Shown: positions 1 to 64,000 of the stretch, one piece after another
Layout: each line of letters opens with the position of its first letter
Numbering within the stretch: the stretch's first letter is position 1
DNA from: Acaryochloris sp. IP29b_bin.148
GTDB lineage: Bacteria > Cyanobacteriota > Cyanobacteriia > Thermosynechococcales > Thermosynechococcaceae
Reading direction: 5' to 3'
DNA length: 64,000 bases
NCBI RefSeq assembly: GCF_028285565.1
Contig: NZ_JANQOY010000090.1
Location: 62,001-126,000, forward strand
Position numbers and translations under genes: made by a program
Notes under the pieces: model-generated
Seen by the model: only the letters and a program-made list of their open reading frames with translations
Told to the model about the DNA's origin: nothing
Databases searched by the model: none

Positions 1-1
1 A

Positions 2-418
2 CATGAGTATCACGCTCCCTTTGACTGCAATGAGTCTTTCGAAGGTATGGATGACGAGACGCTGGCCAGCTTCGCGGCCATTATTGTCCCTTCAGCGATG
101 GTGTCTGATCGCCTCCGCTACACCGACGACGTTACGAAATTGCCCCCAGCGACCAAGTTCCTCAAGCGGGCCTTTGCCAACCCCAATATTCTCAAGGGCA
201 TTATTTGCCACGGGATGTGGTTAGTGGCTCCCGCCACCGAATTAGTCAAGGGTCGCCCCATCACTTGCCACAACAACCTTCACGGCGATGTACTGGCCTA
301 CGGAGCCCTCTATCAAGACCAGGATGTAGTGGTGGATGGCGATTTAGTCACGGGTCGGACAGGGGGCCATGCTCATCTGTTCGCGGCCAAGATTATCGAA
401 ATTCTGGCAGAGGCATAG
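2..418 (+). CDS. DJ-1/PfpI family protein, C-terminal part (5' end outside window)
   Basis: The reading frame is open from base 2 and has no start inside the window before the first in-frame ATG at 47, so this is the 3' part of a gene that begins upstream. The translation begins with a DESFEGM-like stretch (NESFEGMDDETL) and continues through a conserved ICHGMWLVAPATELVKGR segment and a late GDLVTGR motif. This is the layout of the class I glutamine amidotransferase-like DJ-1/PfpI fold, where the ICHG segment carries the nucleophile-elbow cysteine. Family members include protein deglycases, chaperones and amidases, and the exact activity cannot be read from this fragment. It is followed 104 bases later by glgX on the same strand, so co-transcription is possible. 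Confidence 0.8.
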   Translation, partial: HEYHAPFDCNESFEGMDDETLASFAAIIVPSAMVSDRLRYTDDVTKLPPATKFLKRAFANPNILKGIICHGMWLVAPATELVKGRPITCHNNLHGDVLAYGALYQDQDVVVDGDLVTGRTGGHAHLFAAKIIEILAEA

Positions 419-521
419 GGCGTTTGCGATCGCATCATCACTCCCTCCTGTCTCTTCTAGTTCTAGCTCTCCCCTGTAACGCTTACTCTTCCATTTGTTT
501 GTGCTTAAGGATGCTGTCACC

Positions 522-2627
522 ATGATCCAGGCTACGCTGACCACTCCAACCAAACTGTATTCCCTCTCTGCCGGAACTTCCTATCCCTTGGGGGCAACCG
601 TAAAACCTGACGGGGTAAATTTCTCCTTGTTTTCAGAAGTCGCCACCGGAGTTGAGTTGCTTCTATTTGACGGCCATAGCGATTTAGAGCCGTTTCAAGT
701 CGTTCAATTAGACCCCATCGTCCATAAAACCTTTCACTTCTGGCATGTCTTTGTCAAAGGGTTACCAGCGGGTACCCACTACGCCTATCGGGTCGACGGT
801 CCCAACAATCCGAGCGGGGGTGATCGTTGCGATCGCAATAAAGTCCTGCTCGATCCCTATTCCAAAGGCAACAACAAAACCCTCTGGAACCGGGGTAAGG
901 CCTGTTTGCCAGGGGATAACCTCACCAGCTCGATGCGCTGTGTAGTGATCGATATCGATGATTATGACTGGGAAGGCGATCGGCCCTTAGGCAGGCCCAT
1001 GAACGAAACCATCGTCTACGAAATGCATGTCGGTGGTTTTACCAAATCCCCCACTTCCAAGGTCAAACATCCTGGCACCTTTGCAGGCGTGATTGAGAAA
1101 ATCCCCTATTTGCAGGAGCTGGGGGTTACGGCTGTTGAACTCCTACCTATCTTTGAATTTGACGACACCGAAGTTCTGCGAGTGGTGGATGGCAAGCCCC
1201 TGACCAACTACTGGGGCTATAGCACCATGAGTTATTTTGCACCTCACCCCAGCTATTGCGTCAATCCTGAGGCGGGCGATCATGTACGGGAATTTCGGGA
1301 TATGGTCAAAGCCCTTCACCAAGCTGGAATCGAAGTGATCCTAGACGTTGTGTTCAACCATACCGATGAAGGTAACCATCAAGGTCCCGTCTTTTCCTTC
1401 AAGGGGTTGGACAATCGCACCTATTACTATTTATCACCTGAAGATCGGCAGTACTACTACGACTACACGGGCTGTGGCAATACCTTTAACTGCAATCACC
1501 CCATTGGAGAGATGTTTATTCTCGATTGTCTGCGCTACTGGGTGCAGGAGATGCATGTGGATGGCTTCCGCTTCGATGAAGGATCAGTGCTCTCTCGTGG
1601 CGAAGACGGTACTCCTCTAGAACATCCACCCGTGATTTGGGCGATTGAGCTGGATGCTGTACTGGCCAATGCCAAAGTGATTGCCGAAGCTTGGGATGCA
1701 GCGGGCCTTTACCAAATTGGCTACTTCCCTGGTTATCGTTGGGCGGAATGGAATGGCAAGTATCGGGATGCGATTCGTCGCTTCGTCAAGGGCGATCCGG
1801 GAATTGTGGGGGAGGTTGCCAGCCGGATCACAGGCAGCGCCGACCTCTACCAAGCGCGCCAACATTCCCCGGTCAACAGCGTTAACTTTATCGTTGCTCA
1901 CGATGGCTTTACCCTTTATGACCTGGTGGCTTACAACGGCAAGCATAACGAGGCCAATGGCGAAGGTAATCGCGACGGCATCGACGACAACCTGAGCTGG
2001 AACTGCGGCGTTGAAGGCGAAACCGATGATGATTGGGTCAACGATCTGCGCCAGCGCCAGCTGAAAAACTTAGCCGTTCTGCTCCTAATCTCTCAAGGGG
2101 TACCCATGATGGTGATGGGAGACGAAATCTGTCGCACCCAATATGGGAACAACAACACCTACTGCCAAGATAACGAATTCAATTGGCTGGACTGGCGCTT
2201 TCTCGAGAAGAATCGAGACATGTTTCGCTTTTGGAAAACCGCTATTGCTCGTCGCCAGCACTTCAAAGAATTGATGAGACCCCGCTATTTTACCGGGGCC
2301 ATCAATGAAAGAGGCGTAGCAGATATTACCTGGCATGGTCCCCAACTCAATCAGCCCACCTGGAACGATCCAGGATCGCGCACTCTGGCCTTCACCTTAG
2401 GTGGCTTCAAGGGCGATCCTGATGTCCACATCATGATGAATATGTATTGGGATAGCATCGAGTTCCAATTACCCAATATCTCCGGTTGCCAGTGGTATCG
2501 CTCGGTCGATACAGCCTTACCCACACCCCACGACATTACTCCGTTAGGTCAAGAGGAGCCCATTAAGGTGTCGAGCTATCTGCTCACCGCCCGCAGTATC
2601 GTCGTCCTCGACTCTCGGCCGATTTAA
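522..2627 (+). CDS. glgX: Glycogen debranching enzyme GlgX (isoamylase type, GH13)
   Basis: It hydrolyses alpha-1,6 branches of glycogen in the cytoplasm. The protein has an N-terminal CBM48-like segment (PLGATVKPDGVNFSLFSEVA) and then a GH13 barrel. The four catalytic blocks are visible: DVVFNHT, VDGFRFDEGS with the nucleophile Asp, VIAEAWD with the acid/base Glu, and FIVAHDGFTLYDLV. The GlgX/TreX signature NGEGNRDG followed by DDNLSWNCG is also present. At about 701 residues it is of normal length. An upstream in-frame TTG at 495 would add nine residues. The ATG at 522 is preferred because AAGGA lies ten bases before it. The next gene, an epimerase-STAS fusion, follows on the same strand and may share its transcript. 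Confidence 0.93.
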   Translation: MIQATLTTPTKLYSLSAGTSYPLGATVKPDGVNFSLFSEVATGVELLLFDGHSDLEPFQVVQLDPIVHKTFHFWHVFVKGLPAGTHYAYRVDGPNNPSGGDRCDRNKVLLDPYSKGNNKTLWNRGKACLPGDNLTSSMRCVVIDIDDYDWEGDRPLGRPMNETIVYEMHVGGFTKSPTSKVKHPGTFAGVIEKIPYLQELGVTAVELLPIFEFDDTEVLRVVDGKPLTNYWGYSTMSYFAPHPSYCVNPEAGDHVREFRDMVKALHQAGIEVILDVVFNHTDEGNHQGPVFSFKGLDNRTYYYLSPEDRQYYYDYTGCGNTFNCNHPIGEMFILDCLRYWVQEMHVDGFRFDEGSVLSRGEDGTPLEHPPVIWAIELDAVLANAKVIAEAWDAAGLYQIGYFPGYRWAEWNGKYRDAIRRFVKGDPGIVGEVASRITGSADLYQARQHSPVNSVNFIVAHDGFTLYDLVAYNGKHNEANGEGNRDGIDDNLSWNCGVEGETDDDWVNDLRQRQLKNLAVLLLISQGVPMMVMGDEICRTQYGNNNTYCQDNEFNWLDWRFLEKNRDMFRFWKTAIARRQHFKELMRPRYFTGAINERGVADITWHGPQLNQPTWNDPGSRTLAFTLGGFKGDPDVHIMMNMYWDSIEFQLPNISGCQWYRSVDTALPTPHDITPLGQEEPIKVSSYLLTARSIVVLDSRPI

Positions 2628-2756
2628 CTCCACCTATTTAATAAAACCTCGTCTCTCACCTATCCTACCGACGCTCAAGCTGCACAGTTATTCGTGCGAT
2701 CGCACTCCCATCAATCCTCTCGTCAACCCTATTCTTCACATCAAGCGACTCTAATC

Positions 2757-4910
2757 ATGGCTAATTCTCTTGACTTTACCTTTTCGGATCTGATTGCAGG
2801 TTACATCACCACAGTTACCTTTCCAGACCAGTTCGATGCTCAAGGGGTGATCGGCCTGCGGACGTCCGATGGACGTGAATACGACGTTAAGGTCACCTAC
2901 GCTTGCTATGCCGAACTCGTGCGTAACCTGGGAGAGCCCTTTAATGTAGCGCCAGATATAAAAGATATCCTCGTCGAGGGCCGATTTATCCATGTCTACG
3001 GTGTTTTTTACCCAGAGGCTTCAGAACTTAAATTCGAAGCCAAGCACCTCGTGCTGTTTGGTCGCACCAAGAATCACCTGCGATTCGAGGAGCAGGACTG
3101 GTGGATTCGTCAGATCCAGCAATTGCTAAATTTCTATCTAGAAGCCCAGTTTGGCGTTCAGGAAGGCAAAACAATCGACTTTCGCAACTTCCGCACGGAT
3201 ATTAGTGCGGAAGGCGAGAAACTCGACGGTCAACAGAATCTCGACACCATTTCTCGACTCATCTATGGGTTTGCGACGGCGTATATGCTAACCGGCGACG
3301 AACGTGCCTTGGAAGCGGCAGTTAAGGGAACGGATTATATGCGCCAGCACTTCCGTTTTCGCAACTCCAGCGAAGGGATTTGCTACTGGTACAGCCAAAT
3401 CGATATTCGTCCTGATGGCACCACTCGCAAATATATTGGTTCCCAAGCTGGAGGCGACGAGGGAGGCAATGCCATGCCTTGCTATGAACAAATCTATGCT
3501 CTAGCTGGCCCCACCCAAACCTTCCGGTTGACAGGCAATCGGGATGTCTTAAAAGATATCGAAAATACGATTGCCTTCCTCAATCGTTGCTACAAAGACC
3601 CCACGCCTAAAGGAGGCTATTACTCCCATATCGATCCTATTACCCTCTCTCCCCATGTAGATTCCCTCGGTATTAACAAGGAGCGCAAAAACTGGAACTC
3701 CGTCGGTGACCATGCCCCGGCGTACTTGATCAATCTGTGGCTAGCCACTGGAAAGCAAGAGTATGCTGACTTTCTCGAATATTGTTTCGACCTGATCTGC
3801 AAGCACTTCCCCGATTATGACTACAGTCCATTTATGAACGAGAAGTTCTACGATGATTGGAGCCATGATCTCAAATGGGGGATTCACCAGGCCCGCTGTG
3901 TGGTCGGTCATAATTTAAAAGTCGCCTGGAACCTCACTCGCATGCAAAGCCTTAGGCCCAAAGCGAGCTACAAAACCTTTGCCCACCAAATTGCCGATAT
4001 TATTCCTAAAGCTGGCTGTGACACCCAACGCGGGGGCTGGTACGACATGATGGAACGCACCCTTAAAGAGGGAGAAGCGTTCTACCGCTTGGTGTGGCAC
4101 GATCGCAAAGCTTGGTGGCAGCAGGAGCAGGGTATTCTGGCCTACTACATCATGGCAGGGGTCTACAAGGACAAACCCGAGTATTTGCAATATGCCCGAG
4201 AAGGGTCTGCCTTCTACAATGCTTGGTTTTTAGACTATGAAGCAGGCGGGGTTTATTTCAATGTTTTGGCCAACGGTCAGCCATACGCATTGGGTACCGA
4301 ACGGGATAAAGGTAGTCATTCTATGGCTGGTTACCATTCCTTTGAACTATGCTTCCTGTCAGCGATCTATACCAACTTGCTGATTAATAAAGAACCGATG
4401 GACTTCTTTTTTAGCCCTGAACCGGGGGCTTGGGAAGATAATATTCTGCGGGTAGCCCCTGATATTTTGCCGCCAAGTAGCGTTAAATTGACAGAGGTGT
4501 GGATCAATGGCCATAGCCACACTGATTTCGATAGTGAAGCTTTGACGGTTAAGCTACCCACCGATTTAAAAAAGATGAAAGTACGTTGTCGGATCACGCC
4601 TAGCGGCGTTGACTTCAACGCGGAGTTGATGTCTTACGAGAACGGTATTGCCACGTTAGCCCTGGCGGGCAACCTCAACAGTAGCAGTCTCAAATATCTG
4701 CGTGAAGCGGTAGAGAAACTACATAATCTTACGGGTATTGTCCTCGACGGTACGAACTTACAGTCGATTAGTGACGCAGGGTTCAACTATCTCATCTTTA
4801 CCAAGCAAACCCGTGGCGAGCTATTTAGCATTACCCTGCGTAATCTCCAACCTGCTGTCAAACAAGCCTTAGTGGATAGCGAACTGATGGAGGAGTTTAC
4901 GGTCGTTTAA
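2757..4910 (+). CDS. N-acylglucosamine 2-epimerase-like protein fused to a C-terminal STAS domain
   Basis: This 717-residue protein has three parts. Residues 1 to about 105 form an unrecognised beta-rich region. A long alpha/alpha-barrel segment of the AGE/cellobiose-epimerase type follows, rich in Trp, Tyr and His (FLEYCFDLICKHFPDYDYS, HDLKWGIHQARCVVGHNLK, AWWQQEQGILAYYIMAGVY). The last roughly 90 residues look like a STAS domain (GIVLDGTNLQSISDAGFNYL). AGE enzymes interconvert aldoses or their 2-epimers, and the substrate is unknown here. In the STAS loop the usual DSSG is SDAG, so the phospho-acceptor serine position holds Asp. A GTG at 2694 would extend the frame, but the ATG at 2757 starts the conserved sequence. 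It lies 129 bases downstream of glgX, which suggests a carbohydrate-related role. Confidence 0.75.
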   Translation: MANSLDFTFSDLIAGYITTVTFPDQFDAQGVIGLRTSDGREYDVKVTYACYAELVRNLGEPFNVAPDIKDILVEGRFIHVYGVFYPEASELKFEAKHLVLFGRTKNHLRFEEQDWWIRQIQQLLNFYLEAQFGVQEGKTIDFRNFRTDISAEGEKLDGQQNLDTISRLIYGFATAYMLTGDERALEAAVKGTDYMRQHFRFRNSSEGICYWYSQIDIRPDGTTRKYIGSQAGGDEGGNAMPCYEQIYALAGPTQTFRLTGNRDVLKDIENTIAFLNRCYKDPTPKGGYYSHIDPITLSPHVDSLGINKERKNWNSVGDHAPAYLINLWLATGKQEYADFLEYCFDLICKHFPDYDYSPFMNEKFYDDWSHDLKWGIHQARCVVGHNLKVAWNLTRMQSLRPKASYKTFAHQIADIIPKAGCDTQRGGWYDMMERTLKEGEAFYRLVWHDRKAWWQQEQGILAYYIMAGVYKDKPEYLQYAREGSAFYNAWFLDYEAGGVYFNVLANGQPYALGTERDKGSHSMAGYHSFELCFLSAIYTNLLINKEPMDFFFSPEPGAWEDNILRVAPDILPPSSVKLTEVWINGHSHTDFDSEALTVKLPTDLKKMKVRCRITPSGVDFNAELMSYENGIATLALAGNLNSSSLKYLREAVEKLHNLTGIVLDGTNLQSISDAGFNYLIFTKQTRGELFSITLRNLQPAVKQALVDSELMEEFTVV

Positions 4911-5059
4911 GCTGAGTGGTCAGCTCTTTCACCCGCTTAGTTGGGAGCTGTTTGATACCTGCTTGAACAGATGTACGGATGCTGGCCGCCAAAGAGCAAT
5001 AGTGTGTATCTTAGTCACCGATAGCTCTGATCCATTCAGCTATTATTGGGTATTACTAA

Positions 5060-5094
5060 GGCTGACAGTTCTGAGAAATAGGGGGCTGTCAGCC
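5060..5094. terminator. Hairpin between convergent genes
   Basis: A nine-base inverted repeat, GGCTGACAG and CTGTCAGCC, encloses a 17-base loop between the 3' ends of the epimerase-STAS gene and clpP. There is no clear T-run, so its terminator function is inferred from position. The rest of 4911-5130 shows no supported gene. Confidence 0.4.
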
Positions 5095-5130
5095 TGGATT
5101 GATCGCTTGTATCAAAACCCATATATGCAA

Positions 5131-5727
5131 CTAAGCAGGTCTTTCTTCAATCACTTGGTCAATAAGGCCATACTCTAAGGCTTCATGTGCAGACATAAAG
5201 AAATCGCGATCCATATCTTTTTCAATTTTTTCTAGGGGTTGCCCTGTTCTCGCTGAGTAGATGCTATTCAACTGCTGACGCACACGAATAATTTCCTTGG
5301 CTTCAATTTCGATATCAGAAGCCTGTCCACGGGCACCACCAGAGGGTTGGTGAATCATGATTCGGGAGTGGGGGAGTGCTAAACGCTTACCCGGAGACCC
5401 CGCAGCCAGTAGAAATGATCCCATCGATGCAGCTAAGCCAACACAAATCGTCACTACTTCTGACTTAATGTGCTGCATGGTGTCATAGATAGCCAATCCA
5501 GCGGTCACTGAACCACCCGGTGAATTGATATAGATAGAGATCGGCTTACTGGGATCTTCAGAATCCAAGTACAGGAGAAACGCCACGATCCGATTGGCTA
5601 GGCCATCGGTCACTTCCTGGCCTAGAAAAATAATTCTCTCCTGGCTTAGGCGAGTGTATATATCTACCCATCGCTCATAAGGGCTGCCAGGGATACGATA
5701 GGGAACGCTAGGAACACCAATAGGCAT
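5131..5727 (-). CDS. clpP: ATP-dependent Clp protease proteolytic subunit (ClpP, clpR-linked paralogue)
   Basis: This is the serine peptidase subunit of the two-ring Clp protease and degrades unfolded substrates delivered by ClpC or ClpX. The catalytic triad is intact: Ser101 in [11 protein letters not shown], His126 in IMIHQPSGG and Asp175 in DRDFFMSA. At 198 residues it has normal length with no long propeptide. The gene follows clpR by 43 bases on the same strand, the clpR-clpP3 arrangement known in cyanobacteria. There the two products form a mixed heptameric core. This paralogue therefore most likely corresponds to ClpP3, although numbering from sequence alone is inference. Confidence 0.93.
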
Positions 5728-5770
5728 AGTCGAAAACTCTCTTTTGCTACTACTCAGGTTGACTCAATTT

Positions 5771-6457
5771 TTAAACGGGCATGGGTGCGGGTAAGTCTTT
5801 TTGACTGGTCAAAACGCGATCAATCAACCCATAGTCTTTCGCTTCTTCGGGAGATAGATAAAACATCCGGTCCATATCTTTGGCAATCTTCTCGGCCGTT
5901 TGTCCGGTGTTCTTCTCCAAGATGTCTAACATCGTGGTTTTATTCGCAATCACTTCCTGTGCCCGAATTTGGATGTCAGAGGCTTGCCCTTGGGCACCAC
6001 TGCGCGCCTGATTAAGCACGATCGTTGCATGACCAAGGCTAGCTCGATACCCTTTGGTCCCAGCTGACAGAATCATGGCCGCAGTCCCCATTGCTTGACC
6101 AATACAAATGGTGTGAACTGGGGGTTTGATGTACGACATGGTGTCGCAAATCGCAAAGGCTTCCGTTTCAAATCCAATTGCATCTCCGCCATACCAGGAG
6201 GTGCCTGTAGAGTTGATGTAGAAAAAAATAGGTTTATCAGGATCGTCGAATTGTAGAAACAAAAGTTGGGCAATAATCAACTCGGTCACATCAAAGCCAA
6301 CCTGACGTTTGATATCGTCCGAGGAAAATAGCGGCATTCCCAAATAAACAATTCGCTCTTTTAGCAATAGAGATTCTAAATCTGGGGGTGGGGTGCGGTA
6401 ATAGGCGTCACCGCCTCCACCATAGGGGGCTTGAACTGCTTGAATCCTTGACTCCAT
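5771..6457 (-). CDS. clpR: ClpR, catalytically inactive Clp protease subunit
   Basis: The protein has the ClpP fold but lacks the catalytic residues. In CIGQAMGTAAMIL the serine position holds Gly124, and in IVLNQARSG the histidine is Asn149. It also carries the ClpR-type insertion near residues 86-100 (TSWYGGDAIGFETEA). ClpR subunits alternate with or accompany active ClpP in cyanobacterial and plastid Clp cores. A TTG at 6484 would add nine residues. The ATG at 6457 gives MESRIQAVQAPY, which matches the N-terminus I recall for cyanobacterial ClpR. It is the first gene of a two-gene unit with clpP. Confidence 0.92.
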   Translation of the reverse strand: MESRIQAVQAPYGGGGDAYYRTPPPDLESLLLKERIVYLGMPLFSSDDIKRQVGFDVTELIIAQLLFLQFDDPDKPIFFYINSTGTSWYGGDAIGFETEAFAICDTMSYIKPPVHTICIGQAMGTAAMILSAGTKGYRASLGHATIVLNQARSGAQGQASDIQIRAQEVIANKTTMLDILEKNTGQTAEKIAKDMDRMFYLSPEEAKDYGLIDRVLTSQKDLPAPMPV

Positions 6458-6656
6458 TGCCTGACAACTACCTAAAGGTGACAATACTGTTACACTGTAG
6501 CAATTTTCTGCCGCTAGAATTGGGGGAAAGACCGTACATACGGATTTGTCCGAGAAATTGTTCCCAAGTCAATGGCCCGCGTATCACTTTATTAGCGGAA
6601 TTTCGATGCAGAAGGAAACTGGCTAGACTGTAACTACCTCACCAGTGGAGCAATTG

Positions 6657-7421
6657 ATGATGGTTCTTGCCCAGCCTTCTGCCGCCGAAGCAGAGATTAT
6701 TTACCCTAGCTCTGATGGAGAACCGTTGGCCGAAACTTCAGTTCATGTGGATGCCATCATTCATGCTGTCGTTACGCTGCGGCAACATCTTGCCTCACAA
6801 CGGGCAATTGTCTTGGCTGATCAATTTCTCTACTATGCTCAGGGCTATCCCAAACTAAGAGTCGCTCCCGATATTATGGCCATCTGGGATGTCCCTCCAG
6901 GACCTCGTGACAACTACAAAATTTGGGAAGAAGGTTCAGTCCCATCGGTTATTTTCGAAATCACCTCTGAAGGAACACAAAATCAAGATCAAAGCCATAA
7001 AAAAACCCTTTATGAGCAGATGGAGGTGCAGGAATACTGGCTGTTTGACCCTAAAGGGGAATGGATCGCCGAAAAACTGCGGGGTTACCGTTTAAGGGGT
7101 GAACAGTACGAACCCATTATGGATGGTTGTAGTCTGCCCCTAAAGTTGCGGTTACAAGTGGATGACACACGAATTGGATTTTATCGAGAAGACGGCGAGA
7201 AATTATTAGCGCCTGATGAATTAGTAGAAGCGCTGCAGACTGAAGTAAAGGCGCGTCAGGATGTGGAGACCCAGCTAGAACAAGAGAGACAACGAGCAGA
7301 AAAAGAACAGCAACGGGCTGAACAAGAGAGACAACGAGCAGAACAAGCTGAAATGCAAGTACAAGCGTTGATGGCAAAGTTGAAAGCAATGGAAACGGAT
7401 ATAGACGAATCAATGAGCTGA
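6657..7421 (+). CDS. Uma2 family (DUF820) protein with C-terminal coiled coil
   Basis: The first ~190 residues have the Uma2/DUF820 restriction-endonuclease-like fold, with PD-(D/E)xK-type elements APDIMAIWD and VIFEITSEG plus a following Lys. The family is greatly expanded in cyanobacteria and its function is unproven. The last ~60 residues form a charged coiled coil built of repeated QERQRAE units (positions about 7270-7350), a common tail in this family. Tandem ATGs occur at 6657 and 6660. GGAG at 6647-6650 lies six or nine bases upstream, so the farther GTG at 6645 is not needed. The region between it and the divergent clpR (6458-6656) should carry both promoters. Confidence 0.85.
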   Translation: MMVLAQPSAAEAEIIYPSSDGEPLAETSVHVDAIIHAVVTLRQHLASQRAIVLADQFLYYAQGYPKLRVAPDIMAIWDVPPGPRDNYKIWEEGSVPSVIFEITSEGTQNQDQSHKKTLYEQMEVQEYWLFDPKGEWIAEKLRGYRLRGEQYEPIMDGCSLPLKLRLQVDDTRIGFYREDGEKLLAPDELVEALQTEVKARQDVETQLEQERQRAEKEQQRAEQERQRAEQAEMQVQALMAKLKAMETDIDESMS

Positions 7422-7473
7422 TTGGTCTTTAACTTTTTCAAATCCTTTGTCGGGTCATTGAGTGGTCTAAGGG

Positions 7474-8109
7474 ATGGATATGGTGAATCAATGGACGTCT
7501 GCCGAGCATGTGCTGGGTTATCTAGCGAGAGCCGATCAATTTCCCCATCGCACAGAAGGAGAGGCTGTTCTGCTTGAGCATGTTCCGCAGTCTGCTCAGC
7601 GAATTCTGGATTTGGGAACAGGGGATGGCCGATTGCTGACGCTTCTAAAGATTGATCGTCCCCATGTAGACGGGATAGCGATGGATTTTTCGCCAACAAT
7701 GTTGGCTGCCGTACGGCAACGATTTGCAGAGGATTCCCAAGTTACCGTTGTGGACCACAATATGGATGAGCCATTACCTCCATTAGGTCAGGTTGATGGG
7801 ATTGTCTCTAGTTTTGCCATTCACCATCTCGCCCACCCGCGTAAACGCACTCTATACCAAGAAGTGTTTGAGTTGCTAAAGCCTGGAGGTGTTTTTTGCA
7901 ATCTAGAACATGTTGCCTCGCCTACCCCCAAACTGCATCAGCAATTTTTGCAGGCGCTTGGAATTGCACTGGAAGACGATGATCCCTCTAATCAACTGCT
8001 GGATGTAGAAACGCAACTGAGTTGGTTGAGAGAAATTGGTTTTGAAGATGTGGACTGTTATTGGAAGTGGCTAGAGATGGCGTTGCTGATTGGGGTGAAA
8101 CCGCTATGA
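7474..8109 (+). CDS. SAM-dependent class I methyltransferase
   Basis: This 211-residue soluble enzyme has the Rossmann-like methyltransferase core. Motif I is ILDLGTGDGRLLTLL, followed by an acidic loop (VDGIAMDFSPTML), VVDHNMDEPLP, and the post-motif GIVSSFAIHHLAHPRKRTLYQEVFELLKPGGVFCNLEHV. The methyl acceptor is unknown. Its stop codon overlaps the start of the RidA/PchB-like fusion gene by four bases (ATGA), which implies translational coupling and possibly a shared pathway. A second in-frame ATG at 7480 is an alternative start. AAGGG just upstream could serve either. Confidence 0.85.
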   Translation: MDMVNQWTSAEHVLGYLARADQFPHRTEGEAVLLEHVPQSAQRILDLGTGDGRLLTLLKIDRPHVDGIAMDFSPTMLAAVRQRFAEDSQVTVVDHNMDEPLPPLGQVDGIVSSFAIHHLAHPRKRTLYQEVFELLKPGGVFCNLEHVASPTPKLHQQFLQALGIALEDDDPSNQLLDVETQLSWLREIGFEDVDCYWKWLEMALLIGVKPL

Positions 8110-8810
8110 CACAGGCTGTTCAACGAGTGGGTTCTGGAACTCCGTGGGAAGCACAGGTGGGCTACTGCCGGGCAATCCGGGTCGGTAACCAGATTTATGT
8201 TTCGGGAACCGCTCCGGTGGATGCTGAAGGACAGGTGGTCTCTGCGGAGGGGTATGCTCAAGCCAAACGATGCTTAGAGATTATCCAAACTGCTTTGCAA
8301 CGGCTTGGAGCGGATACGCATGCTGTTGTGCGAACCCGCATGTTTGTCACTGACATTGCCCAATGGGAGTTGTTTGCACAGGCTCACCAAGAATTTTTTG
8401 GGTCTCATCCTCCTGCCACGTCGATGGTTCAAGTCAGTGCTTTGATTGATCCGGCCATGCTGATTGAAATTGAAGCAGATGCGATTTTTTCTATGGATAG
8501 CTCTACAGCGTCGCGGGTGAATGCTCAGAACTGTCGTGATATGACCGATATTCGTAGGGCAATTGACCAAATTGATGCTCAGGTGATTGAGTTGTTAGGT
8601 CAACGCTTTGAGTATGTGAAAGCGGCTGCCCAGTTTAAAGCCGATACCCAAAGTGTTCAAGCGCCTGAGCGCTTAAAAATGATGCTGCAACAGCGTCGAC
8701 AATGGGCTGAAGCAGCGGGTTTAGATCCCGATGTGGTTGAAAAGCTCTATCGAGACTTAGTGGACTATTTTATTAAGTCTGAGCTGGCCCATTGGCGATC
8801 CTCGCAATAG
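8106..8810 (+). CDS. RidA-like domain fused to a chorismate mutase / isochorismate pyruvate-lyase (PchB-like) domain
   Basis: Residues 1-130 match the RidA/YjgF fold (VGNQIYVSGTAPVD, then IEIEADAIF). Residues about 143-231 match the all-helical AroQ chorismate mutase fold and most resemble PchB, which splits isochorismate to salicylate and pyruvate. The remembered PchB sequence aligns without gaps, so Arg14, Arg31 and Lys42 correspond to Arg150, Arg167 and Lys178. PchB Gln90 corresponds to Glu226. The RidA arginine normally needed for imine hydrolysis (Arg105 in the PARS motif of E. coli RidA) is Thr here (HPPATSMVQV), so plain deaminase activity is doubtful. The start is the ATG at 8106, overlapping the methyltransferase stop. 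Confidence 0.85.
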   Translation: MTQAVQRVGSGTPWEAQVGYCRAIRVGNQIYVSGTAPVDAEGQVVSAEGYAQAKRCLEIIQTALQRLGADTHAVVRTRMFVTDIAQWELFAQAHQEFFGSHPPATSMVQVSALIDPAMLIEIEADAIFSMDSSTASRVNAQNCRDMTDIRRAIDQIDAQVIELLGQRFEYVKAAAQFKADTQSVQAPERLKMMLQQRRQWAEAAGLDPDVVEKLYRDLVDYFIKSELAHWRSSQ

Positions 8811-8839
8811 AGCTTGTCCCTGGTCAGAGAGTCTGGCGT

Positions 8840-10393
8840 TTATCCAATCATGCTCGACTGCGATCTGGACAGAGTGCGGAGATGATTTTGGAACTGCCAT
8901 ACTAGCAGCACAATCACACAAAGCTGGGCCACCAATCCCACGAGGGCACTGCTGATTAATATGGGTTTCCCAAAATCACTGAAAGGATAGCCCAAAAAGG
9001 TCCAAATCATCATCGAAGCAGGCATCTCATCGGGAACAATTTGTAAGATCGCCAACATGATCGGGGGCACCAACATCCAAAGCCCCAGTCCTCCCATGCT
9101 CCAGGTGTAGGGGTTGCGGATTCTGAGTGCGAGAATCTGCTGGACGACGGTGGTATAGATCAGCAATACGCCGGTCATCGAGAGCACGATAATGGCTGCA
9201 ACGCTGGGGTTCTCCTTACCAACTCCCACTAAGAACATCCAGGGGACATAGAGGGCATTGATAATGACAAGATTGATTGCGATCGCAACAATCGCCGGAC
9301 TTTTATCGGCCCAGACTAAATCCCGCAAAATCCCCTGAGGATGCTTTTGGAATCGCAACCAATCGAGGAGAGACGCTCGTTGGGGACAGAGAGCCAGCAT
9401 AATCACGATCGTCAGGCCAACGTTAAACGCATACAGCAGCCATGAGCCTGTCACTGCAGATATCTCTGCGAAATCTCCTTGTTCGGACGTAACGACGAAG
9501 AAACCAATTATTAATGCTTCTAAAAAAGACACAATGGCGTAACTTTGCCATTTACTCATGATGGTTGTGTTGGGATTGCGAAAGAGGCGGACTAGCATTA
9601 ACCAAATCAAGACTGTAGCAATCACCAAAACAATCAGCGTAAACCCTTGCGACTGCCATATCGACTGGTTAATTGCTTGCCCAAACCACTGAATGGGGAC
9701 ATTGCGATTTGAAGGAGCAGATCGATAGGAATCCCATTGAGCAGACCATACATCGAACCCCAATGGCTGCCAAGTGACCGCGAAATTCCAGACAAAGTAG
9801 AGGGGGGACAGGAAAAAAAGTGTTAAACCTGCAAATGCGACAGCCATTACAGACTGTTGTCCAACGGCAAGCGTACGAGAGCTGCTGAGTAATCCGTACA
9901 AAATCGCTAGACTAAACCAAGCAAAACTTCCGATTGCCAGCGTTAGATAGTAGCTGATTAGGAATAAAAAGGGCATCCCCGACTGGAAGCTGGCAAGGAG
10001 ATGCAAAGGAATGGCTAGCCCAATCGCGATGTAAGGCAGAATAGGCACTCCCAACATTTTGCCTAACAAAATATCTTGGCTAGGGCGAGGGCTGAGTCGA
10101 ATAAAATTGAGCGTACCGCGTTTTTCTTCTTGATTTAAATCGCTGACCAAGTAGTAGCTGCCTGCGGTGAATAACGCATAGGGTATGATCCAAGTCATTG
10201 TTTCAGCTAAACCCGCCCAGCGCTCAATCACAGGATTGTAGGTTTGTTGGGAAAAGCCTAGGCCCAATAGCGTTTGACCAATGAGAGAAATGACAATCGC
10301 TGCCGCCAGACTTCGGGGTTTTAAGCGGCCTCGAAATTCTCGCAGCAATTGGGGATTCCAATTGCCGATTTGATTGGTAAAGGTGGATGTCAT
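8840..10393 (-). CDS. ABC-2 type transporter permease
   Basis: This 517-residue integral membrane protein has about twelve hydrophobic segments. Its early cytoplasmic loop is typical of ABC-2 permeases (YYLVSDLNQEEKRGTLNFIRLSPRPSQDILLGKMLGVPIL). It lies 15 bases downstream of the ATPase gene on the same strand, so the two form one export unit. The substrate cannot be predicted. No periplasmic binding protein is present, as expected for an exporter. The RidA/PchB gene converges on it from the other side with only 29 bases between. Confidence 0.88.
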   Translation of the reverse strand: MTSTFTNQIGNWNPQLLREFRGRLKPRSLAAAIVISLIGQTLLGLGFSQQTYNPVIERWAGLAETMTWIIPYALFTAGSYYLVSDLNQEEKRGTLNFIRLSPRPSQDILLGKMLGVPILPYIAIGLAIPLHLLASFQSGMPFLFLISYYLTLAIGSFAWFSLAILYGLLSSSRTLAVGQQSVMAVAFAGLTLFFLSPLYFVWNFAVTWQPLGFDVWSAQWDSYRSAPSNRNVPIQWFGQAINQSIWQSQGFTLIVLVIATVLIWLMLVRLFRNPNTTIMSKWQSYAIVSFLEALIIGFFVVTSEQGDFAEISAVTGSWLLYAFNVGLTIVIMLALCPQRASLLDWLRFQKHPQGILRDLVWADKSPAIVAIAINLVIINALYVPWMFLVGVGKENPSVAAIIVLSMTGVLLIYTTVVQQILALRIRNPYTWSMGGLGLWMLVPPIMLAILQIVPDEMPASMMIWTFLGYPFSDFGKPILISSALVGLVAQLCVIVLLVWQFQNHLRTLSRSQSSMIG

Positions 10394-10408
10394 GACGGAA
10401 CCAGACAG

Positions 10409-11359
10409 TTATGAAGTTTGCCGATAGCCCATTTTGATAAAGATATCTTCTAGGCTCTCTTGAGTACGGTGGAAATCGATGATCGGGAAGTTTTGGGAAA
10501 TGAGAGATCGCAACAAGGCAACGATGTCACCCTCTGTGCCCGTAAAGGTGACCGCAATTTGATGTTTATCCGGTAAGACTTTGCAGTCATGCACCAACGC
10601 ATGGTTTTGCAGAAACACCTCAACTGGTGCTAAATCAGCCATCGTCGAAATAATCAGTTGCTGAGTCTGATCCCGGTTGTACAAGGCCCGCAACTCGGAA
10701 CTCTCGACCAATTGCCCCATCTGCATAATGCCGATAGAGGTACAAAAATCCTCCAAGTCGCTGAGGATGTGGGAAGAGATAAAAATCGTCAGTCCTTGCT
10801 GTTGCAGGGTCTTTAAGGTTTGACGAAACTGCACCCTAGCCACGGGATCTAAGCCGGAGACAGGTTCATCCAGCAACAATAAGGTGGGTTTATGAATAAT
10901 GGTCCGGGCCAGGCTGAGCCGCTGCTTCATCCCTCGTGACAGGGTACTAATCGGACTGTAGCGTTTATTCTCTAAATCGACTAATGCCAAAATTTCATGC
11001 AAGCGCTGGCTCAGTTCAGGTTCGTGTAGATAATAAAGCCGAGCGAAATAATCCAGGTAGTCCCACACTAATAAGTCGTCGTAGAGCGGGAAATCATCTG
11101 GCAGGAAGCCAATCCGCCGCTTAATATCTGGATTGGGTTGATTTTGGATAAGGGTTTGTCCACCAATCGCAATGCTACCTAAGGTGGGTTCTTCAGCAGT
11201 CGCTAACATCCGAATCAGCGTTGTTTTGCCAGCGCCATTCGGACCAATAAGTCCATAAATTTCGCCTTGCTGGACTTGTAGATCGACTTGGTGAACGGCA
11301 ATGCTGTCACCAAATTGTTTGGTCAATTGCTGTGTGGCAATGACTGGAGGAGGGGTCAT
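10409..11359 (-). CDS. ABC transporter ATP-binding protein
   Basis: This is the cytoplasmic ATPase of the adjacent ABC-2 permease. Walker A is GLIGPNGAGKTTLIRML, the ABC signature is LSRGMKQRLSLAR, Walker B is LLLLDEPVSGLDP, and the switch His lies in FISSHILSDLEDF. The C-terminal ~90 residues form the extra domain usual in CcmA/NatA-like exporter ATPases. It has a typical length at 316 residues. It is the first gene of a two-gene minus-strand unit and is transcribed divergently from the small ORF at 11396. Confidence 0.92.
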   Translation of the reverse strand: MTPPPVIATQQLTKQFGDSIAVHQVDLQVQQGEIYGLIGPNGAGKTTLIRMLATAEEPTLGSIAIGGQTLIQNQPNPDIKRRIGFLPDDFPLYDDLLVWDYLDYFARLYYLHEPELSQRLHEILALVDLENKRYSPISTLSRGMKQRLSLARTIIHKPTLLLLDEPVSGLDPVARVQFRQTLKTLQQQGLTIFISSHILSDLEDFCTSIGIMQMGQLVESSELRALYNRDQTQQLIISTMADLAPVEVFLQNHALVHDCKVLPDKHQIAVTFTGTEGDIVALLRSLISQNFPIIDFHRTQESLEDIFIKMGYRQTS

Positions 11360-11395
11360 TTAAACACTGACCTTTGCGAGTAGGAGAATAATGTC

Positions 11396-11476
11396 ATGAT
11401 GCCATCCTCTCTGAGAATCGTAATCTTAAGCGTGATATTGGTCACGTCTGTTGTCCTGCAAACCGTTATGATTTAA
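11396..11476 (+). CDS. Putative 26-residue single-span membrane peptide
   Basis: An ATG at 11396 opens a frame of 26 codons ending in TAA at 11474-11476. AGGAG at 11382-11386 lies nine bases upstream, which is ideal spacing. The product starts MMPSSLRIVILSVILVTS, and after the first seven residues it is almost entirely Ile, Leu, Val, Ser and Thr. It could form one transmembrane helix. I do not recognise it among the small photosystem or cytochrome b6f subunits. It sits between the divergent ABC ATPase gene and the GNAT gene, 35 bases before the latter, so it may be a leader or an independent microprotein. Confidence rests on the ribosome binding site and composition only. Confidence 0.45.
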   Translation: MMPSSLRIVILSVILVTSVVLQTVMI

Positions 11477-11511
11477 GGCCAGCAGCTATCGTTCCTATAC
11501 AGCTTCAGAGT

Positions 11512-11841
11512 ATGACACTTGAAACTAGAACGGTTGAGGCAAAAGGAATCCGTATTTCATGGCAAGAGGATGGCATTGAAGTAGGGCGAGCGTTTGTCTA
11601 CATCATGCACAATGATTTGCATCAACAACCCTTCGCCTTAATGGAGGATGTTTATATCAATGAAGCCTTTAGAGGGCAAGGGCTCGGCTCGGAACTCGTT
11701 CGTCAAGTGATCAAACTAGCCCAAGATGCCAACTGTTATAAACTCATTGCCACAAGCCGCGAGTCCAGGCCCAAAGTCCATGCACTCTACCAACGTTTGG
11801 GCTTTACAAAGCATGGTGTTGAGTTTCGGATAAATTTATAG
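11512..11841 (+). CDS. GNAT family N-acetyltransferase
   Basis: A 109-residue acetyltransferase with the acetyl-CoA pyrophosphate loop in the form EAFRGQGLGSELVRQVI, a following helix, and the late motif ALYQRLGFTKHGVEF. It is compact, consisting almost only of the GNAT core. Its substrate is unknown. The small membrane-peptide ORF lies immediately upstream on the same strand. Confidence 0.85.
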   Translation: MTLETRTVEAKGIRISWQEDGIEVGRAFVYIMHNDLHQQPFALMEDVYINEAFRGQGLGSELVRQVIKLAQDANCYKLIATSRESRPKVHALYQRLGFTKHGVEFRINL

Positions 11842-11932
11842 CTCTTGTCTTGGGTAAGGGGAGTCGCAGCAATAAGATTTTCCCGGCTAGAGCGGGTCTA
11901 AGAGTTCTGTGGGAGAGTCAATAATGAGTGCG

Positions 11933-12778
11933 TCAAAGATCTAAGGTACCTGCAAAGACTCGTTCCGCTGGTCCTGTCATATAGACAGACTGCTGTCCAC
12001 CTTCCCACTTAATTTTCAAGGGGCCACCTGGAAGCTCGATGGTAGCAGCCGATTGGCTTTTACCTGTCAGAACGCCAGCCACCAGCACGGCGCATGCTCC
12101 GGTTCCGCAGGCGAGCGTCGGGCCTGCGCCGCGTTCCCACACCAACATCTTCAGATAGTCAGGACGCATCACTTGAATAAACTCCGTATTAATGCGTTGA
12201 GGAAAGGCAGGGTGATGCTCAAACTGAGGGCCAATGGTTTGAAAATCAAGGGCGTCTAGATCCTCCACAAAGGTAATGCAGTGGGGGTTACCCATGCTGA
12301 CACAGGTAACTAACCAGGTTTGTCCCCCCACGTCCAAGGGCTGATTGACCACCGGATCGGTGCCTTGGCCTAAGGTGGTGGGAATGTCCGCAGGCACAAG
12401 ATAGGGTGGCCCCATATCCACCTGTACCAGACCATCTGGCTGCAGGCTAGGCGTAATCGTCCCCGCTAAGGTATGGATACGGTAAGTGAGTGCTGCCTGT
12501 GTTTGGCCTTCTAAATCGGCTAAAAAGCGAGCCAGGCAGCGAATGCCATTCCCACACATTTCGGGTTCCGACCCATCCGAGTTGTAAATCCGCATGGTGT
12601 AGTCGGTATCGCCTTGCGCAGGTAAGGCAAAGATTACGCCATCCGCACCGATACCAAAGTTGCGATCGCACATCCGTACCGCTTGTTCTGGCGTCAAACA
12701 AGGTTGAGCTTGGTGACGATTATCGATGAGGATAAAATCATTGCCCAATCCTTGATATTTTGTAAACTCGACCCGCAT
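11933..12778 (-). CDS. dapF: Diaminopimelate epimerase
   Basis: It converts LL- to meso-diaminopimelate for lysine and peptidoglycan synthesis, in the cytoplasm and without a cofactor. Both catalytic cysteines are in their conserved contexts: [13 protein letters not shown] in the N-terminal half and ACGTGACA in the C-terminal half. The start [19 protein letters not shown] is the family N-terminus. At 281 residues it has normal length. It is divergent from hfq, a neighbourhood seen in other cyanobacteria. Confidence 0.96.
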
Positions 12779-12949
12779 GAATATTCCTTAGACAACAACA
12801 GCGCTTCTCCATACTACTGCGGCATTGAGAGCAAGTGCGGCTGACACTATTACCCAGATCATCGCCATCAGAATCGTCACTATAATGGCTCCAGGCATCA
12901 ATTGTGCCTAGTTTTCATTTGTCCTTTTATCCATCCTGCGACGAAAATA

Positions 12950-13165
12950 ATGTCAACTGAACTTGATGTCAAACTGCCTAGTTTTCGCCAGCTTCAGACC
13001 TTAATCCAAGAAGAGTCTGAAGTTGAAATTAAATTGATCACCAATGATTTGCTCGTCGGCAAGGTACGTTGGCAGGACAATTTTTGCATATGCTTACTGG
13101 ATCACTACGACCAGCCCACCCTTGTTTGGAAACAGGCAATTGTGTTCCTCAAGCCTAAACCCTAG
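12950..13165 (+). CDS. hfq: Cyanobacterial-type Hfq RNA-binding protein
   Basis: This 71-residue Sm-fold protein shows the layout of cyanobacterial Hfq: LPSFRQLQTLIQEESEVEIKLITNDLLVGKVRWQDN, then a late KQAIVFLKP strand. Cyanobacterial Hfq lacks several residues of the classic sRNA-binding Hfq. In Synechocystis it is needed for phototaxis through the pilus base. The ATG at 12950 is preferred. An upstream GTG at 12902 would add 16 non-conserved residues. Its position next to divergent dapF supports the call. Confidence 0.85.
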   Translation: MSTELDVKLPSFRQLQTLIQEESEVEIKLITNDLLVGKVRWQDNFCICLLDHYDQPTLVWKQAIVFLKPKP

Positions 13166-13321
13166 CCTAGAGCTTCATGACAGAATTGAGACTCTGCGGG
13201 CGGCAATCAGCCAAATTGTGCCTTGTGTTATGATTTTCGTACTTTCTGAATGCAAAATCAGTCATTAACGGCTATTTTGTGACGACAATTTATTTGACGT
13301 TGAGTAAGTGAGAGTATCATC

Positions 13322-13657
13322 ATGCAAGGTTTTATCCATTCACAAGCCTACCAATCTCAGCCCTTGGGAGCCTATTTAGTGGAAGCAGGTTTGCTCACGG
13401 ATGCCCAAGTGGGCGTTGCCCTGGCCGATCAAAAAGTGACATCCATGCCCTTTGGAGAAATTGTAGTCGCTAGAGGGTGGGTGAAAGAGCAAACCGTCGA
13501 ATTCATTATGAACAGAGTGGTCTTGCCAGAGCGATCCCCCTCAGTGTCTGATAGCATGCAGGACTGTATGACGCGACGCCACCGACCTAGATCGGGTATG
13601 GCTGCTGCGCAAACGGCTGCGTCTTCTAGTCGGGACAGCGTCAACTGGATTGGTTAA
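13322..13657 (+). CDS. Conserved hypothetical protein with a GspE/PilB N-terminal-like domain
   Basis: The first ~65 residues read LGAYLVEAGLLTDAQVGVALADQKVTSMPFGEIVVARGWVKEQTVEFIM. This resembles the small helical domain at the N-terminus of type II secretion and type IV pilus ATPases and of some cyanobacterial regulators. The remaining ~45 residues are Ser-, Ala- and Arg-rich and look disordered. No catalytic motif is present. It lies downstream of hfq on the same strand with 156 bases between, so a pilus-related role would fit the Hfq context, but this is inference. Confidence 0.6.
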   Translation: MQGFIHSQAYQSQPLGAYLVEAGLLTDAQVGVALADQKVTSMPFGEIVVARGWVKEQTVEFIMNRVVLPERSPSVSDSMQDCMTRRHRPRSGMAAAQTAASSSRDSVNWIG

Positions 13658-13733
13658 ACAGACATATCAGCTTGGAACTCTGACGCCGATTCTTGAGACA
13701 ATAAGATTATGAATCGCTTCTGTTTATCTCTAC

Positions 13734-14606
13734 ATGACTCATCACAATATTCGCTTGTTCAGTGCCTTGCTCCTAGCCGTGGTTGGCGGATCCTATGTTG
13801 GAGCTACACCCGCTACAGCACTGGAAGTCAGTGTTTCGCCTAAAAGCCCGAAATTAGGGGATACCCTAGCCATTACCGTCAAGCCTGATCCAGGAGAGCA
13901 GCTGACTCAAGCGCCCATCGTTAAAGTGGCTGGCAAAAAGATCCCCACCTACCGGATTGCGACGAACCGTTGGCGAGCCTTATTGCCAACCATTCCCTTA
14001 GAAAAACATGGTCGTCGGAGCTTAGTCGTCACCGGGAATCAACAAACTCGCAATATGATGCTGTGGATTGGTAAAAAATGGTTCCCGACCCAGAGCATTT
14101 GGTTACCCCCGGGTAAAGGGTCAGGCACAGACTTTGAATTTGATCGAGTGGATGCCTTCAAAGCAATTGTCTCTCCCCAAAAACTCTGGAGCGGCAAGTT
14201 CCTACGTCCCAATAATGGCCCCCTCACCGCTGGGTATGGTATCAAGCGAATTTATAATGGCGATTACTCTGATCCTGATTATCATCGAGGATTAGACTAT
14301 GCCGGTTGGGGTGGCTCTCCAGTTAAAGCTTCAGCTGCAGGACAGGTCCGACTGGTTGGACGTGAATCAAAGGGCTTTCGACTGCATGGCAACATTGTGG
14401 GTATTGACCACGGTCAAGGGGTAAATACAGTCTATTTGCATTTACGGAATATCAACGTGCAAGAAGGCCAGAGGGTACGTGCAGGCCAAATCATTGGCAC
14501 GGTCGGTTCTACTGGGGCCTCGACGGGTCCTCATCTCCACTTTGGTTTAAATGTGAATGGCCAAGCCGTGGATCCAACGCCATGGCTGAAGTGGGGGTTT
14601 CAATAA
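13734..14606 (+). CDS. Secreted M23 family metallopeptidase (LytM/NlpD type)
   Basis: The protein has a Sec signal peptide ending near ATPATA and an N-terminal beta-rich part (residues about 30-130). Its C-terminal peptidase M23 domain carries the zinc ligands in YHRGLDYAGW and HLHFGLNVNG, so it is probably an active peptidoglycan endopeptidase in the periplasm. The HRGLD motif provides the first His and Asp, and the HLHFG motif provides the last His. At 290 residues it is usual for cyanobacterial members. An interval of 76 bases separates it from the preceding hypothetical gene. Confidence 0.88.
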   Translation: MTHHNIRLFSALLLAVVGGSYVGATPATALEVSVSPKSPKLGDTLAITVKPDPGEQLTQAPIVKVAGKKIPTYRIATNRWRALLPTIPLEKHGRRSLVVTGNQQTRNMMLWIGKKWFPTQSIWLPPGKGSGTDFEFDRVDAFKAIVSPQKLWSGKFLRPNNGPLTAGYGIKRIYNGDYSDPDYHRGLDYAGWGGSPVKASAAGQVRLVGRESKGFRLHGNIVGIDHGQGVNTVYLHLRNINVQEGQRVRAGQIIGTVGSTGASTGPHLHFGLNVNGQAVDPTPWLKWGFQ

Positions 14607-14692
14607 CCACCCGTTGTGGTCGCTCATATTCTATGGAAGGGCCGTGATCTGAGAGGATAAGTCTCAGATGAATTGTGGAGGCCCCTAGAAGA

Positions 14693-15247
14693 TTGCAAAA
14701 ACTATTGCGACTATCCCAGATCATTGATCGCATCAACGAGGGGGTGGGGCGGTTCACTGTTCTGTTGATCCCATTAATGGTACTGATCGGGGTTTGGAAT
14801 ACCTTGGGGCGGAAAATCGGCAATTTGATTGGCCAAAATCTCAGCTCCAATTCTCTGATTGAAGGACAAGCCTATTTATTTGCCCTCATCTTTTTGTTGG
14901 GGGCCGCCTACACCTTCAAGCACAATGGCCATGTGCGAGTCGATGCGTTTTATGATCGTTGGTCTCCCAAACGACAAACTTGGGTCAATTTCTTAGGGGC
15001 ATTACTGTTCGTGATCCCCTTTTGTAGCCTGATGATTTACTATGTATGGTCCCCGATCATCGATTCTTGGGCCGTTTGGGAAGTCTCTCCGAATGCCGGT
15101 GGACTACCTCGCTATCCCATTAAATCGGTTGTCTGTGTATTCTTTGTCTTGCTGTTGCTCCAAGGAATTTCAGAAGCCATCAAAAATGGGGTCAAACTGA
15201 AGCGGCTCAGCTTAGGCCAAGAAGGAGAAACCGACCATGGACTATGA
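14693..15247 (+). CDS. TRAP transporter small permease (DctQ/TakP type)
   Basis: Four hydrophobic segments of the TRAP small subunit are visible (FTVLLIPLMVLIGVWNTLGR, YLFALIFLLGAAYTFKHNGHVRVD, LGALLFVIPFCSLMIYYVW and a last span near VVCVFFVLLLLQG). It helps the large permease move an organic acid into the cell with Na+. No early ATG exists. A TTG at 14693 has GGAGG at 14677-14681 eleven bases upstream and is chosen. A GTG at 14675 is the alternative. It overlaps the large permease by 11 bases. Confidence 0.85.
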   Translation: MQKLLRLSQIIDRINEGVGRFTVLLIPLMVLIGVWNTLGRKIGNLIGQNLSSNSLIEGQAYLFALIFLLGAAYTFKHNGHVRVDAFYDRWSPKRQTWVNFLGALLFVIPFCSLMIYYVWSPIIDSWAVWEVSPNAGGLPRYPIKSVVCVFFVLLLLQGISEAIKNGVKLKRLSLGQEGETDHGL

Positions 15248-16592
15248 TTGGCTGAGCATTGCCATGTTTGTGGTCGCCTTAGTCTTGCTGTCAGCAGGGT
15301 ATCCGGTGGCCTTTACCTTGGGGGGCGTAGCGCTGTTATTCAGTGTGTTACCCACCGCGATCAGTTGGGTCGATCCAGAAATCTTTGTCGATCCCAATTT
15401 GCTGGCCAGTATGCCTCAGCAAATTTTTAACACCATGCTGAGCTATACGCTACTGGCAATTCCCTTCTTTATTTTTATGGGGGCCATGCTCGAGAAATCG
15501 GGTTTGGCCGAGAAACTCCTAGAAACCATTGGCATTCTCTTCGGCCCGATTCGCGGCGGCTTGGCTTTAGCCGTGGTGTTTGTGGGGGCATTGCTGGCAG
15601 CGACGACGGGTGTTGTCGCCGCTTCTGTCGTTGCCATGGGCTTGATCTCGCTGCCGGTTATGCTGCGCTATAACTACAGCAAGGAGCTGACTGCTGGGGT
15701 GATTGTTGCCTCTGGAACCTTGGGGCAAATTATCCCTCCCAGCGTGGTGCTGGTCGTGTTAGGCGATCAACTCGGCGTACCCGTGGGGGATTTATTTCTG
15801 GGGGCTTTGATTCCCGGTTTGATGATTGCCGGAATGTTTGCCCTACATATCATTCTGGTTGCCATCTTTAAACCAGAAGCTGCCCCAGCCTTGCCCCTTT
15901 CTGTACGAGAGATCAAAGGAACAGAGCTGGCGATTCGGGTGGTCAAGGTTCTGATTCCGCCTCTCGCGCTCATTTTTTTGGTGTTGGGCAGTATCTTTTG
16001 GGGAATTGCAACGCCCACAGAAGCAGGGGCCTTAGGCGCTTTAGGGGCGATTATTTTGGCCGGGGCCAACGGCCAATTTTCCTTAAAGCGGCTCTTTGAA
16101 GTGTCAGAGTCTACCCTTCGAATCACCAGTATGGTGATGCTGATTTTGATCGGTTCTCGGGCCTTTAGCTTGGTATTTATTGGTTTGGGCGGGAATATCC
16201 TCGTTGCCGATACATTGCAAAATCTACCTGGTGGCAAACTCAGCTTCTTACTCGTCAGTATGCTGACGGTATTTTTGCTGGGTTTCTTTATCGACTTTTT
16301 TCAAATTGCCTTTATTGTGGTGCCGATTTTTCGGCCTATTGCCCAAGCGTTAGAGATGGACTTGCTGTGGTATGGCATTTTGTTGGGGGTCAATTTACAG
16401 ACATCCTTTTTAACCCCTCCCTTTGGCTTTGCTTTGTTCTATCTAAGAGGAGTCGCTCCACCAGAGATCAAAACATCAGACATTTATCGCGGTGCAATCC
16501 CCTTTATTATCCTGCAGCTGATTGTTTTGGTGATCCTGGTTCAATTTCCCGAAATTGTTAGCTTTTTACCGTCGTTGAAATCTGCGCCTTAG
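15237..16592 (+). CDS. TRAP transporter large permease (DctM type)
   Basis: This 451-residue protein with about twelve membrane spans has the DctM signature regions, such as AIPFFIFMGAMLEKSGLAEKLL, LAATTGVVAASVVAMGLISLPVML and ASGTLGQIIPPSVVLVVLGDQLG. It transports a carboxylate-type solute together with the small permease. The ATG at 15237 lies inside the last codons of the small-permease gene, so translation is coupled. The periplasmic solute-binding protein that the system needs is not next to it in this window. Confidence 0.92.
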   Translation: MDYDWLSIAMFVVALVLLSAGYPVAFTLGGVALLFSVLPTAISWVDPEIFVDPNLLASMPQQIFNTMLSYTLLAIPFFIFMGAMLEKSGLAEKLLETIGILFGPIRGGLALAVVFVGALLAATTGVVAASVVAMGLISLPVMLRYNYSKELTAGVIVASGTLGQIIPPSVVLVVLGDQLGVPVGDLFLGALIPGLMIAGMFALHIILVAIFKPEAAPALPLSVREIKGTELAIRVVKVLIPPLALIFLVLGSIFWGIATPTEAGALGALGAIILAGANGQFSLKRLFEVSESTLRITSMVMLILIGSRAFSLVFIGLGGNILVADTLQNLPGGKLSFLLVSMLTVFLLGFFIDFFQIAFIVVPIFRPIAQALEMDLLWYGILLGVNLQTSFLTPPFGFALFYLRGVAPPEIKTSDIYRGAIPFIILQLIVLVILVQFPEIVSFLPSLKSAP

Positions 16593-16852
16593 CATCTTGG
16601 CAGTAGCAGGTTGGGGAGAAGAGAGCACCATCTTGACACCTCCTGATAGACCCCAAAAGAGTCCGGGGAATACTAGGAGAAAATGAGTGGTACCACGTGC
16701 GTATTTATAACGCCATGCTCAGATAACTTAACAACTTCCTTGAGATTATTTGTGCCTTTAAATACACATTTTGTAACAAATGGAGCTATCATAGCCCTAA
16801 CTGTTATTCCTCCAATGGAAGTTTAACAAGTCTGTTAGATAGCGATTCTGTT

Positions 16853-17410
16853 ATGAGTGCTGTATCCTCGACTGAGTACCCAACTCTAGCTCCCTTTCCT
16901 CCAACACAAATGGTTGATTTGCTCCAAGGTGAAATCCTGCTAGATGTACGCTCTCACACAAATTGGGGCGGTGCTGTGACGGCAACGATGTATCTGCCTC
17001 GGGTGCGATCTCAGATTTGGTCTCAACTCACTAACTACAGCCGCTGGGTTCGATTCTTTCCTGATATTGTCAAAAGCGAAGTGCTGGAACATGCCTCTCA
17101 AACAGCAGAGCAAACCCACCGTCTCTATCAAGCCGCACGCAAAACGTTTTTCTTACTTTCCGTTGATGTGGAAATCTTTTTGAGAGTGTCGGAACGGTTT
17201 CAAGAACACATCAAATTTTCGCTGGAACAAGGCAGCTTTAGCGACTTTTCTGCTGATCTGACATTGCAGGACTGTGGAGAAGGCACGATTCTCACTTATT
17301 CCGTTGCCGCTACACCACTAATTCCCATGCCTTCTATCTTTATCCAAGAAGCGATCCGTGCCGATCTGCCGGGAAATATGAAGCATATGCGTCAAGCACT
17401 CTGTAGCTAA
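16853..17410 (+). CDS. SRPBCC superfamily (START/cyclase-like) protein
   Basis: A 185-residue soluble protein with the START-like pattern AVTATMYLPRVRSQIWSQLTNYSRWVRFFPDIVKSEVLE, followed by alternating beta strands and a final long helix. The fold makes a hydrophobic ligand cavity, and ligand and role are unknown. Cyanobacteria have several similar small members. A strong hairpin terminator follows at 17438-17467. The 260 bases upstream (16593-16852) hold its promoter region and no convincing gene. Confidence 0.7.
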   Translation: MSAVSSTEYPTLAPFPPTQMVDLLQGEILLDVRSHTNWGGAVTATMYLPRVRSQIWSQLTNYSRWVRFFPDIVKSEVLEHASQTAEQTHRLYQAARKTFFLLSVDVEIFLRVSERFQEHIKFSLEQGSFSDFSADLTLQDCGEGTILTYSVAATPLIPMPSIFIQEAIRADLPGNMKHMRQALCS

Positions 17411-17437
17411 GGTTTAGAGACTACAATTCTGAGTTTA

Positions 17438-17467
17438 GAACTCCCTTGCATAACAGCAGGGGAGTTC
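17438..17467. terminator. Hairpin terminator between SRPBCC gene and cyAbrB
   Basis: GAACTCCC at 17438-17445 pairs with GGGAGTTC at 17460-17467, and CTTGTTT follows on the plus strand. The genes on either side converge, so it may serve both. Confidence 0.65.
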
Positions 17468-17485
17468 CTTGTTTGATCAGCGGCT

Positions 17486-17863
17486 TTAAGCAATCTTGTT
17501 GAGACGAATATGTTTGCGCCCCACAGAGATTTCAAATTCATCTCCAGGTTCAAGATCCAACGTTTGAGTATAAGTCCGACCCACCAAGATATTGCCATTG
17601 GACTGGACACTAACTCTATAACTGGGTTTACGTCCTCCTCGGCCATTTCCATTAGAGGATTGACCATCTAAATCAATCCCTTCTGCATCCAGTAGGGCAT
17701 TGAGAAAGGCAATAGTTTTGATCCGTTCTGAGCCATTCCTTTCTAAAGAAATGTATCCACAAGCCTTAGCCTTTTCCTCGCGAGTGCAGTCACTCAGCTG
17801 TTTTACTTTTGCGACTAAGTCTTTTCCTGTCAAGGGTTTAGGTTGTCTCTTCTTTTTAGGCAT
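17486..17863 (-). CDS. cyAbrB-type transcription regulator (AbrB family)
   Basis: The protein has the two-part structure of cyanobacterial AbrB proteins. The N-terminal helical part reads PLTGKDLVAKVKQLSDCTREEKAKACGY. The C-terminal AbrB swapped-hairpin DNA-binding domain reads YRVSVQSNGNILVGRTYTQTLDLEPGDEFEISVGRKHIRL. Such proteins regulate nitrogen and carbon genes, hydrogenase and stress genes in other cyanobacteria. At 125 residues the length is normal. The ATG begins MPKKKRQPKPLTGKDLV. Confidence 0.9.
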   Translation of the reverse strand: MPKKKRQPKPLTGKDLVAKVKQLSDCTREEKAKACGYISLERNGSERIKTIAFLNALLDAEGIDLDGQSSNGNGRGGRKPSYRVSVQSNGNILVGRTYTQTLDLEPGDEFEISVGRKHIRLNKIA

Positions 17864-18272
17864 AAGTTAAAAATCTCTTTAGCAGTATCACTGTTACTAC
17901 TAGATAGTTGCATATTTTGTTTTATTTGTGTTTAGTGGATAACTCAGCCCATTAGCCTAAGCAGAAATGCTATATATTGAATTTTTACAGCAGAAGGCCC
18001 AAGCAGAATAGCCCATGTGAAGCTGTTAGAAACTTAGTGCCAAACTTCTGGTAGTTCCTTAGTTTTAATTTCAGATTCTATATTTCCCAAACTTGCATCG
18101 CATCACCATAATCATTGCAGTCATACACCGCTCTCTCGTGCCGGGGATTGGCCGTTGGCAAGGAATCGATAGCAACTACCACCGCGGCCTAAAGACATTA
18201 AAGGCTTGCACAATTTTGGAGTTACCGTTCTATCCTCATCCTTTCTGAGATCGTCATTATTGTCCGGCACGC
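17864..18272. other. 409-base stretch without a clear gene
   Basis: The cyAbrB side (17864-17950) is AT-rich and should hold its promoter. On the minus strand, about 18079-18195 can be read as a short coding-like segment with VVVAIDSLPTAN and an in-frame stop just upstream. It could be a remnant of a decayed gene but matches nothing I recognise. No RNA gene was seen. Confidence 0.4.
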
Positions 18273-18773
18273 TTACTCTCCAGATATCTCAGCCTGCCAA
18301 TGGCCGGACTTGCCACCCATCTTTTTAACTAAGTGAATATGGTCGATAGATATAGACTTATCCAAAGCCTTAGCCATGTCATACAGTGTTAAGGCTGAAA
18401 TAGACACGGCTGTTAAGGCCTCCATTTCCACACCGGTTGCCGCTTGAGTTTTTACGGTTGCTTCGATCCTGTATCCAGGGAGAGCAGATTGGGGTTGAAT
18501 GACCACTTCTATCTTGCTCATTGGCAATGGATGACAAAGGGGGATCAGGTTTGCTGTTTGTTTGGCAGCCATAATTCCAGCTAACCGTGCAACCCCTAAA
18601 ACGTCTCCTTTTGAGGCATTACCCGCTTGGATGGCAGTAAACGTATCTGAATGCATCCGTACCTGCCCTACTGCAGTGGCTTCCCTCACCGTTGCAGATT
18701 TGTTTGAGATATCTACCATTTGGGCTTCCCCTTGCGGGTCAAGATGGGTCAGGCCGGAATGCTGATTTGACAT
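18273..18773 (-). CDS. moaC: Cyclic pyranopterin monophosphate synthase MoaC
   Basis: It converts the MoaA product to cyclic pyranopterin monophosphate in molybdenum cofactor synthesis. The family pattern is clear: [33 protein letters not shown] near the N-terminus, then [37 protein letters not shown] and a late [10 protein letters not shown]. At 166 residues it has normal length. A molybdopterin-dependent oxidoreductase lies elsewhere in the window (32160-33212), so the cofactor has a local client, though the genes are not linked. Confidence 0.95.
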
Positions 18774-18865
18774 AACAAAAAATCGGAAGTAGAGCCAACG
18801 ATGGTTAGCCTAGTCAGGTCGTTATTGCGATACCGTGAGGCTATGGTAAGATGATAATCCCTTAG

Positions 18866-18939
18866 GGGCTTGTAGCTCAGTGGACTAGAGCACGTGGCTA
18901 CGGACCACGGTGTCGGGGGTTCGAATCCCTCCTAGCCCG
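18866..18939 (+). tRNA. tRNA-Arg (anticodon ACG)
   Basis: The cloverleaf can be folded by eye. The acceptor is GGGCTTG with CTAGCCC (one T:T mismatch), the D stem is GCTC with GAGC, and the anticodon stem is CGTGG with CCACG. The seven-base loop CTACGGA gives anticodon ACG at 34-36. The T arm is GGGGG-TTCGAAT-CCCTC. The discriminator is G at 18939, CCA is not encoded, and a run of five T follows. Confidence 0.93.
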
Positions 18940-19124
18940 TTTTTCCCTTGAATAGTCAGTATCCCCAGATGGGCCAGGCCCGTGTGGGGTTTGCATTTGC
19001 ACTAAAGATTTATTGCTTTTGGCGCAAACTTCTCTATTTCTATAGAAGAGTAAAAGTATGCCTAGAGTTAGGTGATTGCCCTATCAGCATCGCAGAAACC
19101 CTATCTTTCAATAGAGAGTGGCCA

Positions 19125-20516
19125 ATGGAGATTAACTATCTTTTTTCTTGGTTGAAGATCCGTAAGTCTAAACCTGAATCGCGCACTTCCCCTCGAACAC
19201 TCACCCTGCTGCAATCCTTACTGCAAGACCTTAAAAGTAAAGGTAAACCCTATAACTTTGTAGGGTCATCCCACTCTTATAACGGCATTCAGCTCGTCGA
19301 TGATAACGTTGCAGTCATTTTTGATAGCAATGATCTGAAAAACATTGCCTATAACTACGACACCCAAGAAGTAACCGTTGAAGCCGCAGTCACGATTGAA
19401 GAATTAAAACGATTTCTCCAGCCTCTAGGCAGGCAACTCATCAGCAGTGGCAATTTTATGCAGCAACGAGTCGTCGGCGCACTCGTGACAGGTACCCACG
19501 GGTATGGTGTTGAGGATGTCATTATGGCTGATAGCATCACTGCTGTAACTCTCCTGGATGAAGACGGTTGTCCTCACACGCTAACGGAACAGGAACATGG
19601 AAACGTTCTGAAATATGTCAGAGTTAGCTTGGGATATTTGGGAGTGATCGTTAGCCTTACTCTTAGAACAAAAAAGAACGAGCAGTTTGAAGTGACTCAG
19701 CAGATATTCCAGTTGAGTCAACTGCCGCAAACATTGGCACAGTATGGCAATAAAGCCCATGCAATGACGATGTTTCCCTACAGTGACAAGGCAGATCCAT
19801 TTATCGGTTTCATTTCCTTAGACAAGCTGGATCAGTATAAAGAACCAGCCCCGGTCAATAGGGCCAATGCATTTGTCACCGCTATTTCTTGGGTCATTAT
19901 CACCTTTGTATGGAAGCTTAATGCGCAGTTACCGATCTTTCAGGAGTTTCTACAAATGCTGATTGGTCGATTTGCTCCCAGCGTTGAACCGGAGGTAATT
20001 GTTACGAGTCCAGATGATTTGGACTACCTCTATGATTACCATCCGATGCTAGAAAGTGAGCGCAATCCTTCTATCCCCCAACGGATATTGAGTAGTACCT
20101 ATACCGCTTATAACGTTGCAGTCTTTATCCCCAAAGCAGATTTGCCTGATCTACTCTTATTTCTGTTCGAGTTAGCTCAGAAGATGAAACAAGCCAATCC
20201 TCAGCAGTACTTTAAAAATTCAATTGGTGTTCGCTACGTCGGGCAATCCCAAAAATGTGCAATGGCTGGGAACTATAAGCAGGACTCCTATGCCGTTGAT
20301 TTGTTCTTTAGCAAAACTGACTTAGAACTAGCGGAGCAGGTGCAAGATAAGGTGGCTCAGAAGTTCAAGATTCGCCCCCATTGGGGGAAAACCATCTTAA
20401 AACCCGAAGTCATTCAGAATATCAATCTAGATGATCTGAAAGAGTTTAGTAATCTACGGGCAAAGTACAATCCATCCAACTTACTACAACCCAATCTAGG
20501 GGGAATTAAATTTTAG
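19125..20516 (+). CDS. FAD-binding oxidoreductase of the aldonolactone oxidase type
   Basis: The N-terminal half has the PCMH/VAO-type FAD domain: PYNFVGSSHSYNGIQLVDD, VTVEAAVTIEELKRFLQPLGRQL and VVGALVTGTHGYG. The GTHG block is typical of sugar-1,4-lactone oxidases. The C-terminal half contains the ALO-like segment ending in FSNLRAKYNPSNLL. It probably oxidises a sugar lactone or alditol, but the substrate is not predictable. The frame runs back to 18948, just after the tRNA. The ATG at 19125 is chosen because the sequence before it is not conserved in type and AGAGAG lies a few bases upstream. Confidence 0.8.
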   Translation: MEINYLFSWLKIRKSKPESRTSPRTLTLLQSLLQDLKSKGKPYNFVGSSHSYNGIQLVDDNVAVIFDSNDLKNIAYNYDTQEVTVEAAVTIEELKRFLQPLGRQLISSGNFMQQRVVGALVTGTHGYGVEDVIMADSITAVTLLDEDGCPHTLTEQEHGNVLKYVRVSLGYLGVIVSLTLRTKKNEQFEVTQQIFQLSQLPQTLAQYGNKAHAMTMFPYSDKADPFIGFISLDKLDQYKEPAPVNRANAFVTAISWVIITFVWKLNAQLPIFQEFLQMLIGRFAPSVEPEVIVTSPDDLDYLYDYHPMLESERNPSIPQRILSSTYTAYNVAVFIPKADLPDLLLFLFELAQKMKQANPQQYFKNSIGVRYVGQSQKCAMAGNYKQDSYAVDLFFSKTDLELAEQVQDKVAQKFKIRPHWGKTILKPEVIQNINLDDLKEFSNLRAKYNPSNLLQPNLGGIKF

Positions 20517-20633
20517 TTGTATTTATAGAAATTCCCGATATTTTTAGCAGAAATCGAAACAAGATGATCTTCAGTCTCCTGGAGATTGCTGTATTGACTT
20601 CTGCATAGATAAAGCTTGGAATATCACCCATTC

Positions 20634-21227
20634 CTATGCCAATGCCGGACGTGAAGCATAAGCATCAATAATCTCCTGGCGGCGAAAACACTCCAGACTA
20701 TGGTCATTCACCATCCCCGTTGCTTGCATATGGGCATAGCAGATCGTTGAGCCGAAAAACTTAAAGCCACGCTGTCGAAGATCCTGGCTCATCGCATCAG
20801 ACTCTGGACTAGTCGTGGGCCATTGATCCGATTCACTCCGTGTATGGATAATGGGCTGTCCTCCAACAAAACGCCAGCTATAGGTCGCGAAGCTGTCAAA
20901 CTCTGACTGAATTTGCAGAAAGACACGAGCATTGCCAATGATCGCTTCGATCTTTTTGCGGTTGCGAACAATTCCCGCATTACCCATAAGGGCCTCTATT
21001 TTTTGTTCATCATAGTTAGCAATCCGTTGGGGATTGAACTGATCAAACGCTACTCGGTAATTCTCACGTTTACGAAGAACGGTATACCAGCTCAAGCCTG
21101 CCTGGGAAGACTCTAGAGTTAAATGCTCAAACAAATGCAGATCGTCATAGATAGGAATCCCCCATTCCTGATCATGATATTGGATGTAATCGGGTTTACT
21201 GAGATCTACCCAGGAGCAACGGTGCAT
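20634..21227 (-). CDS. tag: DNA-3-methyladenine glycosylase I
   Basis: It removes 3-methyladenine from alkylated DNA in base excision repair. The N-terminus MHRCSWVDLSKPDYIQYHDQEWG has the zinc-ligand Cys and His. The family blocks LFEHLTLESSQAGLSWYTVLRKRENYR, NAGIVRNRKKIEAIIGNA and the late HMQATGMVNDHSLECF, which has the second His/Cys ligand pair, are all present. At 197 residues it has normal length. It converges on the preceding oxidase gene with 117 bases between. Confidence 0.95.
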   Translation of the reverse strand: MHRCSWVDLSKPDYIQYHDQEWGIPIYDDLHLFEHLTLESSQAGLSWYTVLRKRENYRVAFDQFNPQRIANYDEQKIEALMGNAGIVRNRKKIEAIIGNARVFLQIQSEFDSFATYSWRFVGGQPIIHTRSESDQWPTTSPESDAMSQDLRQRGFKFFGSTICYAHMQATGMVNDHSLECFRRQEIIDAYASRPALA

Positions 21228-21487
21228 TTGATCTGCAGGAGCTATGATAATTACCTTATGGTCAGGATGCTAAGGATTATGGTACAGGTAGCTACAGGCC
21301 CAATCACTATACCCGCTAATCCGATTTCTAGACTTTCACAGAACTAGGGCAGATATAAACGGTCAATGTCACTTAATTCTTTCAGGGGGGGATGCACACT
21401 CTTCTCAGTATCATTGGCTCAGTATTATCTTTAGAGTCTAATTTTGCATTACGTCTGTTTGTTGTGAGCAATCAATGAGGTGGATCT

Positions 21488-21991
21488 ATGAATTCTAAAT
21501 TTGCACTCTGGTCAGCTGCGTTATTACTCGGACTTGGACTGAGTACGGGTTGTTCAGATGGTTTAAAGTCTGGCTCTCAATCAGGAGATCCTCAACAGGG
21601 GCAAGCGAATGCTAAACCCGCTATTTTTGCAGAAGAGGGTGCCGCGATCCGCGGGTATGATCCAGTGGCTTACTTTACTGACGGTGGACCAGTCAAGGGA
21701 AAAAGCGAATTTTCCTATGAGTGGCAAGGTGCCACTTGGCAGTTTGCCAGTGCTGAAAATCGAGATTCTTTCTCTAGCAATCCTAAAAAGTATGCACCCC
21801 AATATGGTGGCTATTGTGCTTGGGCGGTTAAAGAAGGCACAACTGCCCCTATCGATCCCCAAGCATGGAAAGTGGTTGATGGCAAACTGTATCTCAATTA
21901 CAGTCTTGATATCCAAAAAAAGTGGGAAGCAGATATTCCAGGTCATATTGCCGAAGCGGACCAAAATTGGCCTGGTGTGTTACAACGATGA
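21488..21991 (+). CDS. YHS-domain lipoprotein
   Basis: The signal peptide ends in a lipobox, LGLSTGC, so the mature protein is probably lipid-anchored at Cys22. The body contains the YHS-type motif IRGYDPVAYFTDGGPVKGKSEFSYEWQGATWQFAS and YAPQYGGYCAWAVKEG, typical of small metal- or ligand-binding YHS proteins. GAGGTGG stands a few bases before the ATG. The function is unknown, but YHS domains are often linked to metal handling. Confidence 0.85.
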   Translation: MNSKFALWSAALLLGLGLSTGCSDGLKSGSQSGDPQQGQANAKPAIFAEEGAAIRGYDPVAYFTDGGPVKGKSEFSYEWQGATWQFASAENRDSFSSNPKKYAPQYGGYCAWAVKEGTTAPIDPQAWKVVDGKLYLNYSLDIQKKWEADIPGHIAEADQNWPGVLQR

Positions 21992-22626
21992 TTTGATGCT
22001 CAGTCAGCTATAGGTCTCGATCCTACATTTGCTGCATAGGAGCGGCTCGCCTGTCGACAGCTCTCTGGTACGTTACCCACCCCAAGGCGGCTTCAAATTC
22101 TCGAGAGAAACTCTGGAGATCCCATTTTTGCATCCCTGAATCCTCGTCGGCACCTTGATGACTAGCGATTGGCCAGCATTTTTGCATCAGCTCTGGCAAC
22201 TTAAAATAGCCCTATCACAAACTCCTGGAAGCCCGCCCCATCTTATTGACTCAAACATCAGTTTATCCATAACATCTACGATATTTGGGTGAATGAAATT
22301 TTGCTTTGGAGCTACCACCAACAGGTGGCTAGCTTTGCTGTTATAGTCTGCTTGCCATTGTAGATCTGACCGTTATGGATGAGTTTTTGAGAACTGAAAC
22401 TCAAGTGGGTTAATGTCAACATTACCGATCCTGGACTATTGATTTGTATCTATCCTGACACCTGAGGGATGACCCAATGATGATATAAATTATCTTATCT
22501 ATGAACAGAAAGTGAGATATTTATTGCAGCTCGTCTTAATAGTTAGTCTGTGATCGATACTTAAAACAATTAAAAACTCATCGCATCTCAGCGAGCATTC
22601 AGGGGGATAGTATTCTATGAATTTTT
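21992..22626. other. 635-base stretch, mostly without genes
   Basis: This interval separates the YHS lipoprotein gene from the haemagglutinin-like gene. Apart from a possible small minus-strand ORF at 22023-22187 (listed separately), both strands are broken by stops. The last ~150 bases before 22627 are AT-rich and probably hold the promoter of the secreted-protein gene. Confidence 0.4.
22023..22187 (-). pseudogene. Possible small ORF or gene remnant (54 codons)
   Basis: A minus-strand frame from an ATG at 22187 to TAG at 22023 encodes a peptide with protein-like composition (for example KWDLQSFSREFEAALGWVTY). An in-frame TAG lies a short way upstream. No ribosome binding site stands out and I do not recognise the sequence. 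It may be the end of a decayed gene or a real small protein. Confidence 0.22.
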
Positions 22627-25230
22627 ATGCCACAACAAAAAATTCTGACATCCATCCTCAGGTCTCAATTGAGATGGCAAATCCTCCCTAAATTTTGCTC
22701 TAAATTGCAATATCCACTGTTATTCCTGGCTTGGATCTGTTCTGTCACCCATTGCTTAGAGATAGCGGTTGCCCAAACAGCCCCTGACAATACTTTAGGT
22801 TCACAAAATTCGACCGTTATTCCGGGTGCAGTTGTCATCAATGGTCAGCCTGCGGATATCATTGCAGGGGGTGCAACCCGAGGGTCCAACCTCTTTCATA
22901 GTTTTTTAGACTTCAATGTTGCTGAGGGTCAGCAGATTTACTTTCGTAATCCTGCTGGTGTTGCTCGGATCATTAGTCGAGTGACTGGCAACCGACCATC
23001 CAATATTTTGGGCAGATTGGGCATACAAGGCAATGCCGATCTTTTTCTCATCAACTCCAATGGCATTTTCTTTGGACCCAATTCCAGGCTAGACCTTAAC
23101 GGTTCGTTTCTGGGCACCACAGCCAATCGCCTGATTTTTGAGCAGGGTCTTGAGTTTGGGACAGATAATCCACAAGTTCCTTCTCAGTTGGCTATCAATG
23201 TGCCCTTAGGCTTGCAATTTAACCGTCCATCCGCAGATATCGTAGCTCAAGGAACAGGCCATCAACTCATATCTCCTAATCCCCTATTTGCTTTTTCCAT
23301 ACGAACTGGTAGCTCTGAGCTGGATTTAACGGTTAAGCCCACCAAAACACTGGCTTTAATCGGTCGCAATATTAATTTAAACGGCAGAATTCTCACGGCC
23401 CCAGGCGGAAGCATTCATTTAGGAGGGGTGACGTCCGGCGTTGTACAGATGACCCCTACCTCTTTAGGATGGGGTTTCAACTATCAAACGGTTCAAAGCT
23501 TTGGAGATATTAACCTCTCTCAGCAAGCCCTAGTAGATGGCAGTGGTATCAGCACAGGTTCCATAAACATCCAAGGCCGTCGAGTCTCTATCACTGATGG
23601 CTCGGTTATTCGTATTCAAAATTTGGGTAACCAAGCAGGACGTCCGTTAAGCATTAATGCTTCAGACTCATTACAGCTAATTGGCACGAATCCACAGGCT
23701 ACGACTCGCAGCAGTCTAACCGCTCAATCCTTGGGGTTAGGCCGGGGTAGCGATATTGTTCTATCCACCCCAATGCTCTTCCTACGAGAAGGAGGGGTAA
23801 TTTTTGCAGGCACCGTTGGCCCTGGAGAAGGGGGCACACTGCGGATTGATGCAGCTGAGTCTATCGATGTTCTGGGCACGTCCCCTTTAAACCCCAGCTT
23901 GCTTAGCCTTCTGAGTACAGGAGCCTTTGGCGCGGGGAACGCTGGAGATACATTTATTACCACTAAACGCCTCAGCGTGTCTGATGGGGGCTTAGTCACG
24001 TCTGCCACCTTAGGGCAGGGACATGGAGGAGACGTCACCGTTAATGCCTCAGAGTTAGTGAAACTTGTCGGTGTCGGTCCAACCTTGTTTGCGAATAGTG
24101 CTGTGTCGGCGTCTAGTCTAGAGCGTGGAGATGCAGGCAATTTAGTGATCAATACACAACGATTAGTGATCAAGGATGGGGCTAGAGTGGATGCTTCTAC
24201 GTTTGCGAGTGGTGCGGCGGGCAGTGTCACTGTGAATGCGACAGACTCTATTCAAGTCAGTGGGGTTGCCCCTGGTGGTCGAGATTCCAGTTTTATTATT
24301 TCGTCTGCCAACCTGTTAAGCCCAGAGTTGCGCAATACTTTTAATCTTCCTCCTATTCCCACTGGCGAAGCAGGAAACGTGCAAATTACAACAAAAGATT
24401 TGAGCGTGACGAATGGGGGTTCTGTCAGCGTCAAAAATGATGGGCCAGGGGATGCAGGCACCTTGCAAGTTTATGCTGACAATATCTTGCTGGAACAACA
24501 AGCGGGGATTACCGCATCCACAATTTCTGGCAATGGCGGTGATATTGATCTACGAATCCATAATCGGTTGCTGATGCGCAATGAAAGCCTGGTGTCAGCC
24601 ACAGCTAATGGTCCGGGTGATGGTGGCAATATCAATATCAATGCGGATCTGATCGTCGCTTTCCCCAATGAAAACAGCGATATCGTCGCCAATAGCTTTT
24701 CGGGGCGAGGAGGCAAGATATCGATTACGACCCAAGGCGTATTTGGATTGAAAGTGCGAGATCAAAGAACCAACTTCAGTGATATCACAGCTATTTCCCA
24801 AAGCGATCCAACGCTGAATGGCATTGTGGAAATTAATAACCCAGAAGTTGACCCGAACAACAGTTTGATAGATTTACCGGAATCCGTTGATGTTTCCCCA
24901 CCCATTACTCAAGGGTGTCGTACAGGCCAGCCTTCAGGCACCAGTCGTTTTGTCCATACTGGACGAGGGGGTCTACCGCCAGGACCAGGAGAGCCTCAAA
25001 CCGCCGTGACGCTCTGGCATGACCTTAGAGAGCTAAACGTTCAAAAGCCGACCTCTCATTCCATGCCTCTCTCAGCTCAGACGCACCACCGCACTACTGC
25101 ACTCCCCAAATCCTCAGACATTGTTGAGGCTCAAGGCTGGGTTCATGATGCGCAAGGCCGAACTGTATTGACCGCAAACTTTCCTGATCAACCTGGGTTA
25201 GGCCGCAGGCAATCTGCAGCGATGTGTTAA
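22627..25230 (+). CDS. Filamentous-haemagglutinin-type secreted protein (two-partner secretion domain)
   Basis: This 867-residue protein has an N-terminal signal region ending near EIAVAQT. Next comes the TPS/haemagglutination-activity domain: GGATRGSNLFHSFLDFNVAEGQQIYFRNPAGVARIISRVTG and GNADLFLINSNGIFFGPNSRLDL. A long right-handed beta-helix rich in GNAGD/GGDV-type repeats follows. The C-terminus has CRTGQPSGTSRFVHTGRGGLPPGPGEP, the usual end of cyanobacterial members. It would be exported by a TpsB outer-membrane partner, which is not in the window. The function may be surface adhesion. The length and both termini suggest it is complete. Confidence 0.9.
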   Translation: MPQQKILTSILRSQLRWQILPKFCSKLQYPLLFLAWICSVTHCLEIAVAQTAPDNTLGSQNSTVIPGAVVINGQPADIIAGGATRGSNLFHSFLDFNVAEGQQIYFRNPAGVARIISRVTGNRPSNILGRLGIQGNADLFLINSNGIFFGPNSRLDLNGSFLGTTANRLIFEQGLEFGTDNPQVPSQLAINVPLGLQFNRPSADIVAQGTGHQLISPNPLFAFSIRTGSSELDLTVKPTKTLALIGRNINLNGRILTAPGGSIHLGGVTSGVVQMTPTSLGWGFNYQTVQSFGDINLSQQALVDGSGISTGSINIQGRRVSITDGSVIRIQNLGNQAGRPLSINASDSLQLIGTNPQATTRSSLTAQSLGLGRGSDIVLSTPMLFLREGGVIFAGTVGPGEGGTLRIDAAESIDVLGTSPLNPSLLSLLSTGAFGAGNAGDTFITTKRLSVSDGGLVTSATLGQGHGGDVTVNASELVKLVGVGPTLFANSAVSASSLERGDAGNLVINTQRLVIKDGARVDASTFASGAAGSVTVNATDSIQVSGVAPGGRDSSFIISSANLLSPELRNTFNLPPIPTGEAGNVQITTKDLSVTNGGSVSVKNDGPGDAGTLQVYADNILLEQQAGITASTISGNGGDIDLRIHNRLLMRNESLVSATANGPGDGGNININADLIVAFPNENSDIVANSFSGRGGKISITTQGVFGLKVRDQRTNFSDITAISQSDPTLNGIVEINNPEVDPNNSLIDLPESVDVSPPITQGCRTGQPSGTSRFVHTGRGGLPPGPGEPQTAVTLWHDLRELNVQKPTSHSMPLSAQTHHRTTALPKSSDIVEAQGWVHDAQGRTVLTANFPDQPGLGRRQSAAMC

Positions 25231-25313
25231 GTCATCAGCGATAGAGGACATGTGCTCGTTGACTAAGACCCAGATCCACAAAAGGCTGGGCTTTATCATT
25301 TAGCCCTCCGCAA

Positions 25314-25332
25314 ATAGGTAGCCCCTACCTAT
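25314..25332. terminator. Short inverted repeat between convergent genes
   Basis: ATAGGTAG and CTACCTAT form an eight-base perfect stem around CCC. A related half, TTAGGTAGCTCCTA, follows directly. It lies between the haemagglutinin-type gene and the minus-strand flavoprotein, so termination is likely but inferred. Confidence 0.35.
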
Positions 25333-25357
25333 ATTAGGTAGCTCCTATTCAATTCCA

Positions 25358-26398
25358 CTACTGAGCGTTTGCCAAGGTCGCGATCTCCGACAAAACAGGG
25401 CTGTAAAACCGTTGTAAATGAAGCAGATCCTGATAAAAATTGGTTCGTAACCAAGTAGAGTAGCGAGCGGCTGGCGAAGGTTGCAACTGTCCCCCTTGAA
25501 ATTGTTTATTGATAAGATGTGCGGCCATCATACCTGAGGCAACCGCTTTGAGTACCCCTTGGGATGAGATGGGATCGAGGACCGCAGCAGCATCTCCGAC
25601 CAAGAAGTAGCCGGGGCCAGCGGCTGGATTGACCAGCCGCCAAGTTACTTCGACCGTATGGGGTGGGTCGCCGGGCCAAAGATGGGCTAAGTTGGGAGGA
25701 TGCCAAGAGGCATTGGAGTGTTCAGCCCATTTCAAACGAGTCCATTGATAGCGTAAGGGTTGAACCTTCGCCACACAGACCCATCCTCCGGGGGCCGAGG
25801 CAATTAAGGGGGAATACTCTTGCTCTGAACAATGTCCCATCACATAGCCGTACTCGACGTGTAACGGGGGAGAGTAGGGTGTGGTGATCAGTTTCAGTTT
25901 CCGCGCGAGCCATTGGCATCTCCCCGTCGCATCCACCACATAGGTTGCCTCTATCCCACCCCAGGTGGTGATCAGACCCTGGATTTGTCCCTGGCTGACG
26001 AGCGGTTCGATGGCTCGACAAGGTTGAAGAATGTTGACTCCCAGCGCTTTAGCCTGTTCTAAAAGCAGGGTGTCGAAGTGTGATCGCTTGACTTGAAACC
26101 CCAATTTAGGCCCATGACTATCCTCACCAAAGTGGTGAAATTGGCGTTCTCCTTGCAAGGCTATCCAGCGTCCGGGACAACGCGGAAAGCCTGCGGCTAA
26201 GACTGAGTCTCTTACCCCGAGTGTTTGCAACAGTGGTTCAATCTCAGGATGTAAGGTCTCACTGGTAAGGGATTGGGACAATTCAGCCCCTTCTATCAGT
26301 GTGACGTGTAACCCATGCTGAGCGCAGCGAATGGCAGTTGCTGTTCCTCCCGGTCCTCCACCAATGACAACAACATCGGTTTTAGGGAGAGGTGGCAT
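25358..26398 (-). CDS. FAD-dependent oxidoreductase of the halogenase/LodB-like group
   Basis: The N-terminal dinucleotide motif is VVVIGGGPGGTATAIRCAQHG. A second FAD block, GPGYFLVGDAAAVLDPISSQGVLKAVASGMMAAHLI, is typical of flavin hydroxylases, tryptophan-halogenase relatives and LodB/QhpG-type quinone-cofactor maturases. The WxWxIP motif of true halogenases is not seen. The frame could start at 26422. The ATG at 26398 is preferred because AAAGGGGG lies eight bases upstream. That start lies inside the end of a small Cys-containing ORF (26382-26495), which implies coupled translation. Confidence 0.8.
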   Translation of the reverse strand: MPPLPKTDVVVIGGGPGGTATAIRCAQHGLHVTLIEGAELSQSLTSETLHPEIEPLLQTLGVRDSVLAAGFPRCPGRWIALQGERQFHHFGEDSHGPKLGFQVKRSHFDTLLLEQAKALGVNILQPCRAIEPLVSQGQIQGLITTWGGIEATYVVDATGRCQWLARKLKLITTPYSPPLHVEYGYVMGHCSEQEYSPLIASAPGGWVCVAKVQPLRYQWTRLKWAEHSNASWHPPNLAHLWPGDPPHTVEVTWRLVNPAAGPGYFLVGDAAAVLDPISSQGVLKAVASGMMAAHLINKQFQGGQLQPSPAARYSTWLRTNFYQDLLHLQRFYSPVLSEIATLANAQ

Positions 26399-26495
26399 AG
26401 GACCAGCCCCCTTTCTTGCCATTGACTGGCGCGTTGCCCGCTAAATAGAGAAAACTGCGATCGCACAGTTGCTGCGTTTCCCCAATACATGCCAT
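26382..26495 (-). CDS. Putative 37-residue Cys-containing peptide overlapping the flavoprotein start
   Basis: The frame starts MACIGETQQLCDRSFLYLAG and ends in GGWSYATSP. It has a G-rich ribosome binding site (26504-26509) eight bases before the ATG at 26495. A second ATG two codons earlier, at 26501, would add MC. It overlaps the start of the FAD-dependent oxidoreductase by 17 bases in another frame, so the two would be translationally coupled. The peptide has two or three Cys in its N-terminal third and a Gly-, Trp- and Tyr-containing tail. I do not recognise a family. It could be a modification substrate of the flavoprotein, a small partner subunit, or a coupling leader. Confidence 0.5.
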   Translation of the reverse strand: MACIGETQQLCDRSFLYLAGNAPVNGKKGGWSYATSP

Positions 26496-26725
26496 ACACA
26501 TTTCCCCCCGTTGGCATAAAAGAGTTTGCTATTTATGGTAATCCTATCAGTCTCACCGAGTTGTTTTTGTGATTCTTTTTGATAGAGTCTAAGCCTCCAT
26601 CAAAAGAAAATTGTGAGGTGTAGCTAGCCGATATCCACAAACGAATGCTCAGATAGGAGTGGGATAGAGGTTTGTCAGACCTTTGCTTGACGCATAAGAG
26701 GTGGATCCGTCAGCGATGTGATGAC

Positions 26726-27310
26726 CTAAATCTGGATTCCACCCTGCCGCAGCACCTGCCAACCGCGTGCAGTCCACTTAATGACAGTAGAGGGCAGCGG
26801 AGCAGACATTTTAGACTCGGGCCATTGGCTAGCTAGAGGTGTCAATATTTGGGGAAAGTGGTGATTAATCTCTGCAATGGTTCTTAAGGCAGGTTGACCG
26901 GAGCGATTGATACTTGTCGTCGCTAGGGGACCGGTCTGTTGCAAAATCATCTGAGCGATAGCGGAGTCAGGGACTCGAATGCCAATACTGTCGGGATTAA
27001 GCGGGTTCATTTGCGGGGGGACGCGATCGCAGGCCGGTAACACCAAGGTCAACGCCCCCGGCCAATAGTCAGCCGCCATCTGTTGCCACTGCTTCAGCTC
27101 CGCCTCACCCCCATGTACATAAGGCCAAAGCGCTTCTGGAGAAGCTCCCATCAGAATCAGCGGTTTATCGGCCTGACGCTGCTTTGCTGCAAAGATTTGC
27201 GTAGCCTGGTCAGGGCGAGCAGCCAAAGCCGGAACGGTATCGGTGGGGAAACTAATCAGGCGGCCAGACCGAGCAGCAGCAACGAAGGCGGCAATAGGAA
27301 GTTGAGTCAT
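26726..27310 (-). CDS. Threonylcarbamoyl-AMP synthase (Sua5/YrdC/TsaC family)
   Basis: This protein makes L-threonylcarbamoyl-AMP from threonine, bicarbonate and ATP for tRNA t6A formation. The family pattern is clear: GRLISFPTDTVPALAARPDQATQIFAAKQRQADKPLILMG, then WPGALTLVLPA, SIGIRVPDS and GPLATTSINRSGQPA. At 194 residues it is the short TsaC-like form without the Sua5 C-terminal domain. The 207-base gap to the Cys-peptide gene upstream has no other gene. Confidence 0.9.
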   Translation of the reverse strand: MTQLPIAAFVAAARSGRLISFPTDTVPALAARPDQATQIFAAKQRQADKPLILMGASPEALWPYVHGGEAELKQWQQMAADYWPGALTLVLPACDRVPPQMNPLNPDSIGIRVPDSAIAQMILQQTGPLATTSINRSGQPALRTIAEINHHFPQILTPLASQWPESKMSAPLPSTVIKWTARGWQVLRQGGIQI

Positions 27311-27411
27311 GCCAAACGCGAATTAGAATAAGATTTGGGGGAAGTTTAGGTCGTTTATTTCTGTATCGTTAGACCGCTAGAATATCTTCTCACCCCCCAC
27401 CTCAGCAATAA

Positions 27412-28512
27412 ATGAATTCTAGTTCTGATGTTTTAGTGATTGGCGGTGGCGCGATGGGTTTAGCCACCGCTATCGAACTCGCCTGCCAAGGGGCTCAAGT
27501 CACGGTTCTCAGTCGCAATTTCCAAGAAGCAGCTCTCCATGCCGCCGCCGGAATGCTAGCGCCTCAAGCGGAGGGGTTAGAACCAGGTCCAATGCTGGAT
27601 CTATGTTTGCGCAGTCGTGACCTCTATGCGGACTGGACCAACCAACTGACAGAACTGACGGAACTAGAGACCGGATATTGGCCCTGTGGCATTGTGGCGC
27701 CTACGTATGCGGATTCGCCTGCTCGATTGGCGCAGGACGCTGAATGGTGCGATCGCACCACCATCCACCAATATCAACCCGACCTCGGCCCAGAAGTGGT
27801 AGGAGGCTGGTGGTTCCCTGACGATGCTCAAGTCAATAACCAGCAACTCGCTCAGGTCTTACTCCAAGCGGCAGAGCATCTCGGGGTCACCTTAAGGGAA
27901 GGGGTCACCGTTACAGCCTTAGATACCAAAGAACATCGCATTCAGCATCTGCAAACGACAGCCGGACCTTGGCAGGCGAAGACCTATATCTTGGCAACAG
28001 GGGCATGGTCCCAAGAACTATTGCCCATTCCGGTCATCCCTCGCAAAGGTCAGTTATGTGCAGTGCAGGCCCAGACCAAGCCCTTGCACAAAGTGCTGTT
28101 TGGACCGGGGGTCTATATTGTCCCGCGCCAAAATGGTCGCATCGTTGTCGGGGCCACGAGTGAAGATGTTGGTTTTGCGGCCTACAATACGCCTGCTGGA
28201 ATGCAGTCACTCTTGGCTGCCGCCATTCGTCTCTACCCCCCTCTTGCTGATCACCCGTTAGAAGATTGTTGGTGGGGATTTCGGCCCGCTACACCAGATG
28301 AATGGCCAATTTTAGGGCACAGCCCCTACGAAAATTTGATTTTAGCCACCGGACATTACCGGAACGGTATTCTACTGGCACCCATAACGGCTCGCCTGAT
28401 TTCCACCCTGGTGGTGACGGGACAGGCAGACCCTGTTTTGCAAGACTTTAGCTGGCAGCGATTTGCGCCATCCTCCCCCTCTCCTGCCCGGCTGGCCTTA
28501 GCGCCTTCCTAA
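27412..28512 (+). CDS. thiO: Glycine oxidase ThiO
   Basis: It oxidises glycine to the iminoacetate used in thiazole synthesis for thiamin. The FAD motif VLVIGGGAMGLATAIELACQGAQVTVLSR is at the N-terminus. HAAAGMLAPQAEG is the ThiO signature, and the late blocks VVGATSEDVGF and WGFRPATPDEWPILG are present. At 366 residues it is free-standing. In some cyanobacteria ThiO is fused to ThiG, but here it is not. Its stop codon overlaps the stop of the convergent phytol-kinase-like gene. Confidence 0.92.
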   Translation: MNSSSDVLVIGGGAMGLATAIELACQGAQVTVLSRNFQEAALHAAAGMLAPQAEGLEPGPMLDLCLRSRDLYADWTNQLTELTELETGYWPCGIVAPTYADSPARLAQDAEWCDRTTIHQYQPDLGPEVVGGWWFPDDAQVNNQQLAQVLLQAAEHLGVTLREGVTVTALDTKEHRIQHLQTTAGPWQAKTYILATGAWSQELLPIPVIPRKGQLCAVQAQTKPLHKVLFGPGVYIVPRQNGRIVVGATSEDVGFAAYNTPAGMQSLLAAAIRLYPPLADHPLEDCWWGFRPATPDEWPILGHSPYENLILATGHYRNGILLAPITARLISTLVVTGQADPVLQDFSWQRFAPSSPSPARLALAPS

Positions 28513-29231
28513 AACCACCACAGACCTAACGTAACGGCTACACCTGTCAGCGTCAGGTTATCAATATCCCGAAAGGGTAAGGCTTCGACAACGGTCGCAA
28601 TCAAGGCGATCGCGGCGACAACGCTAACCATGCTTGCCCAGGCTAAAGGGGGCTGAAAATAGTGCAAGCGATTAAACAAGGTCAAGAAACTGAGGGCAAA
28701 TAGAAAGCTGCCCCCAAACATAGCGGCAGACCCCGCCCAGCTTTTCTCGGGGCTAAAGGGCAATTTGTGAAGCCCCAATCGTCGGCCGACGATATCAGCT
28801 AAGCCATCGCCGCCACACATCATCATCAAGGCCAGCATCCCTACGGGTGAGGTTCGCCAAAATCCAAGGGTACAAACGACAAATACCAACCCATAAAAGA
28901 GTGGCCCTTTGAGAATCTCTTTGGGGTCACCCGTACGGGTCATAGCTTGAACGGCGTCGGGGTCTTTAATCCAGCCCACGCCAATGCCGATAAATTGGAG
29001 AGTAATGGCTAAGGGCACCAGGGCAGCAAAGTAGCGGGCAGTGGGTTGGGGACTGAAAAAGGGCCAACAGAGGACAAACAGGGGGCCTGTGCCCATATGA
29101 ATAATTTTGCGGCTCAATTTTTGCTCTAGCCAGCCATAGGCTGCCAATGCATCCATGATTCGCAGCCAGCTTAGGGCGAGCAGCAAGGTGATCACCATAA
29201 CGACACTATCTTGCAGCATGGGATGGGTCAT
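28509..29231 (-). CDS. Diacylglycerol/polyprenol kinase family protein, phytol-kinase-like
   Basis: About seven hydrophobic segments surround the family motif SRKIIHMGTGPL, the block GGDGLADIVGRRLGLHKLPFSPEKSWAGSAAMFGGS and the late VEALPFRDIDNLTLT. Together these are typical of CTP-dependent phytol kinases such as plant VTE5 and its cyanobacterial homologue. It would return phytol from chlorophyll breakdown to tocopherol or phylloquinone precursors. The ATG at 29231 (MTHPMLQD) is chosen over a farther start at 29249. The function is inferred from family similarity. Confidence 0.85.
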   Translation of the reverse strand: MTHPMLQDSVVMVITLLLALSWLRIMDALAAYGWLEQKLSRKIIHMGTGPLFVLCWPFFSPQPTARYFAALVPLAITLQFIGIGVGWIKDPDAVQAMTRTGDPKEILKGPLFYGLVFVVCTLGFWRTSPVGMLALMMMCGGDGLADIVGRRLGLHKLPFSPEKSWAGSAAMFGGSFLFALSFLTLFNRLHYFQPPLAWASMVSVVAAIALIATVVEALPFRDIDNLTLTGVAVTLGLWWF

Positions 29232-29454
29232 TAGTGGTTCCCAAAGCATTCCAGTGAGATCTGTAGACTTCTGTATTCGTAGCTTACTCCGATTAAGTGA
29301 TCAGCCCCATGGCCTACACAGTACCGGTCTCTCAGTTTTCTCAGGTAACTCTTTAGTCTTGCTCAGCTAGGTCGATGACTACGCACAGTTTTCCCTAACT
29401 TGGGCCTCAGTTAGCCCCCGTACATTAAAGACATTGAAGTTGGAGCAAGACATT

Positions 29455-29772
29455 ATGAACGTTACTCAAATCACCCGCAACACCATCGCCGCCGCCGCCC
29501 TCATCACCCTCGGCCTCAGCACAAACGCGGTTGCAGAAACCCAAACCGTGACCCGAGGCCCTAATGGTGCCGCCTCCATCGTTAAGAAAGTCCCTGTGGA
29601 TGCCACGCTACAACCTAAAACAGAACCCAATCCAGCACTTTCTGTCGTTAATCGTGGCCCCAATGGTGCTGCCCATATTGCCAATACTGAATCTGCTGCA
29701 CGCAGTGCCACCACTCCCACTGGCCGAATTATCACTCGTGGCCCCAACGGTGCAGCATTTATCGCTAATTAA
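29455..29772 (+). CDS. Secreted protein with three RGPNGAA repeats, function unknown
   Basis: The 105-residue product has a signal peptide ending in TNAVA. The mature part is dominated by three copies of RGPNGAA, at residues 34-40, 67-73 and 95-101. Each is preceded by T or N and followed by x-I (SI, HI, FI). The spacers are rich in Pro, Thr and Ala and have no common motif. GGAG lies about ten bases before the ATG at 29455. I do not recognise a family. It could be a small cell-surface or periplasmic protein, or a precursor carrying a repeated peptide. The gene is complete and shows no frameshift. Confidence 0.75.
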   Translation: MNVTQITRNTIAAAALITLGLSTNAVAETQTVTRGPNGAASIVKKVPVDATLQPKTEPNPALSVVNRGPNGAAHIANTESAARSATTPTGRIITRGPNGAAFIAN

Positions 29773-29887
29773 GCCGTTGATTCAGACAAGTCTCTCATTG
29801 AGTAGGAGCAGGGGTAGATCGAGTCAGGTCTACCCTTTACTATGTGAGGCTATTTATCCAGTCAACAGAAACAAGAAAAGGCTCTCA

Positions 29888-30634
29888 TTATTTAATACTT
29901 TCGTTCAAATTTTTATGCTTATGTTTAGCAGTTCGTTTTAATAAGGTTCCCACTCCTAGTACTATCACAGAGCCTAAAATCGTCGAAGGCTCAGGAACTG
30001 ACAGATAAGCTTGGGAATTACCTTCTGTAGGATTAATGCCAAAAGCGGAATCAACGATACTTGTATTGCCAATGGTTTCCCACCCCGAGAAATCACCGGC
30101 TTCGAAACTACCATTAGTCCCCACATTGACGTTGTCTACCAATAAACCAGAATTGACAACTCTGTCTCCCACATCAACAACCCCCAGCCCTAATGTGTAA
30201 GTTCCAGTGGTCGGAATGTCATAAGAGAACGTGTTGTACCCCGTCTCATCATTAAAGCGAGCGTTATTCCCGAGTAGTGGAAAGCGCGAGTTCGTATCGG
30301 CTAAAGTTGATGTCCCTCCTAGGGGCCGCACGGAGACAAAAGCGAAGTCATTATAAAGCGTATTGGGAGTGGCCTCATTGGTTAAAAAATTCCAATCTAA
30401 GGTGACAGTTTGCCCTGCTGATGCCGAAAAAGTTTGCTTAATTGCTGAGCCCTCAGTCGCATCGCCATTACCAAGATTATCTATAGTGCCAGAGGGTTGA
30501 CCCACAAAATTTTCTAGTGCAGCATCAGAAACAGGTTGTGCAGTGGCTAAAGGTTGAAACCCCATTAAAACTGTACCTAAAAGCAACCCGCAGGTTGGAG
30601 CCATCGTCGAATATAGTGCTATTTTTAGATCCAT
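29888..30634 (-). CDS. PEP-CTERM sorting-domain secreted protein
   Basis: The protein has an N-terminal signal segment ending near QPLATA and a beta-rich body with a jelly-roll-like layout (GSAIKQTFSASAGQTVTLDWNFLTNE, and NGSFEAGDFSGWETIG). It ends in a C-terminal PEP-CTERM tail, VPEPSTILGSVIVLGVGTLLKR. Such proteins are recognised by an exosortase and sent to the cell surface. No exosortase is present in the window. A TTG codon stands one codon before the ATG at 30634. It converges on the RGPNGAA-repeat gene. Confidence 0.9.
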   Translation of the reverse strand: MDLKIALYSTMAPTCGLLLGTVLMGFQPLATAQPVSDAALENFVGQPSGTIDNLGNGDATEGSAIKQTFSASAGQTVTLDWNFLTNEATPNTLYNDFAFVSVRPLGGTSTLADTNSRFPLLGNNARFNDETGYNTFSYDIPTTGTYTLGLGVVDVGDRVVNSGLLVDNVNVGTNGSFEAGDFSGWETIGNTSIVDSAFGINPTEGNSQAYLSVPEPSTILGSVIVLGVGTLLKRTAKHKHKNLNESIK

Positions 30635-30637
30635 CAA

Positions 30638-31499
30638 ACCCTTCCCTGATTGCTTTGGCGCGAAAATATAGATTCTACTTTCAAAGAGACATAAATATCA
30701 TTTTGTTAGATAGATAGAGCGTCTCTCTTTACTCTTGTCACTTTATCGAAAAAGAATTTGTAAGCTTGAGATTGTGTTAGTCAATACTCTGGCACTTAAA
30801 TTTACTCTAAGTATAAGTTCGCTTCTTCAAATTTCACCTACCTAAAGGAAGAAAGAAAATTATGCCTTTTTGAGGCTACTATATTAAGCCTGTTGAATAC
30901 TAAAAGATTTTTTAAACTATTCTGAGAGATACTTATAAATTAACATTGCAGATATGCGCAATTATTCTAGTTATTTTTATTGCTGTTAAATTTTAAATTA
31001 ACTACCTCACCGAAAGTCAATAGGGCATAAAAATACTACATCTTTCATACTATAAGGTTGGAGTTTGAGATAATTTCTTCACTACAAGCAGTGGAGGATT
31101 AAATTTTTCTAGATTTAAAATGCAAAAGATTGAGTGATACCAATTTCATGTGAGTATGAACGACGTGATTTACTAAATTGACGTATTTACAGTGCTTTCA
31201 CAGATTAATACAGGTCATCTTGCTGGGTAATGGGTATGAGTTAAAGGCGGCAAGATTTCTTTATGGCAATTGATACACCTCTTTCGATGAGATCGTAGCT
31301 GCTATTGTATTCATTTAATTCACAAATTTTTATCAAATAAATGCATCAAGATAAGAGCAGGCTCATCAACTATCCATTGCATTGATATAAAATCAAGCGG
31401 CAATATGCCGAGAAAAGTACTGTGCATTGCAGGCCATAGGCGATATAGACATGGATATTGAAATGACGAAAGTTGCATTAGTCTTATCGACCGATTGAA
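30638..31499. other. 862-base AT-rich stretch without a supported gene
   Basis: Both strands are full of stop codons and no RNA fold or inverted repeat stands out. The left edge probably carries the promoter of the PEP-CTERM gene. The right edge carries that of the GNAT gene at 31500. Confidence 0.5.
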
Positions 31500-31982
31500 A
31501 TGCATATTCGAGCGGCGACTCAAGCCGACATTCACCTGATTTATCAGTTCATTCAGCAAAAAGCCGAGTTTGATCGCAGCGTTGGTGCCTATCAAGGCAT
31601 CCTACAAACGTCAGACGCCAAAATTCGAACGACGATCTTTGGCCCGACTCCTTTTGCCTATGTGCTGTTCTGCGAACAGCAAAATCAGCCGACTGGCTTT
31701 GCCCTCTATGGTTTTCGATACTCCTCTTTTGCAGGTCAACCCAGTATTTGGCTGGACGATCTGTACGTCGCAGAAGAATACCGTAGCCAGGGTGCAGGTG
31801 CAGCATTGATGCAGTACTTAGCACAAATTGCTGCTAGCCATCACTGCACGCATCTGGCGTGGACAGCAGATGCTCGCAATCAACGCGGACTCCAGTTTTA
31901 TCACCGACTAGGTGCTGAAATTATTAAACGGGAAGGGCAACGCTGTTACTGGAAATGGCAACCCAACCTCTTTAACAGATGA
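31500..31982 (+). CDS. GNAT family N-acetyltransferase
   Basis: A 160-residue acetyltransferase with N-terminal strands MHIRAATQADIHLIYQFI and LDDLYVAEEYRSQGAGAALMQYLAQIAASHHC as the acetyl-CoA-binding loop, then AWTADARNQRGLQFYHRLGAEII. The pattern YRSQGAGAAL is the family P-loop. It resembles spermidine/diamine N-acetyltransferases in order of elements, but substrate choice cannot be read. It stands alone between two long intergenic stretches. Confidence 0.9.
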   Translation: MHIRAATQADIHLIYQFIQQKAEFDRSVGAYQGILQTSDAKIRTTIFGPTPFAYVLFCEQQNQPTGFALYGFRYSSFAGQPSIWLDDLYVAEEYRSQGAGAALMQYLAQIAASHHCTHLAWTADARNQRGLQFYHRLGAEIIKREGQRCYWKWQPNLFNR

Positions 31983-32159
31983 GCGAGTAAGTTAAATTCA
32001 GCCAAGTTGTAATGGGGATGCTCCCTGCGCTGGACGGCTTTGCCATTGCAGGATAACTGTGCTTTGCAACAACTGTAGTTCTCAGGCTGCCCTTAGATTG
32101 GTCCTTTAAGCTAGAGCCAACCCAGAAGGCATTCAAACTATCGAAGAAAGAAGCAACCT

Positions 32160-33212
32160 ATGAAACGTCGTCAAGCATTAAAGCGACTGCTGCAAGCGTC
32201 CGGTGGCATGGTTGCAACACTCTTGCCAGGATGTGTAAACCATCAGCAAATTCATCTTTTATTTGCAGTAGAACCGCAGAAATTTGACCACTCCCTACCG
32301 GATCATCGGGTGACTCCGGTGGGTGAGTTTTATGTGCAGTCCTACGCGTCACCCCCAGACGTCGATCTCGACACTTGGCAATTGCATTTGACCGGGCTGG
32401 TGGATCAACCGTTGACCCTAAAATTTGCCGATATTTTAGCAGCGCCCCAAGTAGAGTTTTATTTAACGATGGAGTGCATTGGCAATCACACTGGGGGAAA
32501 GCAGATTGGCAATGCGCTGTGGACGGGAACGCCATTACTGCCCTTTCTTAAGCAAGTGAGGGTAAAGGATCAGGCTGTTGAATTTATGCTCCATGCGGCT
32601 GACTCCTATGAGACGACTGTGCCCATCGCCGATTTAATGAGACCAGATGTGCAGCTTGTGCATCGGATGAATGGAGAACCGCTAACACAATCTCATGGTT
32701 TTCCCCTGCGGGTCATCATTCCAGGTCGGTATGGCCAGAAGCAACCGAAATGGTTAACGGAAATCGAGGCGATTGCCACCCCCAAAAAAGGCTATTGGGA
32801 ACGTCAGGGCTGGTCGAATACGGCAAAAATTGCGACCCATGCCATCACTCAGCAGGTTCAAGGGGAGAAAGTTTGGGATAAAAATTACCATGTCGATCTG
32901 CCCCGCACAGGGGAGGAAGGGTGGCAAAGAGGGGTGACTCTTGCGGGGGTGGCGATTGACCAGGCTCAGCCCATGGAGTGGGTCAGAATTAGTACGGATA
33001 ATGGGCAGACCTGGACGGAAGCTGAAATCAACCAGCCCCGCTCTCCCCATGAATGGACCCTCTGGCGATACCTCTGGCAGCCCACTCGACCAGGAACCTA
33101 TCAGCTGCTGGCCCAGGCGAAGTCGCGAACTGAAACGCAAAAAATCATAGATAAAAATGGCAAAGATGGCAGTGCTGGCATCTTAAAAATTTCAATTCAT
33201 CTAGAATCCTAA
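32160..33212 (+). CDS. Sulfite-oxidase-family molybdopterin oxidoreductase
   Basis: The molybdopterin-binding domain contains the molybdenum-ligand Cys106 in YLTMECIGNHTGG, and PGRYGQKQPKWLTEIEAI further on. The C-terminal Mo-co dimerisation domain follows (GVAIDQAQPMEWVRISTDNGQTW). The N-terminus MKRRQALKRLLQASGG resembles a Tat signal and ends in LLPGC, a possible lipobox, so the enzyme is probably exported as a lipoprotein. The substrate is unknown. It needs the cofactor to which MoaC at 18273 contributes. Confidence 0.88.
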   Translation: MKRRQALKRLLQASGGMVATLLPGCVNHQQIHLLFAVEPQKFDHSLPDHRVTPVGEFYVQSYASPPDVDLDTWQLHLTGLVDQPLTLKFADILAAPQVEFYLTMECIGNHTGGKQIGNALWTGTPLLPFLKQVRVKDQAVEFMLHAADSYETTVPIADLMRPDVQLVHRMNGEPLTQSHGFPLRVIIPGRYGQKQPKWLTEIEAIATPKKGYWERQGWSNTAKIATHAITQQVQGEKVWDKNYHVDLPRTGEEGWQRGVTLAGVAIDQAQPMEWVRISTDNGQTWTEAEINQPRSPHEWTLWRYLWQPTRPGTYQLLAQAKSRTETQKIIDKNGKDGSAGILKISIHLES

Positions 33213-33506
33213 AACGATCTTACAGAACCGGTTTGAGACTCATTTTATTGACCAAAACTTGCAATTTCTGAATTGCTTGATTGCATTTTTTGCATAATGT
33301 TGTTATTGGAATCATCAAACCGTAAGAACGGTTACAGAATTCCTCTACTAAGAATTGCTAACTTAAGTAAACATAACGAACAAACCTGTTGATAACAGCA
33401 AGTTTGAGCTTGTACCCAATGCATTTCAAAAGCCCAAGCTTTAGCAGTGGTGATGGCTAGCCCTAGTAGGCTTTCTACTTGTTTCGCTCACTTCTCGACA
33501 TCCTAT

Positions 33507-33659
33507 ATGAACAGCAGATCACCTTTACTCTATGCAACCTTGATCGGTTTTTTTGCCGGAATTGGTCACGGTTTTGTATCGCATAATACTGATTTGCCCC
33601 TCTCGTTAACAGATCAGTTCGTCCAGCCTTTTCAAATTAGTCAAGCCCCAGAAGAGTAA
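33507..33659 (+). CDS. Small hypothetical membrane protein (50 residues)
   Basis: Starting at the ATG at 33507 (MNSRSPLLYATLIGFFAGIG), the product has one hydrophobic segment and a polar C-terminus. The open frame extends upstream to a possible GTG at 33447, but that part is not membrane-like. No family is recognised. It precedes another small single-span protein gene on the same strand. Confidence 0.45.
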   Translation: MNSRSPLLYATLIGFFAGIGHGFVSHNTDLPLSLTDQFVQPFQISQAPEE

Positions 33660-33740
33660 AACTTTTATAAAGGGTATCGCTTTATACGGAATAAGCTGAG
33701 AAGATAAAGATTGAAACATTCAATCTTGGGCTTTATAGAA

Positions 33741-33953
33741 ATGTATTCTCATACCCAATCTTCCTCGTCTGATCGAATTCTCGGCGCTTCAATTGCCGGT
33801 TTCTCGATTCTGGCAGTTGGTTTTTCTGCCTTTGTTGTGGGTTATACTCTAACGCGCTCTTCTCTTCAGGAAAGTGCTGTAAACGCTAACGCAGTTGTTC
33901 ATGAAGGCGTTATCCCCCACGAAGGTACGCTCTGGCAGGATGTCGGTCAGTAG
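33741..33953 (+). CDS. Small hypothetical membrane protein (70 residues)
   Basis: The ATG at 33741 gives MYSHTQSSSSDRILGASIAGFSILAVGFSAFVVGYTLTR, with one clear transmembrane segment, and a polar tail ending EGTLWQDVGQ. A TTG at 33711 would extend it by ten residues. No family is recognised. A hairpin follows at 33985-34014. Confidence 0.55.
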   Translation: MYSHTQSSSSDRILGASIAGFSILAVGFSAFVVGYTLTRSSLQESAVNANAVVHEGVIPHEGTLWQDVGQ

Positions 33954-33984
33954 AGCTGACGTCTTAAATTAGTTCGATTCACTG

Positions 33985-34014
33985 TCATGCTGGACTAAAA
34001 ACTTGCCAGCATGA
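33985..34014. terminator. Hairpin after the small membrane protein gene
   Basis: TCATGCTGG pairs with CCAGCATGA around a 12-base loop. It lies 31 bases after the stop codon. There is no strong T-run. Confidence 0.45.
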
Positions 34015-34090
34015 TCGCTGCACTTCTTTAAATATGTAGCCCTCAAATTGTGGAGGCTACGCATTTTGGTGTGCATCTACTGAAGGGCGC

Positions 34091-34498
34091 TTAAAAAACT
34101 ACCTGAGCCCCAATCATTAACACAGCTGCCCAAGAAACTAAGTAGGTGGGAGTTCGTAAGTAAGGAACCCCTAAAATATATACGCTGGCATGCATCACTC
34201 GTGCCCAGAAGAAAGTGGCAGCCCAAGCTGTAATCACACCAGGATTGGCTTCGGTTAAATGGGCTGCAATCACAACGGCTGCAAATGCAGGTAGGGTCTC
34301 TACCATATTCAGATGAGTGCGTTGGGCTCGCTGGGCCCAGACTGGAATGTCGGGGGATTCCGCGGGGAATTTTCGAGTGGGATAGTTACTGGCAAAGGCC
34401 GGAATGCCCCAGACAAAAGCGCGATTGAGAATATAGGGAACCCACAGTAGTACACAGAGCATACCACTGGCAGCTAGATAGAAAAGGGCAGAGTTCAT
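34091..34498 (-). CDS. MAPEG family membrane protein
   Basis: A 135-residue protein with four predicted membrane spans and the family segment RAQRTHLNMVETLPAFAAVVIAAHL. MAPEG proteins include microsomal glutathione transferases and eicosanoid enzymes. Bacterial members are mostly uncharacterised and may act in lipid or peroxide detoxification. It lies downstream of the peroxiredoxin gene on the same strand (54 bases), which fits an oxidative-stress role, but that is inference. Confidence 0.85.
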   Translation of the reverse strand: MNSALFYLAASGMLCVLLWVPYILNRAFVWGIPAFASNYPTRKFPAESPDIPVWAQRAQRTHLNMVETLPAFAAVVIAAHLTEANPGVITAWAATFFWARVMHASVYILGVPYLRTPTYLVSWAAVLMIGAQVVF

Positions 34499-34552
34499 AA
34501 TGTGCTCCTTAAGATGATTGAACGTTTGCAGATAGAGAAGGGACAGATTGCT

Positions 34553-35092
34553 TTACGCTGTACCTCGTAAAGGATAGTTATTGGGAATGACGTAGGCTAA
34601 GCCAGCCAAAAGGGAATCAAAATCGATGCGAGCGAAGGGATGGGTGCCAATATTTGCGAAGTACAACCGACCATCTGGCTGAATCAGAAAAACAGCAGGT
34701 TCGCTAAACAGCGCAGGTTCTTGTTCAAAATGGCCTTGGCTCAGATATAGGCCCCAACCCCGCATCTGTTCGGAAGTTAAGCCATAACCGAGGGATAGCT
34801 GTTGGAGGTTGGCTTGAGTTTTAAGTTGCTGGGTTTTGTCTATACCATCACCACTCAAGGCAATCACTTGAACGCCAAGCTGGGCAAAGGCTGACAGCTT
34901 TTGGTCGAGTTCCGTCAGGTATTGCTCACAGACGGGGCAATGGATCCCGCGATAGAAAACCACCATCGTATAGTGCTCAGGGGTTTGATCGGCCAACCGC
35001 CACAGCCCGTGATCCAAGGTCTGAACCACTAAGGGTGGGGCTGCATGGCCCATCAGTAATTTGGGTGAGGTGGATTGAGCGAAAGTCATCAT
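34553..35092 (-). CDS. Peroxiredoxin-like (AhpC/TSA) protein with CPVC motif
   Basis: The thioredoxin-fold active site is FYRGIHCPVCEQYLTELDQKL, with Cys52 and Cys55. The CxxC arrangement is typical of the peroxiredoxin-like group that reduces peroxides or acts as a thiol oxidoreductase. The C-terminal block FLIQPDGRLYFANIGTHPF is also present. The frame is open upstream to 35203, but the ATG at 35092 starts the protein-like sequence. It is transcribed divergently from a LysR regulator with only about 120 bases between, the usual arrangement for a LysR target. Confidence 0.85.
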   Translation of the reverse strand: MMTFAQSTSPKLLMGHAAPPLVVQTLDHGLWRLADQTPEHYTMVVFYRGIHCPVCEQYLTELDQKLSAFAQLGVQVIALSGDGIDKTQQLKTQANLQQLSLGYGLTSEQMRGWGLYLSQGHFEQEPALFSEPAVFLIQPDGRLYFANIGTHPFARIDFDSLLAGLAYVIPNNYPLRGTA

Positions 35093-35195
35093 CGGATTAG
35101 TCCTGGGTAGAGGGTGCGAATAGCAGTTACGATTCACACTTTCTATCCTGGAGTAGGTTAATCTATAGAGCAAGACTATTTTTATTATTGAAGTT

Positions 35196-35210
35196 ATAGA
35201 CACTGTCTAT
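35196..35210. promoter_or_regulatory. Perfect 15-base palindrome upstream of the LysR gene (putative operator)
   Basis: ATAGACA and TGTCTAT flank a single C, two bases before the LysR start codon at 35213 and within the divergent promoter region. LysR regulators bind imperfect inverted repeats of T-N11-A type, which this matches in kind. A looser ATAG/CTAT pair also occurs at about 35164-35179. Confidence 0.55.
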
Positions 35211-35212
35211 AT

Positions 35213-36082
35213 ATGGATCTCTACCAAGTTCGATATTTTCTGACCATTGCTGAAACGGGTACCTTTTCGCGGGCGGCAGAGCGACTTTATCTTTCTCAGC
35301 CGTCCCTCTCCGCAGGAATTAAAAAGCTAGAGCAGGAGCTAGGGGTGGCGTTGTTCGAGCGGGGTGGACGGCGGACGGTTCTAACCGCAGCGGGACAAGC
35401 CTTTAAGGAGCGGGCCACGGTGATTATGGCTCAGTATCAAGCGGCTCTCCACGAGCTTAAAGGCTTTAATGATCGACCGACGCTGAAGGTAGGGGTGCTA
35501 AGCACCTTGCGAGTGAGTGAGCTAGCCGAGTTGGTCCATAGTTTTCAGCAACAGTACCCCCACGTGACCCTGGAACTGTATGACCATCCTGCCGATGCGC
35601 TACAAGACAAACTGACCCAGGGTGAAATTGATGTGGCGATTACGGTGTTGAGACCACAGGATGATGCCCAAACCTCAACCCTTTTGTTTACCCAGCCCTT
35701 GCTGCTTGCCGTTCCTGCCCATCACCCCTTGGCACAGCGAACTTCAGTGCGGTTGGCTGAACTCGATGGTCAACCCTATATCGATCGGGTGAATTGTGAG
35801 TTTTTTAAGCAAGAGTGTCAACTGCTAGAGGCGCAAAAAATCTGTCCCCAAGTCGTGTATCGAGCCAGTCACGAGGAGTGGGTGATTTCCTTGGTTAAAG
35901 CTGGACTGGGGTTGAGTGTGATGCCTTTTTGGCGAGGGCTGACGGACATCGTTTATCTGCCAGTGGTCGATATTGACTTTCAGCGGCGGGTTGGCGTTAA
36001 GTGGCGGCTTCAGTGTTCTGAGATGGTGGAGCAGTTTTGCCGATTTGCCACGAGCCATAATTGGGAGTCGATGGCAGGGTGA
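35213..36082 (+). CDS. LysR family transcription regulator
   Basis: The N-terminal helix-turn-helix is MDLYQVRYFLTIAETGTFSRAAERLYLSQPSLSAGIKKLE, followed by a LysR substrate-binding domain. Three cysteines at 195, 202 and 211 lie in one loop (VNCEFFKQECQ and KICPQV). The spacing of 202 to 211 equals the nine residues between the redox pair Cys199/Cys208 of E. coli OxyR. It is divergent from a peroxiredoxin-like gene, with a palindrome just before its own start. A redox-sensing role is therefore suggested but not shown. Confidence 0.88.
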   Translation: MDLYQVRYFLTIAETGTFSRAAERLYLSQPSLSAGIKKLEQELGVALFERGGRRTVLTAAGQAFKERATVIMAQYQAALHELKGFNDRPTLKVGVLSTLRVSELAELVHSFQQQYPHVTLELYDHPADALQDKLTQGEIDVAITVLRPQDDAQTSTLLFTQPLLLAVPAHHPLAQRTSVRLAELDGQPYIDRVNCEFFKQECQLLEAQKICPQVVYRASHEEWVISLVKAGLGLSVMPFWRGLTDIVYLPVVDIDFQRRVGVKWRLQCSEMVEQFCRFATSHNWESMAG

Positions 36083-36224
36083 AACTAAGGTGCGATCGCA
36101 ACTCGGATTTCACAGAATGCCAGATCATTCCGACTATGCACGATTTTTGTGACACCCGTTTGATAGATATCAGATGATGCTTGAAGAAACGCTTCGATTG
36201 CAACTTGTGCAAGCTTGCAAGAAA

Positions 36225-37079
36225 TTATGTGACCTCAAAAAAGTCTAAGTCTTTTATCATTTTAAACTGTTCTGTCCAAGGACATTTGAGTCGTCGCAAC
36301 TGATAAAAGTTTTCACAAAAATCTAATCCTTGTAATTGACTAATAAATTCAGAATCGAATTCTTGAGGGTTAACAAAGAAACCATTTACACCATTCTGGT
36401 CAACCGTTACAAAGCTGTATCCATACCGTGTAAAAAAGGTCTTCCATGCAGTAATGGAAACGCCATAATAAATTTGACTTTCATGAGCACTTAATCCTGG
36501 AAATTCAGGATTATACGAAATGGTAGAGCTGAGGTCAGGTCCAAAGGCAGAGTTAAATTCTACAACAAATAGTTTGGGCCTAAATCCAGCCTCCATCAGT
36601 GTTTCAGCTATATAGTAGTCATTCCCATCTATATCAACTGACAACACATCAGGGTCTGAAAATAGGGACTGATGTCGTAATTGCTCAATATTGTCTCGGT
36701 TGACAAATTGACAAATACATTCAACGCCTTGATTGAGATATGGATATATCGTTTGACATTCTTCTGAGGCTTTAGAATTGCCCTCAATCATCAAGCCGCT
36801 GAATCGTCTTGCAATCGCCAACCAAGACGTATTATTTTCGAGCCCACTTTCAGCACCAATTTCGATAAAGTATCGATTTGGGTTAATGATTTTCCGAGAT
36901 AGATAATCAATAATCCCATCTTCCCCATTTTGACTGAAGGCTGAGAACTCCCATGAGCTAGGGTTTGATGAATCTAACTGCCGCAGTGGGCTATTTGCAG
37001 CGCCCCGAGCTAAACACATATTGATACGCTGCATTCTTCGCAATCTTCCCAAATAAGATTTAAGACGTTTAACGATCAT
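36225..37079 (-). CDS. Methyltransferase-fold protein, FkbM-like
   Basis: The central segment YFIEIGAESGLENNTSWLA looks like a SAM-binding motif I. DVLSVDIDGNDYYIAETLMEAG and FVVEFNS follow in the order seen in FkbM-like methyltransferases. The N-terminus is basic (MIVKRLKSYLGRLRRMQR) and may be cytoplasmic or membrane-proximal. FkbM-like proteins often modify sugars or polysaccharides. No partner glycosyltransferase is nearby. Confidence 0.65.
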   Translation of the reverse strand: MIVKRLKSYLGRLRRMQRINMCLARGAANSPLRQLDSSNPSSWEFSAFSQNGEDGIIDYLSRKIINPNRYFIEIGAESGLENNTSWLAIARRFSGLMIEGNSKASEECQTIYPYLNQGVECICQFVNRDNIEQLRHQSLFSDPDVLSVDIDGNDYYIAETLMEAGFRPKLFVVEFNSAFGPDLSSTISYNPEFPGLSAHESQIYYGVSITAWKTFFTRYGYSFVTVDQNGVNGFFVNPQEFDSEFISQLQGLDFCENFYQLRRLKCPWTEQFKMIKDLDFFEVT

Positions 37080-37234
37080 GGCTATTCCCTATCCAGTCGA
37101 TAATGATGTCTAGATTTGAAATGCTGTAATCTAGACAGGTATGCAAGTGCAATCTTTCGAAGACAGCATATATATTACGAACGATTAATCTCAGTTAGAC
37201 CGTCTACAATAGTTCAGAATTTAAGGCTAAAGGA

Positions 37235-37522
37235 CTAGCCAAAACGGTAATGTTTGCGCACCATACTGCGAATATTCCAGGTACAAGACATCCCCGCCGG
37301 AAAGGTGACGAGATCTCCTTGCCCCATTGTTACGGGTTCGCCACCATCAGGCGTTACCACCACATCGCCTTCCAGGAAGTAGCACGTTTCAGCCTCATCA
37401 TAGGTCCAAGGAAACTCGGATACTTCTTTAGACCAAATGGGCCAAGTCAGCACCCCCAACGCTTGAAGTCGTTCATCACTCGGTTGATGTTCGACCTGAA
37501 TTTGGAGTTGCTTTGTATTCAT
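37235..37522 (-). CDS. Small cupin protein (EutQ-like, DUF861)
   Basis: A 95-residue single-domain cupin starting at the ATG at 37522 (MNTKQLQIQVEHQPSDERL). The cupin blocks are WTYDEAETCYFLEGDVVVTPDGGEPVTMGQGDLVTFPAGMSC and a final WNIRSMVRKHYRFG. Such proteins are called ethanolamine-utilisation EutQ-like, but their role outside that operon is unclear. It lies just after the interrupted DUF1501 gene in the minus-strand direction. Confidence 0.85.
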   Translation of the reverse strand: MNTKQLQIQVEHQPSDERLQALGVLTWPIWSKEVSEFPWTYDEAETCYFLEGDVVVTPDGGEPVTMGQGDLVTFPAGMSCTWNIRSMVRKHYRFG

Positions 37523-37598
37523 TGATATAGCCTGTTTCTCTCTCATTTAAGCAGCTTAACATCCTGATTTAGTGAGAGCCAAACGGTGGGTTGTGCGC

Positions 37599-38822
37599 TT
37601 AAATAAGGGGCAGCTGTTTTTGCAGAGAATACCCAGGAAAAATGTGGTTGAGGTGTTTGGCTTCAATGCCCATTCCTTGGGTCAGCAGGGGTGCGATCGC
37701 ATCTCTAAAATCCGTCGTAATCGCCAGATCTCGCCCTTGATAGCGCTGCGATTCAGCTAACCCTGGCCATTCTCCATAGACCTTGCCCCCTTGGATCTGT
37801 CCTCCTAAGACCCACAGGACATTCCCATGACCATGATCCGTGCCACCATTGCCGTTTTCAGCTACCGTGCGACCGAACTCAGACATCACCACCACCATAG
37901 TGTTATCGAAGGTGGTGCCCAGGTCTGCTTTGAGCTGATTTAAACCTTGCCCCAAGGGTTTGAGCAATCGTGCTAGACGCCCCTGCGCTGCCCCTTGACT
38001 GACATGGGTATCTCAGCCACCCAACGAGACAAAGGCAATTTGGGTTTCGGCATTACCCGTCAACAGTTGGGCAAGGCGGCGACTATTGATTTTTAAACTA
38101 GAAGGACCCGGTGCCCCTCTGGATGCTTGCGTCATTTCGGTATTCAGTTCAGCCTTCAAAATCTCTCTCGCCTCCAACCCCTCTTGATAGGCGCGGCTGA
38201 GCGGGGTATCCCCTGCATACAGACGATCAAAGGCCGCTTGAATGGGGGGACGATCCACGGGCAACGGTCGGATTGCCTGCCGTCCAAAGGCTAAATTAGC
38301 CACGGATTTAGACCCCGACAAAATTAAAGGCGTCTGATTACCCAGGTTGAGGGCTTGGGTAGGGCGGCCTGCAGGTAGATGAGCCAACACCCGATTTAAC
38401 CAACCATCTCCTGGTTTTTTATTCCCCGGCGTTCCCAATTCCATATAATCTTGGGCATCAAAATGGGACCGTGTTGGATCGGGTGAACCGCAGGCATGGA
38501 CGAAGGCTAATTGCTTTGATTGCCACAACGGCATTAACTCTGCCAACGCCGGATGTAAACCAAACTGCCCATCTAAATCAATCGCCCCTTGCCCTGCCCC
38601 CGGTGGAGCAATCGCCAAGGTTGGACGCGCATCGTAATAGTCGGCCTCACGGTAGGGAACGACCACATTGAGACCATCTACAACCCCTCGCAACAGAATC
38701 ACAACCAGTTTTTGCCGCCCAGAGGGACTTTGAGACTGAGCGGGTTGCTGACCGAACTGACTCAGCCCCATCGCGGTTAAACCAGAGGCAATGGCGTACT
38801 GTAAAAATTGTCGACGTTTCAT
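37599..38822 (-). pseudogene. DUF1501 protein gene interrupted by an in-frame TGA
   Basis: The frame from the ATG at 38822 encodes a Tat-like start (MKRRQFLQYAIASGLTAMG) and the DUF1501 body up to FVSLGG. It then hits TGA at 38013-38015. Translation continues in the same frame with DTHVSQG and runs to a normal end (37599). In this family the site reads GGWDTH, so TGA stands where TGG (Trp) is expected. The gene is complete apart from that one codon. It follows a DUF1800 gene by 43 bases, the usual pairing. It may be a recent pseudogene, a read-through site or a sequencing error. Confidence 0.85.
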
Positions 38823-38865
38823 AGAAATTTCTGTTGTCAGGAGTGGCAAACGATTCAGACTCGAA

Positions 38866-40347
38866 TTAGCGATACATCATTTCGGGACTGCCCAACATCA
38901 GGGCGGCCCGCAGCCTTTGCGGACTACTGTTAATCACGGCTTGAGTTTGGGCGGAGAAACGGTCTCCTAAGGTCTGTTCTAGTTGATTGGACTGTACCGG
39001 GATGCGTTGCCGTCCATATCCTCGTGCAAACGCGGTCGCTAAACTGATGCGGCGAAGGGTGGCATCTGGATTGAGCCAAGCCGATTCAGTATTGGCATAG
39101 CCCTGAGGGGTTGAGCATGCATACAACGGCATACTGAACTGTCGTAAAGCTCCCATGACTAAACGCGGTTGAACGCTTGGACGCCCCGCTGCTCTGGCCA
39201 TCGACAGCAGATATTCATAGGGAGTCTTAAATTTCTGTCCGCAGTATTGAGGATCTCTAAATTCGGGACTTTCAAATAGGGTGGCTAAGACGGCCTGAAT
39301 ATTTCCATCAGTCGCGAGAAATCGCTGTGCTAGGCGATCCACTAACGCCTGAGGGGGTGTATCTGCAACAAAGTACTGAGCCAGCTTGTAACTAATATGC
39401 TGGGCAGTGGCGGGATGGGTTGCCAAGATATTGAGGAGTTCTTCTCCTTCGGCGAGGCCCTGCCCTCGAATGGGCCGTCCCAGAAATGTTTTGCGGCTAT
39501 TATCATGCCGTCTGGCATCAAAGTAAAACACCTGTTGGGCTCGTAATCTCTGTCGTCCTCGAGGGAAGCCCCACCCGGTTAAAATTTTTGCTGCTGACAC
39601 CACATCAGCCTGAGAATATCCGCCCTTGACGCCCATCGTATGGAGTTCCAGCAACTCCCGAGCGTAGTTCTCATTTAACCCCTTAAAACGACCACGGGCA
39701 CCTGCACTATTGGGGGCTGTATTCTGCCAATTATCAAGATAAAACAGCATCGCCGGATGCTTCGCTGTGGCACCTAATAAATCTCGAAAAGAGCCAAATA
39801 CATAAGGGCGAATGGCCTCTTGTTCATAGGAACCGACCCATAATCCAGTCCGCCCCTTTTGGGCGGATACGTTGAAGTGGTTGAACCAAAAGTTAACCAT
39901 CACTTCTTCCAGTTGATTCGGACTAGAGATTGCCCGAATCAACCGCACTTCAGACGCTTCGTGCAAGGGAATACGGGATCGGCGGCGGCGTTGTTTCAGT
40001 TCTTGGGGGTTGAGCTTGCCGCTGCCCGGTCGTCTCACGCCATATTGACGTTCTAACTGCATCGATGTCAGCGACAGGGTGGGATATTGCCGAAGTTGGC
40101 GCTGTAGCTCGGGTGGATATTGCTCGGGTGAAAGCTGCTCTTGAATATATCCGTCAATTCCTACAGCCTGAATATGCTGCAGATCACCTGGACTGGGGCC
40201 AAAACTCAGGCGATTGATCACGTGGGTCACTTCTGTAGGGACCGCCAGTGCGGGCTGGAGAGCCATCGTAGTCATGCCACTCCATATCCCTACTCCCAGT
40301 ATCAGGCCAAGGAAAATCTTGAAAATATTGCGAGAGAATTGCAGCAT
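38866..40347 (-). CDS. DUF1800 domain protein
   Basis: A 493-residue exported protein with an N-terminal hydrophobic segment and the DUF1800 blocks EVMVNFWFNHFNVSAQKGR, FRDLLGATAKHPAMLFYLDNWQN, NENYARELLELHTMGVKGGYSQADV and ETLLNILATHPATA-like regions. DUF1800 and DUF1501 genes occur together in many bacteria and their function is not established. It is the upstream gene of that pair here, and its DUF1501 partner is interrupted by an in-frame stop. Confidence 0.9.
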   Translation of the reverse strand: MLQFSRNIFKIFLGLILGVGIWSGMTTMALQPALAVPTEVTHVINRLSFGPSPGDLQHIQAVGIDGYIQEQLSPEQYPPELQRQLRQYPTLSLTSMQLERQYGVRRPGSGKLNPQELKQRRRRSRIPLHEASEVRLIRAISSPNQLEEVMVNFWFNHFNVSAQKGRTGLWVGSYEQEAIRPYVFGSFRDLLGATAKHPAMLFYLDNWQNTAPNSAGARGRFKGLNENYARELLELHTMGVKGGYSQADVVSAAKILTGWGFPRGRQRLRAQQVFYFDARRHDNSRKTFLGRPIRGQGLAEGEELLNILATHPATAQHISYKLAQYFVADTPPQALVDRLAQRFLATDGNIQAVLATLFESPEFRDPQYCGQKFKTPYEYLLSMARAAGRPSVQPRLVMGALRQFSMPLYACSTPQGYANTESAWLNPDATLRRISLATAFARGYGRQRIPVQSNQLEQTLGDRFSAQTQAVINSSPQRLRAALMLGSPEMMYR

Positions 40348-40450
40348 GTCGTGATGAGTCTGTGGACCTAAACCTAATTCTTTAGACAGAAGAAGAGTGA
40401 ATTAGGTTCAAAGACGCAACGACGAATCGGTTGTTGCCTGGGCAAACGGG

Positions 40451-41407
40451 TTAACAGGCCATATATTCTTGCAACATGACTTTTTGCGATCGCAAAATCT
40501 TAAAGGCTTCCCGCTCGACTCGGCGGACCCACTCTCGGCTGACGTTGAGCCGCTCTCCCACCTTGGCGAGGGTTAAGGGATTCTGATCAATCAGGCCATA
40601 GCGCAGCGTAATCACTTCTCGCTGCTGCGGGTTAAGATCGGCCAACAGCTTCTCTAAATCAGAACGCAGTGAGGCAGCTGTCGCATAGTCATCGGGCGAC
40701 GCATTCGGATCCTCCAGCAACTCCCACAGCTCCGTATTCTGCTGATCTCCAATTTGGATATCTAAGGAAATAGAACGACGGGCGTAATTGAGATAGTCTT
40801 CAATCTTTTTAGGGGTGAGGTCCATCGCGGTCGCCAGTTCTTTGATCGTAGGGTCGCGATGAAGCTCCTGGGAGAGCTGGCGTTTCACTTTGCGCAATTT
40901 GCTGAGCTTTTCATTGATGTGAATCGGTAAGCGTATCGTTCGCTCTTGCTCTGCGATCGCACGGGTCATCGCTTGGCGGATCCACCAGTAGGCATAGGTG
41001 GAGAACCGATAGCCTTTCATCGGGTCAAACTTCTCGACACCCCGTTGAAGACCAATCGTGCCTTCTTGAATTAAATCGAGAAACTCGACTTTCGCTTTGT
41101 TGTACTTCTTGGCAATGGAGACAACCAAGCGCAGATTAGACTCTACCATCTTGCGATTTGCCCGTTGACCCAACTTCAGTTCTTTTTTAAGTTGACCGAC
41201 GGACAGCCTAGCTTTTTCGGCCCACTCTGTTAGGGTCGGCTGTCGATCGAGATGGTCTTGCAATTCTTGCTGCAAGTCTTGCAACGCTGTTAACCGCTGA
41301 ACCTGTTTGCCATAGATAATTTCTTGCTCATGATTCAACAGGGGAAAGCGGCTAATCTCTCGTAAGTATGTCGTAATTGAATCTTGGCTAACAGATGTTT
41401 TTTTCAT
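40451..41407 (-). CDS. Group 2 RNA polymerase sigma factor (sigma-70 family)
   Basis: Regions 1.2 to 4.2 are present: TYLREISRFPLLNHEQEI, NLRLVVSIAKKYNKAKVEFLDLIQEGTIGL, KGYRFSTYAYWWIRQAMTRAI, and the C-terminal LNVSREWVRRVEREAFKILR. It lacks the long N-terminal region of the primary sigma factor. At 318 residues it is the size of cyanobacterial SigD, and its neighbours (hli genes, an RpaB-like regulator) fit a light- or stress-linked role, but the subgroup is inferred. A terminator lies upstream at 41458-41476. Confidence 0.92.
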   Translation of the reverse strand: MKKTSVSQDSITTYLREISRFPLLNHEQEIIYGKQVQRLTALQDLQQELQDHLDRQPTLTEWAEKARLSVGQLKKELKLGQRANRKMVESNLRLVVSIAKKYNKAKVEFLDLIQEGTIGLQRGVEKFDPMKGYRFSTYAYWWIRQAMTRAIAEQERTIRLPIHINEKLSKLRKVKRQLSQELHRDPTIKELATAMDLTPKKIEDYLNYARRSISLDIQIGDQQNTELWELLEDPNASPDDYATAASLRSDLEKLLADLNPQQREVITLRYGLIDQNPLTLAKVGERLNVSREWVRRVEREAFKILRSQKVMLQEYMAC

Positions 41408-41457
41408 GATGGCAATGTTTGGGTAAACACTAAATTTCTAAAAAGAGAGATAAAACT

Positions 41458-41476
41458 CCCCAGCCTAGCGCTGGGG
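41458..41476 (-). terminator. Rho-independent terminator after hli
   Basis: On the minus strand CCCCAGC and GCTGGGG form a stem, followed by AGTTTTAT. It lies downstream of the hli gene and upstream of the sigma factor gene, so these are separate transcription units or the sigma gene has its own promoter. Confidence 0.75.
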
Positions 41477-41529
41477 AAGATGTATTTATGGCATAAGGAC
41501 TGTTTTTCCCTGTTAGAAGCCGCTCAGGT

Positions 41530-41682
41530 TTAGAAGTGCAACAAAGCGGCAACTTGACCAACAATTCCTTGGCCAGTCAGAATTTCAGTAACAAGGGCTA
41601 GAAAAAACCCCATCATTGCCAGACGACCTCCAAAGGTCTCTGCAAAGTCAGTAAAACCCCAAACCGGATTTTGAGTGCTCAT
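41530..41682 (-). CDS. High-light-inducible protein (Hli/SCP)
   Basis: A 50-residue single-helix protein starting at the ATG at 41682 (MSTQNPVWGFTDFAETFGGRLAMMGFFLALVTEIL). The chlorophyll-binding motif is ExxxGRLAMMGF. Hli proteins bind chlorophyll and carotenoid and protect photosystem assembly under high light. A perfect HLR1 box lies 30 bases upstream. The longer open frame back to 41733 is not needed. A second hli gene is at 42963-43175. Confidence 0.93.
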   Translation of the reverse strand: MSTQNPVWGFTDFAETFGGRLAMMGFFLALVTEILTGQGIVGQVAALLHF

Positions 41683-41712
41683 GGTGGTTGACTCCGTAAA
41701 AAAACTGGTGTT

Positions 41713-41730
41713 TATGTAAATAAATGTAAC
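41713..41730 (-). promoter_or_regulatory. HLR1 box (RpaB-binding element) upstream of hli
   Basis: On the minus strand GTTACATT-TA-TTTACATA matches the cyanobacterial HLR1 consensus of two (G/T)TTACA(T/A)(T/A) repeats two bases apart. HLR1 is the binding site of RpaB and controls high-light genes. It lies 30 bases before the start codon. Confidence 0.85.
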
Positions 41731-42152
41731 CAACAGTGTAACGTTTTGTCAAGAAACTGATAACGATTTAGTTCTGATCTGACGTCAAACAGGCTGTATG
41801 GGTAGGTTTGCCACTCCCTATCTCACAACTGCTCGACGGCCCCTCAGGCTTCACTAGGCAACTCAGGCCAGCACCTTAGAAGCGTTTTCTAAGCTTGAGT
41901 GCCTCTCCGAGTCATGCGTTGAGCAATTTTAAAGCCGCAAAGACTGACTGAAACCTGTGTGTCCACAGACTGAACTTAAACATTGCCATCCCGATTGGAG
42001 AGGAGCAGACGGCCAACTGCTAAACTCAAGTTCTAGAAGCCATCAGGATTTATGTAAAAAAACCTGATATATATGACCCTATGCGCTTGTCAATCGATTC
42101 TGCTCAAGAATTGGTGTTTTGAAAGTTGTCTGTTTCTGGATACTAAAGTAGT
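41731..42152. other. 422-base stretch upstream of the response regulator gene
   Basis: It contains the start of the hli promoter region on the left and probably the promoter of the RpaB-like gene on the right. I see no gene, RNA fold or HLR1 box in it. Confidence 0.45.
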
Positions 42153-42866
42153 TTGAAAGACCAGCAGCAAATAATCCTAGTCGCTGATGATGAAGCCAGT
42201 ATTCGCCGGATCCTAGAAACTCGGCTATCGATGATGGGATTCGTAGTCATTACGGCTGCGGATGGCGAAGAAACGCTGCGGGTTTTTCAGCGGCAGGAAC
42301 CTGACTTGATTATTTTGGATGTGATGATGCCGAAATTAAACGGGTATCAAGTCTGTCAAGCCCTGCGCCAGGAATCAGACGTCCCGATCATTATGTTGAC
42401 CGCACTATCAGATGTCGCGGATCGGATCACAGGCTTGGAAATGGGTGCAGATGACTATATGGTGAAGCCGTTTTCACCCAAAGAGTTAGAATCCCGCATC
42501 CGCTGCATTCTTCGCCGGCTGACAAAATTACACACGACTCACCACAAGACAGCAGGGGTGATTCAAGTGGGCAAGCTGGAAATTGATACGAACAAACGCC
42601 AAGTTTATAAAGATAACGCGCGGATTCAACTGACACATCTAGAATTTAATTTATTAGAGCTGCTGGTGAGCAAACCCGGTGAACCCATCTCTAGAGTAGA
42701 ATTCTTGCAAAAGGTGTGGGGATACAGTCCTGACGGCAAAATTGATACGCGAGTAGTCGATGTTCACATGTCTCGCCTACGTAATAAGCTCAAAGATGAT
42801 GCAGATGGAGCCGACATTATTTTGTCTGTCCGTGGGGTTGGCTATGCCCTGCAACGAGGAGATTAA
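42153..42866 (+). CDS. OmpR/PhoB-type response regulator, RpaB-like paralogue
   Basis: The receiver domain has the acidic pair Asp12/Asp13, phospho-acceptor Asp56 in LIILDVMMPKLNG and Lys105 in MVKPFSPKELE. The C-terminal winged-helix domain contains VWGYSPDGKIDTRVVDVHMSRLRNKL. The sequence resembles RpaB throughout (for example ADDEASIRRILETRLSMMGF) but diverges enough to be a paralogue. The start is taken as TTG at 42153, since MKDQQQIILVADDEAS is the natural N-terminus. It lies between two hli genes, each with an HLR1 box. Confidence 0.93.
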   Translation: MKDQQQIILVADDEASIRRILETRLSMMGFVVITAADGEETLRVFQRQEPDLIILDVMMPKLNGYQVCQALRQESDVPIIMLTALSDVADRITGLEMGADDYMVKPFSPKELESRIRCILRRLTKLHTTHHKTAGVIQVGKLEIDTNKRQVYKDNARIQLTHLEFNLLELLVSKPGEPISRVEFLQKVWGYSPDGKIDTRVVDVHMSRLRNKLKDDADGADIILSVRGVGYALQRGD

Positions 42867-42875
42867 CTAGGGTAC

Positions 42876-42896
42876 AGCACAGTCATGGACTGTGCT
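42876..42896. terminator. Hairpin after the response regulator gene
   Basis: AGCACAGTC and GACTGTGCT form a perfect nine-base stem around ATG, ten bases after the stop codon. It shares CAGTCATGGACTG with the hairpin at 42913-42949. Confidence 0.6.
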
Positions 42897-42912
42897 TTGA
42901 TAGCCCATTACC

Positions 42913-42949
42913 AAAAAGTGCCCGCAGTCATGGACTGCGAGCACTTTTT
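42913..42949. terminator. Strong bidirectional terminator between response regulator and hli
   Basis: AAAAAGTGC with GCACTTTTT and CGCAGTC with GACTGCG form a long stem with one mismatch and an ATG loop. T-runs on both strands suit termination of both convergent genes. Confidence 0.85.
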
Positions 42950-42962
42950 AGCCAAACTGAAC

Positions 42963-43175
42963 CTATACACCCGTTACAATCTGCACAAAGGTCAGATGGG
43001 TTGCCAGCTCAAATAATAAGATGCCGACAAAGCCAATCATGGCTAATCGACCACTGTATCGTTCTGCATTCTTATTAAAGCCAAAGACTGGCTCTGTTTT
43101 GACCGCTTGCTTAGGCTCAACAGCAAAGCGATTGATGCGTCCGCGATCGTCAGAAGTATATCCGCTAGAAGTCAT
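42963..43175 (-). CDS. High-light-inducible protein (Hli/SCP), second copy
   Basis: A 70-residue single-helix protein with the motif ERYSGRLAMIGFVGILLFELATHL, including the ExxxGRLAMIGF chlorophyll-binding signature. The N-terminus MTSSGYTSDDRGRINRF is longer and more polar than in the copy at 41530. A perfect HLR1 box is 22 bases upstream, and both hli genes share a GGAG-containing leader. It converges with the RpaB-like gene across a double hairpin. Confidence 0.93.
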   Translation of the reverse strand: MTSSGYTSDDRGRINRFAVEPKQAVKTEPVFGFNKNAERYSGRLAMIGFVGILLFELATHLTFVQIVTGV

Positions 43176-43197
43176 GTGTGTTAGCTCCGTAATTGCT

Positions 43198-43215
43198 TAT
43201 GTAAACAAATGTAAC
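43198..43215 (-). promoter_or_regulatory. HLR1 box upstream of the second hli gene
   Basis: On the minus strand GTTACATT-TG-TTTACATA is again a perfect HLR1 match. It lies 22 bases before the ATG. It differs from the first box only in the second base of the two-base spacer. Confidence 0.85.
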
Positions 43216-43470
43216 ACATCTTGACTATATTGTAAAGAAATATATCTTATCTTCCAGCCTCACGTAGGGGGTCCCTTGATCGTTGAGCTTGGTATGATTT
43301 TCTACAACGCTAATAATGAAAAGTGACTGTTGATTGCAGAATCCTATGTGTGATGGCGAGCTGCCTAGTCTTCCTATCGGCCGTTGCAAGGACACCCTCT
43401 TCGCCTTTTCATTGGCGGACATGAGAGATGTGTCAGCTCACCACAAGCATTGAAAGAGGCAGCCTGAGAT

Positions 43471-44727
43471 ATGAAAAGCCATTTGCATCGCCATACTTTC
43501 ATGATGTTAGGGGTGGGGCTGCTGGGCGGTCTAGGTGTCCTAGGGATGAAGACCTGGCTCTGGCCGTTAGTGTCAACCGCACAGACCTGTGACCCTTTGC
43601 CGCAGCAAGATGTAACGAAACGCTTGGAGCGCTTAGGCACGCCTTTTGCTACGGGCCAATACGCCAAATCTCAACCTTATGCCCGCAATGTTTGGGTGAT
43701 GTACCCGTTTCAGAACCAAGTCTATCTAGGGCATGGCGACAGTAATGCAAATCAGGGGCCGATACCACTCTGGTTTTTTGACCCTCAATCTCAGCAATTT
43801 CAATTTAATTTTGTCGCGCCGGAAGAACAGATTCGAGACTTCCAACGAATCAATGCCACCCTCTATACCCCTGGGATCGATTCACGAGAGAGTTGGAAAT
43901 TTGGCAATATCTATCGCTTCCAAAAACGGCGTTGGCAAAAGGTGCGCACGTTGCCTGGCGGCGTTCATGTTTGGTCGATTCAAGGCTTTAAACGTCAACT
44001 CTGGTCTGTCATCCGGCGTCGAGACAATCGTGGGTACTTGCTCAGGTCTGCCAATAATGGACGCACATGGCAGGATGTGCAAACGCTTCGACCAGACCCA
44101 GCCCTGATGGCTCAGTTCGAAGGATCACTGTATGTCTTTCCTGGCGGATCCCCTTGGCAGATCGATACCACCTTAAGGCCGATCCACCGAACCGATCTAG
44201 AGCGAACTCAGTTATTCCCCGATCACAGTCAAGCCACTCAGATCACGAAAGTTGTGCCCTACCAATCTCGATTGGCTTATCTGGGACATCTATCCCGCTA
44301 TGTTTCTTATTCTGCTCAAGGCGCAAAAGTCCTCAATCGTGAAGATCCACATCTCCAGCCACCTGGATTATTTGTGGCACGGTCTTTGAAGCCCAATCAA
44401 ACGCAAGTTCGCCGCATCTCGCTTAACCCTAACGAAGTGCCTTGGGACTTAGTAGCGACTCGACAGGGATTATATGTCTTAACCAGTGAACGCCAGCAGC
44501 GTACGGGGCAGCAACGCTTTGTCAATCGGGTCAGACAAGCTACCGATCAAGATCTGTGGTGCGAGGTTTTGACCTTTGAATCTGACACCTTTGCCCGTTC
44601 CTTTACTCAATTACAGGGGAAATGGTACTTCGGCTTAGGGACAGATTATGGTGCAGCCTATGGCAGTAAATCCTATACTCAAACGGCTCATCCTCAAGCA
44701 GGAACCATTTTACGGACTCAGGATTGA
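43471..44727 (+). CDS. Hypothetical exported protein with beta-propeller-like repeats
   Basis: The N-terminus MKSHLHRHTFMMLGVGLLGGLGVLG contains a membrane anchor or signal segment. The remaining 390 residues are beta-rich with a BNR-like element, RSANNGRTWQDVQTL, and recurring W/Y-rich blades. No catalytic motif is visible. It could be a sialidase-like fold without known activity or a surface structural protein. No family is recognised with confidence. Confidence 0.6.
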   Translation: MKSHLHRHTFMMLGVGLLGGLGVLGMKTWLWPLVSTAQTCDPLPQQDVTKRLERLGTPFATGQYAKSQPYARNVWVMYPFQNQVYLGHGDSNANQGPIPLWFFDPQSQQFQFNFVAPEEQIRDFQRINATLYTPGIDSRESWKFGNIYRFQKRRWQKVRTLPGGVHVWSIQGFKRQLWSVIRRRDNRGYLLRSANNGRTWQDVQTLRPDPALMAQFEGSLYVFPGGSPWQIDTTLRPIHRTDLERTQLFPDHSQATQITKVVPYQSRLAYLGHLSRYVSYSAQGAKVLNREDPHLQPPGLFVARSLKPNQTQVRRISLNPNEVPWDLVATRQGLYVLTSERQQRTGQQRFVNRVRQATDQDLWCEVLTFESDTFARSFTQLQGKWYFGLGTDYGAAYGSKSYTQTAHPQAGTILRTQD

Positions 44728-44750
44728 GTCCCAATCTTGGGGAAGGGGGA

Positions 44751-45587
44751 CTATCCCATCTCTAGGGTTGTCACTCCATAAATTTCCTGTAAAGGCAGGG
44801 AGGGGATGGTCCCTTTATACATCCGACAATTACTAAATAGGGGAATAGCGTCGAACATCTGCATCAGCGGCTGGGCCTGAACGTTAATTTTGGGCACATC
44901 CATAAAGATCGGTTGACTAGAGGGGGGAAGTTGTAAGAGTGCTGACAAGAGCTGTTGAGCGACTTCGGCTGTGTTGGCAAACAGCGGGCCAATCCGGTAT
45001 CCGATTTCAGCGGGTCGAATCAAGCCATACCCCTGTAATTCACCGGATTGAACATAGCCCCAGCCTTGCATGCTAGGGCTCGTCAACCAGTCACGTAGGA
45101 AATGCGATCGCATTCCCACAGAGTGACGCGTATCGTAGGCCAAGATTTGCTTAAAAGGCAAGGTATGAATAGGCACCAAAGCCTCGGATTTACTTGCACC
45201 AGGGCGAGAAAGGAGTTGATGGCGAACATGCAAACAGGACTTCAAAAAGCCATGTCGGAGATACGTCTCTTGCAGGGCAACGGCTCCTTCTAGACCAATA
45301 CAGTGTGCAGGTAAGGCAGAAATGGCCTTATCCCATAGAAATCGGCCATAACCATGTCCCCGATGGCGATGATCGACAAGATAGCACCCTAAAAACCCAA
45401 ATTCTGGGCCGTAGGATGCGGCAGAAATACAGCCAATGGGTTGCTGATCGAGCCAGCCCACGAGTAAACAATTTTGTTGCCAATACACCTCTAAATCATA
45501 TCGACCAGGATTCCAGGACTCCTGCACAGCCCAAGCGCGGATATGAGCCAGATCCGCGTGTTGAGCAGGTCGGATTTGGAAGTCCAT
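44751..45587 (-). CDS. GNAT acetyltransferase with extra C-terminal domain
   Basis: The GNAT core occupies residues about 1-130, with LVDHRHRGHGYGRFLWDKAI as the acetyl-CoA loop. The second half, about 150 residues, looks like the accessory domain of YitH/Acetyltransf_18-type proteins (GYGLIRPAEIGYRIGPLFANT). The substrate is unknown. The ATG at 45587 (MDFQIRPAQHADLAH) is preferred, since GAGAGG lies ten bases upstream. The frame opens further to 45662. Confidence 0.8.
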   Translation of the reverse strand: MDFQIRPAQHADLAHIRAWAVQESWNPGRYDLEVYWQQNCLLVGWLDQQPIGCISAASYGPEFGFLGCYLVDHRHRGHGYGRFLWDKAISALPAHCIGLEGAVALQETYLRHGFLKSCLHVRHQLLSRPGASKSEALVPIHTLPFKQILAYDTRHSVGMRSHFLRDWLTSPSMQGWGYVQSGELQGYGLIRPAEIGYRIGPLFANTAEVAQQLLSALLQLPPSSQPIFMDVPKINVQAQPLMQMFDAIPLFSNCRMYKGTIPSLPLQEIYGVTTLEMG

Positions 45588-45708
45588 CCGGTCAATGCCT
45601 CTCGGAGTGTCAGGGGCGAGCTTCTCGATCATAGAAGTGATTCTGTGCGACATTCTGGACATCCATACATCTTTTACAATTTGATCACAGTAACCTTAAG
45701 GTCTATCC

Positions 45709-46527
45709 ATGACCGAGTTAAAGAATGCTGTTGTTCTCTTAACAGGAGCAACAGGTGGTTTTGGCCAAGAGTTGACCCAGCTTTTATTAGCCGCAGGCAG
45801 TCGAGTGATTTGTACGGGGACCAATGCTGCACGGCTTGAACAACAGGCCCAACAGTCCCACTCATCCTCGTCTCCAGGCGAATTACTGCCGAGCATTGTC
45901 ACTGATCTGACCTCTGCAGCAGGGTGTGAGTTTTTGTATCAGCAGGTGCGATCGCTCAATCTGCCTGTGGATATCTTGATCAACAATGCTGGCATAGCGG
46001 TGTATGGGCGTCTCGATGAAATCCCCAGCGATCGCTGGGAGCAGGTGATGCAGCTTAACCTATTGGCACCGATGCGATTGAGTAGCCGATGGGTTCCTGA
46101 TATGATTGCTCGTCGTCATGGGCATATCGTCAACATTTCATCGGTCGCTGGATGGACCGCCTTTGCAGGATTAACCCCCTATGCCACCAGCAAATTTGGA
46201 TTGCGGGGCTTTAGTGAAGGCTTACGCCATGAAGTCAAGAGCTTTAACGTGAAGGTCACGGCTGTTTACCCCTTTTTTAGCCGTACGCCGATCTTAAATG
46301 TGGATCGGTTTGGGTCTTTCGCCACGGGGAAACAAGATTTACCTTCTTGGCTAATCACAGATCCTCGCCATATTATGCTGGCAACCATTCAGGGAATTCA
46401 GAAGAATAAAGCAGACGTTTTCCCTGATCTGCCTGCCCAAATATTGTCTCGCCTCAAGCGGTTTGCACCTGGACTCGTGAACTGGGGCAGTACTCAAATC
46501 AGCCAACAAATAAGCAAACAGGCTTAG
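45709..46527 (+). CDS. Short-chain dehydrogenase/reductase (SDR)
   Basis: A classical SDR of 272 residues. The cofactor loop is VVLLTGATGGFGQELTQLL, NNAGIAVYG is the structural motif, and the catalytic Tyr-Lys pair is in YATSKFG with an upstream active-site Ser in NISSVAGW. The substrate is unknown. The C-terminal extension suggests a longer cluster member acting on a lipid or polyketide-like substrate, but that is inference. A hairpin overlaps its stop codon at 46524-46562. Confidence 0.9.
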   Translation: MTELKNAVVLLTGATGGFGQELTQLLLAAGSRVICTGTNAARLEQQAQQSHSSSSPGELLPSIVTDLTSAAGCEFLYQQVRSLNLPVDILINNAGIAVYGRLDEIPSDRWEQVMQLNLLAPMRLSSRWVPDMIARRHGHIVNISSVAGWTAFAGLTPYATSKFGLRGFSEGLRHEVKSFNVKVTAVYPFFSRTPILNVDRFGSFATGKQDLPSWLITDPRHIMLATIQGIQKNKADVFPDLPAQILSRLKRFAPGLVNWGSTQISQQISKQA

Positions 46528-46562
46528 CACAGAAAAGCTATTTGATATGCTCTCTGTGCTAA
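46524..46562 (+). terminator. Hairpin overlapping the SDR stop codon
   Basis: TTAGCACAGA and TCTGTGCTAA make a perfect ten-base stem around a 19-base loop. It starts at the SDR stop codon. No T-run follows. Confidence 0.5.
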
Positions 46563-46776
46563 CGCTCGGGGATTCTCTGGCTAGAAGCACAACGCTAACT
46601 GTACTTCACACGGTTGGCCAGACACATCACCGGACTATGCAGCCACAGCCGTCTTACCTATCCTCCGCCATCCGTTGTATATAGATTGCTAAATTGTTAT
46701 CCAGCACGTTCCCGCCCCCTAGCCTTAACAGATAAAGTTATAGTCAAAATAAAGCCCCACTGTGTCAAAAAATTGC

Positions 46777-47265
46777 ATGATTATCGACTCCACTTCATCT
46801 GCTACCCATTCTTCAGACGAGAGCAGCACCTCATGGCAAATTAAGCTGCTCTACGATAGCGCTTGCCCCCTCTGTGTGAGAGAAGTCAATTTTTTACAGA
46901 AACGGGATGCAGGTCGAGGGTTAGTCGCCTTTGTCGATATCGCCGACTTGAATTATGCCCCTGAAGACAACGGCAACATTGACTTTGAGACCGCAATGGG
47001 GACCATTCACGCATTATTGCCTGATGGCACAGTGATGGTGGGTGTGCCCGTCTTTCGCAAAGTCTATGAAGCTTTAGGAATGGGTTGGGTCTATGCGATT
47101 ACGAAGCTGCCCATTATTGGTCCCATCGCAGACTTTATTTATGAGATTTGGGCTGCTTGGCGCTTAAAGCTCACAGGTAGAGCAAATTTAGCCACCATTA
47201 TTGCTGAACGACACCAGCAAATTGAGCAGTGCGATTCAGATCGTTGTCGCTTCCCGACGGACTAA
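46777..47265 (+). CDS. DUF393 (DCC) thiol-disulfide-oxidoreductase-like protein
   Basis: The motif LLYDSACPLCVREVNFLQKRD is the DxxCxxC signature of DCC-family proteins. A predicted helix-rich region (VRVFRKVYEALGMGWVYAITKLPIIG) follows. The function is unproven but a redox role is assumed. The ATG at 46777 (MIIDSTSSATHS) is chosen over an upstream GTG at 46762, since the latter has no ribosome binding site. Confidence 0.8.
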   Translation: MIIDSTSSATHSSDESSTSWQIKLLYDSACPLCVREVNFLQKRDAGRGLVAFVDIADLNYAPEDNGNIDFETAMGTIHALLPDGTVMVGVPVFRKVYEALGMGWVYAITKLPIIGPIADFIYEIWAAWRLKLTGRANLATIIAERHQQIEQCDSDRCRFPTD

Positions 47266-47337
47266 TCTTGCGTTTTCACCTTGGTATCGGTCACACGACC
47301 CAACCAACCCCTCTCTTTTACATATCTTGGAGAAGGT

Positions 47338-48357
47338 TTAAATCACAGCCGTCTCAATGATCTCGAAATGCTTTTTGGCACTATCGATTTTAGCCTGACA
47401 ACCAATGGGTAAGGTAAATTGCGGTGCTGTATGGCCAAAATCCATGTTGGTGATAATGGGGAAATCGAATTTGCGGGTTCTTTCAAGAATATGCTGATCT
47501 AATTGTGATTTCTCTTCATCTGAATAATACATGGGACGTCCCACAATCAACCCACTCAACTTTTGAAGGACACCCATGATTTCATAGTCCATCAAAATTC
47601 CGTCAATGGTTGCAGGCGATGGCTTTTCCTCTGACGTCTCGAAGAAGAAAATGGTATTGTCCCAATCGGGCCAGTAAGGTGTCCCTCGCAAATGCTGAAG
47701 AGACTCCAAACAACCACCCATCAATTTCCCTTCCGCTTTCCCGGCTCGGAGCCAGTGCCACCCAACAGATGGCGTCAATTTGCGAGGGCGATTTAAATCC
47801 ATCTTTTGTTCCCAGTCTTGGAACTCTTCAGTCCAATCAGAAGCAGGTTCCAGGATACCGATAGGCTCCCCTGAGACCGTTGCCTTGAGAAAGTAATGCT
47901 CGGTATAAGACAACATGGAAGGATGTTCACCAAAATCGGTAATCAGCGCAGGACCATTAAAAGTGACAAGCCCAGTTTCTTTCCAGATGGCCAGGTTGAG
48001 TACGGTGATATCTGAATAACCCATAAAGATCTTTGGATTACTGGCAATCAAATTAAAGTCCAGTTAAGGAAGTAAGTGGCAGGAGTGGTCGCCACCTACT
48101 GCAGCAATCACAGCTTTCACGCTCGGATCTGAAAACATATCGTGAATGTCTTGCGCACGATTAACTGCGGTGTCGGAAGTAATACCCTTTGTATTCAGGG
48201 CATGTTTGGCAAATTTTACTTTAAAGCCAAGTGATGTCAGATGTTGCTTTGCTTTTTCCACACGGTGAGGATAATAACCTGCACCTCCCCATGAAGGGCT
48301 CACAATGCCTATCGTGTCGCCTTTAGCAAGTTTACAAGCTTTGAGATTCGCTAACAT
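47338..48357 (-). pseudogene. S66 family (LD-carboxypeptidase/MccF-like) gene interrupted by an in-frame TAA
   Basis: Starting at the ATG at 48357, the frame encodes the N-terminal half of an S66 peptidase (MLANLKACKLAKGDTIGIVSPSWGG, and VKAVIAAVGGDHSCHLLP). It then meets TAA at 48064-48066. The same frame continues with LDFNLIASNPKIFMGYSDIT, containing the nucleophile Ser, and proceeds to HTAPQFTLPIG with the catalytic His. Family members have Tyr at the stop position as I recall, so a single change of TAT or TAC to TAA would explain it. No other break is seen. Confidence 0.8.
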
Positions 48358-48481
48358 GCTATTTTTGCTAGGCTGTAGTCCGCAGATTTGAGCATAGAAT
48401 ATCAGAGGTTCCACGGCTCTGTATGCTATTGCTCGCGATTCCAACCCATATACAGCGATTAGAAAGCATGGACAAACTGAG

Positions 48482-49750
48482 CTAAGTTTCTGCTTTCGTG
48501 TTTGTAGATAGCAAGTCCTGAGCATATTGATAGAGTTCAGGTTCTGTCTGCTGTTTAAGCAGACGATCCTTTAAATCCATCAGGCCCGAAGAAAGCAATT
48601 CAGCCTGATCTCGGTAATGGGCATTCGCAGCTAAAAGATCGGTAAAAACCAGTCGCTCAATATCGTGGCGAGAGGGGAGTTCTTCTTGATCACTGATATA
48701 ACTATGGTACTCAACCCCGGTGACTTCATATTTAATCAGCATAATTAAGGCTTTGCTGAGGGTATGGAGTTGAGTTCTCAACTCTTTCACATTCAGATCC
48801 GAGCGTTCAAACCCAATGGTGCCCTGAATTTTGAGTTCGACGATTGCGTCTTCTGTTTTGCCTTTTTTATAGGCCGTTTCAATCGTAGTAATTGCCGCTG
48901 CTTCCAACTCTGCCGCCGTTTGCTTCGGCTCGGCTTTCAGGATCAACCGCTCAATATGGCGTTGATAATAATCGGATTTGAGATCAGCTTTGATTCCTTT
49001 CTTGGTTAGGTTAACCAGGAAAACCCCCCGAGGATTCTGGTCCTGGTTTTCAATCACGCTATTCGCTTCGATGGAGCCGGGATTAAAGATCCAGCTTTCG
49101 GCAGTGTAGCTACGGTGAATATGGCCGAGGGCTAAATAATCCACTCCTGCAGTGAGCAACGGCGCAAAGTCTTGATACCGCAATGCACCACTATAGCGAG
49201 AGACATGTCCCTCCAATCCATGATGGAACATCATTACCGTATGGTCCGGGCCAGAGGGAAGTTGTTCTATCAAAGGAGCTAAGGATTGAATTGCTTGCGG
49301 CGCAGCAGCACCATACCATCGAGATCCAATCACTCGCACACCACAGTCCAGGTCGATATAACCACCGCGCCTCGCTTCAGGATCCCATGGTTCTAATTCT
49401 TCTTCAGTATTGGGTTCCAACAGCATCAAGCGTCCCCAGTCGGCCAGATATCGCAACCAGCTGGTACTGGTGCCATAGAGTCGATAGTCATGATTCCCTT
49501 CAATGGCTAAGACAGGAATGCCTGCTTCTTGTAGCCGATCCAAACAGAGCTGAGCTTGATTAAGGACTGCAGGAAGGACCTGGCGATGCTCGAATAAATC
49601 TCCGACAATTAAGACGAAATCGACTTGGGGTTCAATGGCATAACGCTCTAGAGCATCACTAAAAGCGAGAAAAAAATCTTTGGTGCGCTCTGGTGAGTCA
49701 TATTTGGTGTAGCCCAAATGCACATCAGCAACATGAAGGAAGCGAGGCAT
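48482..49750 (-). CDS. SbcD/Mre11-like DNA repair exonuclease
   Basis: The metallophosphoesterase blocks are FLHVADVHLGYTKY, DFVLIVGDLFEHR, AIEGNHDYRLYG, FHHGLEGH and GHIHRSY, in the order of the Mre11/SbcD nuclease domain. The C-terminal ~150 residues form a capping or accessory domain. It probably acts on DNA ends with an SbcC partner, which is not in this window. It converges on nothing and stands just upstream of the interrupted S66 gene on the same strand. Confidence 0.88.
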   Translation of the reverse strand: MPRFLHVADVHLGYTKYDSPERTKDFFLAFSDALERYAIEPQVDFVLIVGDLFEHRQVLPAVLNQAQLCLDRLQEAGIPVLAIEGNHDYRLYGTSTSWLRYLADWGRLMLLEPNTEEELEPWDPEARRGGYIDLDCGVRVIGSRWYGAAAPQAIQSLAPLIEQLPSGPDHTVMMFHHGLEGHVSRYSGALRYQDFAPLLTAGVDYLALGHIHRSYTAESWIFNPGSIEANSVIENQDQNPRGVFLVNLTKKGIKADLKSDYYQRHIERLILKAEPKQTAAELEAAAITTIETAYKKGKTEDAIVELKIQGTIGFERSDLNVKELRTQLHTLSKALIMLIKYEVTGVEYHSYISDQEELPSRHDIERLVFTDLLAANAHYRDQAELLSSGLMDLKDRLLKQQTEPELYQYAQDLLSTNTKAET

Positions 49751-49803
49751 ATTGCTCTAATCCATAACCGTAACTTTAGACAACTAGATGCACCTGAGGC
49801 AGC

Positions 49804-50811
49804 CTACTTAATTGCTGGAGGGTTAGCCAACTGATTTTGAGCTAAACAATAGTTTGGGTGTTGTGTAGAGGCGAATTCACCTTTACACAGTGCTGAGCGC
49901 TCAGGTTCAAGTAAAAGTCGTATTCCCCAATGATAGAGGCCAAAAGGAACAATATGGGCCTGATTATTAATGAGGTCTGACTTCATGTCTTGATGGGCTT
50001 GAGGAAGATCACTCCAGTGAATGGAGGGATCAGAATGATGTTCAATGTGATACCCAATATTGAACATGGTCAGGTTAAAGAATGGAGAGACAAAGGTGAC
50101 TGAATGACAAAATGGGTCTTTTGCAGAGGGCTCCACACAGCCAATATGCTGAGCATACATTCCCGGCCCCATAATGACGACATTGGCAATATATTGAGGT
50201 AAAACCCATAACCCTAATGACATTTTTGGAGCAATCAAAAAAGGGATAGACCAAAGACAGAGGAAAATCATCAACTCTTTAATGGCTTCAGAATTGGTGT
50301 ATTTACCTTTACTACCCCGTCGAAATTCTTGCCACAGATGAACAATATAGCGATAAGGCCAGTGAGCGAAACAAAATCGATAAATATTTTCAAAACCACC
50401 ACTGGGTCGATATCGAGGTGCCGTCCAGTCTTCTGATGCCATCACGTTGGGGTGATGAACCATTAAATGGTTATATTCCCAAAAAAAACCAGGCCATCCC
50501 CCCGAGAATGTCCATAATCGAGTGATCCATCGATTCAACCAAGCGACTCGAAAGAATTTTCGATGTGTATGGTTGTGAAAGTTAACGCCTACATTAACCC
50601 CTGTAATCCATCCCAATAGAAGTGCAGATGCAGCTATAAAGGCTAGCCGAGATCCCAAACTATTGGTATGTGACAGTTCTGGGTGTAGATAAAGCCAAAA
50701 TGCACAGCCATATGCAGCTAAACATAGCATATGGAAAATAATGCAGTGTATATCTTCAAAGTTGACAAGAATTGCTTTCCTGGGGATGCCTTGAGTTTTA
50801 TCTACACCCAT
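49804..50811 (-). CDS. Membrane fatty acid desaturase family protein
   Basis: Three histidine boxes are visible: HNHTH at 79-83, HLMVHH at 115-120 and HIEHH near 257. They lie between four predicted membrane spans. These bind the di-iron centre of membrane desaturases and related hydroxylases or ketolases. The substrate is not clear, since the sequence is not close to the usual acyl-lipid DesA-D proteins. A short membrane protein gene ends four bases before its start, so the two genes appear to be one unit. Confidence 0.85.
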   Translation of the reverse strand: MGVDKTQGIPRKAILVNFEDIHCIIFHMLCLAAYGCAFWLYLHPELSHTNSLGSRLAFIAASALLLGWITGVNVGVNFHNHTHRKFFRVAWLNRWITRLWTFSGGWPGFFWEYNHLMVHHPNVMASEDWTAPRYRPSGGFENIYRFCFAHWPYRYIVHLWQEFRRGSKGKYTNSEAIKELMIFLCLWSIPFLIAPKMSLGLWVLPQYIANVVIMGPGMYAQHIGCVEPSAKDPFCHSVTFVSPFFNLTMFNIGYHIEHHSDPSIHWSDLPQAHQDMKSDLINNQAHIVPFGLYHWGIRLLLEPERSALCKGEFASTQHPNYCLAQNQLANPPAIK

Positions 50812-50815
50812 AGTC

Positions 50816-50983
50816 TTAACCTATCCACCAAAGGACGGTGATAAACCAAGACAATGCTAAAACTAGGCTTATCCAAGGCCCCCAGAGAACCGTTCCTCCT
50901 ATAATTATGAGAGCAGTAATTGGGAATAGAGAACGTCCAAAAATTTCTCCAATAAACCTGAGAAGATTAAATTTTTTCTGCAT
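50816..50983 (-). CDS. Small two-span membrane protein coupled to the desaturase
   Basis: A 55-residue product starting MQKKFNLLRFIGEIFGRSL, with hydrophobic segments FPITALIIIGGTVLW and LVLALSWFITVLWW. AGGA lies five bases before the ATG at 50983. Its stop is four bases before the desaturase ATG, so the two genes are probably co-translated. No family is recognised. It could be an accessory subunit or an assembly factor of the desaturase. Confidence 0.6.
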   Translation of the reverse strand: MQKKFNLLRFIGEIFGRSLFPITALIIIGGTVLWGPWISLVLALSWFITVLWWIG

Positions 50984-51549
50984 GAATCCTGGCGCTCATA
51001 TTGGGCACTGGTAGCTCTTAAAGTATTAGAAGTAGGGAAATATTTAGAAGCTAAACGGCTAGTTGATTTTATGCAACTTAGAATTATTCATCTAAATCTA
51101 CCAGCCTCTATTTGCATTAACTTTTATCTTGATTTCTAGAACTTGCTTTAGGCACTCAATCACCAAGCAAATGCAAGGGCACTAACGCGCTTAGAGATGA
51201 TCGCTTAGGCAGTCTAATTGAAAATAATTACAATCACAAAAAAATAGACAATTAATTTTATAATTGCATTTTGAACATCAGAATGCTAACACAGCGTTTA
51301 ATCAGGCACGATATAGCGCTACTTGTGAATGCACAAGCTCAAAAGTAGCCATTGGCCAGTGATCTAGGTCTTAGCCTCTTGAAATTATGCGGCTAGAATG
51401 AAAATAGATACTTAATTTTTCTTCTGATGGATAAAACCTTGTCTCACCTATATCCTGGTGGGGGTATCCTCGCTTGAGAGGATTATGCTCACTGAATACG
51501 ATACTTACGCATTGGTTTATAGGCTATCGGCATATTTTTAGGACACTGC
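50984..51549. other. 566-base stretch with no supported gene
   Basis: It is AT-rich. A plus-strand frame at about 50965-51140 (LHESWRSYWALVALKVLEVGKYL) reads like a protein but has no start or ribosome binding site. It is treated as unproven. The right edge should carry the promoter of the protease gene at 51550. Confidence 0.4.
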
Positions 51550-52830
51550 ATGAACATTCCCCCCAAAATCACCCTGCTCTTGGGAACGGTTGCCGCACTC
51601 AGCTTGGCACCGCAAGTCGCCCTCGCCCTTAGCCCCGCTGAAATTAACAAAGTCGCCAAACAGATTACCGTACGACTAGACAGCCAAGCCCCTGGCTCCG
51701 GCGTGATCATCAAACGGAATGGCAATCGCTATACGGTGTTGACCGCAGCCCATGTGGTGGCCACCGTCGATGAATACGTCGTTATTACCAATGATGGCCA
51801 GGAATATCCCGTTAATGTGCAGACGATTACCAAATTTCCTGGGGTTGACTTAGCTCTGCTGGAGTTTACCAGTGACCGCTCCTATACTGTGGTCAAGATC
51901 GGCGATTCTCAGCAGCTCTCAGAAGGAAGTGAGAGCTATGTTGCCGGGTTTCCCAGCCGAACTCAGGCGTTGACAGACATTATCTATAACTTCACCACAG
52001 GCACGATTACGGCCAATGCCACCCGTCCCTTGAGTGATGGCTATGCCCTGGTTTATACCAACAACACCCTTCCCGGCATGAGCGGCGGACCCGTCCTAGA
52101 CAAGGATGGCAAATTACTGGGCATTCATGGCCGTGCCGACACCACCACTACAGTTCAAAATCAAAATATCAACCCCGATATCTTTATCAAAACGGGGTTT
52201 AATCTCGGGATTCCGATTCATACGTTTCTGAAGATGGCCCCGGCCAATACCGTCACTCCCACGGTTAAACCGACCTTAGCTTCTATACCGTCTGCCCCCT
52301 CTAGTGCAGATGACTTCCACTTGCAGGCACTCGATCAATATCGCCTGGGGAATATGGCAGGGGCGCTACGCCATACCACCCAAGCCATTGGTCAAGATCC
52401 GCAATTTGCCCCGGCTTATGCTCTGCGCGGCAGTATTCGCCTCGTTAAACAGGATCAGACCGGAGCTTTACAGGATTTTAATCAGGCGATTCAGTTGGAT
52501 AAAAATCTACTGCAAGCCTATATCGGTCGGGCTTTGGTGCAATCGTCTTTGGGGGATAGTGGGGGTGCGATCACAGATTACTCCCAAGCTATCCAGCTCC
52601 AAGGAGACCATGCCATTCTCTACTACAACCGAGGGATTGTGTACCTTAACCAAGGCCAACAAGGAGCCGCCCTCAACGATTTACGCACCGCCGCCGATCT
52701 GGCCCTTAAAGATAACAACCAAGCCGACTATCAGCGGGCTTTAGAAGCGATCAATATTGCCTCTAAAAACTGCCGACAGTCGATTCGAACCATTTGCGAT
52801 GGCCATAGGCCGGTCGAAGACCATCGCTAA
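51550..52830 (+). CDS. Secreted trypsin-like serine protease with C-terminal TPR repeats
   Basis: A signal peptide ends near ALA-LSPAE. The serine protease domain has the triad His68 (TAAHVV), Asp100 (GVDLALLEF) and Ser178 (GMSGGPVLDKDG). From about residue 250 onwards, TPR units follow (DQYRLGNMAGALRHTTQAIGQDPQFAPAYALRG and others). The fusion suggests a periplasmic protease with a protein-docking platform. The following CsgG-like gene starts about 100 bases later, so they may be co-transcribed. Confidence 0.9.
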   Translation: MNIPPKITLLLGTVAALSLAPQVALALSPAEINKVAKQITVRLDSQAPGSGVIIKRNGNRYTVLTAAHVVATVDEYVVITNDGQEYPVNVQTITKFPGVDLALLEFTSDRSYTVVKIGDSQQLSEGSESYVAGFPSRTQALTDIIYNFTTGTITANATRPLSDGYALVYTNNTLPGMSGGPVLDKDGKLLGIHGRADTTTTVQNQNINPDIFIKTGFNLGIPIHTFLKMAPANTVTPTVKPTLASIPSAPSSADDFHLQALDQYRLGNMAGALRHTTQAIGQDPQFAPAYALRGSIRLVKQDQTGALQDFNQAIQLDKNLLQAYIGRALVQSSLGDSGGAITDYSQAIQLQGDHAILYYNRGIVYLNQGQQGAALNDLRTAADLALKDNNQADYQRALEAINIASKNCRQSIRTICDGHRPVEDHR

Positions 52831-52927
52831 ACTTTTTCTCCACCCAGATTCTATCTTTTCAAAACTGGAAACTGAATCTTCCTCACTACCGTCAAAACCT
52901 TTAAGGATGTACTGGACGCCTACTTTC

Positions 52928-53938
52928 ATGAAACACACAGTTTTACCCATTGCTAAACTTTCTATTGCTCTCACGGTTCTCACAGCTTTTTGCGTTCCGA
53001 GTTCAGTTTATGCTAACCCTCTCAGCTCTCCTAGTATCGGTGTGGAGCAAATCAAGCCCAAGGAAAGCCGCCGGATCGCCGTCCTAGACTTTGACTATGC
53101 CAATGTCAGCAAAACGGGGCTGAGTTATGGATTGTACGGTCAAAACGGAGCCTCTAAAGGTATCAGCAATCTACTCACCAATGAGCTCGTCAAAGAGGGA
53201 ACCTACATCCTCGTCGAACGCAGTAAAGTTGATGCCATTTTAGCAGAGCAAAATCTGGGACGGTCTGGTCGGATTGAACCCACGACTGCTGCTCAGATTG
53301 GGCGCGTGCTGGGTGTAGATGCAGTCTTGATTGGTTCAATTACCCAATTCCATGTAGAAGAGCAGTCTAAAGGTGGATCCGTGGGCGGATTCTTTGGTCT
53401 GGGAGGTAAACAAAAAACTCAGGTCGCGATTGTGCAGCTCTCCACCCGTCTCGTCAGCACTGCCACCGGCGAAATCTTAACAGCAGCAGAGGGAACGGGC
53501 CAGGCCGATCAAAGTGGAGGGCGAGGTCGCATTCTGGGCATTGGCGTAAATACAGATTCCGACAGCAGTGAGCGATTATTGGGAGAAGCCTCTGGCCAAG
53601 CGGTTGACAAAATCGTAGCTCAGTTGGCTGCCGTTGCTCCACAGCTAGCGGCCCAACCCGCAACACTTCCCGTCGAAGAAATGGTCGTGGCTGATGTCAC
53701 GGGGAATCAAATTGTCCTCAATAAGGGGGGTGCCCATGGCTTCCGACCGGGTATGGTTGTTTCTGTGGAACGTGTCATCAAAGATATCAAGGACCCCACC
53801 ACTGGCAAATTACTCAGGCGGCAAACGGAATCTGTGGGTCGCATCCAGTTGACAGAAGTCGATGCTCAATCTTCTGTCGGCAAAATCCTGACCGGCACAG
53901 GATTTAAGGTAGGAGATGTTGCCAAAGCCGTTGAATAA
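52928..53938 (+). CDS. CsgG/HfaB family assembly protein
   Basis: The protein has a signal peptide ending in PSSVYA and the CsgG-family blocks RRIAVLDFDYANVSKTG, LLTNELVKEGTYILVERSKVDAILAEQNLGRSG, AAQIGRVLGVDAVLIGSITQF and a later VQLSTRLVSTATGEILTAAEGTG. CsgG-type proteins form an outer-membrane channel for curli secretion or act in related surface assembly. The C-terminal ~100 residues (VADVTGNQIVLNKGGAHGFRPGMVV) resemble a flagellar-assembly-type domain. The start is the ATG at 52928. One at 52907 is an alternative. Confidence 0.88.
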   Translation: MKHTVLPIAKLSIALTVLTAFCVPSSVYANPLSSPSIGVEQIKPKESRRIAVLDFDYANVSKTGLSYGLYGQNGASKGISNLLTNELVKEGTYILVERSKVDAILAEQNLGRSGRIEPTTAAQIGRVLGVDAVLIGSITQFHVEEQSKGGSVGGFFGLGGKQKTQVAIVQLSTRLVSTATGEILTAAEGTGQADQSGGRGRILGIGVNTDSDSSERLLGEASGQAVDKIVAQLAAVAPQLAAQPATLPVEEMVVADVTGNQIVLNKGGAHGFRPGMVVSVERVIKDIKDPTTGKLLRRQTESVGRIQLTEVDAQSSVGKILTGTGFKVGDVAKAVE

Positions 53939-54449
53939 GGGAGGCTACCCCCCGACTGAGTTTGAGCCTGGCTTGCCAATCCCTTGCAATCGTCAAAAAG
54001 GCAAGGGATTGGCTGTGATCAGCCTGCACACAACCTCTAAGGGGTGGTATCGGGTGCCGATCACTTTAAGACTGTGGATCGATCCTGTTGGCACAAACCT
54101 AAGACCATATAAACAGTGAATAAATATCCCGTCGCCAACGCCAGAATTAAGAGTGAAGGACAGAGGGTAATCATAGGATATACAGGTGCGAATTTTGCCG
54201 TATTCAACCATAAAAAGATGAATTTAGCAATCTCTAAGCCATAAATAGATATGTACAAATATGTGCTTCTACTTCATAAACGGGGCTGAATGACATAGAT
54301 TTCAACATCACAATGCCCAAAACAGTTGGTTTTATAGCTATTTCAGGGACAGGCTAAGCGCTATCACGTTAAGTTTCAATATAACTAGCTGATCAACTAT
54401 CAATCTCATCTAGAATTTCTGTATAAACTAATACATTTTTTGGTTTGTG
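53939..54449. other. 511-base stretch with one possible small gene
   Basis: Apart from a weak minus-strand ORF at 54061-54174, both strands are broken by stops. The last ~100 bases before 54450 are AT-rich and likely hold the promoter of the hypothetical gene there. Confidence 0.35.
54061..54174 (-). CDS. Possible 37-residue membrane protein
   Basis: From the ATG at 54174 the frame gives MITLCPSLLILALATGYLFT and continues through a hydrophobic helix to a basic tail. A longer TTG-started frame reaches 54258. No ribosome binding site is clear and no family is recognised. It is included because the composition is that of a genuine single-span protein. Confidence 0.35.
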   Translation of the reverse strand: MITLCPSLLILALATGYLFTVYMVLGLCQQDRSTVLK

Positions 54450-54671
54450 ATGAGTATATCTACTAAAACGCCACAAGCAACCCTCTCTTTAGCAGATGTT
54501 TTTGTTCCTAAAGCGGCTCAATGGGTACAACTGCGTGATTGCCTCTCTGAATACAGCGCAGATACTGCATTATTGCTGTGCGAAGCTGAAAAAGATCGCT
54601 GGGTGGCCTGGGTCCCTGGCTTTGGCCAAGCCACATTGGAGCGATCGCAACTCTTGCAAGCGATTGATTAG
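54450..54671 (+). CDS. Small conserved-looking hypothetical protein
   Basis: A 73-residue soluble protein starting MSISTKTPQATLSLADVFVP, with Cys in RDCLSEYSAD and ALLLCEAEKD and ending in LERSQLLQAID. No domain is recognised. It stands upstream of a bidirectional terminator at 54817-54853. The ATG at 54450 follows GTG at 54447. Either could start the frame. Confidence 0.55.
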   Translation: MSISTKTPQATLSLADVFVPKAAQWVQLRDCLSEYSADTALLLCEAEKDRWVAWVPGFGQATLERSQLLQAID

Positions 54672-54816
54672 ATCGACCTAAATATTGCTGTCAGAACCTC
54701 AGATGCTCTGAGCATAGGCAACCCACAAAATCATGAGTCAAAGCGATGGACATAACAATTTCGCCTCGCTCTTGATCTACTCAGAGTTTTTCAGCCACGA
54801 CCGCTTTTTTTCAGAC

Positions 54817-54853
54817 AAAAAGCCTCCAGATCTTGATAGATTGGAGGCTTTTT
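54817..54853. terminator. Bidirectional terminator
   Basis: AAAAAGCCTCCA and TGGAGGCTTTTT form a twelve-base stem with T-runs on both sides, between convergent genes at 54450 and 54879. Confidence 0.9.
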
Positions 54854-54878
54854 GTGTTGATGACTGCGGTATCAAGCG

Positions 54879-55322
54879 CTAGTTCAGCTGATGCTGCTCT
54901 TGCTCTAACATCTGAATCAGTCCTTGGTCACCTTTAAGCTTGGCTACGGCTAGGCGGTGCTCCAAGGTTTGGCGAATAAAGGTATTGTGCACCTTCTCTA
55001 ATTCAGACACATCGCGAATACCCAAGCGACCCGTCGGTCTAGCGTAATTCATCGCAGAACCCACAGCAATCGATTTGGGAACCACATCAGGAATCTTAGG
55101 TGTGGTCGTTTGTACATGTTCACGGGGCATGTCTGTGCTCACACCCGATCCATACTCAACGCCACGATACTTCAGTTGATGCGTGGGTTGATGGAGATGA
55201 GTCGTTGCATAATTCCGTCGGCGCATTGGCATTCCGCGATAATGCCCGATGATTTCAGTTTCAGTGACTTCTAGCGAGGGGGAAACGTGGTTATACTCGA
55301 CACCACGATAGGAATACTTCAT
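54879..55322 (-). CDS. DUF4278 domain protein
   Basis: Repeated YRGxxY motifs are seen: KYSYRGVEYNH, HYRGMPMRRRNY and LKYRGVEYGSG. This is typical of the cyanobacterial DUF4278 family, whose function is unknown. The C-terminal part is a charged helix (LEKVHNTFIRQTLEHRLAVAKLKGDQGLIQML). The start is MKYSYRGVEYNHVSP at 55322. Confidence 0.85.
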   Translation of the reverse strand: MKYSYRGVEYNHVSPSLEVTETEIIGHYRGMPMRRRNYATTHLHQPTHQLKYRGVEYGSGVSTDMPREHVQTTTPKIPDVVPKSIAVGSAMNYARPTGRLGIRDVSELEKVHNTFIRQTLEHRLAVAKLKGDQGLIQMLEQEQHQLN

Positions 55323-55716
55323 AGTTGGCCTCCGACCTAATATTCAAGAAAGATATTGATTGAGGCGCGTTCCTTCAGGTAATTGCCTTACTTCCGTCTT
55401 GCGGCCCCACCCTTGAAAGGAATCAAACGGATAAGTGATGCAAGATGAACGATTTATTTCTGTATCTAATGATACCCTTTTCAAATTAGAACCTGACAAA
55501 GAGAAGCTTATCTAAAGCTTAAAATTTGCTTAAGCCTTTTGATTCGTCTCCTGGTTAAGACAGAATTTTCAAGCGAGCATCACCATTTCCAGACTGATAT
55601 TCTCCCCAGGCCGTTCCCACTGAAAAGACTGCATTCTGCGGCATGCTGGCATAAAAAAACAGCCTGCAGAATCGCAGACTGTTAGAGAAGACTCAAGGTC
55701 TTAGACCAGCAAAGGC
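55323..55716. other. 394-base stretch between groEL and DUF4278 gene
   Basis: It contains the groEL terminator (55658-55683) and, on its left, the promoter region of the DUF4278 gene. No gene was seen. Confidence 0.5.
55658..55683 (-). terminator. Rho-independent terminator of groEL
   Basis: On the minus strand AACAGTCTGC and GCAGGCTGTT form a stem with one G:T pair, followed by a run of seven T. It lies 33 bases after the groEL stop. Confidence 0.85.
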
Positions 55717-57420
<1,704 letters not shown>

Positions 57421-57461
57421 TCAGTGAATTACACACAACGTTTTTTATCGTTTTCAGCAAA

Positions 57462-57488
57462 CTAGCACTCTCAAGAGGAGAGTGCTAA
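57462..57488. promoter_or_regulatory. CIRCE element upstream of groEL
   Basis: CTAGCACTC, nine bases, then GAGTGCTAA is the HrcA operator pattern TTAGCACTC-N9-GAGTGCTAA with one changed end base. It lies 69 bases before the groEL ATG. Confidence 0.9.
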
Positions 57489-57682
57489 ATCTGAGCTAAC
57501 CCATTGTAGCCCCAAGGCCCGAACTAAAATATCGGGTTATTGTGCAGATAACCGAACTTCTGCGGATGGGCTGGCACCCCAATGAAATAATCTGCTGGCA
57601 CCAGTCTCTCCTCACATTGATAGGGCTTGCAGTATGCTGCTGCTATAACTGACATAGAGTTCTTGCTGGATGCGACAAAATC

Positions 57683-58237
57683 ATGATCTCAACAGATCTA
57701 AGACGATTGAGCGTACAGGACTACCATCGGATGGTAGAGGTGGGTATCTTAACCCCAGACGAACGGGTAGAGTTAATTGCGGGGCAGTTGTATCACATGG
57801 CTGCTAAAGGAACGGCCCACAGCGCAGCCATGACCCGAATCGCAAGAGTTTTGAGTCAAGTATTAGGTGAGCAGGCATTATTGCGGTTCCAAGACCCTGT
57901 GCAATTAAACAATAATTCTGAGCCAGAACCAGATATTGCAGTTGTTGCCCTCAATCCGCGAGACTACGAAGATCATCACCCTAATCCTGATGAAATCCAT
58001 TTGTTAATAGAAGTCTCTGATCGAACTTTCAAGCGAGATCAAACACTCAAGGCCAGAGTTTATGCTCAATCCAATATCACAGACTATTGGATCTGGGATG
58101 TCTCTGATCAGCAGCTATGGGTTTTGCGCCATCCGTCCCCTACGGGTTACCAGCAAGAGATAACCTTATCTGCTGAAGATACTATTTCTCCTATTGCATT
58201 CCCTAAGTGCATTATCTCTTTTGCCAGCTTTCTGTGA
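57683..58237 (+). CDS. Uma2 family (DUF820) protein
   Basis: The fold motifs EPDIAVVALNPRDYEDHH, IHLLIEVSDRTFKRDQTLK and the following Lys are the PD-(D/E)xK-like core of the family. At 184 residues it has no coiled-coil tail, unlike the copy at 6657. A role in DNA metabolism or stress is suggested by the fold, but not demonstrated. It is divergent from groEL and shares the promoter region that contains CIRCE. Confidence 0.88.
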   Translation: MISTDLRRLSVQDYHRMVEVGILTPDERVELIAGQLYHMAAKGTAHSAAMTRIARVLSQVLGEQALLRFQDPVQLNNNSEPEPDIAVVALNPRDYEDHHPNPDEIHLLIEVSDRTFKRDQTLKARVYAQSNITDYWIWDVSDQQLWVLRHPSPTGYQQEITLSAEDTISPIAFPKCIISFASFL

Positions 58238-58247
58238 AATTGGGGGT

Positions 58248-58904
58248 TTAAGGGCGATTTCCCTGAAAATATTCATAGAAACCTTGCACGTTTTGCGCTC
58301 CTTCAACGCCCATCGGCAAAAAGTTAGGTTGAGCTTCGACTTGAGACAGCCATTTTTCGATTGCTGGATAGTCAGCTAAATTGAAACCAGATTCATTGGC
58401 AGTGCGCGTATAAGGATAGAGTGCGTAATCAGCGACTGTACATCGATCGGATGCTAGCCACAAATGCGACTGCAACTGCTGCTCTAATACTAGAAGAGCA
58501 TGACGGGCTTTGGGTTTCAGGCTTTGGATATGTTTGGTATATTTGTGGGGATCTTTGACATAGCGGCTTAAGTGGCGGATAACTGCCAAAGTCGGTTCAT
58601 GACTGTACTGCTCGAAAAATAACCAGCGCAGAACCTCCGTTTGGGTTCGAGTATCGTCAGGCCATAACCTCGTATCTTTGGCGAAATAAAATAGAATCGC
58701 ATTTGACTCGGACAGCACATCACCACTTTCAAGCAGTAGAACTGGAAACTTACCCATAGGGTTCAGCTTCAGCAATTCTGGTCGTTTGGTTTCGCCTTTT
58801 GCCTGACTAACCTCAACTCGAAGAAATGGCTGATTAATAAAACGCAAAATTAATTGCACTTTATGAACATTACCAGAGGCCAAACTGCCAAAAAGTGTGA
58901 TCAC
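58248..58904 (-). CDS. Glutathione S-transferase family protein
   Basis: The N-terminal thioredoxin-like domain begins MITLFGSLASGNVHKVQLILRFINQPF, with the characteristic PMGKFPVLLLESGDVLSESNAILFYFA, including the conserved cis-Pro and the ES glutathione-binding pair. The helical C-terminal domain follows. It conjugates or reduces with glutathione, and the substrate is not predictable. It converges with the preceding Uma2 gene with 10 bases between. Confidence 0.92.
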   Translation of the reverse strand: MITLFGSLASGNVHKVQLILRFINQPFLRVEVSQAKGETKRPELLKLNPMGKFPVLLLESGDVLSESNAILFYFAKDTRLWPDDTRTQTEVLRWLFFEQYSHEPTLAVIRHLSRYVKDPHKYTKHIQSLKPKARHALLVLEQQLQSHLWLASDRCTVADYALYPYTRTANESGFNLADYPAIEKWLSQVEAQPNFLPMGVEGAQNVQGFYEYFQGNRP

Positions 58905-59065
58905 TAATCATCTCTCCGACAACAGAAATAGTAATGAACTCTGCCACAGATACCATTTCCTCCTTTACACGTTCCTGAGTGCATTATCTTTATTGCCAGC
59001 TTGCTTTGAGTTCTGGTATGGACCAACAGTAAATTAGTAAAGACAAGATCATTTCGCCAAAGCTT

Positions 59066-59671
59066 ATGCTGACTAGACAGCGACTTCTGCTTATTGGTGG
59101 TGCGTCCCATGTAGGCAAATCAACCCTTGCTCAGTGTCTAGCTTCTCATCTCAATTGGACTTACCTTGCCACAGATAAACTAGCCCGCCATCCTGGACGG
59201 CCTTGGCGAGTGGGGCGTAAAGACATTCCCAGTCATGTAGCTAGGCACTATCAACGACTGGCTGCTGATGAATTGCTCCAAGATGTTCTCAGGCACTATA
59301 GAGAGAATGTGTGGCCGACTATTGAACATATTGTTGTTGGTCATGCCAATGATGCATCTTCAGACAAAGTAGTCATAGAAGGATCAGCCCTATTGCCAGA
59401 TTTGGTCAAGACTTTGGACTTTGACAGTATTTCTGCTATTTGGCTAACGGCTAGTAATGGATTTTTGAAACAGAGAATCTACTCTAACAGCGAATATGAA
59501 ACAAAATCCTCGCATGAGAGACTTTTGATAGACAAGTTCTTAGAGCGCAATAACCTATTCAATGAACAGATAATCGAAACTGTCCACCGACTGGGCTTAG
59601 CAAGCTTGAAGGTAGAAGATGAATCGACTTTGGATAGTCTGAAGAACATATGTTTGTCATCATTACTTTAA
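59066..59671 (+). CDS. P-loop kinase-like protein
   Basis: Residues 11-20 are the Walker A motif GGASHVGKST, so it is a nucleotide-binding protein. The body resembles small P-loop kinases, such as 2-phosphoglycerate kinase-like or shikimate-kinase-like members (LNWTYLATDKLARHPGRPW, and VIEGSALLPDLV). The phosphate acceptor is not predictable. A strong hairpin directly follows the stop codon. Confidence 0.75.
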   Translation: MLTRQRLLLIGGASHVGKSTLAQCLASHLNWTYLATDKLARHPGRPWRVGRKDIPSHVARHYQRLAADELLQDVLRHYRENVWPTIEHIVVGHANDASSDKVVIEGSALLPDLVKTLDFDSISAIWLTASNGFLKQRIYSNSEYETKSSHERLLIDKFLERNNLFNEQIIETVHRLGLASLKVEDESTLDSLKNICLSSLL

Positions 59672-59705
59672 GCTCCACCCAAACTCTGAGAGTTTGGGTG
59701 GAGCT
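59671..59705. terminator. Perfect 16-base-stem hairpin after the P-loop kinase gene
   Basis: AGCTCCACCCAAACTC and GAGTTTGGGTGGAGCT flank TGA. It begins at the last base of the stop codon. No T-run follows on either strand, so it may be a stable transcript end or a processing site. Confidence 0.6.
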
Positions 59706-59740
59706 GCTGTAAAAGCCATACCTTGCAAGGCAATTTAGCC

Positions 59741-60367
59741 CTAGAGAAGATACAGAATCAGAAATAAAATAATCCAAATTACATCCACAAAGTGCCAGTA
59801 GACTTCAGTGGCTTCAATGCCAAAATGGCTCGTTTCAGAATAATGACCGGGAACTCGTGAACGCCATAGCACGGCTGACATCAACAGGAGGCCCACAAAC
59901 ACATGTAATCCGTGGAACCCTGTTAACAGATAGAAGGTACTGGCAAACAGGTTGGTGGTGAGTCCAAAGCCCAAATGATTGTATTCATACACCTGGCCTG
60001 CGAGGAACGTGGCTCCCATGGCAATGGTGATTGCAAACCACAAGCGGGCGGCTTTGACATCCCCACTTTTTTTTATCGCGGTATCAGCCTTATGGATGAC
60101 AAAACTACTGGAAATCAGAATGATGGTGTTGATGCCAGGGAGCATCAATTCTAGTTCTTCTGTGCCCTCCGGTGGCCACTCAGGGGTCACCACCCGAAAG
60201 GCAAAATAGGCCACAAAGAGTCCCAGAAATAACATGCTTTCCGAGACCAAGAACACAATAAACCCGAAAAGTCGCAAATCGGGATGCTCACTATGGTGCT
60301 CAGCGGTTTCCACCGTTGCGGCATAGGCGATGTCGGCTTGATTTTGATCGGCTGTTGAACCTTGCAT
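59741..60367 (-). CDS. ctaE: Cytochrome c oxidase subunit III
   Basis: A 208-residue membrane protein with five spans and the family blocks FGFIVFLVSESMLFLGLFVAYFAFR, FLAGQVYEYNHLGFG and TGFHGLHVFVGLLLM. It is the third subunit of the aa3-type terminal oxidase, coded downstream of ctaD on the same strand (42 bases). The oxidase reduces O2 and pumps protons. Confidence 0.95.
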   Translation of the reverse strand: MQGSTADQNQADIAYAATVETAEHHSEHPDLRLFGFIVFLVSESMLFLGLFVAYFAFRVVTPEWPPEGTEELELMLPGINTIILISSSFVIHKADTAIKKSGDVKAARLWFAITIAMGATFLAGQVYEYNHLGFGLTTNLFASTFYLLTGFHGLHVFVGLLLMSAVLWRSRVPGHYSETSHFGIEATEVYWHFVDVIWIILFLILYLL

Positions 60368-60409
60368 AGGTATCCAATGTTGCTAACGTGTTCAGGTTTA
60401 AGGAGGGTA

Positions 60410-62074
60410 TTACTCTAAGCTGTCAGCTGCCAGGGCTGGGGCAGGCGCTAGGGTGGCCGCCACAAAATCGAGGGCCTTGGGCGTCCCATAATCATAGGGA
60501 CCAATCGCTAAAACGGGATCTTCCTCAAAGTTCTCTACGGGTGGGGGGGAAGGAACCGTCCACTCTAACGTCAGTCCTTTCCAAGGATTACTGTTGGCTC
60601 TGGGACCTGCCAGCCAGCTCCACACCGCATTGACCACAAAGGGAATCGTCGATGTCGCCAAGATATAGGACCCAATCGTACACACGACATTCAAAGCTGC
60701 AAACTTCGGATCATATTCGGCAATCCGACGATTCATCCCTTGCAATCCCAAGACATGCATGGGCAAAAAGCAAATGTTGAAGCCCACAAAGGTCATGGCA
60801 AAATGCACCTTGCCCCAGAATTCATTCAGCATCCGCCCGGTCATTTTGGGAAACCAGTGATAGAGCCCGGCATAGATGCCAAATACACTGCCGCCAAATA
60901 AGACGTAATGCAGGTGAGCCACGACAAAATAGGTATCGTGTACGTGGATATCAAAGGGCACCGAGGCCACCATCACCCCGCTGAGGCCACCGACCACAAA
61001 CATGGAGACAAAGGCCATCCCAAACAGCATGGCGCTGCATAAGTTGAGCTTGCCGCCCCAGACCGTTGCCACCCAGCTAAACACCTTAATACCCGTGGGT
61101 ACGGCGATCACCATCGTAGCAATCATAAAGAACATCCGTAGCCAGTCGGGGGTGCCACTGGTAAACATATGGTGGGCCCAGACAATTAACCCCAGAAAGC
61201 TAATGGCAATACTGGAATAGGCAATCGCTTGATAACCAAAAATAGGCTTACGAGCATGGACGGGCAGAATTTCTGAGATTAAGCCAAAGGCCGGCAGAAT
61301 CATGATGTAAACCGCCGGGTGGGAATAAAACCAGAACATATGCTGGTAGACAATCGGATCACCACCCCCTGCTGGGTTAAAGAAATTGGTGCCGACCAAT
61401 AAGTCAAAGCCCAACAACACCATTGCCCCACTCAAAACAGGGGTTGCCACCAGCTGCAAAGCAGAGGTGGCCAACATGGCCCAGCAAAACAGGGGCATAT
61501 CATTTAAGGTCATGCTGGGAATCCGCATCTTCAGGATGGTGACCAGGAAGTTCAACCCCGCCATAATCGATGACGTTCCCAGGAGAATCACGCCTAGAAT
61601 CCAGATAGCTTCTCCGGCTTTATTGGTCATTAAGCTCAGGGGAGGGTAGGAGGTCCAACCTGCAGCAGCGGGTCCCACGAAGAAGCTACACAACAACAAA
61701 ATGCTAGTGGGTGGGATGATCCAAAATGCGATCGCATTCAGTTTCGGGAACGCCATATCCCTAGCCCCAATCATCAGCGGCACCAAAAAATTGCCAAAGC
61801 CCCCCGTCAAGGTGGGAATGATCCACAAAAAGATCATGATCGTGGCATGCATGGTGAACAGTTCGTTATAGGTCTCTCGTGGCACAAAATCTGAAGCTGG
61901 CGTCGCCAACTCAGTCCGTACCAATTCTGCCAAGAGTCCACCAATCAGATAGAACACAAAGCTCGTGACCAGATATTGAATACCAATCACCTTGTGGTCT
62001 GTACTGAAGCTGAAGTATTCGCGCCAAGGCGTCACCTCTACTTCTTCTAGATGGGGTGCTTGCGCTTCCGTCAT
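60410..62074 (-). CDS. ctaD: Cytochrome c oxidase subunit I
   Basis: The 554-residue subunit contains the heme a and heme a3/CuB ligands in the standard layout: the early low-spin heme His (FTMHATIMIFLW), then FWFYSHPAVYIMILPAFG, WAHHMFTSGTPDW, and VAHLHYVLFGGSVFG. The VYIM Tyr cross-linked to the CuB His is present. It lies between ctaC and ctaE, one operon. Confidence 0.97.
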   Translation of the reverse strand: MTEAQAPHLEEVEVTPWREYFSFSTDHKVIGIQYLVTSFVFYLIGGLLAELVRTELATPASDFVPRETYNELFTMHATIMIFLWIIPTLTGGFGNFLVPLMIGARDMAFPKLNAIAFWIIPPTSILLLCSFFVGPAAAGWTSYPPLSLMTNKAGEAIWILGVILLGTSSIMAGLNFLVTILKMRIPSMTLNDMPLFCWAMLATSALQLVATPVLSGAMVLLGFDLLVGTNFFNPAGGGDPIVYQHMFWFYSHPAVYIMILPAFGLISEILPVHARKPIFGYQAIAYSSIAISFLGLIVWAHHMFTSGTPDWLRMFFMIATMVIAVPTGIKVFSWVATVWGGKLNLCSAMLFGMAFVSMFVVGGLSGVMVASVPFDIHVHDTYFVVAHLHYVLFGGSVFGIYAGLYHWFPKMTGRMLNEFWGKVHFAMTFVGFNICFLPMHVLGLQGMNRRIAEYDPKFAALNVVCTIGSYILATSTIPFVVNAVWSWLAGPRANSNPWKGLTLEWTVPSPPPVENFEEDPVLAIGPYDYGTPKALDFVAATLAPAPALAADSLE

Positions 62075-62138
62075 AAATCAATCCTTTAACCCGGGGTGAT
62101 CACAGAAATGTCTTGTCGTCAAAATTTAAGTAGCGCTG

Positions 62139-63125
62139 TCAGGACGCTGAATGGGAGTGGCCGGCCTGAGCTAAATCCGACTGATGGGGGTCATGCAGGT
62201 GATCAGGTAGACCCATCGCCGCAGCATGGTGTTCTAAGGGGGACGCGGTTACAGATTGAGCGACCGTCTCCCTCGACGTATTCGCTACGAGCTGACTATC
62301 CACCCAAGCTTGGTACTCAGGACCGGAGTGAACAATGGAGCGGGTTTTCATCGCTCCGTGATATGCCCCACATAACTCGGCGCAAATCACGGGATAAACC
62401 CCTTCTTCTGTGGGCTGAAAATTCAAATGAGTGACCTGCCCAGGGACCGCATCTTGCTTCAAGCGAAACTCAGGCACCCAAAAGGCATGAATCACATCCC
62501 TCGCCGTAATGTTGAGGGTTACGGGACGATTCACGGGTAGATGGAGTTCACCAGAGATGATGCCCGTATCGGGATATGTAAATAGCCAAGCATATTGCAA
62601 ACCATCTACATTGACCTGCAATGGTTCAACGGTTTCAGTTGCAACCGCTTGGCTGAGTGCGCCAGAAGGCATCTGACCTTGATCAGTAACCATGGTGGCG
62701 GCATCTGCATCAGCCACCTGTTCCATATCGCCATGCTGATGGGCCATATTATGAGATCCCATCGTACCGACGCTATCAATACTCTGATAGACATCGAAAC
62801 TGTAGATTCCCAACCACAGCACTAGCATTGCAGGAATAGCAGTCCAGACAATTTCTAAAGGCACATTGCCATGCACGGGTTCAGCATCCGTCTGATCATC
62901 TGACTTACGGCGAAACGCAAATAAGGAATATAGCAACGCCCCTTGAACAATCAGAAATAGGCCCGTGGCAATGGCCATCATCGCTGCGAATAAGCGATCG
63001 ATTTCGGCTGCTTCAGATGCTGCAGCGATGGGTAGTAATACATCATTGTTTTGACTGACCCAAAGACTCGCAAGGGTAATTAAAATCCCAATAATTAAGG
63101 TGAGAATCGCCGTTGGAACTTTCAC
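62139..63125 (-). CDS. ctaC: Cytochrome c oxidase subunit II
   Basis: The protein has two N-terminal membrane spans and a periplasmic CuA domain with CAELCGAYHGAMKTRSIV. The domain also has the upstream NLQFQPTEEGVYPVICAELCG type arrangement, providing the Cys, His, Glu and Met ligands. A His-rich linker (HNMAHQHGDM) lies between the spans and the CuA domain. A second His-rich tail (HHAAAMGLPDHLHDPHQSD) ends the protein. ctaC is the first gene of the minus-strand cluster with ctaD 64 bases downstream. The sequence is complete. Confidence 0.95.
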   Translation of the reverse strand: MKVPTAILTLIIGILITLASLWVSQNNDVLLPIAAASEAAEIDRLFAAMMAIATGLFLIVQGALLYSLFAFRRKSDDQTDAEPVHGNVPLEIVWTAIPAMLVLWLGIYSFDVYQSIDSVGTMGSHNMAHQHGDMEQVADADAATMVTDQGQMPSGALSQAVATETVEPLQVNVDGLQYAWLFTYPDTGIISGELHLPVNRPVTLNITARDVIHAFWVPEFRLKQDAVPGQVTHLNFQPTEEGVYPVICAELCGAYHGAMKTRSIVHSGPEYQAWVDSQLVANTSRETVAQSVTASPLEHHAAAMGLPDHLHDPHQSDLAQAGHSHSAS

Positions 63126-63411
63126 AGTGATTTTCCTGTAGTGATAGAGCGGATATCAGGCCAAACAATAAGAAGACTTCAACACCTATTTAGGACCTTC
63201 AACATCACCTACTACGGTAGATCAGCTCACTCGGTAAGGTGGAACTCTGATCAGCAGTCTTAGGCTTTTCTTTGGGATCCTGACAAGACAACAGACACTA
63301 CTATCTTGGCAGTTGATTCATAAGTTTGGAGATGACTGAACCTTAAAGTTTCCTTACAAAAATCTATGTCTTTCTATCTTTCAGTAGAACCCTTAAAAAA
63401 AGGTAATATCC

Positions 63412-63585
63412 ATGACAGTGCAGATTAACCTGCAACACTTGTGTAGCAATATGTTTCAGGTCATTCCAGCTTCAGGAAAATACTGGTTACAGTGTAACTA
63501 TTCGAATCAAGTGCTTTATAGAGTACTAGCAGTGAGTATTCAAAAGTTTATAACTGCAGATGTGGTTACACTCTCCTTCCTATAG
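63412..63585 (+). CDS. Putative 57-residue ORF upstream of ctaA
   Basis: The frame from the ATG at 63412 starts MTVQINLQHLCSNMFQVIPA and ends at TAG 63583-63585, 14 bases before the ctaA start. AAAGG at 63399-63403 lies eight bases before the ATG. The product has two Cys and is not clearly hydrophobic. I do not recognise it. It may be a leader peptide or small protein of the ctaA operon. Chance cannot be excluded. Confidence 0.4.
   Translation: MTVQINLQHLCSNMFQVIPASGKYWLQCNYSNQVLYRVLAVSIQKFITADVVTLSFL
63486..63498. promoter_or_regulatory. Perfect 13-base palindrome upstream of ctaA
   Basis: GTTACA and TGTAAC flank a single G. It lies about 100 bases before the ctaA start and inside the small ORF at 63412-63585. 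The palindrome could be an operator or could be a chance feature of the coding sequence. Confidence 0.35.
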
Positions 63586-63599
63586 TTGTTGAAATATTT

Positions 63600-64000
63600 A
63601 TGGCCGAGATATTACAGAACCATTCCCCAGCTACGAATGCTGGGGGTAAAACTCCGTCCCATTTCCTGAGCTACGCGTTCTTCGGCATGGCCACCTTGAC
63701 GCTGTTTTTGATGGCTTTAGGTAGCGCCACACGGGTGATGAATGCAGGACTATCCTGCCCAGATTGGCCTTTATGCTACGGAGAGTTCGTCCCCAAAGAG
63801 CAAATGAATCTCCAAGTTTTCTTAGAGTGGTTTCATCGTCTGATTGCGTCTTCTCTCGGCTGTTTGATGATTGTGTTAACCGGCGTGACCTGGTGGTTGA
63901 AATCACGATTACCCAAATGGTTGCCTGCTCTAACAACCCTCTGTCTAGGTTTGATTATCTTTCAAGGGGTACTAGGAGGCCTAACCGTCACTCAACTGCT
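63600..64000 (+). CDS. ctaA: Heme A synthase CtaA (COX15 family), N-terminal part
   Basis: The frame starts at the ATG at 63600 and stays open to the window end, so the gene is truncated at 3'. The translation MAEILQNHSPATNAGGKTPS leads into a first membrane span (AFFGMATLTLFLMALGSATR), then GLSCPDWPLCYGEFVP with a Cys pair, EWFHRLIAS with a heme-ligand His, and FQGVLGGLTV. These are family signatures. It converts heme O to heme A for the oxidase coded divergently next to it (ctaCDE). Confidence 0.93.
   Translation, partial: MAEILQNHSPATNAGGKTPSHFLSYAFFGMATLTLFLMALGSATRVMNAGLSCPDWPLCYGEFVPKEQMNLQVFLEWFHRLIASSLGCLMIVLTGVTWWLKSRLPKWLPALTTLCLGLIIFQGVLGGLTVTQL

Follow-up and report, generated by a model that had tools for sequence, protein, structure and literature searches.

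A two-gene unit in Acaryochloris joining a methyltransferase gene to a fusion of a Rid domain and a PchB-like, predicted isochorismate pyruvate-lyase domain

The window, that is, the whole stretch of 64,000 nucleotides analysed here, belongs to a cyanobacterial genome (G000; 5.07 Mb, 251 contigs, 87% complete) whose nearest named relatives are metagenome-assembled Acaryochloris genomes. It contains a two-gene unit with the following features.

7474..8109, + strand: class I SAM-dependent methyltransferase (211 aa) that opens the two-gene unit (PF13649, 1.3e-17; orthologues elsewhere)
8106..8810, + strand: Rid::PchB fusion gene, 234 aa, with its ATG and the methyltransferase TGA in a 4-base overlap
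8151..8486, + strand: Rid (YjgF/UK114) domain, Rv2704-like, residues 16-127 (PF01042, 1.5e-26; best PDB match 3i7t; residue table)
8487..8540, + strand: linker between the two domains (residues 128-145); its sequence and length vary, and model confidence is low
8541..8804, + strand: predicted AroQ-alpha / PchB-like isochorismate pyruvate-lyase domain, residues 146-233 (NF005475, match to 2H9C, active-site table)

The fusion is a single open reading frame of 234 aa counted from the ATG. Pfam places PF01042 at residues 16-127 (E 1.5e-26) and PF01817, the type II chorismate mutase (AroQ) family, at residues 149-226 (E 4.7e-20). The strands and helices of the AlphaFold2 model fit both expected folds (mean pLDDT 82.4), and linker segment 131-136 has a pLDDT below 50. 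Since the pTM is low (0.53), the relative placement of the two domains in the model is unsure. The initial annotation had read the gene as a YjgF/RidA domain joined to an AroQ-type domain, with a start overlapping the methyltransferase stop by four bases. Both the domain search and the structure prediction bear this out, and the ATGA overlap is present in G000 and in three of its relatives; the fused gene and the overlap are thus confirmed.

The AroQ domain passes the NCBIfam isochorismate lyase model NF005475 (136.4 bits, cut-off 126), just misses TIGR01803 (72.8 vs 73.35 bits) and lies far below the cut-off of the general chorismate mutase models. Its alignment with PchB of Pseudomonas aeruginosa (PDB 2H9C/2H9D) covers residues 5-97 of 2H9C without a gap (phmmer, 2.1e-23), as the initial annotation had proposed. 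The counterparts named for Arg14, Arg31 and Lys42 of PchB also hold in the residue table: Arg150, Arg167, Lys178 and R189 of the fusion correspond to R14, R31, K42 and R53, and these four positions are invariant in the fusion and in the 13 stand-alone homologues aligned with it. The Glu reported at the PchB Gln90 position is there as well (Glu226), although it is not special to the fusion. All cyanobacterial homologues sampled have Glu at this position, which is therefore a trait of the clade.

Three further positions, given in PchB paper numbering, discriminate between lyases and mutases. Mutases mostly carry Glu at 55, Asp at 51 and Ser at 87; when PchB was engineered into a mutase, Glu55 was needed for high mutase activity, and Val55 was tied to lyase activity (Kunzler and co-workers, PMC12329711). 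Among the annotated lyases aligned in that study, lyase activity is confirmed for PchB only. The fusion resembles PchB in having a hydrophobic residue at the Val55 position (Leu190), Ala at the Ala51 position (Ala186) and an aromatic residue at the Tyr87 position (Phe222); the 13 stand-alone homologues have Phe, Leu or Val at 55, Ala (Ser once) at 51 and Phe or Tyr at 87. With the E. coli AroQ chorismate mutase (EcCM), the fusion shares the AroQ fold and the catalytic Arg/Arg/Lys, but lacks the mutase Glu52, Asp48 and the Ser at the Tyr87 position. The PchB-like, isochorismate-lyase-like character assigned in the initial annotation is upheld by these residues and by the NF005475 score, and lyase activity would be a better reading of the domain than mutase activity.

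The genomic background was covered by family searches. G000 carries a MenF-type isochorismate synthase (TIGR00543, 338.8 bits, cut-off 224.75), so isochorismate should be available to a lyase. It also encodes an AroH-type chorismate mutase, which leaves no need for a second one. The fusion differs from PchB in having a Rid domain in front, and no siderophore genes were found beside it. No siderophore-type DHB/salicyl-AMP ligase scored above cut-off in seven Acaryochloris genomes, where no known salicylate consumer was found; a siderophore route for salicylate was rejected on this ground.

The Rid half has its best PDB sequence match in Rv2704 (3i7t, 7.7e-24). This protein also comes first among the Rid structures matched by the fusion model in Foldseek (E 3.8e-12, TM by target 0.88, 40% identity). 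The domain shares the fold and the Tyr17 and Glu120 positions with the RidA imine deaminases; in its clade, position 17 is Tyr (Phe once) and Glu120 is retained. However, Thr stands where E. coli RidA has the catalytic Arg105, in agreement with the initial annotation, and Rv2704 has the same replacement. In all aligned Rid relatives this position is Thr, Ser, Asn, Ala, Cys or Met and never Arg. The domain thus falls, by sequence, in an Rv2704-like clade that lacks the imine-hydrolase arginine. According to Niehaus and co-workers (PMC4433059), Rid subfamilies without Arg105 are unlikely to hydrolyse imines; for those numbered Rid4-Rid7, which lack it, they call both activity and role completely unknown.

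Chorismatases belong to the wider Rid family (cited in PMC4433059), and the initial annotation had suggested a chorismatase-like use of the fold. When the Rid half was compared with PDB sequences, the matches at E<=10 included no entry named as a chorismatase (FkbO/Hyg5/XanB2 type), and the 50 fold matches listed for the fusion model name none either. The link was rejected, the relation being one of shared superfamily only. The domain is most economically read as structural or ligand-binding.

Unlike the fusion, Rv2704 and related Rid proteins are stand-alone and have no AroQ partner. The closest Rid relatives in two non-cyanobacterial genomes (L004:4229-4906, L005:5027-5995) come after a gene that by eye resembles an aldolase of the HpcH/HpaI type; the two genes overlap or all but touch. 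Rid genes of the clade to which the fusion domain belongs are also found next to a methyltransferase-like gene in three different cyanobacterial families (L099:1489-2577, L101:1495-2579, L105:1489-2651); that gene and the methyltransferase of the window belong to unrelated families.

Four of seven Acaryochloris genomes carry the two-gene unit intact. In pairwise comparison of these four, dN/dS is about 0.05-0.14 in each fusion domain wherever dS could be estimated, and both domains are under purifying selection across the four species. The linker evolves faster than the domains and differs in length between species. The same fused frame in four genomes and these dN/dS values show that the fusion is neither a chance product nor an assembly error; the latter was rejected since four separate genomes share the frame. 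In G006 (L065:4490-4745), what is left of the fusion gene is short, interrupted by stops and lacking a large internal piece, next to an intact methyltransferase gene. At intact loci an ABC gene comes after the fusion gene; in G003 (L127:3930-4570), the fusion gene is missing and a frame-broken methyltransferase gene directly abuts the ABC gene, itself frame-broken. Neither gene of the unit is present at the locus in G002. With the fusion broken or missing in three of the seven genomes, it must be dispensable. The unit is thus genuine: some species keep it under selection, and others can do without it. Upstream, a Uma2-like gene (named by eye; 6645-7421 of the window) lies between two clpP genes and the methyltransferase gene; it occupies the same spot in G003 and was not seen at the other loci, which indicates insertion or loss there.

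A fusion covering both halves was found neither in plasmids nor outside Acaryochloris among 386 cyanobacterial genomes. A scan of species genomes with short peptide patterns, which reaches close relatives only, likewise revealed no Rid::PchB fusion outside the genus. PchB-like genes score above the family cut-off in 13 of the 386 cyanobacterial genomes; all except that of the window are stand-alone and encode roughly 100 aa, and one further PchB-like gene occurs in G016, a genome of the same family as the window. The stand-alone proteins (NF005475) have 52-64% identity to the fusion domain and the same active site with Glu at 90, but carry no Rid domain and have no neighbour of the window's methyltransferase family. 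Genes closely related to the Rid domain (54-67% identity) stand alone in six further cyanobacterial genomes as well as in Gemmatimonadota and others; the Rid tree does not single out the nearest of them. Acaryochloris is the only genus that close Rid relatives and PchB have in common.

Since the PchB-like, Rid and methyltransferase genes exist apart elsewhere, it was in Acaryochloris that the three became neighbours and two of them were joined. The fusion is a local rearrangement; other cyanobacteria keep these genes separate. The two domains are therefore separate genes outside the genus, as the initial annotation had considered for close relatives, and not inside it; the wider search for the same fusion and its neighbours, suggested there too, found the unit intact within Acaryochloris and no fusion beyond. 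Literature searches returned no description of a Rid-PchB fusion, of salicylate in Acaryochloris or of a link between PchB and NrtR, and the architecture appears to be new to the literature searched and the collections scanned.

At some loci outside the genus, the stand-alone PchB-like gene lies between a gene for an NrtR-like Nudix regulator and nadE, following nicotinate phosphoribosyltransferase and nadD. This order was seen in eight genomes, six of one genus (L055, L056, L057, L059, L061, L062) and two of another family (L060, L063); models confirmed the gene families in L056 only.

The methyltransferase and the fusion are probably co-translated, as their four-base overlap suggests. Among the cyanobacterial genomes sampled, 19 others have an orthologue of the methyltransferase (64-72% identity). 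No PchB match at all exists in 13 of these, and none of the 19 loci has a PchB or Rid gene nearby. At the genome level the methyltransferase and PchB coincide in 7 of 386 genomes, namely six from one genus and that of the window. With the genus of the window set aside, one genus of 142 has both, which is chance level (p 0.44), and a pathway link based on co-occurrence was rejected. The Pfam matches of the methyltransferase up to E 1 are mostly general class I models, and none is a model for SABATH, the family of salicylate methyltransferases. An enzyme so widespread in cyanobacteria, and usually found without PchB, leaves a shared pathway unsupported. Methylation of the AroQ product, as initially proposed, is possible but likewise unsupported.

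We favour, with a probability of roughly 0.55, the reading that the fusion couples an isochorismate pyruvate-lyase to a Rid module that is no deaminase and serves in oligomerisation and ligand binding. In the C-terminal AroQ domain, R150, R167, K178 and R189 would hold isochorismate drawn from the phylloquinone branch through the MenF-type synthase, and a pericyclic [1,5] elimination would convert it into salicylate and pyruvate. The N-terminal Rid domain would act neither as an imine hydrolase nor as a chorismatase. Rid proteins are trimers and AroQ domains are dimers; their presence on one chain would therefore force a higher-order assembly. What the data show is the two domains, the retained fusion, the catalytic and lyase-type residues and the isochorismate synthase gene; the lyase activity with its salicylate product, the Rid function and the assembly are inferred. 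Several observations weigh against this reading: Glu in place of PchB Gln90, the narrow miss of TIGR01803, the lack of a recognised salicylate consumer in the seven genomes, lyase activity being confirmed for PchB alone among the annotated lyases aligned in PMC12329711, and the decay or absence of the gene in three of the seven genomes.

A different view of the join itself is that it has no function and represents a neutral fusion of genes with independent roles, which is tolerated as either domain can fold by itself and is now disappearing. This is rather unlikely, yet it agrees with the confinement of the fusion to one genus, with its decay in G006 and absence from G003 and G002, and with the fact that close Rid relatives and PchB never occur together elsewhere. 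Strong purifying selection on both domains, kept in one reading frame in four species, argues against it. As it concerns the join only, it leaves room for the AroQ domain to have lyase activity. That activity is itself questioned if the domain acts on another isochorismate- or chorismate-like substrate, the fusion having inherited the role of the stand-alone homologues in the NAD cluster. The gene order conserved in eight genomes of two families and the Gln90-to-Glu change kept in all cyanobacterial homologues sampled would fit such a role. It is nevertheless improbable, since five other PchB loci outside the genus lack the NAD cluster, the active site otherwise matches PchB, and gene order alone may be accidental.

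The domain might also be mainly a second chorismate mutase supplying prephenate for Phe and Tyr, with weak lyase activity at most. Its AroQ fold is consistent with this, as is Glu226, because Glu at the Gln90 position presumably occurs in some true mutases too, such as yeast CM. PchB itself has weak mutase activity (PMC12329711). The lyase-like Leu, Ala and Phe at positions 55, 51 and 87, the AroH mutase already in the genome and the low scores with general mutase models make this quite improbable. Still less can be said for the whole unit being one pathway, with a Rid domain that carries out chorismatase-like chemistry or takes over the product, and a methyltransferase that methylates this product. 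The overlap kept in four species, the chorismatases of the wider Rid family (cited in PMC4433059) and the related Rid genes beside a different methyltransferase-like gene in three other cyanobacterial families speak for it; but neither the PDB sequence matches nor the fold matches listed name a chorismatase, the methyltransferase is found mostly in genomes without PchB, and close Rid relatives occur without PchB. This reading is very unlikely. The same low credence is given to the idea that the Rid and PchB domains form one enzyme, whose Rid half would process or channel an unstable isochorismate-derived intermediate while the methyltransferase, translated along with it, would complete a small cyanobacterial pathway, not reported before, to a methylated aromatic.

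If the lyase activity favoured here is real, salicylate would be formed in cyanobacteria from isochorismate, an intermediate of phylloquinone synthesis, by way of a PchB-like clade in which Glu replaces Gln90. The protein would then also be a natural fusion for probing what Rid proteins without the deaminase arginine do. Having such a domain, with its defined substrate, on the same chain makes the Rid role testable.
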